Origin: Candidatus Planktophila sp.
Lineage (GTDB): Bacteria; Actinomycetota; Actinomycetes; Nanopelagicales; Nanopelagicaceae
NCBI GenBank assembly: GCA_030681675.1
Contig: JAUXRP010000015.1
Span: 62,001 to 126,000, forward strand
Direction: 5' to 3'
DNA length: 64,000 nt
Shown: positions 1-64,000 of the stretch, one piece after another
Position numbering within the stretch: the first letter of the stretch is position 1
Layout of the letters: every line of letters begins with the position of its first letter
Program-made: the position numbers and the translations under genes
Notes under the pieces: generated by a model
The model's database searches: none
What the model was told of the DNA's origin: nothing
What the model saw: the letters and a program-made list of their open reading frames with translations, nothing else

Positions 1-1
1 A

Positions 2-667
2 GAAGGCAGCGCATCAGCGCCTTACTACAACCCTCCATCGGAGGATTTGTCGCGCCCCGGTACTACGTGGATCCCAATGCTTGGCAAAGATCACGTGAGT
101 AACTGGCACTTAGTGTCAACGTGGTATCACGAAGCTGTACCTGGACATCACTTACAAGTTGCAACAGTGACAATCGAAAAAGATCGCCTTACGCGATTCC
201 AACGCACCGCGGCATGGATTAGTGGTTATGGCGAAGGTTGGGCTTTGTATGCCGAACGTTTCATGAATGAACTCGGTGCATTTGATGAACCGGGAATTGA
301 AATGGGTTATTTATCTGCACAGGCTTTACGCGCCGCACGGATCGTCGTCGACATTGGCATGCACCTTGGTTATACCGATTTTGATGGCAATATCTGGAAC
401 GCCGAATCCTCACGAAAACTCCTTAACGAACAGGCTTTACTCGATGAGGACCATTCTCGAAGTGAGACCGATCGTTATCTCGGGTGGCCAGGACAAGCGA
501 TTTCATACAAAGTTGGAGAACGCGTCTGGATGGCCGCTCGCGAAGATGCAAAGCTCCGCCTTGGTGCTAACTTCAATATGAAAAAATTCCATACATATGC
601 ATTGAAGATTGGTCCTATGGGATTAGATCCATTTGCTGCCGAGATGGCTAATTGGGACGGAAACTAA
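2..667 (+). CDS. DUF885 family protein (C-terminal part, cut by window start)
   Basis: The frame is open from the first bases of the window, so this is the C-terminal end of a longer protein; the TTG at 47 is an internal codon. DUF885 proteins are probable zinc metallohydrolases or carboxypeptidase-like enzymes. The family signature HEAVPGHHLQ lies near position 130-160 and supplies the HExxxGHH metal-binding motif. Downstream are the usual conserved stretches GEGWALYAE and YLGWPGQAISYKVG. The natural C-terminus is present at 667. The substrate cannot be predicted. metY follows after about 47 bases on the same strand, with no evident functional link. Confidence 0.85.
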   Translation, partial: EGSASAPYYNPPSEDLSRPGTTWIPMLGKDHVSNWHLVSTWYHEAVPGHHLQVATVTIEKDRLTRFQRTAAWISGYGEGWALYAERFMNELGAFDEPGIEMGYLSAQALRAARIVVDIGMHLGYTDFDGNIWNAESSRKLLNEQALLDEDHSRSETDRYLGWPGQAISYKVGERVWMAAREDAKLRLGANFNMKKFHTYALKIGPMGLDPFAAEMANWDGN

Positions 668-714
668 AGTTAGACCCCTTGTACTACTAACTAAGCTGAG
701 AAAGAGTGATGCCC

Positions 715-2028
715 ATGAGCAACGCAAATGATTGGGCCTTTGAGACCCTGCAAATTCATGCTGGTCAAACGCCAGATCCGACAACAGGTTCGCGCTCGCT
801 TCCAATTTACCAAACGACGGCCTATCAGTTTCGCGATACACAACATGCAGCAAATCTTTTTGGCATTGCCGAGGCTGGGAATGTTTACACACGCATTAAC
901 AATCCAACTCAAGATGCTGTTGAACAGCGCATAGCGGCCCTCGAAGGTGGTGTCGCTTCATTATTAGTTGCATCTGGAATGGCCGCAACAGCATTTGCGA
1001 TTATGAACGTTGCCCAAGCTGGCGATCACGTTGTATCTAGCTCTAATGTATATGGAGGCACATTTAATCTATTTAATTACACGCTTCCTAAATACGGTAT
1101 CGAAACCACTTTCATCAACGACATTGGAAATATGGATGCTTGGCGTCAGGCCGTTAAACCAAATACAAAGGCGTTTTTTGGTGAAGGAATCTCAAACCCG
1201 CTTGGCTCCATATTAGATATTGAAGCGATCGGTAAAATTGCTCACGAGGTAGGCGTTCCTTGGATAGTTGATAACACGATTGCAACTCCATATGTAACTA
1301 AGCCAATTGAATACGGCGCCGATATCGTCACACACTCTGCAACAAAGTTTTTATCTGGCCACGGCAATGCAATGGTTGGTGCGATTGTTGATTCAGGAAA
1401 CTTTGATTTCGCTAAGGATCCAGAAAAATTCCCCGGCTTTAATCAACCCGATGCAAGTTACAACAACTTGATTTACGCGCAAACTCTCGGCGTTAACGGC
1501 ACATTTGGTGCAAACATTGCCTTTATCGTCAAAGCCCGTTTGCAACTGCTTCGCGATATTGGTGCATCGGTCTCACCATTTAATGCCTGGCTATTGGCAC
1601 ATGGCTTAGAGACGCTTAATTTGCGCATGGATCGCCACCTGCGCAACGCACTGGAATTAGCCCAATGGTTAGAAAAACAACCCCAAGTCGCACACGTGAG
1701 TTATGCAGGACTTACTTCATCTGCCTGGCACACCCTTGCGAAAAAATATGCTCCTAAAGGTGCTGGCGCAGTCTTTTCTTTTGAGTTAAAAGGCGGTGCA
1801 CCCTCGGGTCGGAAATTTGTTGAAAGTTTAAAGCTCTTTAGCCACGTTGCCAATATCGGTGATGTTCGCTCACTCATTATTCATCCAGCATCAACGACGC
1901 ATTCGCAGTTAAGCCCAGATGAACAGATTAAGGCGGGAATCACGCCAGGTATGGTGCGTGTGAGTATTGGACTAGAGAACATTGAAGATATTAAAAACGA
2001 TATTAAACTGGGCTTTGCCGCAGCTTAA
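715..2028 (+). CDS. metY: O-acetylhomoserine sulfhydrylase / aminocarboxypropyltransferase
   Basis: PLP-dependent Cys/Met metabolism enzyme that makes homocysteine from O-acetyl-homoserine and sulfide. The N-terminus (FETLQIHAGQTPDP) and the motif IYQTTAYQF are typical of MetY, and the PLP lysine lies in THSATKFLSGHGN. Length, about 437 residues, fits MetY rather than the shorter MetB/MetC. GTG 706, ATG 709 and ATG 715 are all in frame. I chose 715 because the purine-rich GAGAAAG at 698-704 is then about 10 bases away; 709 is possible. No metX is in the window. It ends 15 bases from the convergent GAF gene. Confidence 0.92.
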   Translation: MSNANDWAFETLQIHAGQTPDPTTGSRSLPIYQTTAYQFRDTQHAANLFGIAEAGNVYTRINNPTQDAVEQRIAALEGGVASLLVASGMAATAFAIMNVAQAGDHVVSSSNVYGGTFNLFNYTLPKYGIETTFINDIGNMDAWRQAVKPNTKAFFGEGISNPLGSILDIEAIGKIAHEVGVPWIVDNTIATPYVTKPIEYGADIVTHSATKFLSGHGNAMVGAIVDSGNFDFAKDPEKFPGFNQPDASYNNLIYAQTLGVNGTFGANIAFIVKARLQLLRDIGASVSPFNAWLLAHGLETLNLRMDRHLRNALELAQWLEKQPQVAHVSYAGLTSSAWHTLAKKYAPKGAGAVFSFELKGGAPSGRKFVESLKLFSHVANIGDVRSLIIHPASTTHSQLSPDEQIKAGITPGMVRVSIGLENIEDIKNDIKLGFAAA

Positions 2029-2043
2029 TGAGTAAGGGACCGA

Positions 2044-2736
2044 CTACACATGAGCGCTTAATCTTGATCTAATGCTTTCATCCAAAGTTTTCGCTAACGA
2101 ATTGGAAAAATTCTGAACCAGCACCTCATCATCCTCGTTAAAAGGCAGGCCATTTAATTTTTCACTTAAGTAAATGCGTCCATACATATGACCCTCATAG
2201 AAAATTGGCACAGCGAGCAGTGATTTCATGGGAGGGTAGCCGGGCGGGAATCCAGTACTCCGTGGATCTTTAGACATATCTTCAATGCGTATGCCGGCAT
2301 TCTCAAGAATCACTGCTCCGAGCAGACCCCGTCCCATTGGCAGTATCCCGATTGATTTAACTATTTCCGGAGTGATGCCAGTGTGGATGAAATACTTGAA
2401 CGTTTTTCCTGATTCATCTGATTCATTGAGAATCCCGATAGCACCATAGCGAACTCGTATCAGATTGGCGAGTGCCTCAATGTCAACTTGCAGCAAATAT
2501 CTTTCGTCTGAAGTGAGTCCCAATCTGACGAGTAATTTTGAAAGAGCCTTAATCAAGAGTTTTTCTGCCTTCCTAACTAAAACTGCGCCAACTGACCAAA
2601 AGTGGGGCAACATTGAATTAGAAGTTGTTATGAGACCTTTAGTTAAGAACCAAGGCGTGGGTGAATTTGCAGGCAAGAAACCTTTGCTGCGCGCGACAAA
2701 TGTTTCTTGCCCAATGAACGAACCACCTATCAACAT
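2044..2736 (-). CDS. GAF domain protein
   Basis: A 230-residue protein with one GAF domain over roughly residues 80-225. Recognisable GAF stretches include RVRYGAIGIL, MGRGLLGAVI and MKSLLAVPIFYEGHMYGRIYL, resembling the GAF modules of DevS-type sensors. No kinase, HTH or cyclase output domain is attached, so it may act as a free sensor or partner protein. The ATG at 2736 was chosen because AAGGGAAGG precedes it by about 6 bases; an earlier in-frame start at 2805 would run into the upstream peptide gene. It lies 41 bases downstream of the small secreted-peptide gene at 2778-2918 and is probably cotranscribed with it. The ligand is unknown. Confidence 0.75.
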   Translation of the reverse strand: MLIGGSFIGQETFVARSKGFLPANSPTPWFLTKGLITTSNSMLPHFWSVGAVLVRKAEKLLIKALSKLLVRLGLTSDERYLLQVDIEALANLIRVRYGAIGILNESDESGKTFKYFIHTGITPEIVKSIGILPMGRGLLGAVILENAGIRIEDMSKDPRSTGFPPGYPPMKSLLAVPIFYEGHMYGRIYLSEKLNGLPFNEDDEVLVQNFSNSLAKTLDESIRSRLSAHV

Positions 2737-2777
2737 GTAGAGCCTTCCCTTCAAAAATAGGTTCTGCAATGAAATGC

Positions 2778-2918
2778 TCAGGCCGGAATAGCGTCGCAGC
2801 ACCAAATTCCGCCACCAACGGATTGAGTTGTCACAACTTTGCGATCTGGGCTAGCTGCCTGTGCAGGCATTACGGCCAAGAACGAAACGGTCAGGATTAC
2901 GGCAATTATCTTCTTCAC
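2778..2918 (-). CDS. Small secreted peptide, candidate signalling pro-peptide (46 aa)
   Basis: A 46-residue reading frame starting at GTG 2918, preceded by AGGGAG five bases upstream. The N-terminus MKKIIAVILTVSFLAVMPAQ is a classic Sec signal peptide: two lysines, a hydrophobic core, then an AxA-type site (PAQAA). The predicted mature part is about 24 residues and ends GGGIWCCDAIPA, with a Trp-Cys-Cys triad. I do not recognise a family. It starts 77 bases from the divergent HTH-TPR regulator and precedes the GAF gene. Gene size, secretion signal and position next to a TPR regulator suggest a peptide pheromone precursor. It could instead be a small exported structural or antimicrobial peptide. 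The frame and RBS are seen directly; the function is inference. Confidence 0.6.
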   Translation of the reverse strand: MKKIIAVILTVSFLAVMPAQAASPDRKVVTTQSVGGGIWCCDAIPA

Positions 2919-2936
2919 AATATCTCCCTAATAGAC

Positions 2937-2966
2937 TTCACAATTTGTAAAGATTGATTGTAAGAT
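2937..2966 (+). promoter_or_regulatory. Candidate promoter and direct-repeat operator of the HTH-TPR divergon
   Basis: TTCACA (2937-2942) and TAAGAT (2961-2966), 18 bases apart, make a plausible sigma-70-type promoter for the regulator at 2996. Inside it are two near-identical direct repeats, TTGTAAAGAT (2945-2954) and TTGTAAGAT (2958-2966), plus the small palindrome ACAATTTGT (2940-2948). Their position between two divergent starts suits autoregulation by the HTH protein. Judged by eye only. Confidence 0.35.
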
Positions 2967-2995
2967 ATACCAAAACAAAGAGAAAAGGAAGCCCA

Positions 2996-4297
2996 ATGGA
3001 TTTTGGCACTAGGTTAAGAAATCTGCGCGGGGTGGCTGGTCTAACCCAGGCCGAGTTAGCCGATGGTATTTCGGCGGCCAGTTATATTTCACTCTTGGAA
3101 GCTGGAAAGAGAAAGCCAAAGCAGGAATTGGTCGGCCAGCTTGCTTCTCGGTTGGGTGTCTCGGTCGCGGAGTTAATCATTGATCAGGCAGATCAAGAGG
3201 TTGACTGGAGCTTAAATGTGGCTCAAGTAGCCCTGAGTTCTGGCAATCTAGATGATGCCGAAAATTACGCCAGACTAATTATTGAATCGAGTAGAGACGA
3301 TAATGGCGCCAGACTGACTGCCTCGGTGGTGCTCCTCCAGGTACGGGTTCGGCAAGGTGAAGTTGAAGGCGTTCTGGATGAACTTGAACGCCTCTTTGAT
3401 GATCATCCCAAAGCGGCGCCGGATCTCCGCGTCCGTATCGGAAATGAAATTGTCAGAGTCTGTTTTCGATCTGGGAATTTCGGGATGGGGGCCCAGAGAG
3501 GTGAGGAAATGTTACGGGAGTTTGCAACCGCCTGGCCTGAAACAGAGGTCGTTGAGCTGCTCTGCCTTGTAGCAAGGTGTCATTTTCACCGCGGAGACAC
3601 TCAGCGAGCATCCGAATTAGTTGCACGCGCATTGGAGCTGGCCGAGGCGTGTAAATCTCCGAAAGCGATGGTTCAGTCACAGTGGCAAGCATCCATGCTG
3701 GCCGAGAGCCGTGGCGACCTCGCTCTTTCCCTTAACCACATCACAAATGCGTTGCATTGGTCCAAGTTGGCCGAACTCAATAATGTTGTGCCCGTATTGA
3801 ATAATAACGCTGCAAGGATTTTACTAGAACTGCCTAATCCGGATTTGGTTCGGGTTCACAATCTCGCCGAAGCTGCCTACCTTGATTTAGCCGCACAGAA
3901 CAATCCTGTCCCTGCAGCCTATGCCTGTCTCACTCTTTCTGAGGTTGAACTACTCCGAGGCAATCCCTCCACTGCCTTGATGTTTGTTCGAAAAGGCTTA
4001 ACTGAGTTACCAGAAGATGTTCCTGGTCCAAGGGCTAGGTTGCTCTGCCTTGAGGCGAAGGTCCTCTTTAAGTTAGGCATGGTTGAAGAGTCGCAAATTC
4101 AATTAGAACGCGCACTACAACATGCAGTTGATATGGAACCTTCGAAGGAAGTGGCCATATATTGGGGAGAAGTTGCCAGGGTTTTTGTGGAGATGGGTTT
4201 ACAGGAGCGGGCAATTAACGCTTACGAGCAAGCTCTCTCTGCTGCCGCAGTAGCCTCCCAGGCAGAATCGAACACAGTTTTGGGATCTAAAGTCTGA
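2996..4297 (+). CDS. XRE-type HTH transcriptional regulator with TPR domain (RRNPP-like architecture)
   Basis: A 433-residue cytoplasmic regulator. Residues about 5-60 are an XRE/Cro-type helix-turn-helix (RLRNLRGVAGLTQAELADG, then YISLLEAGKRKP). Residues about 75-425 are helical repeats with TPR spacing, for example LDDAENYARLII and LQERAINAYEQALSAA. HTH plus TPR is the architecture of the peptide-sensing RRNPP receptors (Rgg, PlcR, NprR), and the length is close to NprR. The ATG at 2996 has AAAAGGAA just upstream; in-frame codons before it lack an RBS. It is divergent from a tiny secreted-peptide gene, as in rgg/shp pairs. Binding of that peptide is inference: HTH-TPR proteins in actinobacteria may sense other things. 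Its last codons overlap the start of a pilB fragment in another frame. Confidence 0.8.
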   Translation: MDFGTRLRNLRGVAGLTQAELADGISAASYISLLEAGKRKPKQELVGQLASRLGVSVAELIIDQADQEVDWSLNVAQVALSSGNLDDAENYARLIIESSRDDNGARLTASVVLLQVRVRQGEVEGVLDELERLFDDHPKAAPDLRVRIGNEIVRVCFRSGNFGMGAQRGEEMLREFATAWPETEVVELLCLVARCHFHRGDTQRASELVARALELAEACKSPKAMVQSQWQASMLAESRGDLALSLNHITNALHWSKLAELNNVVPVLNNNAARILLELPNPDLVRVHNLAEAAYLDLAAQNNPVPAAYACLTLSEVELLRGNPSTALMFVRKGLTELPEDVPGPRARLLCLEAKVLFKLGMVEESQIQLERALQHAVDMEPSKEVAIYWGEVARVFVEMGLQERAINAYEQALSAAAVASQAESNTVLGSKV

Positions 4298-4400
4298 TAT
4301 TCATATCGAGCCGGCCGAGTATGATCTCCGAGTGCACAATCGTATCGATGGCGTGCTTCACGAAATGCAGAGGGTTCCCAAGAGCATCCAGCGCGGTGCG
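4283..4400 (+). pseudogene. Fragment of a PilB/GspE-type pilus assembly ATPase
   Basis: In the frame running from about 4283, past the regulator stop, the translation reads SDIHIEPAEYDLRV, then RIDGVLHEM and PKSIQ. These match the conserved N2-domain segment that precedes the Walker A region in type IV pilus and type II secretion ATPases. Similarity ends after roughly 35 residues, there is no Walker motif, and no other pil gene is nearby. I read it as a relic left by recombination. It overlaps the last codons of the HTH-TPR gene. The rest of the gap to 4617 shows only a short hairpin. Confidence 0.65.
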
Positions 4401-4538
4401 CCAGCAGGCCGCAGGTTAATTGTTTTCTGCAGCTTTTTACGGGTAAGAGCACTCAGTGCCAAAGAGCTCAATCCCGCTGGGACGGCTAGCACTCTAGATT
4501 TTTGTGAAGCGTATCTCTTTGCCCAATCTCGGGCTATT

Positions 4539-4555
4539 CTCGTGCCTATCACGAG
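4539..4555. promoter_or_regulatory. Perfect 6-bp inverted repeat upstream of the Cys-rich gene
   Basis: CTCGTG, a five-base spacer, then CACGAG form a perfect inverted repeat about 65 bases before the Cys-rich small gene. No T-run follows, so it is not a typical terminator. It could be a dimeric repressor operator, for example for a metal-responsive regulator. This is a weak inference from position. Confidence 0.25.
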
Positions 4556-4617
4556 TAACCTTGCTGCATTGAAAGATGTAAATCCAACGTGAAAAACGAC
4601 ATACATAGGAGATGAAA

Positions 4618-4743
4618 ATGACCGAAGCCACAATTGAACTCATCGAAAAGCAGTGCGGATGTTCTGCCGAGGGTGGCAAGTGCTGTTCTGATACTGGTAC
4701 ACAGTCGGAAGCCAAGGCCGAGTGCACGTGCGGTGAGAATTAA
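4618..4743 (+). CDS. Small Cys-rich protein, metallothionein-like (41 aa)
   Basis: A 41-residue frame with a good RBS (AGGAG six bases before ATG 4618). It has six cysteines in the pattern CxC, CC, CxC (residues 13, 15, 22, 23, 36, 38), no histidine, and many Glu, Lys and Ser. There is no signal peptide or membrane segment, so it should be cytosolic. Spacing and composition suit a small metal-binding protein like bacterial metallothioneins, but I do not recognise a defined family. It stands alone between the pilB remnant and the collagen-like gene. A Cys-containing RiPP precursor is an alternative, though no modifying enzyme is present. Confidence 0.6.
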   Translation: MTEATIELIEKQCGCSAEGGKCCSDTGTQSEAKAECTCGEN

Positions 4744-4890
4744 CCCGATCTTTGTTATGACTTGTTTTGCCTGCTCATAAGGGGTAAGATGGAAAAGATG
4801 AACCTAGGATTTTCTTGAGGGCGATGTTACTGTGTAGTAAATGTGACCTTGCCGTGAGGAATTCGTGAGGTAAAATTCATATATTTATGC

Positions 4891-4896
4891 GATAAT
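4891..4896 (+). promoter_or_regulatory. Candidate -10 element for the collagen-like operon
   Basis: GATAAT in an A/T-rich stretch 27 bases before the start codon resembles a sigma-70 -10 hexamer. The -35 position about 17 bases upstream has no strong match. A purine-rich AAGGAGG RBS follows at about 4911-4917. Confidence 0.3.
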
Positions 4897-4923
4897 CTCG
4901 GCAACGAAAGCAAGGAGGCGGCT

Positions 4924-5973
4924 ATGTCAATACATCTATGGCGTTCGCGCTTGCAATTTTTAGGAACCACTAAAAAGATAGTTGTTTTGTCGCTTATTTC
5001 TCTGTTTTTTTCTGCCTCCTTTTCAACCTCGGCATCTGCTTCAAATCACGTGCTCAATGGCCCTATAGTTTTAGGTGGCTCAAGTACCGTTAAAGTTTCT
5101 CCGGCGGCTTCAAGTACGAAGAACTTATTAGATGGGCCTATAAAGATATCTTCGACGGGCTCTGCCTCTGTTTCTAAGACATCAACTCCTTCTCCAGTGC
5201 AGAATAATAATTCAAACTCCGATCCATCGGGTTTGTTAGCTGGCCCAATTAATATTTCCTCTAATGGAGAGGCGAAGGCGCTTGGAACGACTGTTACAAC
5301 CGGTGAAGCTGGAGCAAGTGGCCCACAAGGCCCTGCTGGCCCACAAGGCCCTGCTGGAGCAACTGGAGCAACTGGAGCAAAGGGTGATACTGGAGCAACT
5401 GGAGCAACTGGAGCAACTGGAGCAACTGGTCCAAAGGGCGATAAGGGCGAAACTGGTCTTCAAGGTATACAGGGAATGCAAGGCGCAATTGGCCCACAAG
5501 GTCCGCAGGGCGTTGCCGGCGCTAAGGGTGAAACTGGTGCACAAGGTGCACAAGGTGAACAAGGTATTCAAGGTATTCAAGGTATTCAGGGCGAAAAGGG
5601 CGAAAAGGGCGATCAGGGTATTCAGGGCGAAAAGGGCGATCAGGGTATTCAAGGTATTCAAGGCGAAACTGGTGCAACTGGTGCAACTGGCCCACAAGGC
5701 CCAATTGGTTTACAAGGGATTCAAGGTCCAATTGGCCTAACTGGTGCAACTGGGGCCGTTGGCCCACAGGGCATAAAGGGCGATAAGGGCGATAAGGGCG
5801 ATAAGGGCGATACTGGTCCTCAGGGTCCTGCCGGTCCTGCTGGATCTAGTGGACCAGCGTTCCCTGTCTGTGTCAATAATTCTAGCGGCGAAATGAAGTG
5901 GGGCGCTTGTAAAAAGGAATCAGGTGACGAGGAATCAAATAAAACTACAATGTACGTAATAGTCAAAGCTTAA
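4924..5973 (+). CDS. Secreted collagen-like (Gly-X-Y repeat) surface protein
   Basis: A 349-residue protein preceded by AAGGAGG. Residues about 17-40 form a Sec signal peptide. Residues 41-125 contain three copies of a motif of the form L-L-x-G-P-I-x-I followed by Ser-rich linker ([24 protein letters not shown]). Residues about 127-314 are roughly 60 uninterrupted Gly-X-Y triplets ([22 protein letters not shown]), which should form a collagen triple helix. The tail of about 35 residues has two cysteines. There is no LPXTG or transmembrane anchor, so it is either released or held by partners. The two membrane-anchored genes following on the same strand are natural candidates. Such proteins commonly form surface fibres or adhesins; this role is inference. 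Confidence 0.88.
5302..5866 (+). repeat. In-gene tandem repeats encoding Gly-X-Y triplets
   Basis: Nine-base units of the GGNxxNxxN type repeat through this stretch, with runs of GGAGCAACT, GGTATTCAA and GGCGATAAG. Such tracts are prone to slipped-strand length change. The long frames on other strands here are by-products of the repeat. Confidence 0.85.
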
Positions 5974-5989
5974 ACAAAGGAACTAGTTC

Positions 5990-6619
5990 ATGGTTGTAGC
6001 TCCAGTAGATCGAATTGCTCAAAATAGGCGCAAATTACAGTTTTTAAAGTATGCTGGAGTCGCGATATTCTTCTCACTATTAACTTTTTCAGTGACTTTG
6101 GCGGCTTTTTCAGGCTCAAGAACGGTCAACCTCGCCCTTGTTCAACCCGATGGAACCTCAGTTTCACCTACACCAACTGCCAATCCAAATAGCTCAGGAC
6201 AAGTGGCACTCACTGAATCCGAGTTAATCTCTGCCGTAAAAGCCGCTGGGGGTTCAATTTACTGGATTGGACCATCTGCAGGCGCTAAGTACACCTTTAA
6301 TCGTGTCTCGGAAGATCAAAATTTCATTCGCTATCTTCCTGGTGGCACCGGACTAGCAGACACAGCGGAAAATTATCGAATTATCGCTACATATACAGAT
6401 CCCACGGCTTATGAAACGATGAAAAAAGCGGGAGAAACTACAAATGGCGTAAGTTTTACTAATCCTGATGGTTCGATCGTTTATTACCTAAAAGCCTCTC
6501 CTTTGCACGTCTATCTCGCCTTTAAAAATTTTGGATATCAAATCGAAATTTTCGATCCAACCCCTGGTGAAGCGCTTAAAATAGCTACAACCCCAGGTAT
6601 ACTTAAAGTGATTAAATGA
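5990..6619 (+). CDS. Membrane-anchored protein of unknown function
   Basis: A 209-residue protein with a basic cytoplasmic N-terminus, one transmembrane helix at about residues 21-41, then an extracytoplasmic domain. A Thr/Pro/Ser linker (SPTPTANP) follows the helix. The remaining 150 residues are a mixed alpha/beta-looking region (GGSIYWIGPSAGAKYTF, GSIVYYLKASPLHVYLAF). I recognise no family. It begins 16 bases after the collagen-like gene with AAAGGA upstream, so the two are probably one transcription unit. It may help anchor or export the collagen-like fibre; this rests on position alone. Confidence 0.75.
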   Translation: MVVAPVDRIAQNRRKLQFLKYAGVAIFFSLLTFSVTLAAFSGSRTVNLALVQPDGTSVSPTPTANPNSSGQVALTESELISAVKAAGGSIYWIGPSAGAKYTFNRVSEDQNFIRYLPGGTGLADTAENYRIIATYTDPTAYETMKKAGETTNGVSFTNPDGSIVYYLKASPLHVYLAFKNFGYQIEIFDPTPGEALKIATTPGILKVIK

Positions 6620-6670
6620 CAGGGGCGAGATGTAAATGGAGCTAATTTAAGCGAAAGGAGGTACGCCGAA

Positions 6671-7702
6671 ATGACTGATGAAATTCCCGCATCAAGTCAA
6701 GTTAGACCAGAAGATGAAGCGCAAGGTCAGAAGATGACTATCTATATGCCGCAAGGCGCTGTAATTATTGAAAAATCAGAGCAGGAAGAGCGAGTGAATT
6801 CGGCTACCCAAAATCCTTCAGAGACAAAACCAGCTGCTCCAAAAACAGGAGTTGATTCAGTTCAATCACTTGGTTCCGTCATCAACATTTACACAGGTGA
6901 TGAATACGGTGGAGTAAAGGAACAGAGCAATTCAAAGGTTCTCTCTGCCGATAGCGCACTAGTGAGTGAGCAACAAGTTCTTCTGCGCATCAGCGAGATG
7001 TTGGATGTAATCACCAAACGGTTAGACCATGAAGCTCAACCAATGGAATTAGTCCATGAAGTTCAACCGACAAATTCGGTCAATTCACACACACATGGTG
7101 TTGAAGCGATTGAAGAGAAGAGCGCGATCTCTTCAGATATGCATGATGTTGAAAAAAATTCCTTATCGATTGGGCATCACTTCGATTGGATGCACGCCTT
7201 CAACTTGATGTATATCTCCTTAATTCTCTTCTCGCTACTTTTGCCCGCGGGTTTACACAGCTTTCTCGGCACAGAAGTTATTCCCGCCTTAACAAGTTAT
7301 GAAGTCGCTGGAATTCAAAAAGGAGATCTACTTATTACGGAAGAGGCACTAGCGTCCAACTTAGTCGTTGGTGATGTTCTTTCTCTCCGCGATGCTTTTT
7401 CGGGTACATCTGAGATAGTCCAAGTTAGCGAAATTTCAGTTCCGGGTGAAAATGGCCTAATAACTTTAGCCATACCACCTCGAGCAGGTCAGACTCTTAG
7501 TCTTTCTTATACTCTAAATGGAGATTCAGAAGTCTATAAAGTTGTAAAATCTGTTCCGACGCTAGGCACTGCGAAGATGTTACTTGATATGTTTTTCGTG
7601 CAATTTTTCATCGTGACTTTCGTTATTCTGTTAAATACTATCGTGCATTATCGAAGGCACCGCAGATATACAAAAGCTCTTAGAGCATTCGCCAGTCAAT
7701 AA
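6671..7702 (+). CDS. Two-helix membrane protein with a signal-peptidase-like extracytoplasmic domain
   Basis: A 343-residue protein preceded by a strong AAAGGAGG. Residues 1-175 are hydrophilic, low-complexity and probably cytoplasmic. TM1 is at about 176-198 and TM2 at about 303-326, followed by a short basic tail. The external domain (199-302) has the pattern IQKGDLLITEE, LVVGDVLSLRD, EIVQVSEIS, which recalls the beta-fold of S26/SipW-type signal peptidases. The catalytic Ser and Lys/His motifs are not seen. It may be a non-catalytic relative that processes or holds surface proteins, or the likeness may be superficial. It is third in the collagen-like gene group and its end overlaps the convergent response regulator by 7 bases. 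Confidence 0.7.
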   Translation: MTDEIPASSQVRPEDEAQGQKMTIYMPQGAVIIEKSEQEERVNSATQNPSETKPAAPKTGVDSVQSLGSVINIYTGDEYGGVKEQSNSKVLSADSALVSEQQVLLRISEMLDVITKRLDHEAQPMELVHEVQPTNSVNSHTHGVEAIEEKSAISSDMHDVEKNSLSIGHHFDWMHAFNLMYISLILFSLLLPAGLHSFLGTEVIPALTSYEVAGIQKGDLLITEEALASNLVVGDVLSLRDAFSGTSEIVQVSEISVPGENGLITLAIPPRAGQTLSLSYTLNGDSEVYKVVKSVPTLGTAKMLLDMFFVQFFIVTFVILLNTIVHYRRHRRYTKALRAFASQ

Positions 7703-8385
7703 TTTTTAGGGCTTTTAATTATTTTATTTCGAATAGCTTGAGTGATTGCTTCGGTGCGCGATGAGGTTCCCAACTTTTGGGAGATTGTGCGTATATCTGA
7801 CTCCACGTCGCGCTTACTAATAGAGAGCGCCTTAGCGATATCTTTGTCGCTCGCGCCGATGGAGGCCATTTTGAGAATTTCTATCTCGCGCCTAGAAAGA
7901 ACGCTGGCAGTAACAGGGGGTTGGCTCAAGGCAGTTAACATATCCCGGGTCACCGCTAAAGAGAGAATTGGAATGCCCTGGACGACCTTGAAGATAGCCT
8001 CTTGCAGTTCAGGCGCGGCGACGGATTTGAGCAAATATCCGCTAGCTCCTGCCTTGAGCGCTAATTTAATATCCTCCATTTTGTCATCAGAGGAGAGGAT
8101 AATAATGTGGGTCTCAGGAAAATCCGCCTTGATATTTCTAGTGGTCTCAATTCCAGATATTCCTGGCATATTCAGATCTAGCAAAATTACATTAGGCCGC
8201 AGAGCAGCAGTCGATGATTGGGCCTCAATTCCATCACTGGCCTCACCGACCAGTATGACGCGCCCGCCCATTGCCTTGATCCGCTCGCAGACACCGAACC
8301 TAAAAATTGGGTGATCATCCACAACAAGGACGCGGATAGGCGACCCATCTGAATCTATTAGATTTGCCGGCTCTTCCGTTTTCAT
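7696..8385 (-). CDS. NarL/LuxR-family response regulator
   Basis: A 229-residue two-domain regulator. The receiver domain covers residues about 17-135, with acidic pair VVDDHP, phospho-acceptor Asp70 in ILLDLNMPG, and the conserved Thr/Ser and Lys positions in IILSSDD and YLLKS. The C-terminal LuxR-type HTH runs from about 158 (SRREIEILKMASIGASDKDI) to 215. No histidine kinase is adjacent on the same strand. The hybrid kinase starting at 8709 is divergent, and its own receivers are internal, so partnership is possible but unproven. It may regulate the convergent collagen-like locus. Confidence 0.9.
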   Translation of the reverse strand: MKTEEPANLIDSDGSPIRVLVVDDHPIFRFGVCERIKAMGGRVILVGEASDGIEAQSSTAALRPNVILLDLNMPGISGIETTRNIKADFPETHIIILSSDDKMEDIKLALKAGASGYLLKSVAAPELQEAIFKVVQGIPILSLAVTRDMLTALSQPPVTASVLSRREIEILKMASIGASDKDIAKALSISKRDVESDIRTISQKLGTSSRTEAITQAIRNKIIKSPKNY

Positions 8386-8481
8386 GGTATACGAGTATCC
8401 TTCAATTCACTAAGTTACGTCAACCATGCGACGAGATGCACTTTATTTCACAGGCCCAATAGATGAGTCTCGTCGGGGGAA

Positions 8482-8712
8482 TTGACGACAAGAACATCGC
8501 AGTTACGATCTAAACGAACGGTGCTACGCATATTGCATTGTCGCAGAGCGCGCCAGGGGTCTCCCACTTCAACTCAATTTCAAGAGGTAATAAATGGCAA
8601 AGATCAGGAACCGAGAGAGGCTCTAGTGGTGATGATTACACTGAGATCCCAACGGCAGGATATTGAAATCACCCTGTTGTATGGCGCGACTTCGTATGTC
8701 ATTAAACAATGA
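8482..8712 (+). pseudogene. Remnant of a response-regulator receiver domain, overlapping the hybrid kinase start
   Basis: This 76-codon frame has no credible N-terminus, but its last 32 residues (EALVVMITLRSQRQDIEI, then LLYGATSYVIKQ) match the alpha4-beta5 end of a receiver domain, normally reading MxTA...DI..AL..GA..YV.KP. The phospho-acceptor Asp and acidic pocket are absent. The stop overlaps the kinase ATG as ATGA, the usual sign of translational coupling. It looks like a former regulator/kinase operon in which the regulator was truncated from its 5' end. The frame also fills the 323-base gap between the two signalling genes. Confidence 0.6.
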
Positions 8713-11700
8713 TCCGCTTCAAGCGCGCGCAGCTAATTCTTGCGATACTAACTGTGGTCATGCTAGTAGTGATGACACTTTCTATGCTTTCCACGTCTCG
8801 CGTACCAGCAAAAATTAATAAGATTTTTTCCGAGGCCGGCGCTTCTTCGTCATCAATCATTTTTGCTCAGCGAGAGGCGCTCGGGTATGTAGCAATAGCC
8901 AAACGATGGTTGAGGGGCAATGTATCCAAAAGAGAGGTAGAGGACGCCCGAGTTTTGCTCGCCAAACGCTTGAATACCTTTAATAATTTAAGCGGCACAT
9001 CCGTTAGCAACCTAGTGAGTCCATCATCTTTCCAAGCTTTAAAGACCGCAGATGTCGTGATTCAAAAATCGCCCAATGGGTTTCTTCCCCTCCAATTGCA
9101 GGTGACCACCCATGCTGCAATCACTCCGAGTTTAAAAAATATCACAGGAATTGCTACAGAATTGTTCATTTCTTTTCAGAAAGAAATGGAAGTGCAGTTT
9201 AAATTGGCCACATCAGGGCGCCAAAAAACCCTCACGAGAAACCTATTGATTGTTTATCTCTTTCTTTTGATGCTTTTAATTTTAATTATATGGGTTGGTG
9301 TTACTTTTTCAGCGGGATACAAGTCAATCAAAGATTCAATTAAGACTCAAATGGATGATCTTTCGTTAAACACGGAGGAATTGGAGAGAACTCAGGTTGT
9401 TGTGACAGAATTGAGAAATTTGGATAATGAGAGAAATGAATTCAATTCAAACTTAACTAAGTTAGCAGTGATGCTACAAGGTCAGCGGGACCGCGTGATT
9501 GTATCGAAGACTGTGCTCTCTGAACTTGCATCGCTGCTGAATTTCCAACATGGCGTGTTCTATGTTATGAACGAATCAATAAGCGGTGAACTTCGGCTAA
9601 AGATGCTTTCTTCTTACGCCTACAAAGAACGGAAAAACATCCCAAAAGTATGGAAGATGGGCGAGGGCTTAATCGGGCAATGTGCTATTGAGAAAAAGCG
9701 CATCCTGCTCACAAACGTGCCTGACGACTACATACAGATCACTTCCGGGCTGGGCCAGGCAAAACCACTGAATATCCTAGTGCTGCCGATTATCTTCGAG
9801 GGCAAGGTTAAAGCCGTTATCGAGTTGGCAGCCTTCACGCAATTCTCTTCGACCCAAGTAGCTTTCCTAGATCAACTCGCTGAGTCCATCGGGACAGTGT
9901 TGAATACGATTGAAGCCAGTACGCGCACAGAAGAGCTGCTCAAGGAGTCACAGACTCTCACTGAAGAACTTCAGCTCCAGAAGGAAGAACTACGCCAGAC
10001 TAACGACGAACTAGCAGGTCAAGCACAAATGTTGGAAGAACAGAAAATGGAGGTGGAAACCAAGAACCTTGAGGTTGGGCAGGCTAAGGCAGCGATTGAA
10101 GAAAAAGCGTCACAATTGGAGCTTACTTCCAGATATAAATCCGAGTTTCTTGCCAATATGTCGCATGAGTTGCGCACACCACTGAATAATTTGCTCATTC
10201 TCTCCGGACTTCTTGCAGAGAACAAGAGCAGCCATCTTGACTTGAAGGAGATGGAATTCGCAACATTAATTCACACCTCGGGCAATGATCTGCTCTCGTT
10301 GATCAACGAGGTTCTTGACCTATCCAAGATCGAATCGGGTACGGTCTCTTTGAATCTATCAGAGCTACCTTTTGCTGTGGTGCATGACCAGATTGAGAAC
10401 GTTTTCCGCCATGCAGCGGAGAGTAGAAAGCTCGGCTTCGAAGTAATTGTTGCAGGTGACTTGCCTCCGGCCATCATCACCGATGAGATGCGGCTGCTGC
10501 AAGTGATAAAGAACTTGCTCTCTAACGCCTTCAAATTTACTGAGAAGGGACAGGTGTCGTTGCGCGTGAATCGAGCCACCTCTGGTTGGAGCACAGACAA
10601 CCAGAATCTTAACAAGGCAGATGAAGTCTTCGCCTTCACCGTCGAGGATACTGGCATCGGCATTTCAGCCGACCAACAGTTCATGATCTTTGAGGCCTTC
10701 CAACAGGGCGATGGTGGAACTGCCCGTAAGTATGGTGGTACTGGTTTGGGGCTCTCGATCAGCCGTGAAATTGCTCGGCTAATGGGTGGCGAACTCAAAT
10801 TGCTGCGAAGTGCAACTCAACAGGGCAGCACCTTCGTGCTTTATGTGCCACAGAAGAGCTTAAATACCGATGCTCCAACGCCGATTCTCGAAAGTGGGCG
10901 CACACTACTTAGCGAACAGCATTCCAAACCAGTTAACGCAGACAGTGCGGTGAACTTAGATGCTTCAGAGCGGGCACTGCGGGCGCTACACGAATCGGAA
11001 GCGGCGGATGATCGGGCCACGATTAAAGACGGTGATCGCGTTCTGCTAATCATCGAGGACGATCCGATATTCGCAAAAATTATTCTTGATCTGGCACGAG
11101 AGAAAGGATTCAAGGGAATTGTTGCGATGCGCGGAATACAGGCGCTGGAACTGGTGCGCAGCTACAGACCCGATGCTATTACCCTTGACATCCATCTCCC
11201 AGATTTGGATGGATGGACAATTCTGGACATACTTAAACGAGATCATGACTTGCGCCATATTCCGGTGAATATTATTTCCATGGAAAATGACCCACTGCCT
11301 GGCCTCTCGCAGGGCGCCCTCCAGCATCTCACCAAGCCGGTGAGCCGCGATCAACTCGCTGCGGCAATGGATGCAATGTATGCCTTCCTCGATCGGCCAA
11401 TGAAAAACCTGTTATTAGTGGCTGCCGATAAGGGTGAGGATAAACAAATTACCGACCTGCTCGGTGATGGCGACATCACAATCCACCATGCCGCTGGTGG
11501 CAAGTCGGGGCTGGTTGCTATGAGTAAAAAATCCTTTGATTGCGTGGTAGTTGGAACGAAACTCTCTGATATGAGTGGCACCGATTTCATCGCTGCGCTG
11601 CGCCAGGATAAATTACTGATAGGCATACCTGTGGTCATATTTATTAGTGTGCCGCTTACCGATTCCGACCAAGCCACGCTGAGAAAACTTGCCAGTTCCA

Positions 11701-12206
11701 GTGTAATAAAAAGCGCTGAATCACTCGAGCATCTACTTGATCAGACTGCTCTGTTCTTGCACCGCGTGGTATCGCGCCTGCCGGAAGAGAAACGCAAACT
11801 GCTCCTGCAACTTCAGGAGGCCGCGAACAATCTCGATGGCAAAAAAGTACTAATCGTGGATGATGATGCGCGCAATATTTTCGCACTCACCGCCGCGTTA
11901 GAGCGAAGAGGTGTTGTTGTGTTATCGGCCGAGAATGGTGCTACTGCTATAGATCTCCTGAAGAGAGTACCCGACATGGATTTGGTGCTAATGGACATCA
12001 TGATGCCCGACATGGACGGGTACGAAACCATGCATGAGATTCGTAAGTTAGGGAAGTTTAAGAAGTTACCAATCATTGCTCTGACCGCCAATGCCATGGT
12101 CGGAGATCGGGAAAAATGTCTTGAGGCAGGAGCCTCGGATTACTTAAGTAAGCCAGTCAATATCGTGCAACTCTCCTCATTGATGCAGGTGTGGCTATCG
12201 AAATAG
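8709..12206 (+). CDS. Membrane hybrid histidine kinase with GAF and three receiver domains
   Basis: A 1165-residue sensor. TM1 is at about 8-28, an extracytoplasmic sensor region spans about 30-178, and TM2 is at about 182-205. A GAF domain (about 260-405) and a long coiled coil (about 410-478) follow. HisKA has the H-box FLANMSHELRTPLNN (His486), and HATPase has N-box KNLLSNAFKFTE plus DTGIGIS and GGTGLGLSIS. Receiver 1 is at about 778-890 with Asp827 in ITLDIHLPDLDG. Receiver 2 (about 900-1010) is degenerate: CVVVGTKLSDMSG has Gly where the Asp should be. Receiver 3 (about 1045-1165) has Asp1096 in LMDIMMPDMDG. It overlaps the cheR-like gene, so the two are cotranscribed. The input signal is unknown. 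Confidence 0.93.
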   Translation: MIRFKRAQLILAILTVVMLVVMTLSMLSTSRVPAKINKIFSEAGASSSSIIFAQREALGYVAIAKRWLRGNVSKREVEDARVLLAKRLNTFNNLSGTSVSNLVSPSSFQALKTADVVIQKSPNGFLPLQLQVTTHAAITPSLKNITGIATELFISFQKEMEVQFKLATSGRQKTLTRNLLIVYLFLLMLLILIIWVGVTFSAGYKSIKDSIKTQMDDLSLNTEELERTQVVVTELRNLDNERNEFNSNLTKLAVMLQGQRDRVIVSKTVLSELASLLNFQHGVFYVMNESISGELRLKMLSSYAYKERKNIPKVWKMGEGLIGQCAIEKKRILLTNVPDDYIQITSGLGQAKPLNILVLPIIFEGKVKAVIELAAFTQFSSTQVAFLDQLAESIGTVLNTIEASTRTEELLKESQTLTEELQLQKEELRQTNDELAGQAQMLEEQKMEVETKNLEVGQAKAAIEEKASQLELTSRYKSEFLANMSHELRTPLNNLLILSGLLAENKSSHLDLKEMEFATLIHTSGNDLLSLINEVLDLSKIESGTVSLNLSELPFAVVHDQIENVFRHAAESRKLGFEVIVAGDLPPAIITDEMRLLQVIKNLLSNAFKFTEKGQVSLRVNRATSGWSTDNQNLNKADEVFAFTVEDTGIGISADQQFMIFEAFQQGDGGTARKYGGTGLGLSISREIARLMGGELKLLRSATQQGSTFVLYVPQKSLNTDAPTPILESGRTLLSEQHSKPVNADSAVNLDASERALRALHESEAADDRATIKDGDRVLLIIEDDPIFAKIILDLAREKGFKGIVAMRGIQALELVRSYRPDAITLDIHLPDLDGWTILDILKRDHDLRHIPVNIISMENDPLPGLSQGALQHLTKPVSRDQLAAAMDAMYAFLDRPMKNLLLVAADKGEDKQITDLLGDGDITIHHAAGGKSGLVAMSKKSFDCVVVGTKLSDMSGTDFIAALRQDKLLIGIPVVIFISVPLTDSDQATLRKLASSSVIKSAESLEHLLDQTALFLHRVVSRLPEEKRKLLLQLQEAANNLDGKKVLIVDDDARNIFALTAALERRGVVVLSAENGATAIDLLKRVPDMDLVLMDIMMPDMDGYETMHEIRKLGKFKKLPIIALTANAMVGDREKCLEAGASDYLSKPVNIVQLSSLMQVWLSK

Positions 12207-13012
12207 AAAATATCGAAGTTTTGTTATTGACGGAAGCCATATATCAGCGTTGGGGTTATGACTTCCGCGACTATGCTCCTACATCATTGAAGCGGCGCAT
12301 TCGACGTATAGTTGAGTTGGAAAAGTTCTCATCAATATCTGCCTTGCAAGAAGAGATATTACGCGATTCGGCCTGCATGCAACGCTTTCTTGATGAAGTG
12401 AGCGTAAACGTCACCTCAATGTTCCGTGATCCCGGTTTCTATCGGGCATTTCGCGCTACGGTCGTGCCATTGTTGAAAGAGCAACCCTCGCTACGTATCT
12501 GGCATGCCGGTTGTGCTACAGGCGAAGAGGTGTATTCCATGGCCATTTTATTACAGGAGGAAGGTTTACTTGATCGCACCCGTATCTATGCCACCGATCT
12601 TGATCAAGCGGTTCTTGAAAAAGCCAAGGAGGGCATCTACAGGTTGGGTCTCATGAAGGAATACACCGAGAACTACCAAGCAGGAGGTGGCAAGGCTGCA
12701 TTTTCCGAGTACTACCAGGCTGGTCATGGTCACGCGGTGATGCGTAAGGATCTCTCGAAGAAGATTGTTTGGGCCCGACACAATCTTGTCACCGATGCCT
12801 CATTTAATGAGTTCCACCTGATTCTCTGCCGTAACGTGTTGATTTACTTTAACACCCGTTTGCAGCAGCGCGCCCATCGCCTGTTTTACAAGAGCCTGAC
12901 AAAAGGTGGAGTATTAGTGTTGGGACGAGCAGAAACCATGCAACTCACGCCGCATGAATCACATTATCGAACTCTGAATCGTCGAGAAAAAATTTTCCAG
13001 CGGATGATCTAA
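12191..13012 (+). CDS. CheR-type SAM-dependent protein-glutamate methyltransferase
   Basis: A 273-residue CheR homologue. The N-terminal helical domain (YDFRDYAPTSLKRRIRR) is followed by the SAM-binding motif IWHAGCATGEEVYSMAILL and the conserved FHLILCRNVLIYFN. The GTG start at 12191 lies inside the kinase gene by 16 bases, implying translational coupling. The next gene is CheB with a TAATG overlap. No methyl-accepting chemotaxis protein, CheA or CheW is present, so the target is probably not a flagellar receptor. The coiled-coil or receiver parts of the upstream kinase are a plausible substrate by inference. Confidence 0.9.
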   Translation: MAIEIENIEVLLLTEAIYQRWGYDFRDYAPTSLKRRIRRIVELEKFSSISALQEEILRDSACMQRFLDEVSVNVTSMFRDPGFYRAFRATVVPLLKEQPSLRIWHAGCATGEEVYSMAILLQEEGLLDRTRIYATDLDQAVLEKAKEGIYRLGLMKEYTENYQAGGGKAAFSEYYQAGHGHAVMRKDLSKKIVWARHNLVTDASFNEFHLILCRNVLIYFNTRLQQRAHRLFYKSLTKGGVLVLGRAETMQLTPHESHYRTLNRREKIFQRMI

Positions 13013-13572
13013 TGGCACTTCATTTAGTGGCAATGGGGAGCTCGCTGGGTGGTCTGCAAGCACTAAACACTTTATTGCCTGCGCTACCAGAGGATTTTTC
13101 GGCGGCCCTAATTATCGTTCTCCATCGGGACAAGGAGGAAAGCGGTGACTTGTTGCCGCCAATTGATTCTATGTGCGCACTACCTGTTGGGTTTCCATTA
13201 GACAAAGAGCCCATTCTGGCCGGTCACGTATATGTTGCCCCACCTAACTACCACTTATTAATCGAAGGTGACCATTTCGCCTACTCAATAGATGAACCAG
13301 AAGATTATGCTCGCCCGTCAATTAATGTGCTCTTTGAAAGTGCGGCGGATGCATACGGTGCGAATGTAACTGGCATTGTTCTGACTGGCATGATGCGGGA
13401 TGGGGCGCGCGGATTGGCGGCAATCCATCGCCATGGTGGAGCGGCCGTGGTGCAGTCCCCACACGATGCCGTTGCATCAAGCATGCCTCTGGCTGCACTG
13501 GCGGCGGTGCCCAGTGCGCAAGTGATGACTCTTGCAGAGATTGGGAAGTTTTTAGCGAATATGACCGACTGA
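13012..13572 (+). CDS. CheB-type methylesterase domain protein (no receiver domain)
   Basis: A 186-residue protein consisting only of the CheB catalytic domain. It has the nucleophile Ser in MGSSLGGLQAL, the His in IIVLHRDKEES, and the Asp in TGMMRDGARGL. The usual N-terminal receiver is absent, so activity cannot be switched by direct phosphorylation as in classical CheB; control may come from the receivers of the upstream hybrid kinase. The start overlaps the cheR stop (TAATG). Kinase, CheR and CheB form one tight operon. Confidence 0.9.
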   Translation: MALHLVAMGSSLGGLQALNTLLPALPEDFSAALIIVLHRDKEESGDLLPPIDSMCALPVGFPLDKEPILAGHVYVAPPNYHLLIEGDHFAYSIDEPEDYARPSINVLFESAADAYGANVTGIVLTGMMRDGARGLAAIHRHGGAAVVQSPHDAVASSMPLAALAAVPSAQVMTLAEIGKFLANMTD

Positions 13573-13693
13573 TGTGCAGGAGAAATTTTTGCAAAGTAGT
13601 TTTCAGTGCAGGTCTCTTCAGAACTAGTACTCAAAATATCTCTCCAATAAAGACACTTCATTAAATAGCTGATTTAATCGCACCTTTACTACT

Positions 13694-13774
13694 ACCGTTA
13701 GATATCAGATATTCCCGTCTGGGCCGAAAAGTCTTTGTCCTGGAGTTCTTCCCTTATCGAAAGGTTTTCCATAG
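13694..13774 (+). promoter_or_regulatory. Conserved leader A upstream of a XylF-like gene
   Basis: Shares sequence with the leaders at 14984-15069 and, in reverse, 22383-22465. Common parts are ACCGTTAGATATCAGAT, a CTGGGC...GTCC imperfect hairpin at 13721-13740, and ATCGAAAGGTNTTCC carrying the RBS before ATG 13775. TTAGAT may be the -10 element. The 202-base gap from 13573 holds nothing else I can identify. Confidence 0.5.
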
Positions 13775-14869
13775 ATGACAAAGCGCTACATTGTGATTAC
13801 TGCGGTTTTAGTAGCAACTGTAATCGCACTGACAGGTTGCTCAACTCTTGACAAGACGTCAGGAATATTAAAAAGTGGAGAACATACGGAAGGATTCGTC
13901 GGAGTGATTCTTCCCGGATCCGAACCAGGGACACGTTGGGAAACCTCAGATCGCAGATTCCTACAGGCTGCGTTTGATGCAGCAGGAGTTAAAGTAGATA
14001 TTCAAAACGCAAACCGTGACAAAGTGGCATTTGTAGCCATTGCAGACCAGATGATATCTTCCGGAGCAAAAGTTCTAATTCTCGTGAACCTTGATTCAGA
14101 CTCAGCCAAAACCGTTCAGGATAAAGCTGCAACACTAGGTGTGAAGACAATTGATTATGATCGACTGACTCTTAATGGCTCGGCATCGTACTATGTTTCT
14201 TTTTATAATCTTATTGTCGGACGCTTGCAAGGTGAGGGTATCCAGGCCTGTTTAGAAGCCGCTGGAAAGAAGTCGGCACGTATTGTTTACTTAAACGGTT
14301 CACCAACTGATAACAATGCAACACTTTTCAAGATTGGCTATGACTCAGTACTTCGCCCCTTTATCGATTCAAAGAGCTACACACTTGTCGACGATCAGGA
14401 CGTTCCAGATTGGGATAGAAGTATGGCTGGAGTAATATTCGAACAGATGCTCTCAAAGGCTGGCGGAAAGATTGATGCAGTTGTCGCAGCAAATGAAGGT
14501 CTTGGACTTGAGGCTGTAGCAGTTCTTAAGAAGAAAAAACTAAACGGCACGGTCTGTGTATCTGGACAAGATGCAACTGTTGATGGATTACGTGCAATTC
14601 TTACAGGGGATTTATCAGTCACCGTATACAAGGCAATTAAGGCAGAGGCAGAGGCTGCGGTAACATTAGCCGTCGCACTACTTAAGGGCGCGGTCCCAAC
14701 TAATATTACAGGTTCAGAATTTAACGGAGCAATATATGTGCCAACTGTTCTCTTAACGCCAGTTGCAATTACAAAGGCAAAAGTTAAGGATGTTATCGCC
14801 GATGGCTTCCAGAAGAGAGATGATGTCTGTAAGGACATCGAAGCTCTCTGCAGAGCTAACGGAATCTAA
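13775..14869 (+). CDS. XylF-like sugar-binding lipoprotein, paralogue 1
   Basis: A 364-residue periplasmic-binding-protein-like lipoprotein. The lipobox ALTGCS ends the signal peptide at about residue 23, and the mature protein has the two-lobe type I fold of XylF/RbsB. Conserved pocket motifs relative to XylF are GQDATVDG and AANEGLGL, both intact here. The SFDN motif is changed to SFYN, so the Asp expected to contact the sugar is Tyr. QNANGD is also altered to QNANRD. No ATPase or permease adjoins; it would have to use the xylG-xylH pair at 19192-21188. It is a tandem relative of the next gene, with related leader DNA. Confidence 0.88.
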   Translation: MTKRYIVITAVLVATVIALTGCSTLDKTSGILKSGEHTEGFVGVILPGSEPGTRWETSDRRFLQAAFDAAGVKVDIQNANRDKVAFVAIADQMISSGAKVLILVNLDSDSAKTVQDKAATLGVKTIDYDRLTLNGSASYYVSFYNLIVGRLQGEGIQACLEAAGKKSARIVYLNGSPTDNNATLFKIGYDSVLRPFIDSKSYTLVDDQDVPDWDRSMAGVIFEQMLSKAGGKIDAVVAANEGLGLEAVAVLKKKKLNGTVCVSGQDATVDGLRAILTGDLSVTVYKAIKAEAEAAVTLAVALLKGAVPTNITGSEFNGAIYVPTVLLTPVAITKAKVKDVIADGFQKRDDVCKDIEALCRANGI

Positions 14870-14983
14870 TTCTTCGCTTCATCAAAAGTGGTTTCAGTGA
14901 GTGCCACCACAGTAGCAGCACTCAAAATATCTCTCCGGTCAAGGCAATTTAACAAATAGCGAGTTTAATCGCGAAATCTCAAC

Positions 14984-15069
14984 TACCCTTAGATATCAGA
15001 TGTTCCCTCATCTGAGCAGGAAAATCTTGCCGATGAGGTGCTCTACCTTTATCGAAAGGTCTTCCATAT
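14984..15069 (+). promoter_or_regulatory. Conserved leader B with perfect 7-bp hairpin
   Basis: Second copy of the shared leader. It begins ACCCTTAGATATCAGAT, then CCTCATC (15006-15012) pairs perfectly with GATGAGG (15032-15038) around a CTGAGCAGGAAAATCTTGC loop. It ends with TTATCGAAAGGTCTTCC just before the ATG at 15070. Upstream similarity (AAATATCTCTCC, AGTTTAATCGC) shows that the promoter region was duplicated along with the gene. Confidence 0.5.
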
Positions 15070-16161
15070 ATGACAAAGCACCGCCTTGTGATTACTGCAG
15101 TTTTTGCTGTAGTTGCAATCGCTTTGACAGGTTGCTCAACTCTTGGCAAGGCTTCAGGAATGTTGAATGGTGGAGAACACACGGAGGGCTTCGTCGGAGT
15201 GATTCTTCCTGACACAATATTGCCGCGTTGGGAAAGTGCTGATCGCGGATTTCTACAGGCGGCATTTGATGCAGCTGGAGTTACAGTTGATATTCAGAAT
15301 GCAAACGGCGACGTAACTGCATTTGCAAGCATTGCAGACCAGATGATGGAGGATGGTGCAACTGTTCTAATCCTTGCAAACTTAGAATCAGAATCCGCTA
15401 AGGCTGTTCAGGATAAGGCTGCTGTCCAAGGCGTTAAGACGATTGACTATGACCGTCTAACTCTTAATGGCACAGCTTCTTACTACGTTTCATTTGATAA
15501 CCTAAGAGTTGGCGAATTGCAGGGTGAAGGCATCAAGGCATGTCTTGATGCAGCTGGAAAGACAACTGCTCGTATCGTGTATTTGAACGGTTCACCAACT
15601 GATTACAAAGCAACGCTTTTCAAGGCTGGCTATGACTCAGTACTCCGTCCATTGATTGATTCAAAGCGATACACACTCGTTGATGATGCATCGGTTCCAG
15701 ATTGGGACCCAGTTCAAGCTGGAACTATCTTCGAGCAACAGCTATTAAAGGCGGGCGGAAAGCTCGATGCAGTAGTTGCAGCCGCCGAAGGTCTTGGACT
15801 TGCCGCAATTGAAGTTCTTAAGAGAAGTAATCTAAATGGCAAGGTCTGTGTTTCAGGGCAAGGTGCAAGAGTTGAAGGATTACGGGCAATTCTAACCGGT
15901 GAGCTGTCCAACACTGTTTACAAGGCGGTCAGGGAAGAGGCAGAGGCCGCAGCAGATTTAGCAATGGCACTACTTATGGGAGCGGTTCCAACCACAATTA
16001 CAGGTTCTGTAAATAATGGAAAAATTAATGTGCCTTCAGTTCTCTTAGTACCAATTGGAATTACAAAAGTCAATGTTAAGGATGTCATCGCAGATGGCTA
16101 CCAAAAGAGAGAAGATGTCTGTGCCGGCATAGAGGAACTCTGTAAGGCAAACGGAATTTAA
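15070..16161 (+). CDS. XylF-like sugar-binding lipoprotein, paralogue 2
   Basis: A 363-residue lipoprotein with lipobox ALTGCS, closely related to the preceding gene and to the xylF at 21315-22382. It keeps SFDN and QNANGD. However, the AxNEGLG motif is AAAEGLG and the hinge-side GQDATVDG is GQGARVEG, so an Asn and an Asp expected to hold the sugar are missing. This suggests a changed ligand or lost binding. It has its own leader (14984-15069) and is followed by a tRNA-Leu on the opposite strand. No transporter membrane genes adjoin. Confidence 0.88.
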   Translation: MTKHRLVITAVFAVVAIALTGCSTLGKASGMLNGGEHTEGFVGVILPDTILPRWESADRGFLQAAFDAAGVTVDIQNANGDVTAFASIADQMMEDGATVLILANLESESAKAVQDKAAVQGVKTIDYDRLTLNGTASYYVSFDNLRVGELQGEGIKACLDAAGKTTARIVYLNGSPTDYKATLFKAGYDSVLRPLIDSKRYTLVDDASVPDWDPVQAGTIFEQQLLKAGGKLDAVVAAAEGLGLAAIEVLKRSNLNGKVCVSGQGARVEGLRAILTGELSNTVYKAVREEAEAAADLAMALLMGAVPTTITGSVNNGKINVPSVLLVPIGITKVNVKDVIADGYQKREDVCAGIEELCKANGI

Positions 16162-16176
16162 TTTATCTAACTTTTG

Positions 16177-16257
16177 TGCGGGAGAAGGGACTTGAACCCT
16201 CACGTCCGAAGACACAGGTTCCTAAGACCTGCGTGTCTGCCATTTCACCACTCCCGC
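16177..16257 (-). tRNA. tRNA-Leu (anticodon TAG)
   Basis: Read on the minus strand from 16257: acceptor GCGGGAG pairs with CTCCCGC (16178-16184), with discriminator A at 16177. The anticodon loop is CTTAGGA between CAGGT and ACCTG, giving TAG, which reads CUN leucine codons. The long variable arm (TGTCTTCGGACG) confirms a class II tRNA. The T-loop is GGTTCAAGTCC. CCA is not encoded. It sits between the duplicated binding-protein genes and xylA. Confidence 0.95.
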
Positions 16258-16373
16258 TAAATCCACACAGAAACCACTTGTGCTTCTGAATGGATAGGTC
16301 CCAAGATTAGAGGTAAGTTAGCGATGTACCAAAACGGCCAGCACTTAACGGCGAAATCGAAAGGCACGAAGCC

Positions 16374-17531
16374 ATGTCACTAACACCCACACCTGCAGAT
16401 AAGTTCACCTTTGGGCTCTGGACCGTTGGTTGGCAGGCGCGCGATCCCTTTGGCGATGCAACGCGCGGCCCTTTGGATCCAGTTCGTACCGTTAATGAGT
16501 TAGCGGCACGAGGCGCACATGGCGTGACTTTTCATGATGATGATTTGATCCCTTTTGGAAGCGATGATGGCGCACGTCGTACCCATATCGATCGTTTTAA
16601 GAAAGCGCTGGATGAAACCGGTATGAAAGTACCGATGGCTACCACAAATCTCTTTACCCATCCAGTCTTTAAGGATGGCGCATTTACTTCAAATGACAGA
16701 GATATTCGCCGCTTTGCTCTGCGTAAAGTAATGAAAAATATTGAACTTGCAGTCGAACTTGGAGCTAAGACGTATGTGTGTTGGGGTGGGCGGGAAGGGG
16801 CCGAATCCGATGGCGCAAAAGATGCTTATGTTGCATTAGATCGTTTCCGAGAGGCTTTTAACACGTTGGGTGAGTTCGTAACAGAGAATGGTTATGACAT
16901 TAAATTTGCAATTGAACCTAAACCAAATGAACCACGTGGAGATATTTTCTTGCCAACGATTGGTCATGCGCTCGCATTTATTTATACTCTTGATCGCCCA
17001 GAACTCGTTGGATTAAATCCAGAGGTCGGTCACGAACAAATGGCAGGACTTAACTTCGTCCATGGAATTGCACAAGCGTTATGGCAGAAAAAGTTGTATC
17101 ACATCGATTTAAATGGCCAACATGGTCCAAAGTTTGATCAAGATTTAGTCTTTGGGCATGGTGATTTAAAGTCTGCATTCTTCTTAGTAGATTTGCTGGA
17201 GCGATATAGATACGACGGACCGAAGCACTTTGACTATAAGCCGGCTCGCACTGAAAGCGATAAAGGTGTGTGGGAATCAGCAACGGCAAATATGCGGACG
17301 TATTTGGCGCTCAAGGAGCGCGCGCTTGCTTTCCGTGCCGATCCACGAGTTATCGCGGCCATGGCCGAATCAAATATCCCGGGGTTGAGCGAACCAACTC
17401 TTAGTAGCGGCGAAACATGGAGAGATCTTGCCGATGATTCATTAGATGTCGAAGCGGCAGGCACACGTGGATATGGATACGAAGCCATTGACCAGTTAGC
17501 ACTCGAGCACTTAATGGGCGTTCAGAGCTAA
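16374..17531 (+). CDS. xylA: Xylose isomerase
   Basis: A 385-residue xylose isomerase of the short actinobacterial class, converting D-xylose to D-xylulose in the cytoplasm. Motifs are [12 protein letters not shown] (catalytic His), [11 protein letters not shown], the metal site [24 protein letters not shown] and YHIDLNGQ. Full length. The start ATG 16374 follows ATCGAAAGGCACG, which resembles the RBS block of the XylF-like leaders. No xylB is adjacent. It completes a pentose theme with the binding proteins and the xylFGH transporter across the AbiE locus. Confidence 0.95.
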
Positions 17532-17694
17532 CTAGTTTGTTGCGTGAAGCCTAAGCCTCGTGCTGTTGGTCAGTTAGTCAAGTGCACCGGCGGTGCCCCA
17601 TCAGAGAATCAGGAATGCCGAGAATTTATTATGAGCACAAACTTGATGTGTTCATCCGTGGAATATGCCGTATCTCAAATTGAAGAAAATAAAC

Positions 17695-18288
17695 CTAGAT
17701 TTCAATTTTGAATTTCGGGATGAACGGTTCGTTCGATGCTCGAATGCCTTGAATTCGATCCAATCTGTAACTTCGGAGGCATCCTCTATCATTAACCAAA
17801 TACAAAAGTATCTTGCCGTCTTGTGTTTGCCTCAAAGAGTATGGCTCGACGAGACGCCAACCTTCTTCGCCCTTCTCTGGAACGTAATACAGTGCGATTT
17901 TCACAAGATTGAAAGCACAATAACGAAGCAGTTTCATGTCGAATCCAAATCGCGCAAAATTCACAGAACTTGGATTTAGCAGTACTGAACCATCATTGCC
18001 AATCTCAGCAGGACTCAACTTGGCAATAAGAGATTGTCCAGCCAACCACTCAAATAACTCAGGGAGTTTGTTCCAAAAGAGGTCGGCTGGGATGAGAGGC
18101 GGTGGGAGTTGATGACCCAACATCCCTTCCCAGTCTGTCACAATATTCTGATAATTTTCCTCAGTTTGAACTAACTCAAGAGTAGGTGTCAAAATTCCTA
18201 CGAATTCACTTTTGCTCTTCAATAGCGAATGAATATACGCCCCTCGGCCAATTTGTGCTCACAGTTTGAATTTCTCGAATAGAGATCA
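17695..18288 (-). pseudogene. Broken AbiEii-like toxin gene (start and C-terminal part only)
   Basis: An ATG at 18288 overlaps the antitoxin stop as ATGA, the normal AbiEi/AbiEii junction, and reads MISIREIQTVSTNW, like AbiEii N-termini. The frame stops within 27 codons. Another frame then runs from about 18222 to 17695. It encodes a helical stretch (NYQNIVTDWEGML, LFWNKLPELFEWLAG) and a WYL-like tail (RLVEPYSLRQTQDGK, SYRLDRIQGI), which I associate with actinobacterial AbiEii C-termini. The nucleotidyltransferase core between them is missing, so toxin activity should be lost. The 175-residue tail frame might still be translated. The family assignment of the tail is moderate. Confidence 0.55.
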
Positions 18289-19098
18289 TGACCGTTCTCT
18301 CGTCTCAATGAGTGTGTTTACTAAAATGTTCCACCTCATAATTCGAGAACCAACTGAAGGCTTAGATGGATCCAAGGAGATGATTCCTTTCGAAATTCTT
18401 GTTCTCAATCTTTCGATTTCGGAATGGTTGCTATAACCATTCAATTCAAGTAGGAAGCCAAGTCGCTTGATCCCAGCTCGTGAACAATGCAATTCAGCGT
18501 CCTTAACTAATTCATGAATGTTGAAATCATCTAAGTACGCCTTCAAGAATTCAGATCCGAGTCGAATCCCGCCGCCCAATTCTGGATATGTCATCACGTC
18601 CAGTAAGGTCCTGCTCGGATTGGCAAAAGAGATTTTGGATCCATCTCGCCATTCATCAACGATGCCCCATGTCAGGTCGAGTTTTTTAATTCGTTTGACT
18701 AGAAATTTGGAGGCGGGTACCGACTTTGTTTCCGTTCGCACCCGTTCTGCTGTTGCTAAAACGAGTTTTCTGAAAACTTGTTCTGTTAATCCCCAGTGAT
18801 TTGCAGATGTCCATCCAGTAAAATATGAGTTCGGCCAAGTGCTAAGCGCGAGTTTGAATTCGTCTCCAAACCATTCTTGTGGTTCTTCTATATAGTTTGG
18901 AACTTGCAGATAAACACCTTTACGAATTCGCCGAAGATACCCTGCCTTCGCCCATCTGGAGAGTTTTTGATTGACCGACCCAGCCTGCATTGAGAGGATT
19001 GACCGGGCCTGTTCATTTGTAAATATCTCAGGAGCATGAGCAAGAAGCAATCGGATCTCATCCCTATTACGGTATGCAGGCTTCAAAGCATCCTCCAA
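18286..19098 (-). CDS. AbiEi-type antitoxin / transcriptional regulator
   Basis: A 270-residue protein with an N-terminal winged-helix region (FTNEQARSILSMQAGSVNQK, then GYLRRIRKGVYLQVP) typical of AbiEi antitoxins of type IV toxin-antitoxin systems. It continues with the AbiEi C-terminal domain (FTGWTSANHWGLTEQ, ISFANPSRTLLDVM). AbiEi proteins repress their own promoter and counter the AbiEii nucleotidyltransferase. Here the toxin is broken, so this antitoxin may be an orphan kept for protection against related systems, or just decaying. Both genes sit as an insertion between xylA and the xylH end. Confidence 0.8.
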   Translation of the reverse strand: MEDALKPAYRNRDEIRLLLAHAPEIFTNEQARSILSMQAGSVNQKLSRWAKAGYLRRIRKGVYLQVPNYIEEPQEWFGDEFKLALSTWPNSYFTGWTSANHWGLTEQVFRKLVLATAERVRTETKSVPASKFLVKRIKKLDLTWGIVDEWRDGSKISFANPSRTLLDVMTYPELGGGIRLGSEFLKAYLDDFNIHELVKDAELHCSRAGIKRLGFLLELNGYSNHSEIERLRTRISKGIISLDPSKPSVGSRIMRWNILVNTLIETRERS

Positions 19099-19191
19099 TA
19101 TCTGAGTGACAGTAAATTACCAGATAGTGTCAATTTATGCAATTTAGTGGTACTCAAATAACACTCTATCGATCATGATTGCAACGGTTAG

Positions 19192-20427
19192 CTAAACGCT
19201 GGCGCCTCTTCGTGAAATCGCATCAACTCCTGCGGAGATCAAGAGGACCAGACCAGTAACAATGAACTTGATTCCAGCGGCATAACCCAATAGACCCATG
19301 CCGTTATCTATGACGGCAACGACGAGACCTCCAAGGATTGCATCGCGCATCTTTCCTTTTCCGCCAAACAACGAGGTACCGCCGATGACCGCTGCGCCAA
19401 CTGCGTAAAGAAGTGTTGAACTTCCACCCGTTGTTGGAGACACCGAGTTTTGACGAGATGCAAAGATCATTCCCGCAATTGCAGAGAGACCCGAACAGAT
19501 CATGAACGCCGCGATCCGAACCCGCTTAACGTTAATGCCGGCACGACGTGCGGCCTCGGCATTTCCACCAACTGCGTAAATATGTCGGCCAAAGGCAGTG
19601 CGACCAAGCACGAAAGTTCCGATAACTAGAATTAACAAAATTACTGGAACGACATATGGAATGCCCTTAAGACTTACTAAGTCTGGATTATTGCTGCGTT
19701 CAACGTTGAGCGCAAAGACAGCAAGACCAGTGATAACAAGAAGTCCCGCAGTTTTTAATATCCAGAGATTAATAAGCTCGGATTTTAAACCAGCTTTGCG
19801 ACGGGTGTTCATTCGGTTAAGACCAACCAGGACATAAATGGTCGAAACGGAGATAAAGAAAATCCAACTCAGCGTCGGTGTGAGATTTGAGTTCTCAACG
19901 GCCAAAATAACCTTATCTTCAACGCGGATCGTTCCACCTTCACCGGCCAGTAAAAGCAGGATTCCTTGGAAAGCCAAGAAGGCGGCAAGAGTTACAACGA
20001 AGGATGGAATTCCGAGTCGAGCAACTAAAGTTCCGAGACCAAAACCTAAGACAACACCGACAAAAATCGCTGCAAGCAAAGCCGCATACCACGGAACATC
20101 ATGATTAGTAATCAGAATGACCAGAACCGCACCTGTTACACCGGCCGTGTATCCAGCCGATAGATCTATCTCTCCAAGGAGAAGTACAAAAACCAGACCC
20201 ATAGCAATAACAATTACTGCAGCGGCTTGAGTCAATAAATTTGCAAAGTTTCCAGGAGTTAAAAAGACGCTCGACATTGAGCCAAAGACTATACAAAGAG
20301 CAATAAGACCAAGCACCGCCGGCAATGAACCAATATCTCCGGCCTTTATTCTGGACCAGTAGTCGTGCATTGCACCTTTTAACGTTGCATCGGCAGTTGA
20401 AGTATCGGCAGTTGTTGGAGAAGTCAT
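19192..20427 (-). CDS. xylH: Sugar ABC transporter permease (XylH-like)
   Basis: A 411-residue inner-membrane permease of the monosaccharide (CUT2) class with about 10 transmembrane helices. Family stretches are VLLLGEIDLSAGYTAG, LGIPSFVVTLAAFLAFQGI and RRAGINVKRVRIAAFMICSG. The cytoplasmic loop at about residues 205-225 and overall length match XylH rather than the shorter RbsC. Its start overlaps the ATPase stop by 4 bases. It is the third gene of the binding protein, ATPase, permease operon. Confidence 0.92.
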   Translation of the reverse strand: MTSPTTADTSTADATLKGAMHDYWSRIKAGDIGSLPAVLGLIALCIVFGSMSSVFLTPGNFANLLTQAAAVIVIAMGLVFVLLLGEIDLSAGYTAGVTGAVLVILITNHDVPWYAALLAAIFVGVVLGFGLGTLVARLGIPSFVVTLAAFLAFQGILLLLAGEGGTIRVEDKVILAVENSNLTPTLSWIFFISVSTIYVLVGLNRMNTRRKAGLKSELINLWILKTAGLLVITGLAVFALNVERSNNPDLVSLKGIPYVVPVILLILVIGTFVLGRTAFGRHIYAVGGNAEAARRAGINVKRVRIAAFMICSGLSAIAGMIFASRQNSVSPTTGGSSTLLYAVGAAVIGGTSLFGGKGKMRDAILGGLVVAVIDNGMGLLGYAAGIKFIVTGLVLLISAGVDAISRRGASV

Positions 20428-21188
20428 TTCTTAGCACCTGCACTTTCTACGCCAGCAGACTTTCCTGTAGTAATTAATTCAATAACTTGCCGCGGTATAA
20501 CCTCGTTTTTATCAACCTGCGCCGCCATCTGGCCTAAATAAAGCGCGGCGATATTATCGGCGACCTCAAATACATCGTTTAAGTTGTGACTAATTAATAC
20601 GACAGCTAAACCATTATCGGCTAAGCGGCGCACGAGATTTAAAACTTGTTCGGTCTGAGCAACGCCAAGAGCGGCCGTTGGTTCATCTAAAATTACAATC
20701 TTGCTATTCCATAAAACCGCGCGGGCGATTGCAACTGTCTGGCGTTGACCACCAGAAAGAGATGCAACCGTTTGGCGAATTGATTTAACGGTGCGCACAC
20801 TCAAACCATCTAATGTCTTACGCGCAAGAGATTCCATGGCAGTCTCATCTAAAACCGGGCCGCGTTTTTTTTCACGCCCTAAAAACATATTATGAACAAT
20901 GTCTAAATTGTCACAGAGCGCTAAATCTTGATACACGATCTCAATCCCTAGGGCGGTGGCATCTCGGGGGCCTGTGATATCAACTTTTCTGTCTTCAAAG
21001 AGAAAGTCTCCGTGGTCTGGAGTGTAAATTCCGGCGATACATTTAATTAGCGTGCTTTTCCCAGCGCCATTGTCTCCAACAAGAGCAGTTACTTTACCCG
21101 CTGCAATATCAAAGTCGACGTCGCGAAGAACGTGGACCGGTCCAAAGGATTTATTTACTCCGCGCAGGGAGAGAATTGGTGTGCTCAT
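20424..21188 (-). CDS. xylG: Sugar ABC transporter ATP-binding protein (XylG-like, single domain)
   Basis: A 254-residue ATPase with Walker A (GDNGAGKST), signature (LSGGQRQ), Walker B with DEPTAALG, and the H-loop in LISHNL. E. coli XylG and RbsA have two fused ATPase domains; this one has a single domain and presumably works as a homodimer, as in other actinobacterial xylose importers. It is separated from xylF by a strong stem-loop (21241-21295) and overlaps xylH. Confidence 0.92.
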   Translation of the reverse strand: MSTPILSLRGVNKSFGPVHVLRDVDFDIAAGKVTALVGDNGAGKSTLIKCIAGIYTPDHGDFLFEDRKVDITGPRDATALGIEIVYQDLALCDNLDIVHNMFLGREKKRGPVLDETAMESLARKTLDGLSVRTVKSIRQTVASLSGGQRQTVAIARAVLWNSKIVILDEPTAALGVAQTEQVLNLVRRLADNGLAVVLISHNLNDVFEVADNIAALYLGQMAAQVDKNEVIPRQVIELITTGKSAGVESAGAKK

Positions 21189-21240
21189 TAAACTACCTAC
21201 AATTCTTTATATCTCTTTGATTAATTGGGTTAAAAACATA

Positions 21241-21295
21241 GTAAAGAAGTTGCGGCTCAGGGAATTTACCCCAAGCCGCAACTTTTGTTCTTTAC
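21241..21295 (-). terminator. Large stem-loop between xylF and xylG (attenuator or mRNA stabiliser)
   Basis: GTAAAGAA at the left pairs with TTCTTTAC at the right, and inside it AAGTTGCGGCT pairs with AGCCGCAACTT. Read on the minus strand it follows the xylF stop by about 20 bases, and a short T-run (ATGTTTTT) follows. This suits a partial terminator or a 3' stabiliser, giving more binding protein than ATPase and permease. Confidence 0.75.
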
Positions 21296-21314
21296 TGCCT
21301 ATCAGGTATGGAGA

Positions 21315-22382
21315 TTACAGTCCGTTAGCTACGCAGATGTCTTCGATGTCGGCACAGACAGCTTCACGTGTCTGGAAGCCATCGGCGATGACATCTTTCA
21401 CGTTAGCCTTTGTGATTCCAACTGGTACCAAGAGAACTGAAGGTACATCTATGGTTCCGTTATTTACAGAGCCAGTAGCTGTTGTTGCCTCTTCGCCATT
21501 AAGCAAAGTGATTGCAAGGGCTGCAGCGCCTTCGGCCTCTGCCTTGATTGCCTTATAAACAGTGTTCGACATGTCTCCTGTAAGGATTGCACGCAATCCA
21601 TCGACAGTGGCATCTTGACCAGATACACAGACCTTGCCATTGAGCTTGTTCTTCTTAAGTATTGCAATCGCTGCAAGACCAAGACCTTCGTTAGCTGATA
21701 CAACGGCATCGAGCTTTCCGCCAGCCTTTGAAAGCTGCTGTTCGAAAATAGCTCCACCCTTTGCGTTATCCCAATCTGGGACGGCTGTGTCATCGACAAG
21801 TGTGTATGCCTTTGAATCGATCAAAGGACGTAGCACTGAGTCATAGCCAGCCTTGAAAAGAGTTGCGTTGTTATCTGTTGGTGAACCATTCAAGTACACG
21901 ATTCGTGCAGTCGTTTTTCCAGCAGCATCGAGACATGCCTTGATGCCTTCACCTTGTAAGCGACCAACAGCTTCATTATCAAATGAAACGTAGTATGAAG
22001 CAGAACCATTGAGTGTTAGACGGTCATAGTCAATCGTCTTAACGCCTTGTGCAGCGGCCTTATCCTGAACAGCTTTAGCTGAATCTGAATCTAGGTTTAC
22101 AAGAATGAGAACTTTTGCACCAGCAGTAAGCATCTGGTCTGCAATAGTTGCGAATGCAGCTACATCGCCGTTTGCATTCTGGATATCGACCTTAACTCCG
22201 GCTGCATCAAAAGCTGCCTGTAGGAATCCGCGGTCAGCAGTTTCCCAACGATTTGATGATGCTGCATCTGGAAGGATTACTCCGACGAAGCTTTCTTTCA
22301 CTTCTTCAGCCTTTGAGCAACCTGTGAGTGCGATTGCAACTGCAGCTAAGGCTGCAGTAATCGCGAGGCGGCGCTTTGTCAT
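21315..22382 (-). CDS. xylF: XylF-like sugar-binding lipoprotein, paralogue 3
   Basis: A 355-residue lipoprotein with lipobox LTGCS, heading the complete xylFGH operon. The mature domain keeps all XylF-like pocket motifs: QNANGD, YYVSFDNEAVG, SANEGLGL and GQDATVDG. It is therefore the copy most likely to bind xylose or a similar pentose. I chose ATG 22382 (MTKRRLAITAAL), as in the paralogues; an upstream in-frame start at 22412 would precede the RBS AAAGG. The stem-loop after the stop should raise its level above the membrane components. Confidence 0.92.
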   Translation of the reverse strand: MTKRRLAITAALAAVAIALTGCSKAEEVKESFVGVILPDAASSNRWETADRGFLQAAFDAAGVKVDIQNANGDVAAFATIADQMLTAGAKVLILVNLDSDSAKAVQDKAAAQGVKTIDYDRLTLNGSASYYVSFDNEAVGRLQGEGIKACLDAAGKTTARIVYLNGSPTDNNATLFKAGYDSVLRPLIDSKAYTLVDDTAVPDWDNAKGGAIFEQQLSKAGGKLDAVVSANEGLGLAAIAILKKNKLNGKVCVSGQDATVDGLRAILTGDMSNTVYKAIKAEAEGAAALAITLLNGEEATTATGSVNNGTIDVPSVLLVPVGITKANVKDVIADGFQTREAVCADIEDICVANGL

Positions 22383-22465
22383 ATGTGAAACACCTTTCGA
22401 AAGGAGAGACACCCCAGGGCAAAGGAGTTCTGCCCAGATGAGGAGAGTGAATCTGTAGGCTCACG
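22383..22465 (-). promoter_or_regulatory. Conserved leader C upstream of xylF
   Basis: Reverse-strand counterpart of leaders A and B. It contains CTCATCTGGGCAGAACTCCT with GGGCA/TGCCC pairing (22431-22435 with 22417-22421), then TTTCGAAAGG and the RBS before xylF. Upstream, TTTCAACTACCGTGAG parallels CTCAACTACCCTTAGA of leader B. The stretch up to 22569 also carries the divergent argS start, with no clear promoter. Confidence 0.5.
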
Positions 22466-22569
22466 GTAGTTGAAATCACTGTAAAGGTCACTAGGAAAAT
22501 CCATGAAATTTCACGCATACACCAACTATTAGGTCACGTGGATTAAGCCTCTGACGGTAACCTTGGCAG

Positions 22570-24234
22570 ATGTCATCACAGGTGCAAGCACTCGAATCGG
22601 CCATCAAATCGGCCATTGATCGAGCAATCGCCTCGGGAGAAATCTCATGTGTGGCACCTACATCTATCGTGTTAGAGCGGCCCAAGAACCGAAATCATGG
22701 CGATTACGCCACATCGATTGCCCTACAACTAGCTAAGGCTGCGGGAAAGAATCCACGTGAAATTGCTCAAATTATCTGCAAGCACTTGACAGGCGCTGAT
22801 GGAATTTCTGGGCTAGAAATTGCTGGGCCAGGATTCATTAACATCACACTCAATCGGGCTAATCAAGCCGAACTTGTATCTGCAATTATCACCGCCGGCT
22901 CAAGTTTTGGGCATGGAGATGAACTTGCCGGAGTTCGCATAAATCTTGAGTTTATAAGCGCCAATCCAACAGGGCCTTTGCATTTAGGGCACACGCGGTG
23001 GGCGGCTGTGGGAGATGCGCTTGGCCGAGTTCTTAGTGCGGCAGGTGCCGATGTCACGCGCGAGTTCTACATAAATGATCGCGGAAATCAGATGGATTTA
23101 TTTGGTGCATCGGTGGAAGCGGCCGCGCTCGGCAAGCCAATTCCACAGGATGGATATAAAGGTGAATATATAGGCGATCTAGCTACTGCCATTGTTGCTG
23201 ATAACCCTGCATTGATTTCACTTCCCGAAGGTCAACGACGAGAGGCCTTTCGTGAAGCCGCTTATGAACTTCAGTTAAAAGATCAGCAACGAGTTCTGAA
23301 TATTTTAGGAACACACTTTGATGTGTGGTTTTCAGAACGCTCTCTTCATGCCAAAGGCGCAGTTGAACATGGAATCGAAATACTTCGGAAACAAGGACAT
23401 GTTTATGAAGAAGAAGGTGCAATTTGGTTGCGTACAACTGACTTTGGCGATGATAAGGATCGGGTATTAACAAAGTCTGATGGTTCGTTTTCCTACTTTT
23501 CATCCGACACTGCTTACTATATAAATAAGCGCGAGCGAGGTTTTGAAATCTGTATTTATATGTTAGGCGCTGACCACCATGGATATATTGGTCGGTTAAA
23601 GGCGATTGCCGCATGTGCCGGTGATGATCCTGAGTACAACATTCATGTCTTAATTGGCCAGTTAGTAAAGATTATGGAGGGCGGCCAAGAGGTGAAGCTC
23701 TCCAAACGCGCCGGCACAATAATTACCTTAGAAGAGTTAGTAGAAAAAGTTGGTGTTGATGCAGCTCGGTATACATTGATTAGGTATCCCGTAGACACAC
23801 CTATGGTCATGGATGTCGATGTTCTAAAGCGAAATACTAATGAGAATCCTGTCTATTACGTTCAGTACGCTCACGCTCGAATCGCTGCAGTCTTACGTAA
23901 CGCCGCCGAACTAAACATCAACGTTAATTTGGATACTTTCGATTCTTCGCAGTTAATCCACGATCGAGAAAATGAACTACTCGGCAAGCTCGCAGAGTAT
24001 CCGCGCGTAGTGGCAGCTGCGGCACAACTGCGCCAGCCTCATCGCATCGCACGTTACCTTGAGGATCTAGCCGGTACATATCATGGTTTCTACGCCGATT
24101 GTCGTGTACTTCCGATGGGCGAAGAAAAGCCGACTGCGCTTCATACGGCTCGGCTACTACTGTGTACATCTACAAAAATAGTTGTTGCCAATGGATTGCA
24201 TTTATTAGGTGTAAGCGCACCGGAGAGGATGTAG
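22570..24234 (+). CDS. argS: Arginyl-tRNA synthetase
   Basis: A 554-residue class I aminoacyl-tRNA synthetase charging tRNA-Arg. The HIGH-type motif is PLHLGHTRWA at about residue 138 and the KMSKS-type motif is KLSKRAGT. The C-terminal DALR anticodon-binding domain begins near VQYAHARIAAVLRN. Full length. It starts a long co-directional run ending with the ATP synthase operon; lysA begins 2 bases after its stop. Confidence 0.95.
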   Translation: MSSQVQALESAIKSAIDRAIASGEISCVAPTSIVLERPKNRNHGDYATSIALQLAKAAGKNPREIAQIICKHLTGADGISGLEIAGPGFINITLNRANQAELVSAIITAGSSFGHGDELAGVRINLEFISANPTGPLHLGHTRWAAVGDALGRVLSAAGADVTREFYINDRGNQMDLFGASVEAAALGKPIPQDGYKGEYIGDLATAIVADNPALISLPEGQRREAFREAAYELQLKDQQRVLNILGTHFDVWFSERSLHAKGAVEHGIEILRKQGHVYEEEGAIWLRTTDFGDDKDRVLTKSDGSFSYFSSDTAYYINKRERGFEICIYMLGADHHGYIGRLKAIAACAGDDPEYNIHVLIGQLVKIMEGGQEVKLSKRAGTIITLEELVEKVGVDAARYTLIRYPVDTPMVMDVDVLKRNTNENPVYYVQYAHARIAAVLRNAAELNINVNLDTFDSSQLIHDRENELLGKLAEYPRVVAAAAQLRQPHRIARYLEDLAGTYHGFYADCRVLPMGEEKPTALHTARLLLCTSTKIVVANGLHLLGVSAPERM

Positions 24235-24236
24235 TT

Positions 24237-25544
24237 ATGTGGTCCTCTAGTGTTTCTTTGGGCGATGAGCTTTCAATCTCTGGCATCACTGCAACCGATT
24301 TAGCACAAGAGTTTGGTACTCCAGTATTTATTATGGATGAGGCCGATTTTCATCTGCGTGCAAGAAATTGGGATCGTGAATTAAAGAAGGCCTTTGGAAA
24401 CGATGCAGGCACGGTGTACTACGCGGCTAAGGCTTTTATCTGCACAGAAGTTGCACGTTGGATTAAAGATATTGGAATCGGAATCGATGTGTGCACGGGT
24501 GGAGAACTTGCAGTTGCATTAGCGGGGGCAATTGATCCCTCACTCATTCAAGTTCATGGTAACAACAAATCATTAACTGAAATCGATAGGGCAGTTTCAG
24601 TTGGCGTAGGAAGCATTGTGATTGACTCACTGGTTGAAATCGAAAGAGTCGCGGCAGCTGCAAGCAAGCATGGGAAAATTCAAAAGGTATTACTTCGCTT
24701 AACTCCTGGCATAGAGGCTCATACTCATGAATTTATTGCCACCGCCCATGAGGATGTGAAATTCGGCTTTTCAATTGCAAGTGGAGCGGCATGGAGTGCG
24801 ATAGAAGCGGTTCGCACATTTCCTTCAATTGAGCTCAGAGGTCTTCACGCTCACGTAGGCTCTCAAATTTTAGAGACCGATTCATTTGAAATCAGTGCGC
24901 AGCGACTTATCGCACTTTTAGGTAAATATAGGGATGCCTTTGGTGTTGAACTTGCCGAGTTAGATCTAGGCGGGGGTTACGGGATCCATTATCTGCCGGG
25001 CGATGATGAGTTAGAGCCATCGGTTGTAATGAACTCTCTTGCAGCCGCTGTAGTTAAGAATTGCGCAATCTATACATTAAAAATACCTCAGATTTCCATC
25101 GAACCAGGTAGAGCAATTGTTGGCCCAACAATGTTTACGCTTTATGAGGTTGGCACAATCAAAGATGTACTTCTGGACAATGGCGATAATCGTCGATACA
25201 TATCGGTAGATGGTGGAATGAGTGAAAATATTCGACCAGCACTCTATAGCGCCGAATACAGCGCGGTGCTGGCAAATCGCACCAGTAGTGCAGCTCCAAC
25301 TTCGTCTCGATTAGTTGGAAAACACTGCGAAACTGGGGATATTCTGATTCGCGAAATTGAATTAGCCAGTGATATTTCGCCAGGTGATTTACTGGCAACC
25401 CCCGCAACGGGTGCATATGGTCGAAGTATGGCGAGTAATTACAATCATGTTCCGCGACCGCCTGTTGTTGCAGTAAATAATGGAAAAGCTCGCATTATTG
25501 TGCGTCGAGAGAGCGAGGCCGATCTACTGGGATTGGATATTTAA
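24237..25544 (+). CDS. lysA: Diaminopimelate decarboxylase
   Basis: A 435-residue PLP fold type III enzyme for the last step of lysine synthesis. The PLP lysine is in VYYAAKAFIC, followed by HAHVGSQI, the phosphate-binding LGGGYGIHY and EPGRAIVGP. The C-terminal YSAEYSAVLANR and GAYGRSMASNYNH complete the active site. ATG 24237 was chosen because upstream in-frame codons lie inside argS. The argS-lysA-hom-thrC-thrB order is conserved in actinobacteria. Confidence 0.95.
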   Translation: MWSSSVSLGDELSISGITATDLAQEFGTPVFIMDEADFHLRARNWDRELKKAFGNDAGTVYYAAKAFICTEVARWIKDIGIGIDVCTGGELAVALAGAIDPSLIQVHGNNKSLTEIDRAVSVGVGSIVIDSLVEIERVAAAASKHGKIQKVLLRLTPGIEAHTHEFIATAHEDVKFGFSIASGAAWSAIEAVRTFPSIELRGLHAHVGSQILETDSFEISAQRLIALLGKYRDAFGVELAELDLGGGYGIHYLPGDDELEPSVVMNSLAAAVVKNCAIYTLKIPQISIEPGRAIVGPTMFTLYEVGTIKDVLLDNGDNRRYISVDGGMSENIRPALYSAEYSAVLANRTSSAAPTSSRLVGKHCETGDILIREIELASDISPGDLLATPATGAYGRSMASNYNHVPRPPVVAVNNGKARIIVRRESEADLLGLDI

Positions 25545-25578
25545 CGCCGTAACTCTCATCTGTGAAAGAATAATCCGC

Positions 25579-26874
25579 ATGGACGCAGGTTTAAAAACTA
25601 TCTCAATTGGCATGCTTGGCGCTGGTGTAGTCGGCAGTCAAGTAGCCCGCCTGCTGCAATCAGATCGCCAAGAACTCTCCGATAGATCAGGTGCACTGTT
25701 GGAGTTGAAAAGAGTTGGTGTACGTAGTAATTCCCCCCGTGAGGGAATAGATGCATCAATGATCACGAGCGATTTGCATTCAATTGTGACCGATCCCGAA
25801 ATTAATATTGTTATTGAGGTAATGGGTGGAATCGAACCGGCGCGTACTTTGATCTTAGAAGCGATTAGAAATAAGAAATCAGTTATAACGGCGAACAAAG
25901 CCTTACTGGCAACGCATGGACACGAACTCTTTAATGCAGCCGATGCTGCGAAAGTTGATTTGTATTACGAAGCCGCCGTAGCTGGGGCGATTCCTATTAT
26001 CCGCTCAATGCGCGAGTCATTAGCTGGAGATCAAATCACACGCGTAATGGGCATCGTTAATGGAACAACAAATTATATTTTAACGAAAATGCATGAAGAA
26101 GGCAGAGAATTTGCCGATGTTCTGAAAGAGGCACAAGCCCTCGGTTATGCCGAGGCCGACCCAACGGCCGACATTGAAGGCTTCGATGCTGCAGCAAAAG
26201 CCGCTCTGCTAGCAAGTTTAGCTTTTCATAGCACCGTAACAATTGATGAGGTTTACTGCGAGGGAATTTCAAAGATTTCAATTCAGGACATCAACGCAGC
26301 AAAGGCGATGAATGCCGTCATTAAACTTCTAGCTATCGCAGAAATTACGGTTAAGGATGAGATATCGGTTCGCGTGCATCCAGTGATGCTTCCTCATTCG
26401 CATCCATTGGCATCGGTACGGGATGTATTTAATGCTATCTACGTTGAATCAGAGGCGGCAGGTGAGTTAATGTTTTACGGACGTGGAGCAGGTGGAGCAC
26501 CAACTGCATCGGCAATTCTGGGCGATTTAGTGGCAGTTACACGCCATCGGGCATACTCAACCGTCGGTTACGGCGAATCAGATTATGCTGATTTAGATAT
26601 TGCACCAATGAGTGAGGTTAAATCCCAATTCTTTGTGCGTCTTCATGTTGCCGATATTTCAGGTGTTTTAGCTTCAATCGCGCAGACCTTTGCCAGTGAA
26701 GGTATTTCGATTCAAACCGTCCGTCAGACCGGTATTGGTAAAGATGCCGAACTTATCGTTGTTACTCATAGTGCGACAGAGGCGGCACTTACATCCTGTC
26801 TTAGTAAACTTGAATCAATGGAGATCGTTACAAAAGTTGAATCTGCTATTCGTGTTGAGGGAGCGGTTTCGTAA
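25579..26874 (+). CDS. hom: Homoserine dehydrogenase
   Basis: A 431-residue NAD(P)-dependent enzyme converting aspartate semialdehyde to homoserine. It has the Rossmann motif GMLGAGVVGSQVARLL, the catalytic region NGTTNYILTKMHEEG with AEADPTADIEGFDAA, and a C-terminal ACT domain from about residue 355 (FFVRLHVADISGVLASI). The ACT domain suggests threonine feedback, as in corynebacterial Hom. It runs straight into thrC. Confidence 0.95.
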   Translation: MDAGLKTISIGMLGAGVVGSQVARLLQSDRQELSDRSGALLELKRVGVRSNSPREGIDASMITSDLHSIVTDPEINIVIEVMGGIEPARTLILEAIRNKKSVITANKALLATHGHELFNAADAAKVDLYYEAAVAGAIPIIRSMRESLAGDQITRVMGIVNGTTNYILTKMHEEGREFADVLKEAQALGYAEADPTADIEGFDAAAKAALLASLAFHSTVTIDEVYCEGISKISIQDINAAKAMNAVIKLLAIAEITVKDEISVRVHPVMLPHSHPLASVRDVFNAIYVESEAAGELMFYGRGAGGAPTASAILGDLVAVTRHRAYSTVGYGESDYADLDIAPMSEVKSQFFVRLHVADISGVLASIAQTFASEGISIQTVRQTGIGKDAELIVVTHSATEAALTSCLSKLESMEIVTKVESAIRVEGAVS

Positions 26875-27960
26875 ATGGCGATATTTAGCGGAAATAAAAA
26901 AGGCGCTCATCAGTGGCGCGGAGTAATAGAGGAGTATCGCCATCGCCTACCAGTGAGTGGAAATACTCCGGTTATCTCCTTACGCGAAGGCGGAACACCG
27001 CTCATCCACGCAGCTTTTCTTTCAGAGTTATTAGATAATAATGTTTGGATTAAGTACGAAGGATTAAATCCAACTGGATCCTTTAAAGATCGTGGAATGA
27101 CAATGGCGATTTCAAAGGCTGCCGAAGATGGTGCCAAGGCCGTAATCTGCGCATCTACGGGAAATACATCGGCATCGGCTGCCGCATACGCAGTTAAAGC
27201 TGGAATGGTTCCAGCAGTTCTGATCCCACAAGGCAAAATCGCAATGGGCAAACTTGCACAAGCTGTAATTCACGGTTCTACGATTTTGCAAGTAGATGGA
27301 AACTTTGATGATTGTTTAACTCTTGCCCGCGAACTTTCAGAAAATTACCCAGTGGCACTCGTAAATTCAGTAAATCCATTTCGGATTGAGGGTCAAAAAA
27401 CGGCAGCTTTTGAGGTTGTAGATATGTTAGGCAACGCTCCCGACATTCACGCACTCCCAGTCGGCAATGCTGGAAACATCACCGCCTACTGGAAGGGCTA
27501 TAAGGAGTACTTCAAAGATGGAATGTCTGCGCGTCTGCCGCAAATGTATGGATTCCAAGCGGCCGGCTCAGCACCGATTGTAAAGGGCAAGATAATTAAA
27601 AATCCGGAGACAATTGCCACAGCAATTCGAATTGGAAATCCCGCTTCGTGGACGCAGGCATTAGATGCGCGTGACTCATCTGGGGGAATTATCGATAGCG
27701 TTACCGATCGAGAAATCCTTGCCGCTTACCGTTTAATCGCTGCTAAAGAGGGCATTTTTGTCGAGCCATCTTCAGCTGCAGGATTAGCCGGCCTTATTAA
27801 ATACAAAAAAGCCGGCAAGCTTCCTAAAGATCAGACAATCGTTATAACTGTTACTGGGCATGGTTTAAAAGAAATTTCTCATGCTTTAGAAACTGCTAAG
27901 AAGCCAGTAGTAGTCCCAGTCAACGTGAAGGCTGCGGCAAAGGCTCTAGGGCTTAAATAA
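26875..27960 (+). CDS. thrC: Threonine synthase
   Basis: A 361-residue PLP enzyme making threonine from O-phosphohomoserine. The PLP lysine is in [11 protein letters not shown], with [15 protein letters not shown] next and the glycine-rich [15 protein letters not shown] binding the cofactor phosphate. This is the short type found in actinobacteria and Bacillus. The ATG immediately follows the hom stop and thrB follows after one base, so translation is probably coupled. Confidence 0.95.
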
Positions 27961-27961
27961 C

Positions 27962-28885
27962 ATGAAACCAACTTTCAAAGCCCAGGCGATGCAGGTGCAC
28001 GTACCTGCAACGAGTGCCAACTTAGGACCCGGTTTTGATAGTTTGGGATTAGCTCTTGCCATGCACGATCGATATATTGCACAAGTTCTCGATGAGGCGA
28101 TTATCGATATCGATGTAACCGGCGAAGGCGCAGATGACGTTCCTCGCAATGAAAAAAATTTAGTAATTAAGTCGATGTATAAAGGTTTTGAGTTCTTAGG
28201 TGGAAAGCCAAGAGGAGTTGCACTTCGGGCTTTAAATGTTATTCCACATTCTCGCGGTCTGGGATCTTCAGCAAGTGCCATCGTCGGTGGACTTTCATTG
28301 GCGCGCGCACTTGTATTAGGTGGCAACGAGCGGATGAGTAATGATGATCTGTTGAACTTAGCTAATGAGTTGGAAGGCCACCCAGATAATGTGGCTGCGG
28401 CAATTTATGGAGGGGCAACTATTGCCTGGCAGGAAAATCAACATGGTCACAACGTCGCTTTGTCAGTTCAGTTGGTGGTAGATCCGCGAATAAACGCCGT
28501 GGTATTTATTCCAACGACATCGGTATCAACCGCAAAGGCGCGTAAAATGCTTCCCGAGTTAATTACACACTCCGACGCAGTTACAAACTCCGCACATGCA
28601 GCCTTACTAGTTCATGCTCTGCAAGAGCGCCCAGATCTTCTCTTCACGGCGACGCAGGATTTCCTGCATCAGTCCTATCGCGCAGATGCTATGCCCAGCT
28701 CATTTGAGCTCCTCATGAAGCTTCGAAACGCCGGGGTGGCAGCCTTTATCTCCGGTGCAGGTCCCAGTGTTCTCGTCCTTCATACAGGGGGAGATATTGA
28801 GGTTGAAGAGCTCACCCGAGCCGCCGGCGATAGTTTCACCACAATGGCACTTGGGATATCGCGCGGGGGAGCGAGAATACTTTGA
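27962..28885 (+). CDS. thrB: Homoserine kinase
   Basis: A 307-residue GHMP kinase phosphorylating homoserine. Motif 1 is VPATSANLGPGFDSLGLAL, the phosphate loop is SRGLGSSASAIVGG, and the C-terminal motif is AFISGAGPSVLVL. It ends the threonine operon. A 154-base gap to rho follows, containing a small TGCCC/GGGCA hairpin near 28898 without a T-run. Confidence 0.95.
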   Translation: MKPTFKAQAMQVHVPATSANLGPGFDSLGLALAMHDRYIAQVLDEAIIDIDVTGEGADDVPRNEKNLVIKSMYKGFEFLGGKPRGVALRALNVIPHSRGLGSSASAIVGGLSLARALVLGGNERMSNDDLLNLANELEGHPDNVAAAIYGGATIAWQENQHGHNVALSVQLVVDPRINAVVFIPTTSVSTAKARKMLPELITHSDAVTNSAHAALLVHALQERPDLLFTATQDFLHQSYRADAMPSSFELLMKLRNAGVAAFISGAGPSVLVLHTGGDIEVEELTRAAGDSFTTMALGISRGGARIL

Positions 28886-29039
28886 TCGGTAATTTTGCCC
28901 TTGGCCACGGGCACTGCTAGCATGTAGCCATCTGCTAGGCCTTTTAATCGGCCAGTAACACATCAGATAGTTTTAACAACAATCCACGGTCTAACGGGTT
29001 ATAGAAATCGGCCCGTAGACCAATAGCGAAAAGAAACAG

Positions 29040-30593
29040 ATGACAACAACACAAGAACCAGTACGTTCACAAAGTCCAGAGCTTGCCGCAATGACCCTGC
29101 CAAAGTTAAAAACGGTTGCAACGCAACTTGGTGTTGAGGGTGCGGCAAAGATGAAGAAAGATGCATTAGTAGGAGCGATCGCCGATTTACAGGCTAAGAA
29201 TCGCGAAGCTGCTAAAGCCGAGCGTGAGGCGCGCCGTGAAGCCCGTAATAGCCGCAAGAAAGAGAGCAAGCCGGCAGCTCATAGTAATCAAGATTCAGAT
29301 GATGGCTCAGATGATGAGGCACCATCTAGCTCAAATGATCGCGGCAACCGCAAAGATCGCAATGATCGAACTCGTGGTCGTGATCGCAACCGCGATCGTA
29401 ACAATCGCGACCGTGCACCACGCGAAGAGCGCGAGCCAGTTCTGAGTGAGGACGATGTCTTAGTACCCGTAAGTGGTCTACTTGATATTCTCGATAGCTA
29501 TGGCTTTATTCGCACATCTGGTTACCTGCCAGGTCCAAACGATGTATATGTAACCCTGCAGCAAGTTCGCCGCAACGGACTGCGAAAAGGTGATGTCGTT
29601 ACAGGTCAAGTTCGCCAGGCTCGCGAAGGTGAGCGCAAAGAGAAGTTCAACGCACTAATTACTCTTGAAACCGTCAATGGAATGAGCCCCGATGAGGCGC
29701 GAAACCGCGTTGAATTCGGCAAATTAACTCCACTGTATCCGCAGGAGCGTCTGCGACTTGAGACCGAACCAAATGTCCTGACTACGCGCGTTATTGATTT
29801 GATTGCACCGATTGGTAAAGGACAACGCGGGCTTATTGTTTCACCGCCAAAAGCTGGTAAGACAATGGTGCTGCAGGCGATTGCAAATGCCATCACCACT
29901 AATAACCCAGAGTGTCATTTGATGGTTGTTCTCGTTGATGAACGCCCCGAAGAAGTTACCGATATGCAGCGCTCAGTTAAAGGTGAAGTTATCGCTTCAA
30001 CTTTCGACCGCCCTGCCGACGATCACACAACTATTGCCGAGTTAGCTATCGAGCGCGCAAAGCGTCTGGTCGAACTCGGTCATGATGTAGTTGTCTTGCT
30101 CGACTCAATCACTCGATTGGGACGCGCTTACAACATCGCAGCACCGGCATCAGGTCGAATCCTCTCTGGTGGTGTTGATTCAGCTGCCCTATATCCACCT
30201 AAGAAGTTTTTCGGTGCCGCTCGCAATATTGAAGATGGCGGATCATTAACAATTCTTGCTACCGCACTCGTTGACACAGGCTCTCGTATGGATGAAGTTA
30301 TCTTCGAAGAGTTTAAGGGCACTGGAAACATGGAGTTAATTCTCGATCGTCGTCTTGCCGATAAGCGCATCTTCCCAGCGGTGAACGTTGTTGCATCTGG
30401 TACTCGTAAGGAGGAAATTCTTATGGGTTCTGAAGAGCTCAACATTGTCTGGAAGCTACGTCGCGTACTTCACGCACTCGAACCACAGGCGGCGCTCGAA
30501 CTTCTCCTTGAGAAGATGAAGGGCACTAAGTCCAACGTTGAGTTCTTGATGCAAATCCAGAAGACAACTTCTGGACCTGATGATAGTAAGTAA
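29040..30593 (+). CDS. rho: Transcription termination factor Rho
   Basis: A 517-residue hexameric RNA helicase. Residues about 15-50 are the Rho N-terminal helical domain. Residues about 75-130 are an Asp/Arg/Asn-rich low-complexity insertion ([17 protein letters not shown]) typical of actinobacterial Rho. The RNA-binding cold-shock-like domain covers about 138-210 ([20 protein letters not shown]). The ATPase core has Walker A PPKAGKT, Walker [12 protein letters not shown] and the R-loop [12 protein letters not shown]. The insertion probably binds RNA and could favour condensates; this is known for some disordered Rho proteins and is inference here. Confidence 0.96.
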
Positions 30594-30702
30594 ATAGGCG
30601 TAAATTTCATAAAAATTGGGCTTTGGCCTACTCTTATCCACGTTAACCAATCCGTTTGGTTCACTCGCTAGCCGAGATCCAAACATAAAAAAGGGAAGAA
30701 CT

Positions 30703-30948
30703 ATGAAGCCAGAGATCCACCCAGAGTACAAAGAGACCCAAGTGACCTGTGGTTGTGGTGAGAAGTTTGTTACTCGCTCAACTGTTGCAAGCGGTTCAAT
30801 CTATGTTGAAGTTTGTTCTGTCTGCCACCCGTTCTACACCGGCAAGCAGCGCATCTTAGATACTGGTGGACGTGTAGCTAAGTTCGAAGAGCGCTTCGGA
30901 AAACTCGTCAACAAAGAAAACGCTGCGATTTCGACTGACGCCAAGTAG
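30703..30948 (+). CDS. rpmE: Ribosomal protein L31, zinc-binding type
   Basis: An 81-residue L31. The start [16 protein letters not shown] is canonical, and cysteines in CGCG and CSVCHP form the zinc site of the C+ (type A) form. ATG 30703 follows AAAAAGGGAAG. It lies between rho and prfA, as in many actinobacteria, and is followed by a strong terminator. Confidence 0.95.
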
Positions 30949-30960
30949 CTTTTTAAAGAG

Positions 30961-31000
30961 ACCGCATCGCAGCCTTAACGGTTGCGACCGCGGTTTTTTT
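30961..31000 (+). terminator. Rho-independent terminator after rpmE
   Basis: ACCGC and CGCAGCC pair with GGTTGCG and GCGGT around a TTAAC loop, followed by seven Ts. This is the clearest intrinsic terminator in the window and separates rpmE from prfA. Confidence 0.85.
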
Positions 31001-31050
31001 ATTTCACTAACCCCCAAACTCACCACGATATATAGAAAAGGAGAAGCCAC

Positions 31051-32133
31051 GTGAGCAACGATCGCTTTGCATCAGCACATGAGATGGTTCGTGAATACGC
31101 CGAACTCGAAGCTAAAATGGCCGATCCCAGTATTCATAATGATCAAGATAATGCGCGCAAACTTGGACGACGCTATGCCCAGTTAGGTCCAGTGGTCGCC
31201 GGTTTTAAAGCGTGGAAGTCGGCAGAGGATGATTTAGCCGCGGCCAAAGAGTTAGCGTTAGTAGATGCGGATTTTGCCACTGAGATTCCTGCCCTTGAAG
31301 TGACGGCGGAAATTGCAGGGGAGAAGTTAGAGGAGTTACTGCTTCCGCGAGACCCCAACGATGATCGCGATGTTATTTTGGAGGTCAAGGCCGGTGCTGG
31401 TGGAGATGAATCGGCAATCTTTGCAGGCGATTTACTGCGGATGTATATGCGTTATGCCGAGCGCCATAACTGGAAAGTTGAAATCATTGATGCCACGGAA
31501 AGTGAGATGGGTGGTTATAAAGATATCTCCGTAGGAGTTAAGTCAAAGGGTGTTCCTGCTCCGGGAGAGTCGCCATATGCACGGTTAAAATTTGAAGGTG
31601 GAGTCCATCGCGTTCAACGCGTTCCAGAGACCGAGAGCCAAGGACGAATTCATACATCGGCGGCCGGCGTTTTAATCTTGCCCGAGGCCGAAGAGATCGA
31701 TGTTGAGTTAAATATGAATGATGTGCGCGTTGATGTTTTTCGCTCATCTGGCCCTGGCGGGCAGTCGGTAAATACAACCGACTCGGCAGTTCGCTTAACT
31801 CACGTTCCAACGGGAATCGTGGTCTCCTGCCAAAATGAAAAGAGTCAACTGCAAAACAAAGAGTCAGCGCTTCGAATTCTAAGAGCTCGCCTGTTAGCTG
31901 CGGCCCAAGAGGCACAGGAAGCGGCAGCATCTGCCGAGCGTAAAAGTCAGGTTCGCACGGTCGATAGATCCGAACGAATTCGTACGTACAACTATCCCGA
32001 AAACCGTATTAGTGATCACCGTATAAATTACAAATCTAATAATTTAGATGCCGTCTTAAATGGCGATTTAGATGACATGATTCAAGCTCTCATTGATGCC
32101 GATAAAGCTGCCCGTTTAGCACATACAAAGTAA
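31051..32133 (+). CDS. prfA: Peptide chain release factor 1
   Basis: A 360-residue RF1 recognising UAA and UAG. The peptidyl-hydrolysis loop is [10 protein letters not shown]. The decoding tripeptide of the RF1 type (P-x-T) is in [15 protein letters not shown], as against SPF in RF2. RBS AAAAGGAGAAG precedes the GTG start at 31051. prmC, which methylates the GGQ glutamine, comes next. Confidence 0.96.
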
Positions 32134-32139
32134 CTCTTC

Positions 32140-32988
32140 ATGGATATAAAGGCTTTGCTACGTGCTGCCAAATCTGAACTAGCAGAATCTGGCATCTCAG
32201 AAGTTGATGCCGAGCATTTATTGGCTCATGTTCTCGGGATCTCGCGAATGGATTTACATAACCCGGTCTTGGTTGAAACAACTGTAGAGGCAGTCAACGA
32301 GGATGAGGTCATTGAAGCGCAGTTCTTTTCGCTCTTAGATCGTAGGATCAACCACGAACCAGTTCAGTACTTAACTGGCCTCGCACCTTTTCGATATTTA
32401 GAGCTTGAAGTTGGTCCTGGTGTTTTAGTTCCACGACCCGAATCCGAACTTCTGGTTGATGCGGTTCTGACGCATATTAAAAACTTACCTGCACCTGTGA
32501 GTGTTATCGATTTAGGTGCAGGCTCTGGTGCCTTGGCACTTGCTATCGCAACTGAAGCTCCTGACACGCGCGTGATCGCAGTTGAAAATTCACCTGAAGC
32601 TATTTATTGGCTGAAACGAAATGTCTCGGTAATCGCCGAAAATGTCCGAGTCGTTGAAGGTGATGTTGCCGATGTTTTACCCGGAATTAAATGCGATGTA
32701 GTTATCGCTAATCCTCCATATATTCCTGACTCACAACTATTGCCCCGCGATGTAGCGAATTTTGAGCCACACTCAGCATTATTTGGCGGTCCCACGGGAA
32801 TGGAATTACCAAGAGTATTTATTGCCGCAGCTGCACGATTGTTAAAACCTGGTGGAGTTTTAGTTATTGAACATACCGAAACACAAGCGAACTCTATTGC
32901 ACACGAATTAGCCCTAGATTTTGAGAGTATTACACTCCATGATGACCTTGTTGGACGCCCTCGTTGGACAAGTGCGGTTAGGAAGTAG
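32140..32988 (+). CDS. prmC: Release-factor glutamine methyltransferase
   Basis: A 282-residue SAM-dependent N5-glutamine methyltransferase (HemK) modifying the GGQ motif of release factors. An N-terminal helical domain is followed by the SAM motif VIDLGAGSGALALAIA and the substrate-amide motif VVIANPPYIPDS. It lies 6 bases after prfA and 2 bases before the Sua5-like gene, a conserved order. Confidence 0.95.
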   Translation: MDIKALLRAAKSELAESGISEVDAEHLLAHVLGISRMDLHNPVLVETTVEAVNEDEVIEAQFFSLLDRRINHEPVQYLTGLAPFRYLELEVGPGVLVPRPESELLVDAVLTHIKNLPAPVSVIDLGAGSGALALAIATEAPDTRVIAVENSPEAIYWLKRNVSVIAENVRVVEGDVADVLPGIKCDVVIANPPYIPDSQLLPRDVANFEPHSALFGGPTGMELPRVFIAAAARLLKPGGVLVIEHTETQANSIAHELALDFESITLHDDLVGRPRWTSAVRK

Positions 32989-32990
32989 AT

Positions 32991-33635
32991 ATGGGTAAAG
33001 AGATAGATTTAAAAACCGGTGAAATTTCTCGTCATGTCAAAAAAGCCGTCAAGGCAATTTCTGATGGGTACATCATTGCTATTCCTCTTGAACATAGTTA
33101 TGCATTTGCCTGTGATGCATTTAAGCACGATGCAGTACGCGCAATGCATGTCTTGCGCGGGGACACTTTATTTACTGCCGCGCAAGTTGGCGTCGGCAGT
33201 GCAAAAACTGCGCAAGGGGTTGTGCGTGAAATTACTCCAGACATAGCCGCGCTCATGAAGAGGTTTTGGCCTGGTATGTTGTCGATGAATCTTCGCCCTC
33301 AAACTGGCTTGAATTGGGATTTGGGAGATTCGAATCAATTAGATCGAGTGAGTGTTCGAGTACCAAGAAGTAAATTTGCAAAGGCTTTACTGCAAGTTAG
33401 TGGCCCTTTGGCAATTGCAAGCGGTGGGCGTGTTGGCCGTCCAGGACCAAAGTCTTTGAGCGAAATCTTTGTTTTGGATGCAGATTTAGCATTGCAGTTT
33501 AATTATGGAAATCTGCGAAAAGGTCCTTTAACAACGGTCATTGAGGCCGATGAAACTGGCATACGAGTGCTAAGAGTTGGTGCTATCTCATTGGAGGAGA
33601 TTCAAAAGATCGTACCTAGCGCTACTGCACTATAA
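32991..33635 (+). CDS. Divergent Sua5/YrdC/TsaC homologue with degenerate active site
   Basis: Position after prmC and the overall 214-residue alignment place this in the TsaC family, which makes threonylcarbamoyl-AMP for tRNA t6A37. The fold-level stretches are present: FACDAFKHDAVRA, ALMKRFWPGMLSM, NWDLGDSNQLDRVSVRVP and GPLTTVIE. The key motifs are not canonical. PTDTVYG is PLEHSYA, the KxR substrate motif is LRGDTLFTA, and SSANxSG is ASGGRVG. It may be catalytically dead, repurposed or exceptionally diverged. If no other copy exists in the genome it must either work or t6A must be made otherwise. Confidence 0.75.
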   Translation: MGKEIDLKTGEISRHVKKAVKAISDGYIIAIPLEHSYAFACDAFKHDAVRAMHVLRGDTLFTAAQVGVGSAKTAQGVVREITPDIAALMKRFWPGMLSMNLRPQTGLNWDLGDSNQLDRVSVRVPRSKFAKALLQVSGPLAIASGGRVGRPGPKSLSEIFVLDADLALQFNYGNLRKGPLTTVIEADETGIRVLRVGAISLEEIQKIVPSATAL

Positions 33636-33644
33636 GATTGGAGT

Positions 33645-34904
33645 ATGTCTACTTTCTATGGTCCTGATTTTGAAGCTCTTACTGCACAAGATCCGGAGAT
33701 TGCCGCAGTTCTATTATCTGAACTAAAACGCCAACAAACTAACCTCCAGTTAATTGCCTCCGAAAACTTTACTTCGCCTGCTGTATTAGCGGCGATGGGA
33801 TCGACGTTATCTAATAAATATGCAGAGGGTTATCCAAGTAGACGTTATTACGGTGGCTGCGAGGAAGTGGACAAAGCAGAGTTTCTTGCAATAGAGCGTG
33901 CAAAGAACCTATTTGGAGCCGAGCATGCAAATGTTCAGCCGCACTCAGGAGCAAGTGCAAATATTGCGGTCTATCAAGCATTTACTAAGCCTGGTGACAC
34001 TATTCTGGCTATGTCGTTACCTCACGGAGGTCACTTAACACATGGATCAGCGGTTAACTTTTCCGGTAAATGGTTTAACGTTGAGTCATATGGCGTTCGC
34101 GTCGACAATGAGCTTATTGATTATGATGAATTAAGAGAAAAAGCAGTTGCGACTAAACCAAAAATGATCTGTTCAGGAGCAACGGCATATCCTTCGCTCA
34201 TTGATTTTGAAAAAATTCGCGCTATTTGCGATGAAGTCGGCGCAATCATGTGGGTAGATGCCGCACACTTCATTGGATTAGTTGCCGGTAAAGCGATTCC
34301 ATCTCCTGTGCCATACGCCGACGTTGTTTCATTTACTACGCACAAAGTCCTACGTGGCCCTCGAGGAGGAATGATTTTAGCTAAGGCCGAACACGGCTCT
34401 GCAATTGATAAGGCCGTCTTTCCCGGAATCCAGGGTGGGCCAATTATGTCGGCAGTTGCCGGCAAGGCCGTCGCCTTAGCTGAGTGCGCAACTCCTGGCT
34501 ATCAAAAATATGCCAAGGATGTAATTGTGAATGCACAAGCCTTAGCTGCGTCACTTGAGGCTGAAGGGATGCGTGCCGTCTCTGGTGGAACTCAAACCCA
34601 TTTAGCTCTGATGGATATTCGCAGCACAGGCGTTACTGGCAAGGTTGCCGATGAGCGCTGTGGACAGGCTGGTATCGTCATGAATAAGAACTCAATTCCA
34701 AATGATCCAGAGAAGCCTGGAATAACAAGCGGAATTCGTGTTGGTACACCAGCTACGACTACCCAAGGTATGGGCGTGCCTGAGATGAAGCAGATTGCTA
34801 CTTTAATCGCACGTGCCATTGCAAGTGATGAACCCAGTGTGCACGCGCAGATAAAAACTGAAGTCCATGCATTGACAGCGCGCTTCCCTATTTATCAGGC
34901 GTAA
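33645..34904 (+). CDS. glyA: Serine hydroxymethyltransferase
   Basis: A 419-residue PLP enzyme interconverting serine and glycine with tetrahydrofolate. Features are LQLIASENFTSPAVLAAMGS, YYGGCEEVDKAE, DAAHFIGLVAGK and the PLP lysine in VVSFTTHKVLRGPRGG. Full length. Its place between the Sua5-like and WecA-like genes is conserved in actinobacteria. Confidence 0.96.
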   Translation: MSTFYGPDFEALTAQDPEIAAVLLSELKRQQTNLQLIASENFTSPAVLAAMGSTLSNKYAEGYPSRRYYGGCEEVDKAEFLAIERAKNLFGAEHANVQPHSGASANIAVYQAFTKPGDTILAMSLPHGGHLTHGSAVNFSGKWFNVESYGVRVDNELIDYDELREKAVATKPKMICSGATAYPSLIDFEKIRAICDEVGAIMWVDAAHFIGLVAGKAIPSPVPYADVVSFTTHKVLRGPRGGMILAKAEHGSAIDKAVFPGIQGGPIMSAVAGKAVALAECATPGYQKYAKDVIVNAQALAASLEAEGMRAVSGGTQTHLALMDIRSTGVTGKVADERCGQAGIVMNKNSIPNDPEKPGITSGIRVGTPATTTQGMGVPEMKQIATLIARAIASDEPSVHAQIKTEVHALTARFPIYQA

Positions 34905-34912
34905 TAGATCTC

Positions 34913-35992
34913 ATGAGAGAGTACTTGGTAACACTGTTTATTTGCGCAGCTTTGTGTTACTCAATTACTCCCTTGGTACGCACTCAAGCGATTCGATGTG
35001 GAGCCGTAGCGCAAATTCGTGGTCGCGACATTCACACGGTACCAACTGCTCGCTGGGGTGGAGTTGCAATGTGGTTGGCGATGGCGGTGACTTTCATGAT
35101 CGTGAATCATCTTCCGCTAGTGGGTAAATCCTTTGGCCATGAATCTCAAGGTATTTTTTTGGCTTCCACAGTCATCGTTTTATTGGGCATGGCCGATGAT
35201 CGCTTCCAACTAGATGCCCTTACAAAACTAGCGGGACAAGTTTTTGCAGCAAGTATTTTACTTATGTATGGAATTCAGATTCTCTGGCTCCCAATTAACG
35301 GAGTAATTACTTTGCCGCCCAGTATTGGCCAGTTACTCACTGTCCTCGTAGTAGTCACTACTATCAATGCAGTTAATTTTATCGATGGCATGGATGGCTT
35401 AGCCGCTGGCATAGTTGCGATTGCTGGGATTGCATTTTTTGCCTTCGCATATTTGCTAGCCGTTGAATTCGGTTTTAGTCGTGCAGGTACTCCTTCATTG
35501 GTGACGGCAGTTCTCGTCGGAATTTGCATTGGTTTCCTGCCACATAACGCGCACCCAGCAAGAATTTTCATGGGTGATAGCGGCTCAATGTTGCTCGGAC
35601 TTTTATTAGCAACAGCTGCCATTACGTTAACGGGCCAGGTCGACCCAAATGCCATCGCGGCCGAGTCCGCGGGTCCAACACTCTTACCACTGCTTTTGCC
35701 TTTTGCAGTTCTTGCAATTCCCTTGGTGGATTTATTACTTGCAGTTGTTCGTCGAGTCAAAGCCGGTAAATCTCCCTTTGCTCCCGATAATAAACATCTG
35801 CATCACCGGTTACTTAGTGCCGGAAACTCACAGTTAAAAACGGCATCAATCCTCTATTTATGGACGGCAATGATCGCCTTTCCAGTTACAGTATTAGCAT
35901 TTGCACCGTGGTGGGTAGCTTTGACTACTGCAGTATTTCTTTTCCTAGTAACGGTAGTGGTTTCCAAAATAGGGAAAAAGGTAATTGTATGA
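34913..35992 (+). CDS. WecA/MraY-family undecaprenyl-phosphate sugar-1-phosphate transferase
   Basis: A 359-residue integral membrane protein with about 11 transmembrane helices. It carries the family's aspartate motifs: LLGMADDRFQLD, NAVNFIDGMDGLAAG, RIFMGDSGSMLLG, and the C-terminal HLHHRLLSAG. By neighbourhood this is the WecA/TagO-like enzyme starting a cell-wall glycopolymer on undecaprenyl phosphate, as Rv1302 does in mycobacteria. The exact sugar cannot be read from sequence. The stop overlaps the next start as ATGA. Confidence 0.9.
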   Translation: MREYLVTLFICAALCYSITPLVRTQAIRCGAVAQIRGRDIHTVPTARWGGVAMWLAMAVTFMIVNHLPLVGKSFGHESQGIFLASTVIVLLGMADDRFQLDALTKLAGQVFAASILLMYGIQILWLPINGVITLPPSIGQLLTVLVVVTTINAVNFIDGMDGLAAGIVAIAGIAFFAFAYLLAVEFGFSRAGTPSLVTAVLVGICIGFLPHNAHPARIFMGDSGSMLLGLLLATAAITLTGQVDPNAIAAESAGPTLLPLLLPFAVLAIPLVDLLLAVVRRVKAGKSPFAPDNKHLHHRLLSAGNSQLKTASILYLWTAMIAFPVTVLAFAPWWVALTTAVFLFLVTVVVSKIGKKVIV

Positions 35993-36402
35993 GCAGTAAT
36001 GAATCACGTTTGCTGCGAGGCGCTTTCCTTCCAACGCTGGCAGTTAGTGTTATTGCAATTACAGTAGCTACGATTCTGAGCGGTCTCAGTGGTTTTTATG
36101 GCGCACTTCTTGCCCAATTCGTAGTCGTAATATTCTTTGTTATTCACATCATCGTTTCACGAATGGTCCGAAACTTAGATCCACTCTCCACTATGGCTTT
36201 GGCGCTCTTTTCATACTTTGCCAAGCTCTTTGCGCTTGGCCTATTGCTATGGGCCATTGCCAAGTTCACTGACCGGGCTACGATTAGCCGAACCGCTTTT
36301 GGAATTACGGCAGTATTACTCACAATCTCTTGGCTTTGGGGCGAGATTGCCAGTTTCATGAAACTTCGCCTACATTTACCCCTCCCGGATACGAAAGCTT
36401 AA
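35989..36402 (+). CDS. atpI: AtpI-like membrane protein of the ATP synthase operon
   Basis: A 137-residue protein with four predicted transmembrane helices, in the position of the ATP synthase I subunit. The hydrophobic pattern (VSVIAITVATILSGLSGFYG, FAKLFALGLLLWAIAKF) and length fit AtpI. Sequence conservation is low, so the call leans on context. Translation is coupled to the WecA-like gene and a strong AAGGAGG follows at its end for the next gene. Confidence 0.65.
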   Translation: MSSNESRLLRGAFLPTLAVSVIAITVATILSGLSGFYGALLAQFVVVIFFVIHIIVSRMVRNLDPLSTMALALFSYFAKLFALGLLLWAIAKFTDRATISRTAFGITAVLLTISWLWGEIASFMKLRLHLPLPDTKA

Positions 36403-36412
36403 GGAGGCCTTG

Positions 36413-36601
36413 ATGGCAAAGCGTGAAGAGAGTGCAATGTGGTCGATTTTTGGCTACCTCCTTTCTGGCCTGCTCTTTTGGGGCGCAATTGGATATGGCC
36501 TCGATCAATGGCTTAATCAGGGCTACTTCACTTTGCTTGGCCTCTTAGTGGGCATCAGTGGTGCCATTTATCTCGTGTGGCTGCGCTTCGGGCGGGAGTG
36601 A
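36413..36601 (+). CDS. AtpZ/AtpI-family small membrane protein
   Basis: A 62-residue protein with two transmembrane helices. The motif GAIGYGLDQWLNQGYFTLLG is typical of AtpZ/AtpI-family F0-associated proteins, thought to aid c-ring assembly or Mg/Ca transport. ATG 36413 is preceded by AAGGAGG five bases upstream; the TTG at 36410 is less likely. The 114-base gap after it leads to atpB. Confidence 0.75.
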   Translation: MAKREESAMWSIFGYLLSGLLFWGAIGYGLDQWLNQGYFTLLGLLVGISGAIYLVWLRFGRE

Positions 36602-36715
36602 GCCGCCACACTTTTTTAGTGGGCAGTTGGATTTCTCAACCTGGCCGCCTCTGCCATAGGCTTCCCTCGTCTTGCCCGTTGTAGTCAACATTTTCAACCT
36701 CTGAAGGAGTTATGA

Positions 36716-37501
36716 GTGCGCGATTTACTGCGTTCTGGCACAGGTGGTGGCTTTGTCCCACCAAGCAGCTCCGATTTCGAACTCCCACCAATCTTTGGTG
36801 ATAACGCTTATACAACTAAACCAATATTTTTAGTTTTGTTTTCAGTAGTTCTAATCTCAACATTTTTCATTATCGCTTCGCGAAAAGCTGCAGTTGTACC
36901 TTCGAAGCTTCAATTCGCTGGCGAATCCGTTTACAGTTTTGTCCGGAATGATTTAGCTAAAGATGTAATTGGACATGACTTTCTGCGTTTTGTGCCCTAC
37001 CTCTTTACACTCTTTACATTTATTCTAGTTAACAATCTCTTTGGAATTATTCCGCTTCTGCAGTTTCCGACAATGTCGCGCGTATCTTTCCCCTACGTAT
37101 TAGCACTTACCATTTACCTCGTTTTTCACTATGTTGGAATTCGTAAACAGGGTGCATTTAAATACTTCAAAGACATCATGTTTATGCCAGGCGTTCCAAA
37201 AGCGGCATACATTCTTATTACTCCACTTGAAATTCTTACTTTTTTTGTCGTGCGTCCTCTGACTCTGGCACTTCGTCTCTTTGCAAATATGTTTGCAGGT
37301 CACTTGTTGTTGCTCGTATTTATCTTGGGTGGAGAACATCTTCTCCAAGGAGTTATTGGTTTAAAGTTGATCAGCCCATTTGCCTTCGCTGTAGGCATTG
37401 TGTTGACCTTCTTTGAATTCATGGTTCAAGTCCTGCAGGCATACATCTTTACTCTGCTCGCAGCTCTCTATATCGCCGGCGCCCTTGCCGACGAACACTA
37501 A
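36716..37501 (+). CDS. atpB: ATP synthase F0 subunit a
   Basis: A 261-residue membrane subunit forming the proton half-channels. The essential stator arginine lies in LALRLFANMFAGH. It starts at GTG 36716, set 6 bases after AAGGAG; an ATG four bases earlier is out of frame. It opens the atpBEFHAGDC operon. Confidence 0.95.
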   Translation: MRDLLRSGTGGGFVPPSSSDFELPPIFGDNAYTTKPIFLVLFSVVLISTFFIIASRKAAVVPSKLQFAGESVYSFVRNDLAKDVIGHDFLRFVPYLFTLFTFILVNNLFGIIPLLQFPTMSRVSFPYVLALTIYLVFHYVGIRKQGAFKYFKDIMFMPGVPKAAYILITPLEILTFFVVRPLTLALRLFANMFAGHLLLLVFILGGEHLLQGVIGLKLISPFAFAVGIVLTFFEFMVQVLQAYIFTLLAALYIAGALADEH

Positions 37502-37520
37502 TAGGAAATAAGGAGAAAAA

Positions 37521-37724
37521 ATGGAAGGCACACTCAACCTCGTTGGTTTTGGCCTCGCAGCTATCGGTCCCGGAATCGCAACTGGTCTAATCTTCGCCGC
37601 ATATATCAACGGCGTCGCACGTCAGCCAGAGGCACGTAGCGTTCTACAGCCAATCGCATTCCTTGGTTTCGCACTTGCTGAAGCCCTTGCACTCTTCGGC
37701 CTCGTTCTCGCATTCGTTCTCTAA
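37521..37724 (+). CDS. atpE: ATP synthase F0 subunit c
   Basis: A 67-residue two-helix proteolipid of the rotor ring. The polar loop is ARQPEA, and the ion-binding carboxylate is the Glu in [12 protein letters not shown] on helix 2. No sodium-type Gln/Ser-Thr signature is apparent, so it is probably proton-driven. AAGGAG precedes the ATG. Confidence 0.95.
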
Positions 37725-37755
37725 TACATATTCGATTTCACTAATTGAAACTTAA

Positions 37756-38295
<540 letters not shown>

Positions 38296-38321
38296 ACATA
38301 GCGAAAAGGAAGCAGTAATAG

Positions 38322-39149
38322 ATGAGAGCTCACCTCGGAGGCAGCAGCCGTCAGTCACTCGTGACTGCGCGCGCAGCGTTAGATGCTGCCATAAAAGGAG
38401 TAGATGCATCAAATGCATCTACATTGAGCGCTGAACTTTTCTTTGTCGCCGATGTACTGGATACAAATATCGCAGTGCGTCGCGCTCTAACCGACTCTTC
38501 TCGTGATGATAAATCTAAGTCAGTATTTCTTTCAGAGTTATTCGGCACAAAGATCGGCGCGTTGGCACTTGCCATTACAACTGAGATATCGGCGATGCGT
38601 TGGTCTGCACCAAAGGATCTTGTACTTGTGATTGAGCAGTTAGCTATTGAGGCAGAAGCATCAGCTGCCAACATTGCCGGTGAACTCGATCGCGTAGAAG
38701 ATGAAATCTTTACTGCCTCACGTGCGATCGCCGGCTCAGCCGAACTTCGCAAGGCACTGACATCGGATGCAAAGCTTGCTAAAGCAACACTCGTTAGCGA
38801 GATTCTTAAGGGTGCATCTGGTTCAACCGTGAAGCTTGTTTCGCAGTTAGCAAACACGTGGCGTGGACGCAGCATCGAATCAGCCTTTGATGATTATGCC
38901 CATGCCCTTGCCGCACGCCGTAATCGCGTAATTGCTCTGGTCCGCGTGGCTGCACCACTGAGCACTGCTCAACAAAAACGCTTATCTACTGCACTTAACA
39001 ATCAAGTAGGTCAGCCTGTACGTATCAATATTGAGATCGAACCGGCAGTAATTGGTGGAATTTCAATCAAGTTTGCAGATGAGTTAGTTGATGGAACTGT
39101 TTCAAATCGTTTGGCTGGGGCCGCACGCGCCGTAGTCGGAAGCAAATAA
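38322..39149 (+). CDS. atpH: ATP synthase F1 subunit delta
   Basis: A 275-residue delta subunit. Length matches the extended actinobacterial type rather than the roughly 180 residues of E. coli. The start MRAHLGGSSRQSLVTARAAL is typical, and the C-terminal portion (VRVAAPLSTAQQKRLSTAL) contains the usual delta motif ending GGISIKFADELVDGT. It links the b stalk to the top of alpha3beta3. Confidence 0.93.
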   Translation: MRAHLGGSSRQSLVTARAALDAAIKGVDASNASTLSAELFFVADVLDTNIAVRRALTDSSRDDKSKSVFLSELFGTKIGALALAITTEISAMRWSAPKDLVLVIEQLAIEAEASAANIAGELDRVEDEIFTASRAIAGSAELRKALTSDAKLAKATLVSEILKGASGSTVKLVSQLANTWRGRSIESAFDDYAHALAARRNRVIALVRVAAPLSTAQQKRLSTALNNQVGQPVRINIEIEPAVIGGISIKFADELVDGTVSNRLAGAARAVVGSK

Positions 39150-39161
39150 AGGGAGAATCAC

Positions 39162-40802
39162 ATGGCAGACCTCACGATCAACCCGGCTGAAATCCAGGGA
39201 GCCTTAGCGAACTTTGTTAAGTCTTACGATCCAGGCGTTGCAGCTCGCGACGAAGTCGGAACTGTAAGCCAAGCCGGCGATGGAATCGCACGCGTTGAAG
39301 GGCTGCCATCGACGATGGCAAATGAGTTGTTGCAGTTTGAAAACGGCACACTCGGCCTGGCACTCAACCTCGACGTACGTGAAATCGGCGTTGTTATCTT
39401 GGGTGGTTACGAAGGAATCGAAGAGGGAACATCAGTGCGCCGCACAGGTGAGATTCTCTCAGTACCAGTAGGCGATGGCTTCTTAGGTCGCGTTGTCGAT
39501 CCTCTAGGTCGTCCCATCGATGGCAAGGGTGAGATCAAGGCCGATGCACGTAGAGCACTTGAACTTCAGGCTCCCTCTGTAGTTCAGCGCCAACCTGTAA
39601 AAGAGCCACTCGCAACTGGAATTAAAGCGATTGATGCGATGACAGCAATTGGTCGCGGACAACGCCAGTTAATTATTGGAGATCGTCAGACTGGTAAAAC
39701 TGCCGTTGCAGTAGACACAATTATTAACCAGAAGGAAAACTGGAAATCTGGAGATAAGAAGAAGCAAGTTAAATGTATTTATGTCGCTATCGGGCAAAAG
39801 GGTTCAACGATCGCGGCAGTTAAGGGCGCACTCGAAGAGGCCGGCGCAATGGAGTACACAACTATCGTTGCATCTCCCGCCTCAGACCCTGCAGGTTTTA
39901 AATACTTAGCTCCATACACTGGCTCTTCAATTGGCCAACACTGGATGTATAACGGCGAACATGTACTTATCGTCTTTGATGATCTATCAAAGCAGGCCGA
40001 GGCTTATCGTTCAGTCTCATTGCTCCTTCGTCGCCCACCAGGTCGTGAAGCATATCCTGGAGATGTTTTCTATTTGCACTCACGTTTATTAGAGCGTTGT
40101 GCAAAGCTCTCAGATGAACTCGGTGGTGGTTCGATGACTGGTCTTCCAATTATTGAGACTAAGGGAAATGACGTTTCCGCTTTTATTCCTACAAATGTTA
40201 TTTCAATTACTGACGGTCAGTGCTTCCTTGAAACAGATCTATTTAACGCCGGCGTTCGTCCAGCAATTAACGTGGGCATCTCTGTTTCGCGCGTAGGTGG
40301 CTCTGCACAGACTAAGGCGATGAAGAAGATCGCGGGTCGACTGCGCCTTGACTTGGCACAGTTCCGTGAGCTCGAAGCTTTCGCGGCATTTGGTTCAGAT
40401 CTAGATGCGGCCTCAAAGGCACAACTTGAGCGCGGCGCGCGCATGGTTGAACTCTTAAAACAGGGTCAGTACTCACCTTATTCTCTTGAGCATCAGATTG
40501 TTTCAATCTGGGCCGGTACTTCAGGTGCGCTGGACTCAGTTGCAGTTGCCGACATCCGTCGATTTGAGGCCGAACTCCTTGAGTTCATTGGTCGCGAACG
40601 TAAAGATATCTTCACGGTGATTGCAGAGACGAAAACACTCGAAGATGACACAATCAAGGCGATGGAAGAAGCGGTAACTTTCTTTAAGGCACGTTTTGCA
40701 CCGAGCCATGCAGAAGCGGTTTACGAGTTGCCTGCAGACGCTCTCGATTCAGAAGTTAATGAGCAAGTTACGAAGTATGTTCAGGCACCGGTGAAGAAGT
40801 AA
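39162..40802 (+). CDS. atpA: ATP synthase F1 subunit alpha
   Basis: A 546-residue non-catalytic nucleotide-binding subunit. Motifs are the P-loop [22 protein letters not shown] and the arginine-finger region [17 protein letters not shown]. The C-terminal extension past the core is usual in actinobacteria. It is separated from atpH by 12 bases with GGGAG. Confidence 0.97.
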
Positions 40803-40805
40803 CCT

Positions 40806-43150
<2,345 letters not shown>

Positions 43151-43157
43151 AAAAAAC

Positions 43158-43412
43158 ATGACACTCAACGTCGAACTCGTATCTCCAACAGAGCGCGTCT
43201 GGTCGGGGCAGGCTTCATTTGTCTCTGCCCGTACCGTTGAAGGTGATCTTGGAATTTTGAGCGATCACGCGCCGCTCTTTGGAGTACTTGTCGATGGAGC
43301 TGTGAGCATAAAAGGTATTGATGGAAGCACCACTGCATTTACTGTAAGTGGTGGCTTCATATCGGTATCAAATAATCGGGTTTCTATTCTTACTGAAACT
43401 GTGAGCAAGTAA
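43158..43412 (+). CDS. atpC: ATP synthase F1 subunit epsilon
   Basis: An 84-residue epsilon subunit containing only the N-terminal beta-sandwich (LNVELVSPTERVWSGQA, GDLGILSDHAPLFGVL). The C-terminal helical hairpin present in the roughly 130-residue E. coli form is missing, so inhibition by an extended epsilon helix should be absent. ATG 43158 follows atpD by 7 bases; an upstream in-frame TTG overlaps atpD. Confidence 0.92.
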   Translation: MTLNVELVSPTERVWSGQASFVSARTVEGDLGILSDHAPLFGVLVDGAVSIKGIDGSTTAFTVSGGFISVSNNRVSILTETVSK

Positions 43413-43413
43413 C

Positions 43414-44334
43414 TTACTTTATGTGATGTTCAGTCTCAATGACGCGAACCGTCTTTGACTGACCACGCATCACGATGGACTGACTAACAGCACCAAAACT
43501 TGTATAGCGGATTCCCTTGATTAACTCACCATCGGTTATTCCAGTTGCCGCTAAGAAAACATCTTCGGAGTTCACAAGATCCTTGGTGTACAAGATTGCA
43601 CCAACTGGCTTGCCATCTTCATACAACTGACCTTGAATAGCCCCGCCTAAACAAATCATCGCAGCCGCAGCAATTACTCCCTCTGGAGTCCCACCGACGC
43701 CCATCAATAAATCAATGCCTGTGTTGGGCCGTGCAGTTTCAATCGCGGCAGCAACATCACCATCTTGAATTAAGCGGATGCGCGCACCTGCAGCGCGGAT
43801 CTCTGCAATTAATTGCGCATGTCGTGGACGATTTAGTACCACAACTGTAATGTCACTAATCGCCAAATTTTTTGCCTTCGCAACTGCATGTATGTTCTCG
43901 GCAGTCGTTGCCTGTATGTCAATAACATGAGCGGCCTCTGGACCAGTGACAATCTTGTTCATATAAAAAGAGGTCGTAGGGTCAAACATAGTTCCGCGAG
44001 GAGATAAGGCGATTACGGAGATTGCCCCATTCATTCCATTTGCAGTTAATGAGGTCCCATCTATCGGATCGACTGCAACATCACACGATGGCCCTTGCTG
44101 ATTTCCAACGTTCTCACCATTATGGAGCATTGGAGCATCATCTTTTTCACCTTCACCAATAACTACAACACCTGCCATATCAACTGTATTAATCATTTCG
44201 CGCATTGCTTCGACTGCAGCTTTATCAGCTAAATTCTTCTCACCACGACCTACCCACGGCGCTGCGGCAATCGCAGCAGTTTCTGTTACTCGAATTAGTT
44301 CGAGGGCTAAGTTGCGATCTGGGATTGCAGGCAT
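43414..44334 (-). CDS. glpX: Fructose-1,6-bisphosphatase, class II
   Basis: A 306-residue GlpX-type phosphatase of gluconeogenesis. The metal and substrate motifs are [15 protein letters not shown] and [16 protein letters not shown], with [18 protein letters not shown] later. This is the usual FBPase of actinobacteria. It is convergent with atpC, one base apart, with no room for a separate terminator. Its start overlaps the murA stop by one base. Confidence 0.94.
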
Positions 44335-45593
44335 TATTCACGGCTCACTTTCGCTCCTAGGCTGACAAGTTGCTCAGTAAAGTTAGGATAGCCACGATCT
44401 ACATGGAAGGCGGCATCTATAGTAGTTTCACCCTCACTTACGAGAGCTGCTAGAACTAAACCCGCGCCGGCACGAATATCGGTGGCCTCAACTGGTGCCC
44501 CAGATAGCTCTGGCACTCCGTTAATTGATGCATGGTGGCCATCGATCGATATCTGTGCTCCAAGTCGTATGAGTTCGTTGACGAACATAAAACGTGACTC
44601 AAAAACATTTTCAGTAACTAAAGAGTGTCCATCGGCAATCGAGTTCAAGGCAATAACCATAGGAAGTAAATCTGTAGGAAAACCTGGATAAGGAAGAGTT
44701 ACCACGTCGATAGCGTGTGGCCTTGAATCTATGCGTACGCGTATGCCGTCGGAGGTCGATGTCACGATCGCACCAGCGCTAACGAGTTTTTCGAGGGGCA
44801 GTTCTAAATCCTTAGCACGCGCACCATGAATTGTAATGTCACCTCGTGTCATTGCCGCAGCAAATGCCCAGGTCCCAGTAATGATGCGATCTGGAATTGT
44901 TACATGAGTTGTAGGATTCAATTTATCCACTCCAGTTATGGTGATGAGTGGAGTTCCGAGGCCTTGAATCTTTGCACCCATTGAAAGTAAGAATTCGCCG
45001 AGATCGATTAAATCTGGTTCACGTGCGGCGTTTTCGATTGTAGTTACACCTTTAGCTAAGACGGCTGCCGTCATAATATTCTCTGTAGCGCCTACACTTG
45101 GAAAATCAAGTTCTATTAAGGCTCCAGATAATCCATGTACTGCTTCGGCGATTACATAACCATGTTCAATATGCGCACTCGCACCTAATGCCTCTAATCC
45201 CTTTATGTGAAAATCCAAACCTCGCGAACCAATTGCATCCCCACCAGGTAGTGCTACCTCAGCTTTACCAATTCGAGCGACAAGTGGACCTAAAACATTT
45301 ATAGAGGCACGCATTTTTCGCACCAGATCATAATCTGCACGGTGTCCTGGGTTTTCAGGAACATCAATTGTCACGGTATCTTTTTCGTGGATTACTGTGC
45401 AGCCCAGACGCGTTAAGAGATCTGACATGATGTCGACATCGGCAATCTCTGGCACATTCTCGATTGTTGTCGTACCAGTGGCTAAAATCGATGCCGCCAT
45501 GAGTTTTAAGACGGAGTTCTTTGCTCCGGTGACGGTAACTTCTCCACGCAGACTTGCTCCTCCCGTGACGCGGAAACGATCGAGAGATGCCAT
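44334..45593 (-). CDS. murA: UDP-N-acetylglucosamine 1-carboxyvinyltransferase
   Basis: A 419-residue enzyme of the first committed step of peptidoglycan synthesis, adding enolpyruvate to UDP-GlcNAc. The fold motifs are [34 protein letters not shown] and the C-terminal [15 protein letters not shown]. In the catalytic loop [11 protein letters not shown] the usual Cys is Asp. In mycobacterial and chlamydial MurA this change gives intrinsic fosfomycin insensitivity. It is divergent from the adenosyltransferase gene with only 28 bases between starts. Confidence 0.95.
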
Positions 45594-45621
45594 GCCCGCA
45601 GTCTACTTATAGGCTATAGGC

Positions 45622-46194
45622 ATGGTTAATTTGACGCGTATTTACACTAAGACCGGCGATGATGGAACAACCTCATTAGGCGACATGAGCCGAACATCGA
45701 AAAATGATCCGCGCCTTGAAGCGTACGCCACCGTGGATGAAGCTAACTCCTCCATCGGGGTAGTGCTTGCTACAGAAAATTTGAGTGAAGATGTCCGCGC
45801 ATTGTTAGTGCGAATTCAAAATGATCTCTTTGATGTTGGTGCCGATTTGTGCACGCCGGTGGTAGATTCGCCTGCCTTTGAACCACTTCGCGTTCTTGAA
45901 TCCCAGATTAAATTTTTAGAAGAGGAAATCGATAGATACAACAGCGAATTAGAACCTGTGCGCTCATTTGTGTTACCTTCGGGCACACCAGCGGCTGCAC
46001 ATCTTCATGTCGCTCGCACCGTTGTGCGCCGTGCAGAGCGTTGTACATGGGCTGCAATACATGGATTTGGTGGCGGAGTTAGTCCAATAACAGCAAAGTA
46101 TTTAAATCGTTGCTCAGATCTACTCTTTGTTTTAGCACGATATGTAAATAAAGATATTGGTGATCAGCTATGGGTTCCAGGAGCTAATCGCTAA
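45622..46194 (+). CDS. Cob(I)alamin adenosyltransferase, PduO type
   Basis: A 190-residue ATP:corrinoid adenosyltransferase making adenosylcobalamin. Typical motifs are RIYTKTGDDGTTSLGD, LEAYATVDEANSSIG, and the C-terminal ARTVVRRAERCTWAA with LNRCSDLLFVLARY. Presence implies use of B12 coenzyme, possibly from scavenged corrinoid. It overlaps the convergent gene at 46191 by 4 bases. Confidence 0.93.
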   Translation: MVNLTRIYTKTGDDGTTSLGDMSRTSKNDPRLEAYATVDEANSSIGVVLATENLSEDVRALLVRIQNDLFDVGADLCTPVVDSPAFEPLRVLESQIKFLEEEIDRYNSELEPVRSFVLPSGTPAAAHLHVARTVVRRAERCTWAAIHGFGGGVSPITAKYLNRCSDLLFVLARYVNKDIGDQLWVPGANR

Positions 46195-46838
46195 TTATTG
46201 CTCGCTGTATATGTTGAACTTGGTATTTTCTCACTTGCAGCATCATGGTGACAGTTTGCAGAAATCCCTGATATTCGGTGATGGAGCTCTAAAGGCTCTT
46301 GGCTAACAAGTAGAACAGTCACAATTTCTTTAGGCGCCGTCGCTCTAACTAAAGCTCGGATAGTTCCAAAAGTGATCCTTGTTGCATCTTCAGTGGAAAC
46401 CTCACCTGCTAGCTTGGCATTAACCTCCCACCACGTGCAGCCATTGAGAGATGCAACTTGAATTGCGCCACACGAGAATTTCTCACAAATTGGCACCCCA
46501 TCAACTTTTTGAGCCAGCGCTTTAGCTAATTTCTTATCATTCGATGCCGTTCCAATTAACTCCTTAGCACTCGGAATTTTGGCAAAAACCTCACCGCTAG
46601 ATTTGAAACCAACGGGTGGCCATTTTGGAGAGGGTGAAGGGGAGATGCGTTTTTTGCCCTTTTTTGTAACGACGTTCTTTTTTATAACCGCAATCTTTTT
46701 TACAACTGGCCTTTTAATTGGCGTTATTTTCTTGCTTGCTGTGGCCTTCGGCGTTGGAGTCGGTGATTGAGTAGCACTTGTCGCTACTGGTGTTATTAAC
46801 GTTAGCGCAATAACAAGGATTAATAGGCGCTTAATCAC
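46191..46838 (-). CDS. Secreted Lys-rich protein of unknown function
   Basis: A 215-residue protein with a Sec signal peptide (MIKRLLILVIALTLITPVAT, cleavage near SATQ). A Thr/Pro linker and a Lys/Val-rich repetitive region follow (about 30-68; KKIAVIKKNVVTKKGKK). The globular C-terminal part, about 75-215, has four cysteines (VPICEKFSCGAI, LNGCTWWEV, ISANCHHD), which could form two disulfides. I recognise no family. The basic stretch may bind cell-wall polymers. It overlaps the upstream ABC-2 permease by 8 bases and so is cotranscribed with the exporter. Confidence 0.75.
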   Translation of the reverse strand: MIKRLLILVIALTLITPVATSATQSPTPTPKATASKKITPIKRPVVKKIAVIKKNVVTKKGKKRISPSPSPKWPPVGFKSSGEVFAKIPSAKELIGTASNDKKLAKALAQKVDGVPICEKFSCGAIQVASLNGCTWWEVNAKLAGEVSTEDATRITFGTIRALVRATAPKEIVTVLLVSQEPLELHHRISGISANCHHDAASEKIPSSTYTASNN

Positions 46839-47637
46839 GGTCCCACTTAAATTTGCGGACTGAAAAGAAGGTACCGATGATGAGCCAGACTATTAGTACC
46901 GCAAAAGTTCGTTCATTTTCCCAAGATTTTGCGATCTCTTGCGCTGCAAAGGAATCTGGTAAAAAGACTGATCGCATGCCTTGGGTGAGCCACTTAAGTG
47001 GAAAAATTGCAGCGACTTGTTGCATCCAGGGTGGAAGTTGTGTAAAAATGAAAAATACGCCGCTGAAGAACTGCAAAATAATTACGATGGGCGAAACAAC
47101 TGCCGATGCTCCTCGGCCACTCTTTGGAATAATTGAAAATGCGATTCCGAGTGCGGTCGAACATGCACTTCCAAGTACAACCAACCAGGCGAAAGTAATC
47201 CATTTATCAGTGCCAGTTGGCATTTCAAGACCAAGGAAGAGTAAGCCGAATCCAAAAAGCATGAAAATCTGTATGACCATGCTAACTGTGACAAGAATTG
47301 CCTTTCCAATAAAATAACTAGATGCCGGCATTGGTGTTCCGCGCAACCGCTTGAGCGCTCCGAAGTCGCGCTCTAGTGGAATTGTAATTGCAAGTGCTTG
47401 AAAGCCAGTATTAACCAGACCTGATGCAATCATTCCCGCCGCAAAGTACTGGGAAAAAGTTACTCCTGGAGCAATTGTGTCTTTAAAGACCGATCCGAAA
47501 ATTGTCAGCAAAATTACTGGAAAAAAAAGTGTAAAAACAACGGACTCGCGTTGCCTTGAAAACTGTCGAATCTCAAAACCCCCGCGCCGAATGCCGAGTG
47601 AGATGGCGCTAGGAATCTTATTCATGGGTTTTACCAA
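46831..47637 (-). CDS. ABC-2 type transporter permease
   Basis: A 268-residue membrane protein with six predicted helices and the ABC-2 signature region (FPVILLTIFGSVF, FAAGMIASGLVNTGFQ, RLRGTPMPASSYF). It pairs with the ATPase at 47618 to form a DrrAB-like exporter. The substrate is unknown. Its start overlaps the ATPase gene by 20 bases. Confidence 0.9.
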   Translation of the reverse strand: MVKPMNKIPSAISLGIRRGGFEIRQFSRQRESVVFTLFFPVILLTIFGSVFKDTIAPGVTFSQYFAAGMIASGLVNTGFQALAITIPLERDFGALKRLRGTPMPASSYFIGKAILVTVSMVIQIFMLFGFGLLFLGLEMPTGTDKWITFAWLVVLGSACSTALGIAFSIIPKSGRGASAVVSPIVIILQFFSGVFFIFTQLPPWMQQVAAIFPLKWLTQGMRSVFLPDSFAAQEIAKSWENERTFAVLIVWLIIGTFFSVRKFKWDRD

Positions 47638-48469
47638 TCATGCGAAGGTAAATATCTTCTAAAGATGGGCGAGTTACAGTGAGTTCTGGAATTTCACCAT
47701 TAAAGATAGAGGTTAGTTTATTAACTAGAGCTGTTGGATTATCAGTCGCCTCGGACTTTAACTCACCAGACTCGCGCCACGTAACAAGTGCCTTAGAAGT
47801 ACTTCGTCCACCGAGCTCAGTTGGTGAAGAGATTTCAATAATCTGACCATTATTTATAACTGCGACGCGATCGGCGAGCGCTTCTGCCTCATCTAAGTAA
47901 TGGGTTGTAAGCAAAATTGTGGTGCCACTTCCTCGTAGGTTTTCAATCAGTGTCCAAAATGCTCGCCTTGCCTCTGGATCAAAGCCAGTCGTAGGTTCAT
48001 CCAGAAAAAGAAGCTCTGGATTGCCAACTATGCCGAGTGCGACATCTAAACGTCTGCGTTGACCTCCCGAAAGTTCACGAATGAGCGAGCCGGCCTTGTC
48101 ATCCAAGCCAACGGCATGTATCACTTCATTAACTTTTCGAGGATTGGAGTAGTAACCACTGAAATGATCGATAGTTTCAACAACCGTTAAATCACCTGAA
48201 TCCGAGGTTGACTGCAAAACAATTCCGATTCGATTACGCCACTCACGGGCAGCGTGTCCTTCGTTGCGGGGATCAAAACCTAGGACGCTGACTTGTCCGC
48301 CATCACGGCTTCGAAAGCCCTCCAGAATTTCAACGGTGGTTGTTTTTCCTGCACCATTTGGTCCTAGTAGAGCAAAGATTTCGCCCGATGAAATTGATAA
48401 GTCGATCCCTCTGACCGCCTGAATTGGCCCATAACTCTTTCGTAGGCCAGTTACTTCAATCGCATTCAT
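47618..48469 (-). CDS. ABC transporter ATP-binding protein (DrrA/CcmA type)
   Basis: A 283-residue ATPase. It carries Walker A LLGPNGAGKTTTVEIL, signature IRELSGGQRRR, Walker B LLFLDEPTTGFD and the switch His in LLTTHYLDEAEALADR. The C-terminal 60 residues are the regulatory extension of DrrA-type exporters. First gene of the ATPase, permease, secreted-protein unit on the minus strand. Confidence 0.93.
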   Translation of the reverse strand: MNAIEVTGLRKSYGPIQAVRGIDLSISSGEIFALLGPNGAGKTTTVEILEGFRSRDGGQVSVLGFDPRNEGHAAREWRNRIGIVLQSTSDSGDLTVVETIDHFSGYYSNPRKVNEVIHAVGLDDKAGSLIRELSGGQRRRLDVALGIVGNPELLFLDEPTTGFDPEARRAFWTLIENLRGSGTTILLTTHYLDEAEALADRVAVINNGQIIEISSPTELGGRSTSKALVTWRESGELKSEATDNPTALVNKLTSIFNGEIPELTVTRPSLEDIYLRMIGKTHE

Positions 48470-48510
48470 GGTGCGATAGTACTATGCCAATACTGTGAGA
48501 AAATATCGGT

Positions 48511-48822
48511 ATGAGTCCGCGCAGAAACTATCCCAAAAATAGGCGGCCGAAGTCAGATGATCGTGAAGGCACATCATCGAATCAAAGCTTTGAAGAGCAC
48601 CAAGAAGGTCTGTATACAGTTCGCAAATTAACTGGATCTGGATCAAATAAACCATATCGCTGTCCTGGCTGTGATCAGATGATTCCCCTTGCGGTTCCGC
48701 ACATTGTTGCCTGGCTTGAAGATGATCAGGAGAGTCGCCGTCATTGGCACAGTGCATGTTGGTCTAAAAAAGATCAACGAAGGCCTAATACTGAACGTAC
48801 ACGCAACGCCCCTAGATATTAA
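48511..48822 (+). CDS. Small conserved actinobacterial zinc-finger-like protein
   Basis: A 103-residue basic protein. Its centre has the pattern YRCPGCDQMIPLAVPHIVAW, then RRHWHSACW, giving CxxC...H...H...C as a likely zinc site. Similar small proteins are widespread in actinobacteria, sometimes mislabelled ATP/GTP-binding. Function is unknown; the Arg/Lys-rich ends suggest nucleic-acid binding. It is divergent from the ABC ATPase and convergent with the aldehyde dehydrogenase. Confidence 0.8.
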   Translation: MSPRRNYPKNRRPKSDDREGTSSNQSFEEHQEGLYTVRKLTGSGSNKPYRCPGCDQMIPLAVPHIVAWLEDDQESRRHWHSACWSKKDQRRPNTERTRNAPRY

Positions 48823-48835
48823 CTCTAGGTGTATT

Positions 48836-50317
48836 TCAGCCTAGACGTCCTTTGAGTAGTTTGGTTAATTTAATTACTAGTGCATCATCGTGTGGGCTGC
48901 GCTTAAAACTTAAAAGCTTCAACGGTAAATGAAAGCGGGTACGCACAACTGTTCGTGCGAAGGTATATTCCAAGAGACCTTCAGGACCATGAACTCGGCC
49001 CGAGCCACTATCTTTGACACCCCCAAAAGGTACAGAAGCAATTGTTGCGAAGGCGAAAGTCGAATTAATTGCAACCATTCCGCACTGAAGTTGAGACGCT
49101 ATTTTCTTTCCTTGTCGTTTAGACCAGACATTTGCACCGAGGCCATAGCGTGATGCATTTGAAAGATCGATCGCTTCGCGCATTGTTGTAACCCGATTAA
49201 TAATAATAATAGGACCAAACGTTTCTTCGCGTACCGCGCTCGAACTCTCGGGAACATTTATTAGCACAACTGGTTGTACGAATGGCGCTTTCACCGATTG
49301 TGGTCCTCCATAAACACAAATACCACCATCTGCAATCGCCGCCTTGATGTGGGAGCGAATAACCTTAATCTGGGAAGGCATCGTTATAGGACCATAGTTG
49401 CCTTCCCCTGGCGCACCTGCGTGAATCGTTGCGGCAAGTTCAATTGCTCGAGCAATAAACTCATCGGCAACTTTTTCATCGACATATACGCGCTCTGCAC
49501 CAATACATGATTGACCAGCATTAGCCATGGCAGACCACATAGTTGCATCAACTGCACGTTTAATATCGGCATCGGCTGCCACAATTACCGGATCCTTGCC
49601 CCCACACTCGAGAACGACAGGGACCATTACAGATGCACACTGGGCAGCTACTAACTTTGCCGTACGAGTCGAGCCAGTAAATGAGAGCTTGTCGATTCCA
49701 CTTACACAGAGTGCACTACCAGTTTGCGCTAAACCCGTAACCGTCGTGAAAATATCGGCGAAAGGTGCAACCTCATTAAAACTCTCCTCGAGCCACATTC
49801 CTACACCTGGCGTGAACTCACTGGGTTTAAAGAGAACGGTATTACCGGCAGCTAATGCATATGAAATTGAACCAACTGGAGTAAAAATGGGGTAGTTCCA
49901 GGGTCCAATTACGCCAATAACTCCAAGTGGGGAGCGCTCAACAGTTGCCGCCATATTGGCCATTAATAATCCGGGGCGGCGATGTGAGGTGCGCAAAATC
50001 GATTCGGCATGCCGCGCCGCCCATTCAATGTGGTTTACAGCGATACTGACTTCTAACTTAGCATCGCTCATCGGCTTTCCAGTTTCACAGCTAATTAATT
50101 CGGCAATCTGCTCTATACGTCTCATGATGAGAGAACTCCATGCGAGCAATACCTGCCGGCGACTATTGAAACCAATCCTCTGCCATTTCACCGTTGTAGT
50201 GCGCGCGCGGCTAACAACATTCTCGATTTCGCTCGTGCTAAAAATTGGATACGTACCAAGTGCATCTCCAGTTACTGGATTGTGCGAATTAAATGAGGGC
50301 CTTTCTTTAGTTACCAT
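48836..50317 (-). CDS. Aldehyde dehydrogenase (succinate-semialdehyde dehydrogenase-like)
   Basis: A 493-residue NAD(P)-dependent dehydrogenase. The catalytic Glu is in VLECGGKDPVIVAADAD and the catalytic Cys in NAGQSCIGAERVYV; the cofactor region reads GVIGPWNYPIFTP and LSFTGSTRTAKLVA. It resembles the actinobacterial succinate-semialdehyde dehydrogenase (GabD2) group, but substrate cannot be fixed from sequence. ATG 50317 is preferred over an upstream in-frame start at 50347 that would nearly abut the divergent hydrolase. Confidence 0.9.
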   Translation of the reverse strand: MVTKERPSFNSHNPVTGDALGTYPIFSTSEIENVVSRARTTTVKWQRIGFNSRRQVLLAWSSLIMRRIEQIAELISCETGKPMSDAKLEVSIAVNHIEWAARHAESILRTSHRRPGLLMANMAATVERSPLGVIGVIGPWNYPIFTPVGSISYALAAGNTVLFKPSEFTPGVGMWLEESFNEVAPFADIFTTVTGLAQTGSALCVSGIDKLSFTGSTRTAKLVAAQCASVMVPVVLECGGKDPVIVAADADIKRAVDATMWSAMANAGQSCIGAERVYVDEKVADEFIARAIELAATIHAGAPGEGNYGPITMPSQIKVIRSHIKAAIADGGICVYGGPQSVKAPFVQPVVLINVPESSSAVREETFGPIIIINRVTTMREAIDLSNASRYGLGANVWSKRQGKKIASQLQCGMVAINSTFAFATIASVPFGGVKDSGSGRVHGPEGLLEYTFARTVVRTRFHLPLKLLSFKRSPHDDALVIKLTKLLKGRLG

Positions 50318-50355
50318 GGTTAGAAGCGTAGTGGTGTGTCGATACAATTTGAAGC

Positions 50356-51066
50356 ATGGCCGAGATTATTAGACCCAGTACAGTCTTGCCCTCAATTCGA
50401 ACTCCATTTCATGTGCTAACAACTGATGGTGTGGAACTCGTAGGCGAAGTTGCATCTCCACTCGGGGCTAGACGCGGGGCGATTCTCTGTTTGCATCCAT
50501 TACCAACAGCTGGTGGAATGATGGACAGTCATGTATTTAAAAAGGCAGCCAATAGATTACCCGCGATGGCAGGAATTACCGTTGTTCGTTTCAATTCGCG
50601 TGGGACGGCAAGTGAAGCCGGAACTAGTACAGGCGAATTCGATAATGGAACTGCCGAAGCATTAGATGTTCAAGCAATGCTTGCATACTGTTTTGACTCG
50701 TTGAAATTAGAAAATGTTTGGGTAGTCGGTTGGTCATTTGGAACTGACTTAGCTCTGCGACATGCTAAAGATCATCGACATAAGGGTCTCATTCTTTTGA
50801 GTCCACCACTTCGAACTACAATCGAAAGTGATTTGCTGTACTGGAACAGCGACTCTCGACCGATCACAGCGCTCATTCCTGAATTTGATGAATTTCTCAA
50901 ACCCGATGAAGCACGAAAACGTTTTTCCAAAATTCCTTCAATCAAAGTTATCGCTGTTGAAGGCGCAAAACACTTGTGGCTTGGTGAGCCTTTTGTTCAC
51001 CGTGTACTATCGCAAATCACTGCTACTGTTACGGGAGTTTTCGAAGACTTACCCCTTGAATTTTAA
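50356..51066 (+). CDS. Alpha/beta hydrolase
   Basis: A 236-residue serine hydrolase fold. The nucleophile elbow is VGWSFGTDLAL (GxSxG), the oxyanion region is ILCLHPLPTAGGMMDSH, and the catalytic His is in AVEGAKHLWLGEP. It resembles the short dienelactone hydrolase/YfhR-like group. No signal peptide. It overlaps the convergent AI-2E gene by 4 bases. Confidence 0.88.
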   Translation: MAEIIRPSTVLPSIRTPFHVLTTDGVELVGEVASPLGARRGAILCLHPLPTAGGMMDSHVFKKAANRLPAMAGITVVRFNSRGTASEAGTSTGEFDNGTAEALDVQAMLAYCFDSLKLENVWVVGWSFGTDLALRHAKDHRHKGLILLSPPLRTTIESDLLYWNSDSRPITALIPEFDEFLKPDEARKRFSKIPSIKVIAVEGAKHLWLGEPFVHRVLSQITATVTGVFEDLPLEF

Positions 51067-52190
51067 GCCGATTTTGCCCGAGGAATAACCACTTCATCCA
51101 GAATTAAGATAATTGCTGCAGCAACCGGGACGGCCAAAAGTCCACCGACGAGTCCCAATAGTGAAGATCCAATAAGTGCGGCGATGATAGTTACCGCACC
51201 AGGTACCGACATCGTCTTTTTCATAATTCGCGGGGTAACTACATAGTTTTCTATCTGCACATAAATAACATATGCAACAAATGCAATAACTCCAAGTGAA
51301 ACCGATTGTGTTAAGGCGATTATGGTAACTATTGAGCAGCCGATGAAGTGGCCAATGAGTGGAATTAATCCACAGACAAGCACAATCATCGCGATTGCAA
51401 ACGGTGAAGGGAGACCTATAATTACTGAGAGACCCAAGACAAAAATAGCAGCCATAATTGCGATAATTAATTGGCTTCCAACGAATGATCCAACGCGGCC
51501 AATAATTGCATTAGTTAGACTGCCAACGCGATCTCGCCTGCTTGCTGGAACTAATGAAAGTCCTAATTCAATGACCTGAGGCAAGGAGGTTATGAAGTAG
51601 AGCGTTAAGACTAAAACAGTTAGAAAAGAAAAAAAGCCTGAGAGGATAGTTTTGCCGACTCCGAGCACACCACCGAAAGTAGTCACCAGCAACGTGCCAT
51701 CTGAAGTTACTGACTTCAATTTTGCCTGCAATGTATCGATTAGACCAAATTGTTCGTTTAGTTTATTTATTGCTTCATAATTAGTTAGGTCATTGATTAG
51801 TTGGGGCGCTTTATTTATGAGCTGAGTCCCTTGAGTGACTACTGGTGGCGCTACGACAAATGCAAAGAAAACTACGAATGCAATCACCGAAGTGAATATG
51901 ATTGTGACGGCCATTGCACGAGATAGTTTCTTACCTCGCAATGCTTCGACGGCAGGATTAAATCCAATTGCAAGAAAAAGGGAAATGAGGATGAGAACAA
52001 ATATCTGACTCACACTTGCTAAGGCTCGCATTAGAACGATGGCAGTTAAAGCTCCAAGTGTTGCAATGAAACCGAAGTAGAAAGGGTGGGCCCTATTAAT
52101 CGGGGCACCGAGAGTTCCAAAATCTGATATTGGTAGTGGTGCCGTGACTGCCTTCTTTGAGACCTTCTTAACTCGTCCAGAAATAGCCAT
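51063..52190 (-). CDS. AI-2E family (YdiK/TqsA-like) transporter
   Basis: A 375-residue membrane protein with about eight transmembrane helices and the family stretches LFLAIGFNPAVEALRG, LVCGLIPLIGHFIGCSIVTI and YVIYVQIENYVVTPRIMKK. Members export small solutes, including the proposed AI-2 export and Na+/H+ antiport functions; the substrate here is unknown. The N-terminal 25 residues are Lys-rich and cytoplasmic. Confidence 0.9.
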   Translation of the reverse strand: MAISGRVKKVSKKAVTAPLPISDFGTLGAPINRAHPFYFGFIATLGALTAIVLMRALASVSQIFVLILISLFLAIGFNPAVEALRGKKLSRAMAVTIIFTSVIAFVVFFAFVVAPPVVTQGTQLINKAPQLINDLTNYEAINKLNEQFGLIDTLQAKLKSVTSDGTLLVTTFGGVLGVGKTILSGFFSFLTVLVLTLYFITSLPQVIELGLSLVPASRRDRVGSLTNAIIGRVGSFVGSQLIIAIMAAIFVLGLSVIIGLPSPFAIAMIVLVCGLIPLIGHFIGCSIVTIIALTQSVSLGVIAFVAYVIYVQIENYVVTPRIMKKTMSVPGAVTIIAALIGSSLLGLVGGLLAVPVAAAIILILDEVVIPRAKSA

Positions 52191-52272
52191 AGGCTTATTC
52201 TAAAGTGAGCAACACATCAGTAGTGACGGATAGTTCACCCAATCGTTACATTGTTAGGCAAGAATAGGCTCT

Positions 52273-53499
52273 ATGGCGCTACGGATAACTGGTTTAGGCG
52301 AGGAGATTGCCGCTGTCACGGGCCTTCCGTGGCAGTTGAGCCTAGAGGAGTGGCCAGAGGATCCAGCCTTAGCCGAAAAAAGAGGTATTTCCCGCCACGT
52401 TGTTCGTTTGGTGCGAGCGACAAAGGATCCAGATTCTCATGTCTATGCCGTGAAGGAAACGGTCAGTGAATTCGCCAATCGCGAATATAAAATCCTTCGT
52501 GAACTCACACACGTACACGCCCCTTGTGTCGAACAAATTGCCGTCGTTGAAGGGCGAACCGATAAAAATGGGGAAGAACTTCCCTGTGCAATCGTTACGC
52601 GCTTTCTGCCATACTCCCTGCCCTATCGAGTCTTACTGTCAGGATCTGTAACGGCCCATGACATCACCACCATGGCAAATGCGCTGGCTCTATTAATTGT
52701 TCGTCTGCACTTACTTGGTTTCTGGTGGGGTGACTGTTCGCTGTCAAATACTTTGTTTAGGCGAGATGCCGAGGGCTTCGCCGCATATCTTGTAGATGCC
52801 GAGACTGGAGAGTTTCAAAAAACTCTCAGTGACGGTCAACGCGAACATGACTTGGATATTGCTATGTTTAATGTCGCCGCAGAGCTCGAGGACCTTTCGC
52901 TTTCAGGAGTTCTAAATCCCGGGATTGATCCAGTACGTGCCGCAGAGGCAGTTATTAGACGTTATCGTCGAATCTGGGCGGCGCTAAAAGAGCGTCAGCT
53001 GTTAGATCCTAAAGATCGCCATGCAGTTGAAGGAGCGATGCGCGCTTTGCACGATTTAGGTTTTGCCGTTGAAGAGGTTTCTATCACCATAGATGGGGAT
53101 ACACAGATGCTCTCTTTTCAACCTAAGTTAGTTGCAGCTGGATATCACAGTGCACGTCTGCGCGAGTTAATGGGATTAGAGACTGAGGAGTTGCAAGCGA
53201 AGCGATTACTTGCATCTTTTGATCGATACTGCGCGCGTGAAGAAAAGTTAGGAGCCTCAGTTACTGAGATGGCTAAAACCTGGTTTGTGGAAGTCTTCGA
53301 ACCAACAATTAATCGAGTTCCTGAGGCGTTACGCGGTCGCGTTGAACATGCACAAATGTTCCATGAGATTCTTGAAAATCGCTGGTATCTAAGCGAGAAA
53401 AGAGGAGTTGACGTTGGACTTGAGTTCGCCACTGATAACTACGTCACAGAGGTCTTGCCCTATCGCCGCGATTCGGGTGTTGAAGTTGAGGCACTGTAA
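52273..53499 (+). CDS. DUF4032 protein with kinase-like N-terminal domain
   Basis: A 408-residue cytoplasmic protein. Residues about 30-220 look like a lipopolysaccharide-kinase/ABC1-like protein kinase fold. VYAVKETVSEFANREYKIL may supply the ATP lysine and helix-C Glu, and GFWWGDCSLSNTLFRRD looks like the catalytic loop, followed by AYLVDAETGE as the metal Asp. Residues about 225-395 correspond to DUF4032. This combination is conserved in actinobacteria with no known substrate. The downstream thioredoxin/TPR gene follows 9 bases later. Confidence 0.85.
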   Translation: MALRITGLGEEIAAVTGLPWQLSLEEWPEDPALAEKRGISRHVVRLVRATKDPDSHVYAVKETVSEFANREYKILRELTHVHAPCVEQIAVVEGRTDKNGEELPCAIVTRFLPYSLPYRVLLSGSVTAHDITTMANALALLIVRLHLLGFWWGDCSLSNTLFRRDAEGFAAYLVDAETGEFQKTLSDGQREHDLDIAMFNVAAELEDLSLSGVLNPGIDPVRAAEAVIRRYRRIWAALKERQLLDPKDRHAVEGAMRALHDLGFAVEEVSITIDGDTQMLSFQPKLVAAGYHSARLRELMGLETEELQAKRLLASFDRYCAREEKLGASVTEMAKTWFVEVFEPTINRVPEALRGRVEHAQMFHEILENRWYLSEKRGVDVGLEFATDNYVTEVLPYRRDSGVEVEAL

Positions 53500-53508
53500 G
53501 ATTGCCAG

Positions 53509-54369
53509 ATGAGTAATCCGCCAAATTTTGCTCGCGCGGTAGATTTAAGTTCACTTGGAAAGCCTAAAGCGGCACCGGTTGGGCCAATGCCGGGGTTAGA
53601 GGTCACGACGGCGAATTTGACCTCCGAATTCTTACCACTTTCGCACAAAAAACCCATCATTGTAATTGCCTGGTCTACACGTTCGCCAGAGTCGATGGAG
53701 ATGGTAAAACTTCTTGGATCACTTGAATCGGCCTATCAAGGTAGTTGGGCCTTAGGACGCCTAGATGTAGATGCCGAGCCAAATGTTGCTCAAGCGTTTC
53801 AGACTAAGAGCATTCCATATGCAATCGCCTTGATAGGTGAACAGATGGTTCCACTTTTTGAACAAAATTACCCAGAAGCGCAGATTCGATTAGTGCTCGA
53901 TAAGGTCTTAACTCTTGCATCAGAGCAAGGTGTTGGGGCCGCCCCAGTTGAAGTAAGTGAGCCTGAGGAAGATGAGGCGATGATCGCCCTTGAAGTCGGC
54001 GATTTTGTTGCTGCTGAAGCGGCCTATAAGAAGCTTCTCGCTCGTAAACCTTCAGATAATTTTGCAAAGTTAGGTTTGGCTCAAACACAGTTGCTCATCA
54101 GAAGTGAGGGTTTAGAACTAGCAACGGTGATTGAGCGGGCGGTTCAGAACCCTGGTGATATTTCGATTCAACTAATGGCTGCCGACATGGAAATGGTAAA
54201 TGGCAGAGTCGAAGCGGCATTTGCACGTTTAGTACATGTAGTGAAGGAAACTTCTGGCGAAGATCGAAGTAAGGTGCGAGAGCACTTAGTGGGGCTTTTT
54301 GCACTCGTCGATCCATCAGATTCTCGTCTTGCTGCAGCTCGCAGCGCACTTGCGAACGCACTATTCTAG
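53509..54369 (+). CDS. Thioredoxin-fold/TPR co-chaperone (YbbN-like)
   Basis: A 286-residue protein. Residues about 30-145 form a thioredoxin fold (PIIVIAWSTRSPESMEMVKL, then LDVDAEPNVAQAFQTKSIPY) in which the CxxC active site is replaced by Ser/Arg/Ser, so no redox role is expected. Residues about 160-285 are TPR-like helices (LEVGDFVAAEAAYKKLLARK). This is the YbbN/CnoX-type holdase layout in actinobacteria. Its stop overlaps the MFS start (TAGTG). Confidence 0.88.
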   Translation: MSNPPNFARAVDLSSLGKPKAAPVGPMPGLEVTTANLTSEFLPLSHKKPIIVIAWSTRSPESMEMVKLLGSLESAYQGSWALGRLDVDAEPNVAQAFQTKSIPYAIALIGEQMVPLFEQNYPEAQIRLVLDKVLTLASEQGVGAAPVEVSEPEEDEAMIALEVGDFVAAEAAYKKLLARKPSDNFAKLGLAQTQLLIRSEGLELATVIERAVQNPGDISIQLMAADMEMVNGRVEAAFARLVHVVKETSGEDRSKVREHLVGLFALVDPSDSRLAAARSALANALF

Positions 54370-55565
54370 TGAAGAAATTAAATTCCCATCGGGAGCTCAA
54401 TTATTTGAAGCTCATTTTCTTTCTATTTGGATTTCTGATTATGTCTTGGTTGCCTCGATTTCCAGAGGTAAAAGCTAACTTAGCACTTTCAAATGGCGAA
54501 TTCGGATCATTAATCAGTATCTCAGCCGTAGGTTCTCTTGTATCACTCTTTACGGTTGGTCATCTTGTGCATAATTTCGGAGCTAAGTTAGTAATGCGTA
54601 TTGCCGCCGTTTCAATGGCCATTAGTCTAATTCTGCTTACCAATACTAATTCAACTCTTGTTTTTCTCATTAGTATCATAATTCACGCAGCAGGGATATC
54701 TGCCTTCCATGTTTCAATTAATGCCCAAGGCTTTAGTTTTCAAGATCGCACACAAAGGCATGTAGTAACGCTTTTAAGCGGCTTTTGGAGCAGTGGCGCA
54801 TTGGCTACGGCAGTTGTTTCAGGGCTGCTCGTTGACCGAATTTCATTAGAAATACACATTCTTATTCTCTCTTTATTAGTTTCAATTATTATGTTAATTA
54901 CGATCACTAAACTCAATGAAAGTCTAGTTAAACCTAACCAGAACTCTGAGACTGATTACAAAATCACGGACTTATTCAAGGGATTTAAAATCGATGGAAT
55001 GGTCTCCGGTGGACTTATCTGTGCAATTTTTCTTGAATTCAGTGTGGGGGATTGGGCGGCAATATTTGTAAAGGAAGATATTGGGATTAAAGGCGGAGCG
55101 CACACACTTCCTTATATTCTCTTTACTTTTGCGATGATTGCGGGCAGACTAACAATTCACCTCTTATACTCAAAATTTTCTATGGAATTCTTAGTGAAAA
55201 GTGCATCGCTCATTTCCGGAATCTCTTTTCTGATAGGAATTCTTGCAACACAAATCATTGGAGTAGAAAACAAAACAATTTCACTAATAATTTTAAGTAT
55301 AACTTTCACTATCGCCGGCCTTGGCTCATCATTTTTAGGTCCAAGCATCATGAATGCAGCCAATATACGTTCTAGTTCGCCATCAAGTGTCGTCATCGGT
55401 CAGATGGGAGTTATAAATAATATTGCAGTTTTTGTTTTGAGGTTAGTGATAGCTTGGACGGCACAAGTATTTTCACTCTCTCTGGCCTTATTGATTCCAG
55501 CTTTCCTATTACTTACTGTTCCCTATTTTGCAAAAATCTTTAAGAACGTTGAAACCAAACTGTAG
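54369..55565 (+). CDS. Major facilitator superfamily permease
   Basis: A 398-residue transporter with twelve predicted helices. The N-terminal half has [20 protein letters not shown], resembling YbjJ-like MFS proteins. The coding sequence is visibly richer in A/T (Ile, Ser, Asn, Lys) than its neighbours, which hints at separate ancestry. The GTG start overlaps the previous stop. Its last 26 bases overlap the convergent glgB. Substrate unknown. Confidence 0.85.
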
Positions 55566-57465
55566 CAAGCGGTGGAATAGCAATGTGGGCGATCAGATGA
55601 CTAGCATCTTCTAGGGTTATCGCTGGGTTCGCAATTCCACTTCCTCCAAATGCTAACTCGTCGGTATTGAGAACTTCGTGCCATATACCGGTCGTTGGAA
55701 AGGGGAGCTGATAACGCTCATGTGGCATTGGAGAAAAATTTGTGACAGAAACTAGCGGATTAGAAGCATCATCCCAGCGCGCAAAAGCTAATACATTAGC
55801 GGCGCCATCATTATTAACAAGCCACGTAAAACCCTCTGGGGAAGTATCTTTTTGCCACAACGCAGGCGTGCCCAAGTACTTTTTATTGAGTGCAGCAACT
55901 GTTTTTTGTAGGCCATTATGTTCATCAAATTCAGTTAGATACCACTGCAGACCAGCGCTTTCACTCCACTCATCATTTTGGGCAAACTCGCTTCCCATAA
56001 AGAGAAGCTTCTTGCCAGGGTGAGCCCACATATATCCATAGAGTGCCCTTAATGTAGCTAATTTTTGCCAACGATCTCCGGGGAATTTATTTACTAATTG
56101 ACCTTTCCCATGTACAACTTCGTCATGGGAAAGCGGCAATACAAAATTTTCACTCCAAGCATAAAGAATTGAGAAAGTAATTTCGTTATGGTGATAATTG
56201 CGGTGGATCGGGTCGTGTTCTAGGTATTTTAAAGTATCGTGCATCCAACCCATATTCCATTTGAAACCAAAACCAAGGCCATCTGAGGAAGTATCGCGAG
56301 TTACACCTGACCAGGCGGTAGATTCTTCAGCGATCATCATGATTCCTGGGTGAGTTCGATAAGCCGTTGATGTGGCTTCTTGAAGCAACTTCACTGCCTC
56401 TAAGTTTTCGCGACCACCATTTTTGTTAGGTAACCACTGTCCTTCTTCACGCGAATAATCCAAGTAGAGCATAGATGCAACTGCATCTACTCTTAAACCA
56501 TCAATATGAAACTCAGTCAACCAATACAGCGCACTCGCTACCAGAAAGTTGCGGACTTCATTGCGTCCGAAATTGAAAATTAGAGTTCCCCAGTCGGGAT
56601 GCTCACCAAGTCTAGGGTCTGAATGTTCATACAGCGCGGTTCCATCAAAATGTGCAAGCGCCCATTCATCTTTTGGAAAATGCGCCGGTACCCAATCAAG
56701 GATCACTCCAATGCCTGCAAAATGAAGAGCGTCTATTAAAAACCGAAAATCATCCGGTCCACCAAAACGCGATGTAGGAGCAAAAAAAGAGGTGACTTGA
56801 TAGCCCCATGATGGGCCGTAGGGATGTTCGGTCACTGGCATAAACTCGACATGAGTAAAACCCTGCTCTTTAACGTATTCAACTAATTGAGCTGCCAAAT
56901 CGCGATATGTCAGACCTAACCTCCATGACCCTAAGTGAACTTCATAAGTAGTTATGGGAGCGCGCCATGATTGAAACTCTTTACGTCTTTCGATCCAATC
57001 GGCATCGCTCCATAGATACTCTGACTCTTCCACAATTGAGGCTGTCAGGGGTGGGGTTTGTGTAGCTCGTGCCATTGGATCGGCATGATCGACCCATGCG
57101 CCATCGAAGCCACAGATGGCAAACTTATATTTAATTCCACTACCAATATCTGCAACAAATATCTCCCAGATGCCTGAAGAGCCTATGCGCAGCATTTGAT
57201 TGGTATTTCTATCCCAAAAATTGTGATCTCCTATCAAAGAGACGGCACGGGCATTTGGAGCCCAGACTGAGAATGCGGTGCCAAGGAGTGTGCCTTCTTT
57301 ATCACGACGGACGTGTGCACCTAGCGCTCTCCATAATTGTTCATGGCGGCCCTCAGAGATTAAATGGAGGTCAAGCTCCCCCAATGTTGAGTGAGGATTG
57401 AGAAAACTCGCGGGCACAATCTCCTGAATCTGTTTTTTGCTAAGAAACTTCGAGAAGAAACCCAT
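55540..57465 (-). CDS. glgB: 1,4-alpha-glucan branching enzyme
   Basis: A 641-residue GH13 enzyme introducing alpha-1,6 branches. An N-terminal CBM48 domain lies at about 35-130 ([20 protein letters not shown]). The catalytic nucleophile is the Asp in [17 protein letters not shown], the acid/base is the Glu in MIAEESTAW, and the third carboxylate is in [11 protein letters not shown]. This is the shorter form without the first N-terminal module. It follows glgE by one base on the minus strand; the pair makes alpha-glucan from maltose-1-phosphate. Confidence 0.95.
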
Positions 57466-57466
57466 A

Positions 57467-59203
57467 TTAGATTTTCACTCTGCAAATATGGGCAACTTTT
57501 CCAACAGGCCGTGTTGGATCCAAAGATACATACGTGTCAGGTGACCAGTTAAAGTGTGAGCCATCAAGTAGATCTTCAACTTCAAAATGAGTTCCGTTAA
57601 TTCCCAATGATTTCATATCCCAATGAACTATCGTTCCTTGCGCATAATTTGGATCGAGATTGACAATCACTAAAATCAAATTATTATCATCACGTTTTGA
57701 ATAGGCAATGATCGCATCGGATTCAGTATTATGGAAAACCAAGTTTCGAAGTTGGTGCAGAGCAGAATTCGATGCTCGAATTGCATTCAATTGAGTTATA
57801 AATGGAGCCAGAGTAACTCCCTTTTTACCAGCACCATCCCAGTCACGAACTTTAATCTCATATTTTTCTGAATCGAGATACTCTTCGCCATCTAATTTAA
57901 ATGGTATGTGTTCGTAAAGCTCGTAACCTGCGTACATTCCCCACGATGGTGAAAGTGTAGAAGCCAAGACAGCGCGAAGTGCAAATACTGCAGGGTTACC
58001 TGAATGTAAATGAAAGGGATTGATATCGGGGGTATTGACCCAGAAATTCGGACGAAAATATGCATCGGATTGAGTCGAAACTTCTCGCCCGTAATCGATT
58101 AGTTCAGATTTACTTGTTCGCCACGTGAAATAGGTATAGGACTGGTGGAATCCCGCCTTTCCAAGCGCGTGCATCATGGCAGGGGCTGTAAAAGCTTCGG
58201 CAAGAAAAACGACTTCAGGGCTTTCAATTCGCATAATCCCTAGTAAATCCTGCCAAAAGTGAACGGGCTTAGTATGTGGGTTATCTACCCGAAAAATTGA
58301 AACTCCCTTTGAAACCCATAAACGAATAACGCGCAGGATTTCATCTCGTAAACCTTCATAATCATCATCGAAGTTAAGGGGGTAGATATCTTGATATTTC
58401 TTTGGAGGATTTTCTGCATACGCGATCGTTCCGTCAGGACGTTTGTTAAACCACTGGGGGTTTGAATTCACCCAAGGGTGATCCGGCGACGTTTGTAGAG
58501 CGAGATCTAAAGCGACTTCAACTCCGTTTTTAGTTGCGATAGATATAAAGTTTTCAAAATCATCCATAGTTCCAAGCTCTGGATTGATTGCATCGTGGCC
58601 GCCGTCGGCACTGCCAATCGCCCAGGGAACACCCGGATCACTTTCTTTTGGAGTGAGTGAGTTATTCGCGCCTTTACGGTGCGAAAGGCCAATGGGATGG
58701 ATTGGAGGTAAGTACAAAACATCAAAGCCCATAGCGGCAACTGCCGGTATCCGTTGAGCGGCCGTTTTAAAAGTTCCACTCGTAATCGTCCCATCTTTGT
58801 TTTTTATCGCACCTTCGCTGCGCGGAAAAAATTCATACCATGAACCAAAGAGCGCACGCTTTCGATCTGCACGGATTGGATATTTTTCACTCGAGCCAAA
58901 AACAGTGCGGTATTTCGAAACGCTATCTGCCTCAACTACAAAAAAGAAATTGCCTTCAGTAGGAATTTTAACTCCACCTACAAAGCGATTGGAGCCAGGC
59001 CAGTTTTCGACCATTGCGCTGCGCGAAACCACTTTTCCATTATCAGAGTGCAAAACAATTTCAGCCGTTAGTTTTTCATGTCCTTCAATTACAACCGTTG
59101 CACTGACAGTAATTCTCTCCCCAGGAACTGCCTTAACGGGAAGAAATTCTCCCCCGAAGAATACTGCGGGGGAGATATCGCTAATAGCAATTCTTGAAAT
59201 CAA
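57467..59203 (-). CDS. glgE: Alpha-1,4-glucan:maltose-1-phosphate maltosyltransferase, short form
   Basis: A 578-residue GH13_3 enzyme extending alpha-glucan with maltose from maltose-1-phosphate. The nucleophile is in [15 protein letters not shown], the acid/base in [12 protein letters not shown] and the third carboxylate in [21 protein letters not shown] opens the catalytic barrel. Mycobacterial and Streptomyces GlgE are about 660-700 residues. Here the N-domain runs almost directly from [18 protein letters not shown] to the barrel, so the helical insertion (domain S) is missing. It overlaps aceE by 4 bases. Confidence 0.93.
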
Positions 59204-61920
59204 CCTGAGCCTTCCGTGTTACCAGCATCAGCTGCCGATATGTCATCAATACGATACTTCTCCATCGCGGCTTTCACAACGCTAAATTTGATGTGACCGA
59301 GTTTTTCTAGCTCTTGCAAGGTGGTAATTGCGATGGATTCAGCATCGACTTTAAAGTGTCGACGAAGCGCACCTCGTGTGTCAGATAGTCCAAAGCCATC
59401 GGTGCCAAGGGAGATGAATGGCGCAGAAATCCATGGCGCAATCTGATCTTGAACCGAGCGCATATAGTCACTAACAGCGATGACTGGACCGTTGTGTCCA
59501 AATAACTTGCTTTCAATATATGCACGTCGCCTATCACCCGGATTAAGGAGATTATGGCGATCGGTTTTTAGCCCATCTCGTCGAAGTTCATTCCACGAAG
59601 TAACCGACCAAACCGAGGCTTCAACCCCCCAATCTTCACGAAGAAGTATCTGCGCTTTCAACGCCCAATTCACTCCGACTCCAGATGCCAAAATCTGTGC
59701 TGATTTTTTACTTTGATTTTTTGCTGGAGAGTATAAATAAATTCCCTTAAGCAGACCTGCAACATCTAAATTCTCTGGTTCGGCTGGATGAATATATGGC
59801 TCGTTGTAAACAGTGATATAGAAATATACGTTTTCGCTATTTTCGCCGTACATACGCCGGAGTCCATCTTTTACGATGTGACCAAGTTCAAAAGCAAATG
59901 CGGGATCATATGCAACGACTGCTGGATTTGTTGATGCCAGAAGATGTGAATGTCCATCCTCATGCTGTAAGCCTTCGCCATTTAACGTTGTGCGTCCTGC
60001 AGTTGCGCCAATCACAAAACCTCGCACCAATTGATCGGCCGCCGCCCAAAATGCATCTCCCGTGCGTTGGAAGCCAAACATTGAGTAAAAGATATACATC
60101 GGAATCATTGGCTCGTCGTGTGTTGAATAAGAAGATCCAACCGCTGTAAATGAGGCAACTGATCCCGCCTCATTAATTCCTTCATGTAAAATTACGCCAG
60201 ATGTTGATTCTTTATACGACAACATGAGTTCTCGGTCAACGGCCATGTACTGCTGGCCATTGGGTGAGTAAATTTTCATCGTTGGAAAGAGTGAATCCAT
60301 TCCAAAGGTGCGTGCCTCATCGGGAATAATAGGAACGATGCGAGAGCCCAAACCTGGATCTTTCACAATATCTTTAAGCATTCGAACAAATGCCATAGTT
60401 GTAGCAATCTCTTGTTGTCCCGATCCACGCTTAACCGATTCATAGACTGAATCATCGGGCTGAGGAAGGGGCCTTGATATCGAACGTCTACGCGGAATTG
60501 ATCCTCCAAGAGCGGCCCGACGTTCTGCAATATATTGCGCCTCAGCCGAGCCTTCTGCAGGCTTAAAGTAGGGAGGAAGATACTTGTCTAAGACTTCATC
60601 TGGAATCTCCAAGTGGAGCGTGTCTCTGAAGCCTTTAATATCCTCAAGGCTCATTTTTTTCATTTGATGAGTTGAGTTACGGCCTTCGAAAGATGAACCG
60701 AGAGTCCAGCCTTTAATTGTCTTAGCTAAAATCACAGTTGGTCGGCCATTGTGCTGGACTGAGGCGGTATAGGCGGCAAATAATTTCTTATAATCGTGAC
60801 CGCCACGCTTTAAGCTCCAAATTTTATCATCGCTCCAGTCGGCAACCATTGCCGCAGTCCGAGGATCGCGGCCAAAGAAATTTTCGCGAACGAATGCACC
60901 GGATTCAGCTTTAAATGTCTGGTAATCGCCATCGAGCGTATCGTTCATTAACTTAACGAGAGCGCCTTCACGATCTTGAGCAAGTAATGGATCCCAATCA
61001 CGACTCCATACAACTTTTATAACATTCCATCCAGCGCCACCAAATATTGATTCGAGCTCTTGGATTATTTTGCCATTGCCTCGAACGGGACCATCTAGGC
61101 GTTGCAAATTGCAGTTAATAACAAAAGTTAAATTATCCAATTTCTCTCGTGTGGCTAGTCCAATAGCACCGAGAGTATCAACCTCATCAACCTCACCGTC
61201 GCCTAAGAAGGCCCATACATGTTGGTCGTTTGTATCTTTGAAACCACGGTTGTGAAGATAACGGTTGTATCGTGCTTGGTAAATTGCATTCAGCGGACCA
61301 ATACCCATCGACACCGTGGGGAACTGCCAAAAATCCGGCATCAAACGCGGATGCGGATATGAAGAGAGGCTTCCAGATGGATGCGATAGCTCTTGTCTAA
61401 AGCCATCTAACTGGATTTCACTGAGTCGTCCCTCAAGAAATGCGCGTGCATACATTCCAGGACTTGCATGACCTTGGAAAAATATTTGATCTCCGCCACC
61501 TGGATGATCTTGACCACGGAAGAAATGGTTAAATCCAACTTCATAGAGCGATGCCGATGAGGCATACGTTGAAATATGGCCACCAACTCCTACCCCTGGA
61601 CGCTGGGCACGGTGCACCAACATTGCAGCGTTCCATCTATTTATCGCTCGGATTCGACGTTCAATATTTTCATCCCCAGGAAATTCTGGCTCATTCTCAG
61701 GTGAGATTGTATTTATGTAGTCAGTAGTGCGAAGTGCTGAGATTCCAATATTTTTCTCATGCGCACGATTTAAAAGAGAGAGTATTAAATATCGTGCTCG
61801 AACAGGTCCAGAATGGGCAAGAGCTGCATCAAAAGATGCCTGCCATTCAGCGGTTTCAGCAGGGTCGGTATCGACCAACTGGTCGATAATCTGGTCGGGC
61901 GCTTCGAAGTTTTCGCTCAT
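59200..61920 (-). CDS. aceE: Pyruvate dehydrogenase E1 component, homodimeric type
   Basis: A 906-residue thiamine-diphosphate enzyme decarboxylating pyruvate and passing acetyl to the lipoyl E2. The ThDP motif runs from [16 protein letters not shown] to [17 protein letters not shown]. Transketolase-like middle ([18 protein letters not shown]) and C-terminal domains are complete. E2 and E3 are not in the window, as is common in actinobacteria. The upstream gap to 62017 must hold both its promoter and that of the divergent DUF3052 gene. Confidence 0.96.
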
Positions 61921-61995
61921 GCCCCTATTCTTGCCCGAACTGCTCTGTAAGTCGAAATGAAAAATCTAGGCTCAAAACCTCTTGCATATCTCACA

Positions 61996-62001
61996 TAGAT
62001 T
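61996..62001 (+). promoter_or_regulatory. Candidate -10 element for a near-leaderless DUF3052 transcript
   Basis: TAGATT sits 15 bases before the GTG at 62017 and directly before GTG 62002. No Shine-Dalgarno sequence precedes either start. Leaderless or very short-leader mRNAs are common in actinobacteria. Weak, by eye. Confidence 0.3.
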
Positions 62002-62016
62002 GTGTGGACTTATCCC

Positions 62017-62409
62017 GTGCCAACCAGAATGGGGATAAAGAAAGGTGACCTGATTTTAGAGGTCGGCCGTGGTGATGATTGCGATATCAAAGTTCGAGAC
62101 GAGATCTCTGCGATTACAGGAACCGATTTCTTAGATTCAGATTCTCAAGAGGTTGTCGATGCGGTAATCATCTGGTGGCGTGATGGCGATGGTGACTTAG
62201 TCGATGAGCTAATGGACTCACTCACATATTTATCTGACAATGGTGTGATCTGGGTCCTCACGCCAAAGGTTAATCGAGCAGGTCATGTCGAACCAAGCGA
62301 TATTCAAGATGCAGCTCCCACTGCTGGATTAAGTCAAACCTCAACAATCTCGGTGGCACCTGATTGGTGCGCAACACGTCTAGTGGCACGCAAATCGGGC
62401 AAACGATAG
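62017..62409 (+). CDS. DUF3052 family protein
   Basis: A small acidic protein of about 130 residues found throughout actinobacteria. The body reads MGIKKGDLILEVGRGDDCD, then VDAVIIWWRDGDGDLVDELM and LTPKVNRAGHVEPSDIQDAA, APTAGLSQTSTIS. Function is unknown; the family is often beside aceE, as here. GTG 62002, GTG 62017 and ATG 62029 are all in frame and none has an RBS. I took 62017 as a compromise with the usual short N-terminus. Confidence 0.82.
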   Translation: MPTRMGIKKGDLILEVGRGDDCDIKVRDEISAITGTDFLDSDSQEVVDAVIIWWRDGDGDLVDELMDSLTYLSDNGVIWVLTPKVNRAGHVEPSDIQDAAPTAGLSQTSTISVAPDWCATRLVARKSGKR

Positions 62410-62419
62410 ATTTATATCT

Positions 62420-62878
62420 ATGACTATAACAATTGGCCAGACCGCTCCAAATTTTGAATTAGTGAATCAGCACGGCGAGAAAGTATCGCTTGCATCTTTT
62501 AAGGGCGAAAAGAATGTAGTTGTTCTTTTTTACCCCTTTGCTTTCTCTGGAATTTGTACTGGTGAGTTATGTGCATTGCGCGATGATCTATCAGCTTTTC
62601 AAAATGAGAGCGTTCAATTACTAGCAATTTCATGTGATTCTATGTTTTCACAACGTGCATTTGCCGATCACGAGGGCTACACATTTCCATTACTCAGTGA
62701 TTTTTGGCCGCATGGCGCGGTCTCAAAGAGCTTTGGTGTCTTTGATGAAGAACGGGGTCGAGCAACTCGCGGAACATTTGTTATCGACAAAGCGGGCATT
62801 GTGCGCTGGCACGTCATTAATGGCAGCGGTGATGCTCGCAATGTAGGCGATTACAAAGCGGCAATTGCAGCGCTGTAA
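62420..62878 (+). CDS. Peroxiredoxin (AhpE/Bcp-like)
   Basis: A 152-residue thiol peroxidase. The peroxidatic Cys is in FYPFAFSGICTGELCALRDD, within the PxxxxxxC context, with a second Cys four residues later. The Arg needed for catalysis is probably that in ATRGTFVID. Layout and size match the AhpE/one-Cys group of actinobacteria. It starts 10 bases after the DUF3052 gene and has no clear RBS. Confidence 0.9.
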   Translation: MTITIGQTAPNFELVNQHGEKVSLASFKGEKNVVVLFYPFAFSGICTGELCALRDDLSAFQNESVQLLAISCDSMFSQRAFADHEGYTFPLLSDFWPHGAVSKSFGVFDEERGRATRGTFVIDKAGIVRWHVINGSGDARNVGDYKAAIAAL

Positions 62879-62884
62879 AGAGGA

Positions 62885-62914
62885 TTTACCTTTTCAACGT
62901 AGCTGAAGTAAGAT
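62885..62914 (+). promoter_or_regulatory. Candidate promoter of tRNA-Val
   Basis: TTTACC (62885-62890) and TAAGAT (62909-62914), 18 bases apart, lie about 26 bases before the tRNA. The -10 is a good match and the -35 is partial. It may also drive the zinc-ribbon gene and RNase H. Confidence 0.4.
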
Positions 62915-62939
62915 TCCCCAGTGCTCGTTAAGAGCGCGC

Positions 62940-63011
62940 GGGTGCTTAGCTCAGTGGTAGAGCGTCTCGTTTACACCGAGAATGTCGGGGGTTCGAAACC
63001 CTCAGCGCCCA
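62940..63011 (+). tRNA. tRNA-Val (anticodon TAC)
   Basis: Acceptor GGGTGCT pairs with AGCGCCC with one G-T wobble, and the discriminator is A at 63011. The D-arm is AGCTCAGTGGTAGAGC. The anticodon stem TCTCG/CGAGA encloses loop TTTACAC, giving anticodon TAC (valine). The T-arm GGGGGTTCGAAACCCTC is regular. CCA is not encoded. Confidence 0.95.
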
Positions 63012-63036
63012 CAAGAAGTTCGTGAAGGAGTTGACC

Positions 63037-63765
63037 TTGAAGGCAAGCCCACATGATCAACGACAGATACTCAATACGGCCAGCCTTGACCAAAGAACAA
63101 CGGCGCTAAACCACAAGGCGCAGACGCTTGTCGAGCACGCTCTCTTAGCTAATGTGAGAATAAAGTCGCACAACGTTCGTGATCTTCGAATAGGTGCACA
63201 GACCGAACTCAGTGATGTAAAGCGCGAACTTCTGCGTGCTGAGGCCGATGTGGAACAGATTGTTATGCGCATAGTACGTGATGAGGCTCGCCTAAACGGA
63301 GGATCTGCTTCTCCCAAAGAGCTAGAGCAGCTCCAACATGAAGTGGGAACATTAAGTACGCGCAGAGCAGAGCTCGAAGAGGTTGAACTTGAAGTCATGA
63401 TGCGAATCGATGAGATTAATGCTCGTATCAGCGAATTGAGTGAACAGGAGGCTAATTGTGCCGCCGAAATCGACGATCTAGAGATTCGCAAAGAAAATGC
63501 GCTCGCCGCCATTAACTCCGAACTAGAAATAATAGCCAAAGAGCGCAGTGAAAACCTGGCTTCAGTTAACCCGGAATTAATTGCGCTGTACGAAAAAATT
63601 CGAACTTCAAATAATGGCACTGGGGCGGCGGCGTTAATCGCTGGAAGTTGTAATGGTTGCCATCTATCAATAAACGCCGTTGAACTTAAGCGAATCACCG
63701 ATATAGCCGAAGATGAAGTTGTTCGATGCGAAGAGTGTCGATGTATTTTGGTGCGCGGAGTTTAA
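63037..63765 (+). CDS. Coiled-coil zinc-ribbon protein (CT398/DUF164-like)
   Basis: A 242-residue protein, mostly one long helical hairpin coiled coil (residues about 10-180), ending in a four-Cys zinc ribbon (GSCNGCHLSINAVELKRI, then VRCEECRCILVRG). Homologues are thought to bind nucleic acid or act with RNase H-type genes, which they adjoin in many actinobacteria. TTG 63037 was chosen because AAGGAG lies six bases upstream and the resulting MKASPHDQRQIL matches the family start; the GTG at 63022 would precede that RBS. Confidence 0.87.
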   Translation: MKASPHDQRQILNTASLDQRTTALNHKAQTLVEHALLANVRIKSHNVRDLRIGAQTELSDVKRELLRAEADVEQIVMRIVRDEARLNGGSASPKELEQLQHEVGTLSTRRAELEEVELEVMMRIDEINARISELSEQEANCAAEIDDLEIRKENALAAINSELEIIAKERSENLASVNPELIALYEKIRTSNNGTGAAALIAGSCNGCHLSINAVELKRITDIAEDEVVRCEECRCILVRGV

Positions 63766-63769
63766 TGAA

Positions 63770-64000
63770 ATGGCGCGCCATTTTCTTTTAACTGCCGATG
63801 GTGGTTCGCGAGGCAATCCTGGTCCTGCAGGTTATGGCGCGGTTATTACTGAAAATGGCGCAATAATTGCAGAGCTCTATGACTTTATTGGAATAGGAAC
63901 TAATAATGTCGCAGAATACAGCGGACTTATTGCAGGTTTAACCGCGATTAACGCTATGGACCCAAACGCAACCGTTGATGTAAAGATGGATAGTAAATTA
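63770..64000 (+). CDS. RNase HI domain protein (5' part, cut by window end)
   Basis: The first 77 codons of an RNase H-fold protein that degrades RNA in RNA-DNA hybrids. Active-site carboxylates visible are Asp in LTADGGSRGNPGPAGYGAV, Glu in NVAEYSGLIAG and Asp in VKMDSK. In actinobacteria this gene often continues into an acid-phosphatase domain (RnhA-CobC fusion), which cannot be checked here. It starts 4 bases after the zinc-ribbon gene. Confidence 0.88.
   Translation, partial: MARHFLLTADGGSRGNPGPAGYGAVITENGAIIAELYDFIGIGTNNVAEYSGLIAGLTAINAMDPNATVDVKMDSKL

Follow-up and report, generated by a model that had tools for sequence, protein, structure and literature searches.

Does the divergent gene pair at the beginning of the window, a short frame with a signal peptide beside an XRE-HTH/TPR regulator gene, encode a peptide signalling system of the RRNPP type in a freshwater actinobacterium? 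The window is the whole stretch of 64,000 nucleotides analysed here (C15:62001-126000), part of a 1.83-Mb genome. In the available text of the RRNPP survey PMC10075063, the signals of Actinobacteria are typically small molecules made by enzymes, and RRNPP systems are those of Firmicutes. The available text of the review PMC4748050 discusses gamma-butyrolactones and "cyclic or modified peptides", and the words Rgg, PlcR and tetratricopeptide do not occur in it. A literature search on peptide signalling, which covered neither bioRxiv nor the majority of subscription papers, turned up no description of such a system in Actinobacteria.

Overall, we consider it probable, at roughly 80%, that the two genes make up an RRNPP-like system of peptide signalling in Actinomycetota, with pheromones of a new Cys-Cys class, as judged from sequence comparisons and a structure model. 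The in silico support consists of a conserved gene pair, a Cys-Cys tail, the clustering of peptide class with receptor clade, an RRNPP-type fold and a conserved operator. From the sequences we infer that the regulator senses the peptide.

Layout of the gene pair

A sequence-only reading of this DNA had described a 46-residue frame with a ribosome-binding site and a Sec signal peptide, 77 bases from a divergent regulator. This layout was confirmed by ORF coordinates and Pfam; the 77 bases separate the GTG of the peptide gene from the ATG of the regulator gene at 2996. The two genes and their parts are:

2778-2918, minus strand: propeptide gene, 46 aa, MKKIIAVILTVSFLAVMPAQA / ASPDRKVVTTQSVGGGIWCCDAIPA; ORF with GTG start, a frame of this kind being present in 15/15 readable family loci
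2856-2918, minus strand: Sec signal peptide by sequence, residues 1-21, with KK n-region, hydrophobic core and AQA motif
2796-2801, minus strand: Cys-Cys pair by sequence, TGC TGC codons, followed by DAIPA
2924-2929, minus strand: ribosome-binding site AGGGAG of the peptide gene; an RBS-like block is aligned here in 11 family loci
2996-4297, plus strand: XRE-HTH regulator with Rap/NprR-like TPR domain, 433 aa, putative intracellular peptide receptor (Pfam, profile, AF2 model and fold search)

Judging from its sequence, the window peptide would be cleaved by signal peptidase after residues 1-21, and these residues are identical in the peptide of locus L025. The micropeptide ends in QSVGGGIWCCDAIPA, with the Cys-Cys pair not at the C-terminus. 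The residues after the pair differ or are missing in relatives and may be trimmed or tolerated. The vicinal cysteines themselves may act as free thiols, as a vicinal disulfide or as an element of recognition. For none of the micropeptides scanned, the window peptide included, did Pfam or NCBIfam give a family above cut-off.

Downstream of the regulator lie a 43-aa Cys-rich frame (4612-4743, plus strand; CGCS..KCC..CTCG), metallothionein-like by eye, and a secreted collagen-like protein (4924-5973, plus strand), behind which come two unknown frames and then a response regulator. Beyond 4302 the window is rearranged relative to two family genomes, G236 and G359, as follows for G359 from the part 6003-8400, which in that genome flanks the pair on the side of the peptide gene.

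Domains and predicted fold of the regulator

Pfam assigns HTH_3/HTH_31 and TPR repeats to the regulator, all of them generic models, and NCBIfam gave sub-threshold matches only; no Rgg/MutR family model was among the Pfam or NCBIfam matches to E 1. A profile of the regulator family matched PlcR (2qfc) with an E-value of 8.7e-15 over the HTH and the first TPRs, which made PlcR the top natural protein in this search, behind designed TPRs. The AF2 model of the regulator (pLDDT 92.5, pTM 0.82) was then compared with known structures. Foldseek placed Rap-CSF at ranks 1-2 and PlcR-PapR at rank 3. With VIA-align, Rap took the first seven rows (Z 28.7-26.6, the best over residues 66-424), followed by NprR (Z 25.4 over 61-418) and AimR (Z 20.6), the Rap and NprR rows having an identity of 9-16%; PlcR was not among the 50 rows listed. 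Unrelated TPR proteins (LGN, APC/C) reached Z values of up to 25.4, equal to NprR. In the RRNPP(A) group, the receptor has a TPR domain with the Rap/NprR/PlcR/AimR fold, in most cases preceded by an XRE HTH, and the model of the regulator has this architecture, with other TPR folds scoring nearly as high. The proposal of an RRNPP-like receptor thus gains support from the profile and the predicted fold, which place the regulator with PlcR, Rap and NprR.

NprR-NprX and Rap-Phr of Bacillus are accordingly the best fold matches. NprR combines an HTH with a long TPR array, as does the present regulator; Rap has no HTH. The two differ from the present system in their low sequence identity and in gene order, as the nprX and phr peptide genes lie downstream of the receptor gene whereas the peptide gene is divergent here. 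PlcR-PapR of the Bacillus cereus group differs in length (280-293 residues in PlcR, compared with 433 aa), and the tail of PapR is unrelated to the tails described below. The TPR regulators of the NsdA family gave a weak TPR match of 29.7 bits, far under the 75-bit cut-off. Two family genomes (G512 and G542; loci L199 and L206) encode TPR-only paralogues of about 370 aa, which match residues 68-423 of the regulator at 49% identity; they have neither an HTH nor a CC frame and resemble Rap in architecture.

Pairing of regulator and peptide within the family

Among 251 genomes drawn from the family, 17 carry the regulator at E<=1e-15. The sequence-only reading had raised the question whether a small signal-peptide frame always lies divergent to the regulator in relatives. 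In the family genomes drawn, this is the case at all 15 of the 15 loci in which the HTH end and the upstream side are readable, and each of these frames has a CC within 10 residues of its end. Stops or frameshifts in the peptide frame, which would have spoken against the pair, were seen in none of these loci. Two of the 17 could not be assessed, one in which a contig end cuts the regulator (G477) and one with fragments, two of them with stops (G507). At another contig end of G477, there is a frame ending in ..GGGEWCC. When matches at E<=0.0032 that form their own small frame are counted, the window peptide itself occurs in 7/17 regulator genomes and in 0 of the 234 others; a match at this threshold inside a 270-aa frame (G367) was dropped and weaker peptide matches were left uncounted. 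An adjacent small propeptide gene with an export signal, as is characteristic of RRNPP(A) systems, is therefore present. Among 80 named loci, the best of 537 relatives, the closest regulator (90% identical) comes from a MAG titled Candidatus Planktophila sp.; the genus of the window genome is accordingly called Planktophila here, and its family Nanopelagicaceae.

Cys-Cys tails across Actinomycetota

In a class-wide draw of 394 genomes, 68 had regulator matches at E<=1e-12, and in loci from this draw we first noticed signal-peptide ORFs that end in CC. With the regulator profile alone, 80 named loci were fetched (the best 80 of the 537 relatives). In these, 50 of the 112 signal-peptide-like ORFs within 700 bp of the regulator end exactly in CC, compared with 3/160 farther away. 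For a held-out test, 17 loci with regulators already in the discovery set were removed. An exact-CC signal-peptide ORF lies near the regulator in 34 of the 63 remaining loci, and a CC end was found in 35/90 near signal-peptide ORFs versus 3/113 far ones (p=2e-11), the signal-peptide and CC criteria having been fixed after the first examples. Of the three far ORFs, one lies about 0.9 kb downstream of its own regulator (L114) and another adjoins a second family regulator (L177). Nine weak XRE-TPR loci served as controls, none of which has a CC peptide beside the regulator; at L018 a CC frame lies inside a regulator gene.

The tallied set comprises 156 loci, or 139 regulators after removal of redundancy, and spans many actinobacterial families. 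For 88 of the 139, an exact-CC signal-peptide ORF lies within 700 bp; 57 of these ORFs are divergent, 22 convergent, 6 on the same strand downstream and 3 on the same strand upstream. For a further 16/139, no more than 10 residues separate CC from the end of the frame; L079, at the least, is a chance frame among these. No CC frame was found within 700 bp for the remaining 35/139 (31 with none, and 4 with none and short flanks). The pairing predicted for regulator homologues thus holds at all readable loci of the family and fails, as far as a CC-bearing signal-peptide frame within 700 bp is concerned, for 35 of the 139 regulators of the wider set. Among these 35, L093 and L114 have a CC frame slightly beyond the criterion, and in six (plus L079) a divergent signal-peptide frame ends in a different tail; others seem to be without any, and for some regulator clades no candidate peptide frame was found.

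Of 91 distinct CC peptides, 62 have L, F, Y, G, W or M at position -3; P, G and D are abundant at -4 to -6, and both Cys codons are used. The named hosts of the regulator include Streptomyces, Kitasatospora, Jiangella, Nocardioides, Nonomuraea, Acrocarpospora and Actinomadura. Both the Cys-Cys tail and the wide spread are new in this analysis and were absent from the sequence-only reading.

Some loci have additional features. Jiangella-type loci (L134, L136, L036, L044) have, downstream of the same regulator, another CC peptide in convergent orientation that ends in ..PDGGSDFCC or similar, and at L168, L177, L178 and L149 two family regulators are near each other. On Streptomyces linear plasmids (L243, L242), the regulator is found near P450, BTAD regulator or NRPS-type genes. 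The CC peptide of pSMg1-1 (L243, 7538-7753) is annotated as hypothetical protein WP_008741297.1; at L242 the regulator is present and no CC frame was found.

Other tails and co-variation with the receptor

In one family of the class (f17; L059, L067, L070, L071, L075, L079, L081), the divergent signal-peptide frame lacks CC. The tails are W-x-x-P-G/I-like in 5/7, WNGPW in L070 and different in L075, and the seven W-P-type loci form one clade on the receptor tree with a support of 100. Furthermore, in a draw from the phylum the regulator was found in 39 of 396 genomes (E<=1e-25). At 16 of the 25 fetched loci outside the class, a divergent signal-peptide frame of 28-55 aa with a short tail was identified by eye, e.g. 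FPWPK, YPWPK, NWPHH, GWPKH or PWPHCC, a motif defined after it had been seen. Four same-class loci of this draw (L357, L359-L361) have no CC frame.

These variants bear on the idea that the short frame is a cis-acting leader sensing cysteine via its Cys codons and not a secreted signal. Such a leader would fit with the two Cys codons, which are located at the stop or close to it; the signal-peptide feature is kept, however, and non-CC variants exist. As the frame is divergent, convergent or on the same strand depending on the clade, it cannot be a common leader, and we regard this explanation as extremely improbable.

For the preferred reading as a pheromone and its receptor, co-variation of the two partners is of interest, as peptide tails of RRNPP(A) systems diversify along with their receptors. 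On the receptor tree, loci alike in peptide class and orientation cluster together (34 changes compared with a shuffled mean of 72.9), a signal confounded with ancestry, and by eye the tail letters are alike within clades (DIPLCC, WPGMCC, SGASGACC and others). In the TPR domain, column 231 beside the invariant W230 is N in 82/88 exact-CC receptors and A, G or Q in 7/7 W-P-type receptors; in 14 receptors without a found CC peptide, picked from the 35, it is E in 7, N in 5 and Q in 2, and the window regulator has Q, all differences in this column being confounded with ancestry. A lack of co-variation would, by the sequence-only reading, have spoken against the pair; the clustering and the differences in column 231 may reflect co-variation or shared ancestry.

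Between the peptides of the window and L025, a single sequence pair, there are 7.8 nonsynonymous versus 0.17 synonymous changes; every residue change falls in the mature part, and pN/pS of the regulator is 0.27. Eight Jiangella-type peptides have ratios of 0.29-0.44 and are under purifying selection.

Could the micropeptide instead be secreted as an effector, with a redox, metal-binding or antimicrobial role, and its gene be controlled by a regulator that senses something else? Cys-Cys is chemically reactive, divergent pairs of regulator and target are common, and several lineages have the regulator without a detected peptide. On the other hand, the peptide class follows the receptor clade, W-P tails replace CC where the gene pair persists, which is unexpected for a metal or redox effector, and the modelled receptor fold is nearest to those of peptide receptors. 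We therefore consider an effector unlikely.

A putative operator between the two genes

The sequence-only reading had placed a possible operator in the shared promoter, in the form of direct repeats. These are present (TTGTAAAGAT, 2945-2954, and TTGTAAGAT, 2958-2966). Comparison of 11 family loci upholds the location and suggests a dyad as the element in place of a direct repeat: conserved are CTTYAC-N5-GTAAAG followed by a TTGTAA- or TAGTAA-like third half-site, and the direct repeat is the right-hand side of this element.

2936-2952, no strand assigned: putative operator dyad CTTCAC-AATTT-GTAAAG; CTTTAC-N5-GTAAAG in relatives
2958-2966, plus strand: third half-site TTGTAAGAT, overlapping a -10-like hexamer (alignment, pattern search)

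A pattern built solely on regulator promoters was searched for in 16 genomes, with the backward pattern as control. At <=3 mismatches it gave 29 rows, compared with 4 for the control; 10 rows are regulator promoters, and the remaining 19, several of them with 3 mismatches, fall at 13 places. In the window genome, the extended pattern at <=3 mismatches matches nowhere but at the autoregulatory site, and a search of the window gave no further operator, apart from a chance-like pair of sites at 63979. Another 98 genomes of the genus, part of them searched for the regulator, gave 13 rows with 3 mismatches and none with <=2 (backward control, 38); the three genomes of the genus with the regulator gave 7 rows at <=2 mismatches, at 5 places or fewer. 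Receptors of RRNPP(A) systems control target promoters, often their own; here the putative operator appears conserved in sequence at the regulator's own promoter and at pilin promoters.

Related sites at type IV pilin genes

In six family genomes (G149, G427, G477, G487, G497, G502), a predicted operator precedes the pilin gene that follows pilC; by Pfam, pilC is T2SSF, the pilin N_methyl, and pilB T2SSE and MshEN. In G236 and G359, it lies 75-95 bp after the regulator, before a relic pseudopilin. Other places are next to pilB (G477), ahead of the gene for a secreted low-complexity protein (G427) and within a gene (G512). The relic of these two Planktophila genomes (L253, 1601-2053; L252, 927-1379) keeps TTIATATQIVN of the pseudopilin of the pilus operon and has no N_methyl match. 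In G149 (L255, 1501-1648; G149:C2 near 891135), two tandem operators stand before a duplicated, decayed copy of the peptide gene, of which the signal peptide alone remains, with transposase-like frames nearby.

From the pilin and relic sites, a palindrome with four half-sites was written, TTACA-N6-CTTTACA-N3-TGTAAAG-N6-TGTAA. These sites have 0-4 mismatches of 24 and four regulator promoters 4-7, compared with 8-11 at best in 39 background loci. The palindrome is absent at the G512 pilin and from the stretches fetched for G492 and G542.

A pilC at >=79% identity is present in 8/251 family genomes, and 7 of these 8 are among the 13 genomes with a close regulator (E<=2.3e-53; p=1e-9, a post hoc and genus-confounded comparison). 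The eighth, G557, has no detected regulator. In 15 further family genomes pilC is more distant (30-33%), and one has a short fragment at 67%. None of the three Planktophila genomes that encode the regulator has the pilC at >=79% identity, and two of them keep the relic pseudopilin under the operator; the window genome has no pilC at E<=1e-10 and no relic pseudopilin. Near the 80 named loci, the pilin motif gave a single chance-like match, so the pilus link is seen only within the family. As a related operator precedes the pilin gene in relatives, type IV pili, serving adhesion, motility or DNA uptake, are a likely output in the family.

The pilin sites also bear on a further explanation, a membrane micropeptide toxin silenced by the XRE regulator in a toxin-antitoxin or phage-type module. 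It would account for a small hydrophobic peptide adjoining an XRE regulator, and the HTH matches antitoxin and phage-repressor models, all below their cut-offs. Against it stand the C-terminal motif, which is conserved beyond the hydrophobic part, the related operator at pilin genes and the scarcity of phage matches; we consider a toxin very unlikely. A phage origin was itself rejected: nine matches in viral contigs all fall on the N-terminal part of the regulator, and a phage collection gave one partial match (60% coverage) on an unannotated 11.9-kb faecal scaffold, of which the 5-kb stretch has no CC frame.

Discussion

In RRNPP(A) systems, the peptide is exported, matured, re-imported by an oligopeptide permease and bound in the TPR groove. 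For the peptide signalling system that we favour, the following course can be proposed. Sec would export the micropeptide, and its trimmed product, a short tail around G-G-I-W-C-C, would re-enter the cell through an oligopeptide permease and bind in the TPR groove. Re-import appears feasible because the window genome encodes five SBP_bac_5 proteins. Peptide binding would alter the seating of the regulator on the CTTYAC-N5-GTAAAG operator between both promoters and thereby feed back on its own genes, and the regulator would also control further operons carrying a related operator.

Among known systems, Rgg-SHP and ComRS of streptococci likewise have a short secreted peptide beside, and often divergent from, an XRE-HTH/TPR regulator. 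The tails of SHP are hydrophobic and those of the ComRS type have WW, and ComRS governs competence, its pilus included; comX is reported to be ComR-dependent. The present system differs in that it belongs to another phylum, matched no Rgg model and has CC or W-P tails.

If our reading is correct, a linear-peptide system with an intracellular receptor would exist in Streptomyces, Jiangella, Nocardioides, Nonomuraea and freshwater lineages. The Cys-Cys tails suggest synthetic peptides, and signalling circuits would become open to testing in antibiotic producers as well as in lake bacteria. We see a somewhat better than even chance that Actinomycetota have their own widespread quorum sensing by peptides with intracellular receptors, using CC pheromones and, in other clades, W-P-tailed ones, small enough for annotation to miss, and that freshwater members control type IV pili, and possibly DNA uptake, by such cell-cell signalling.
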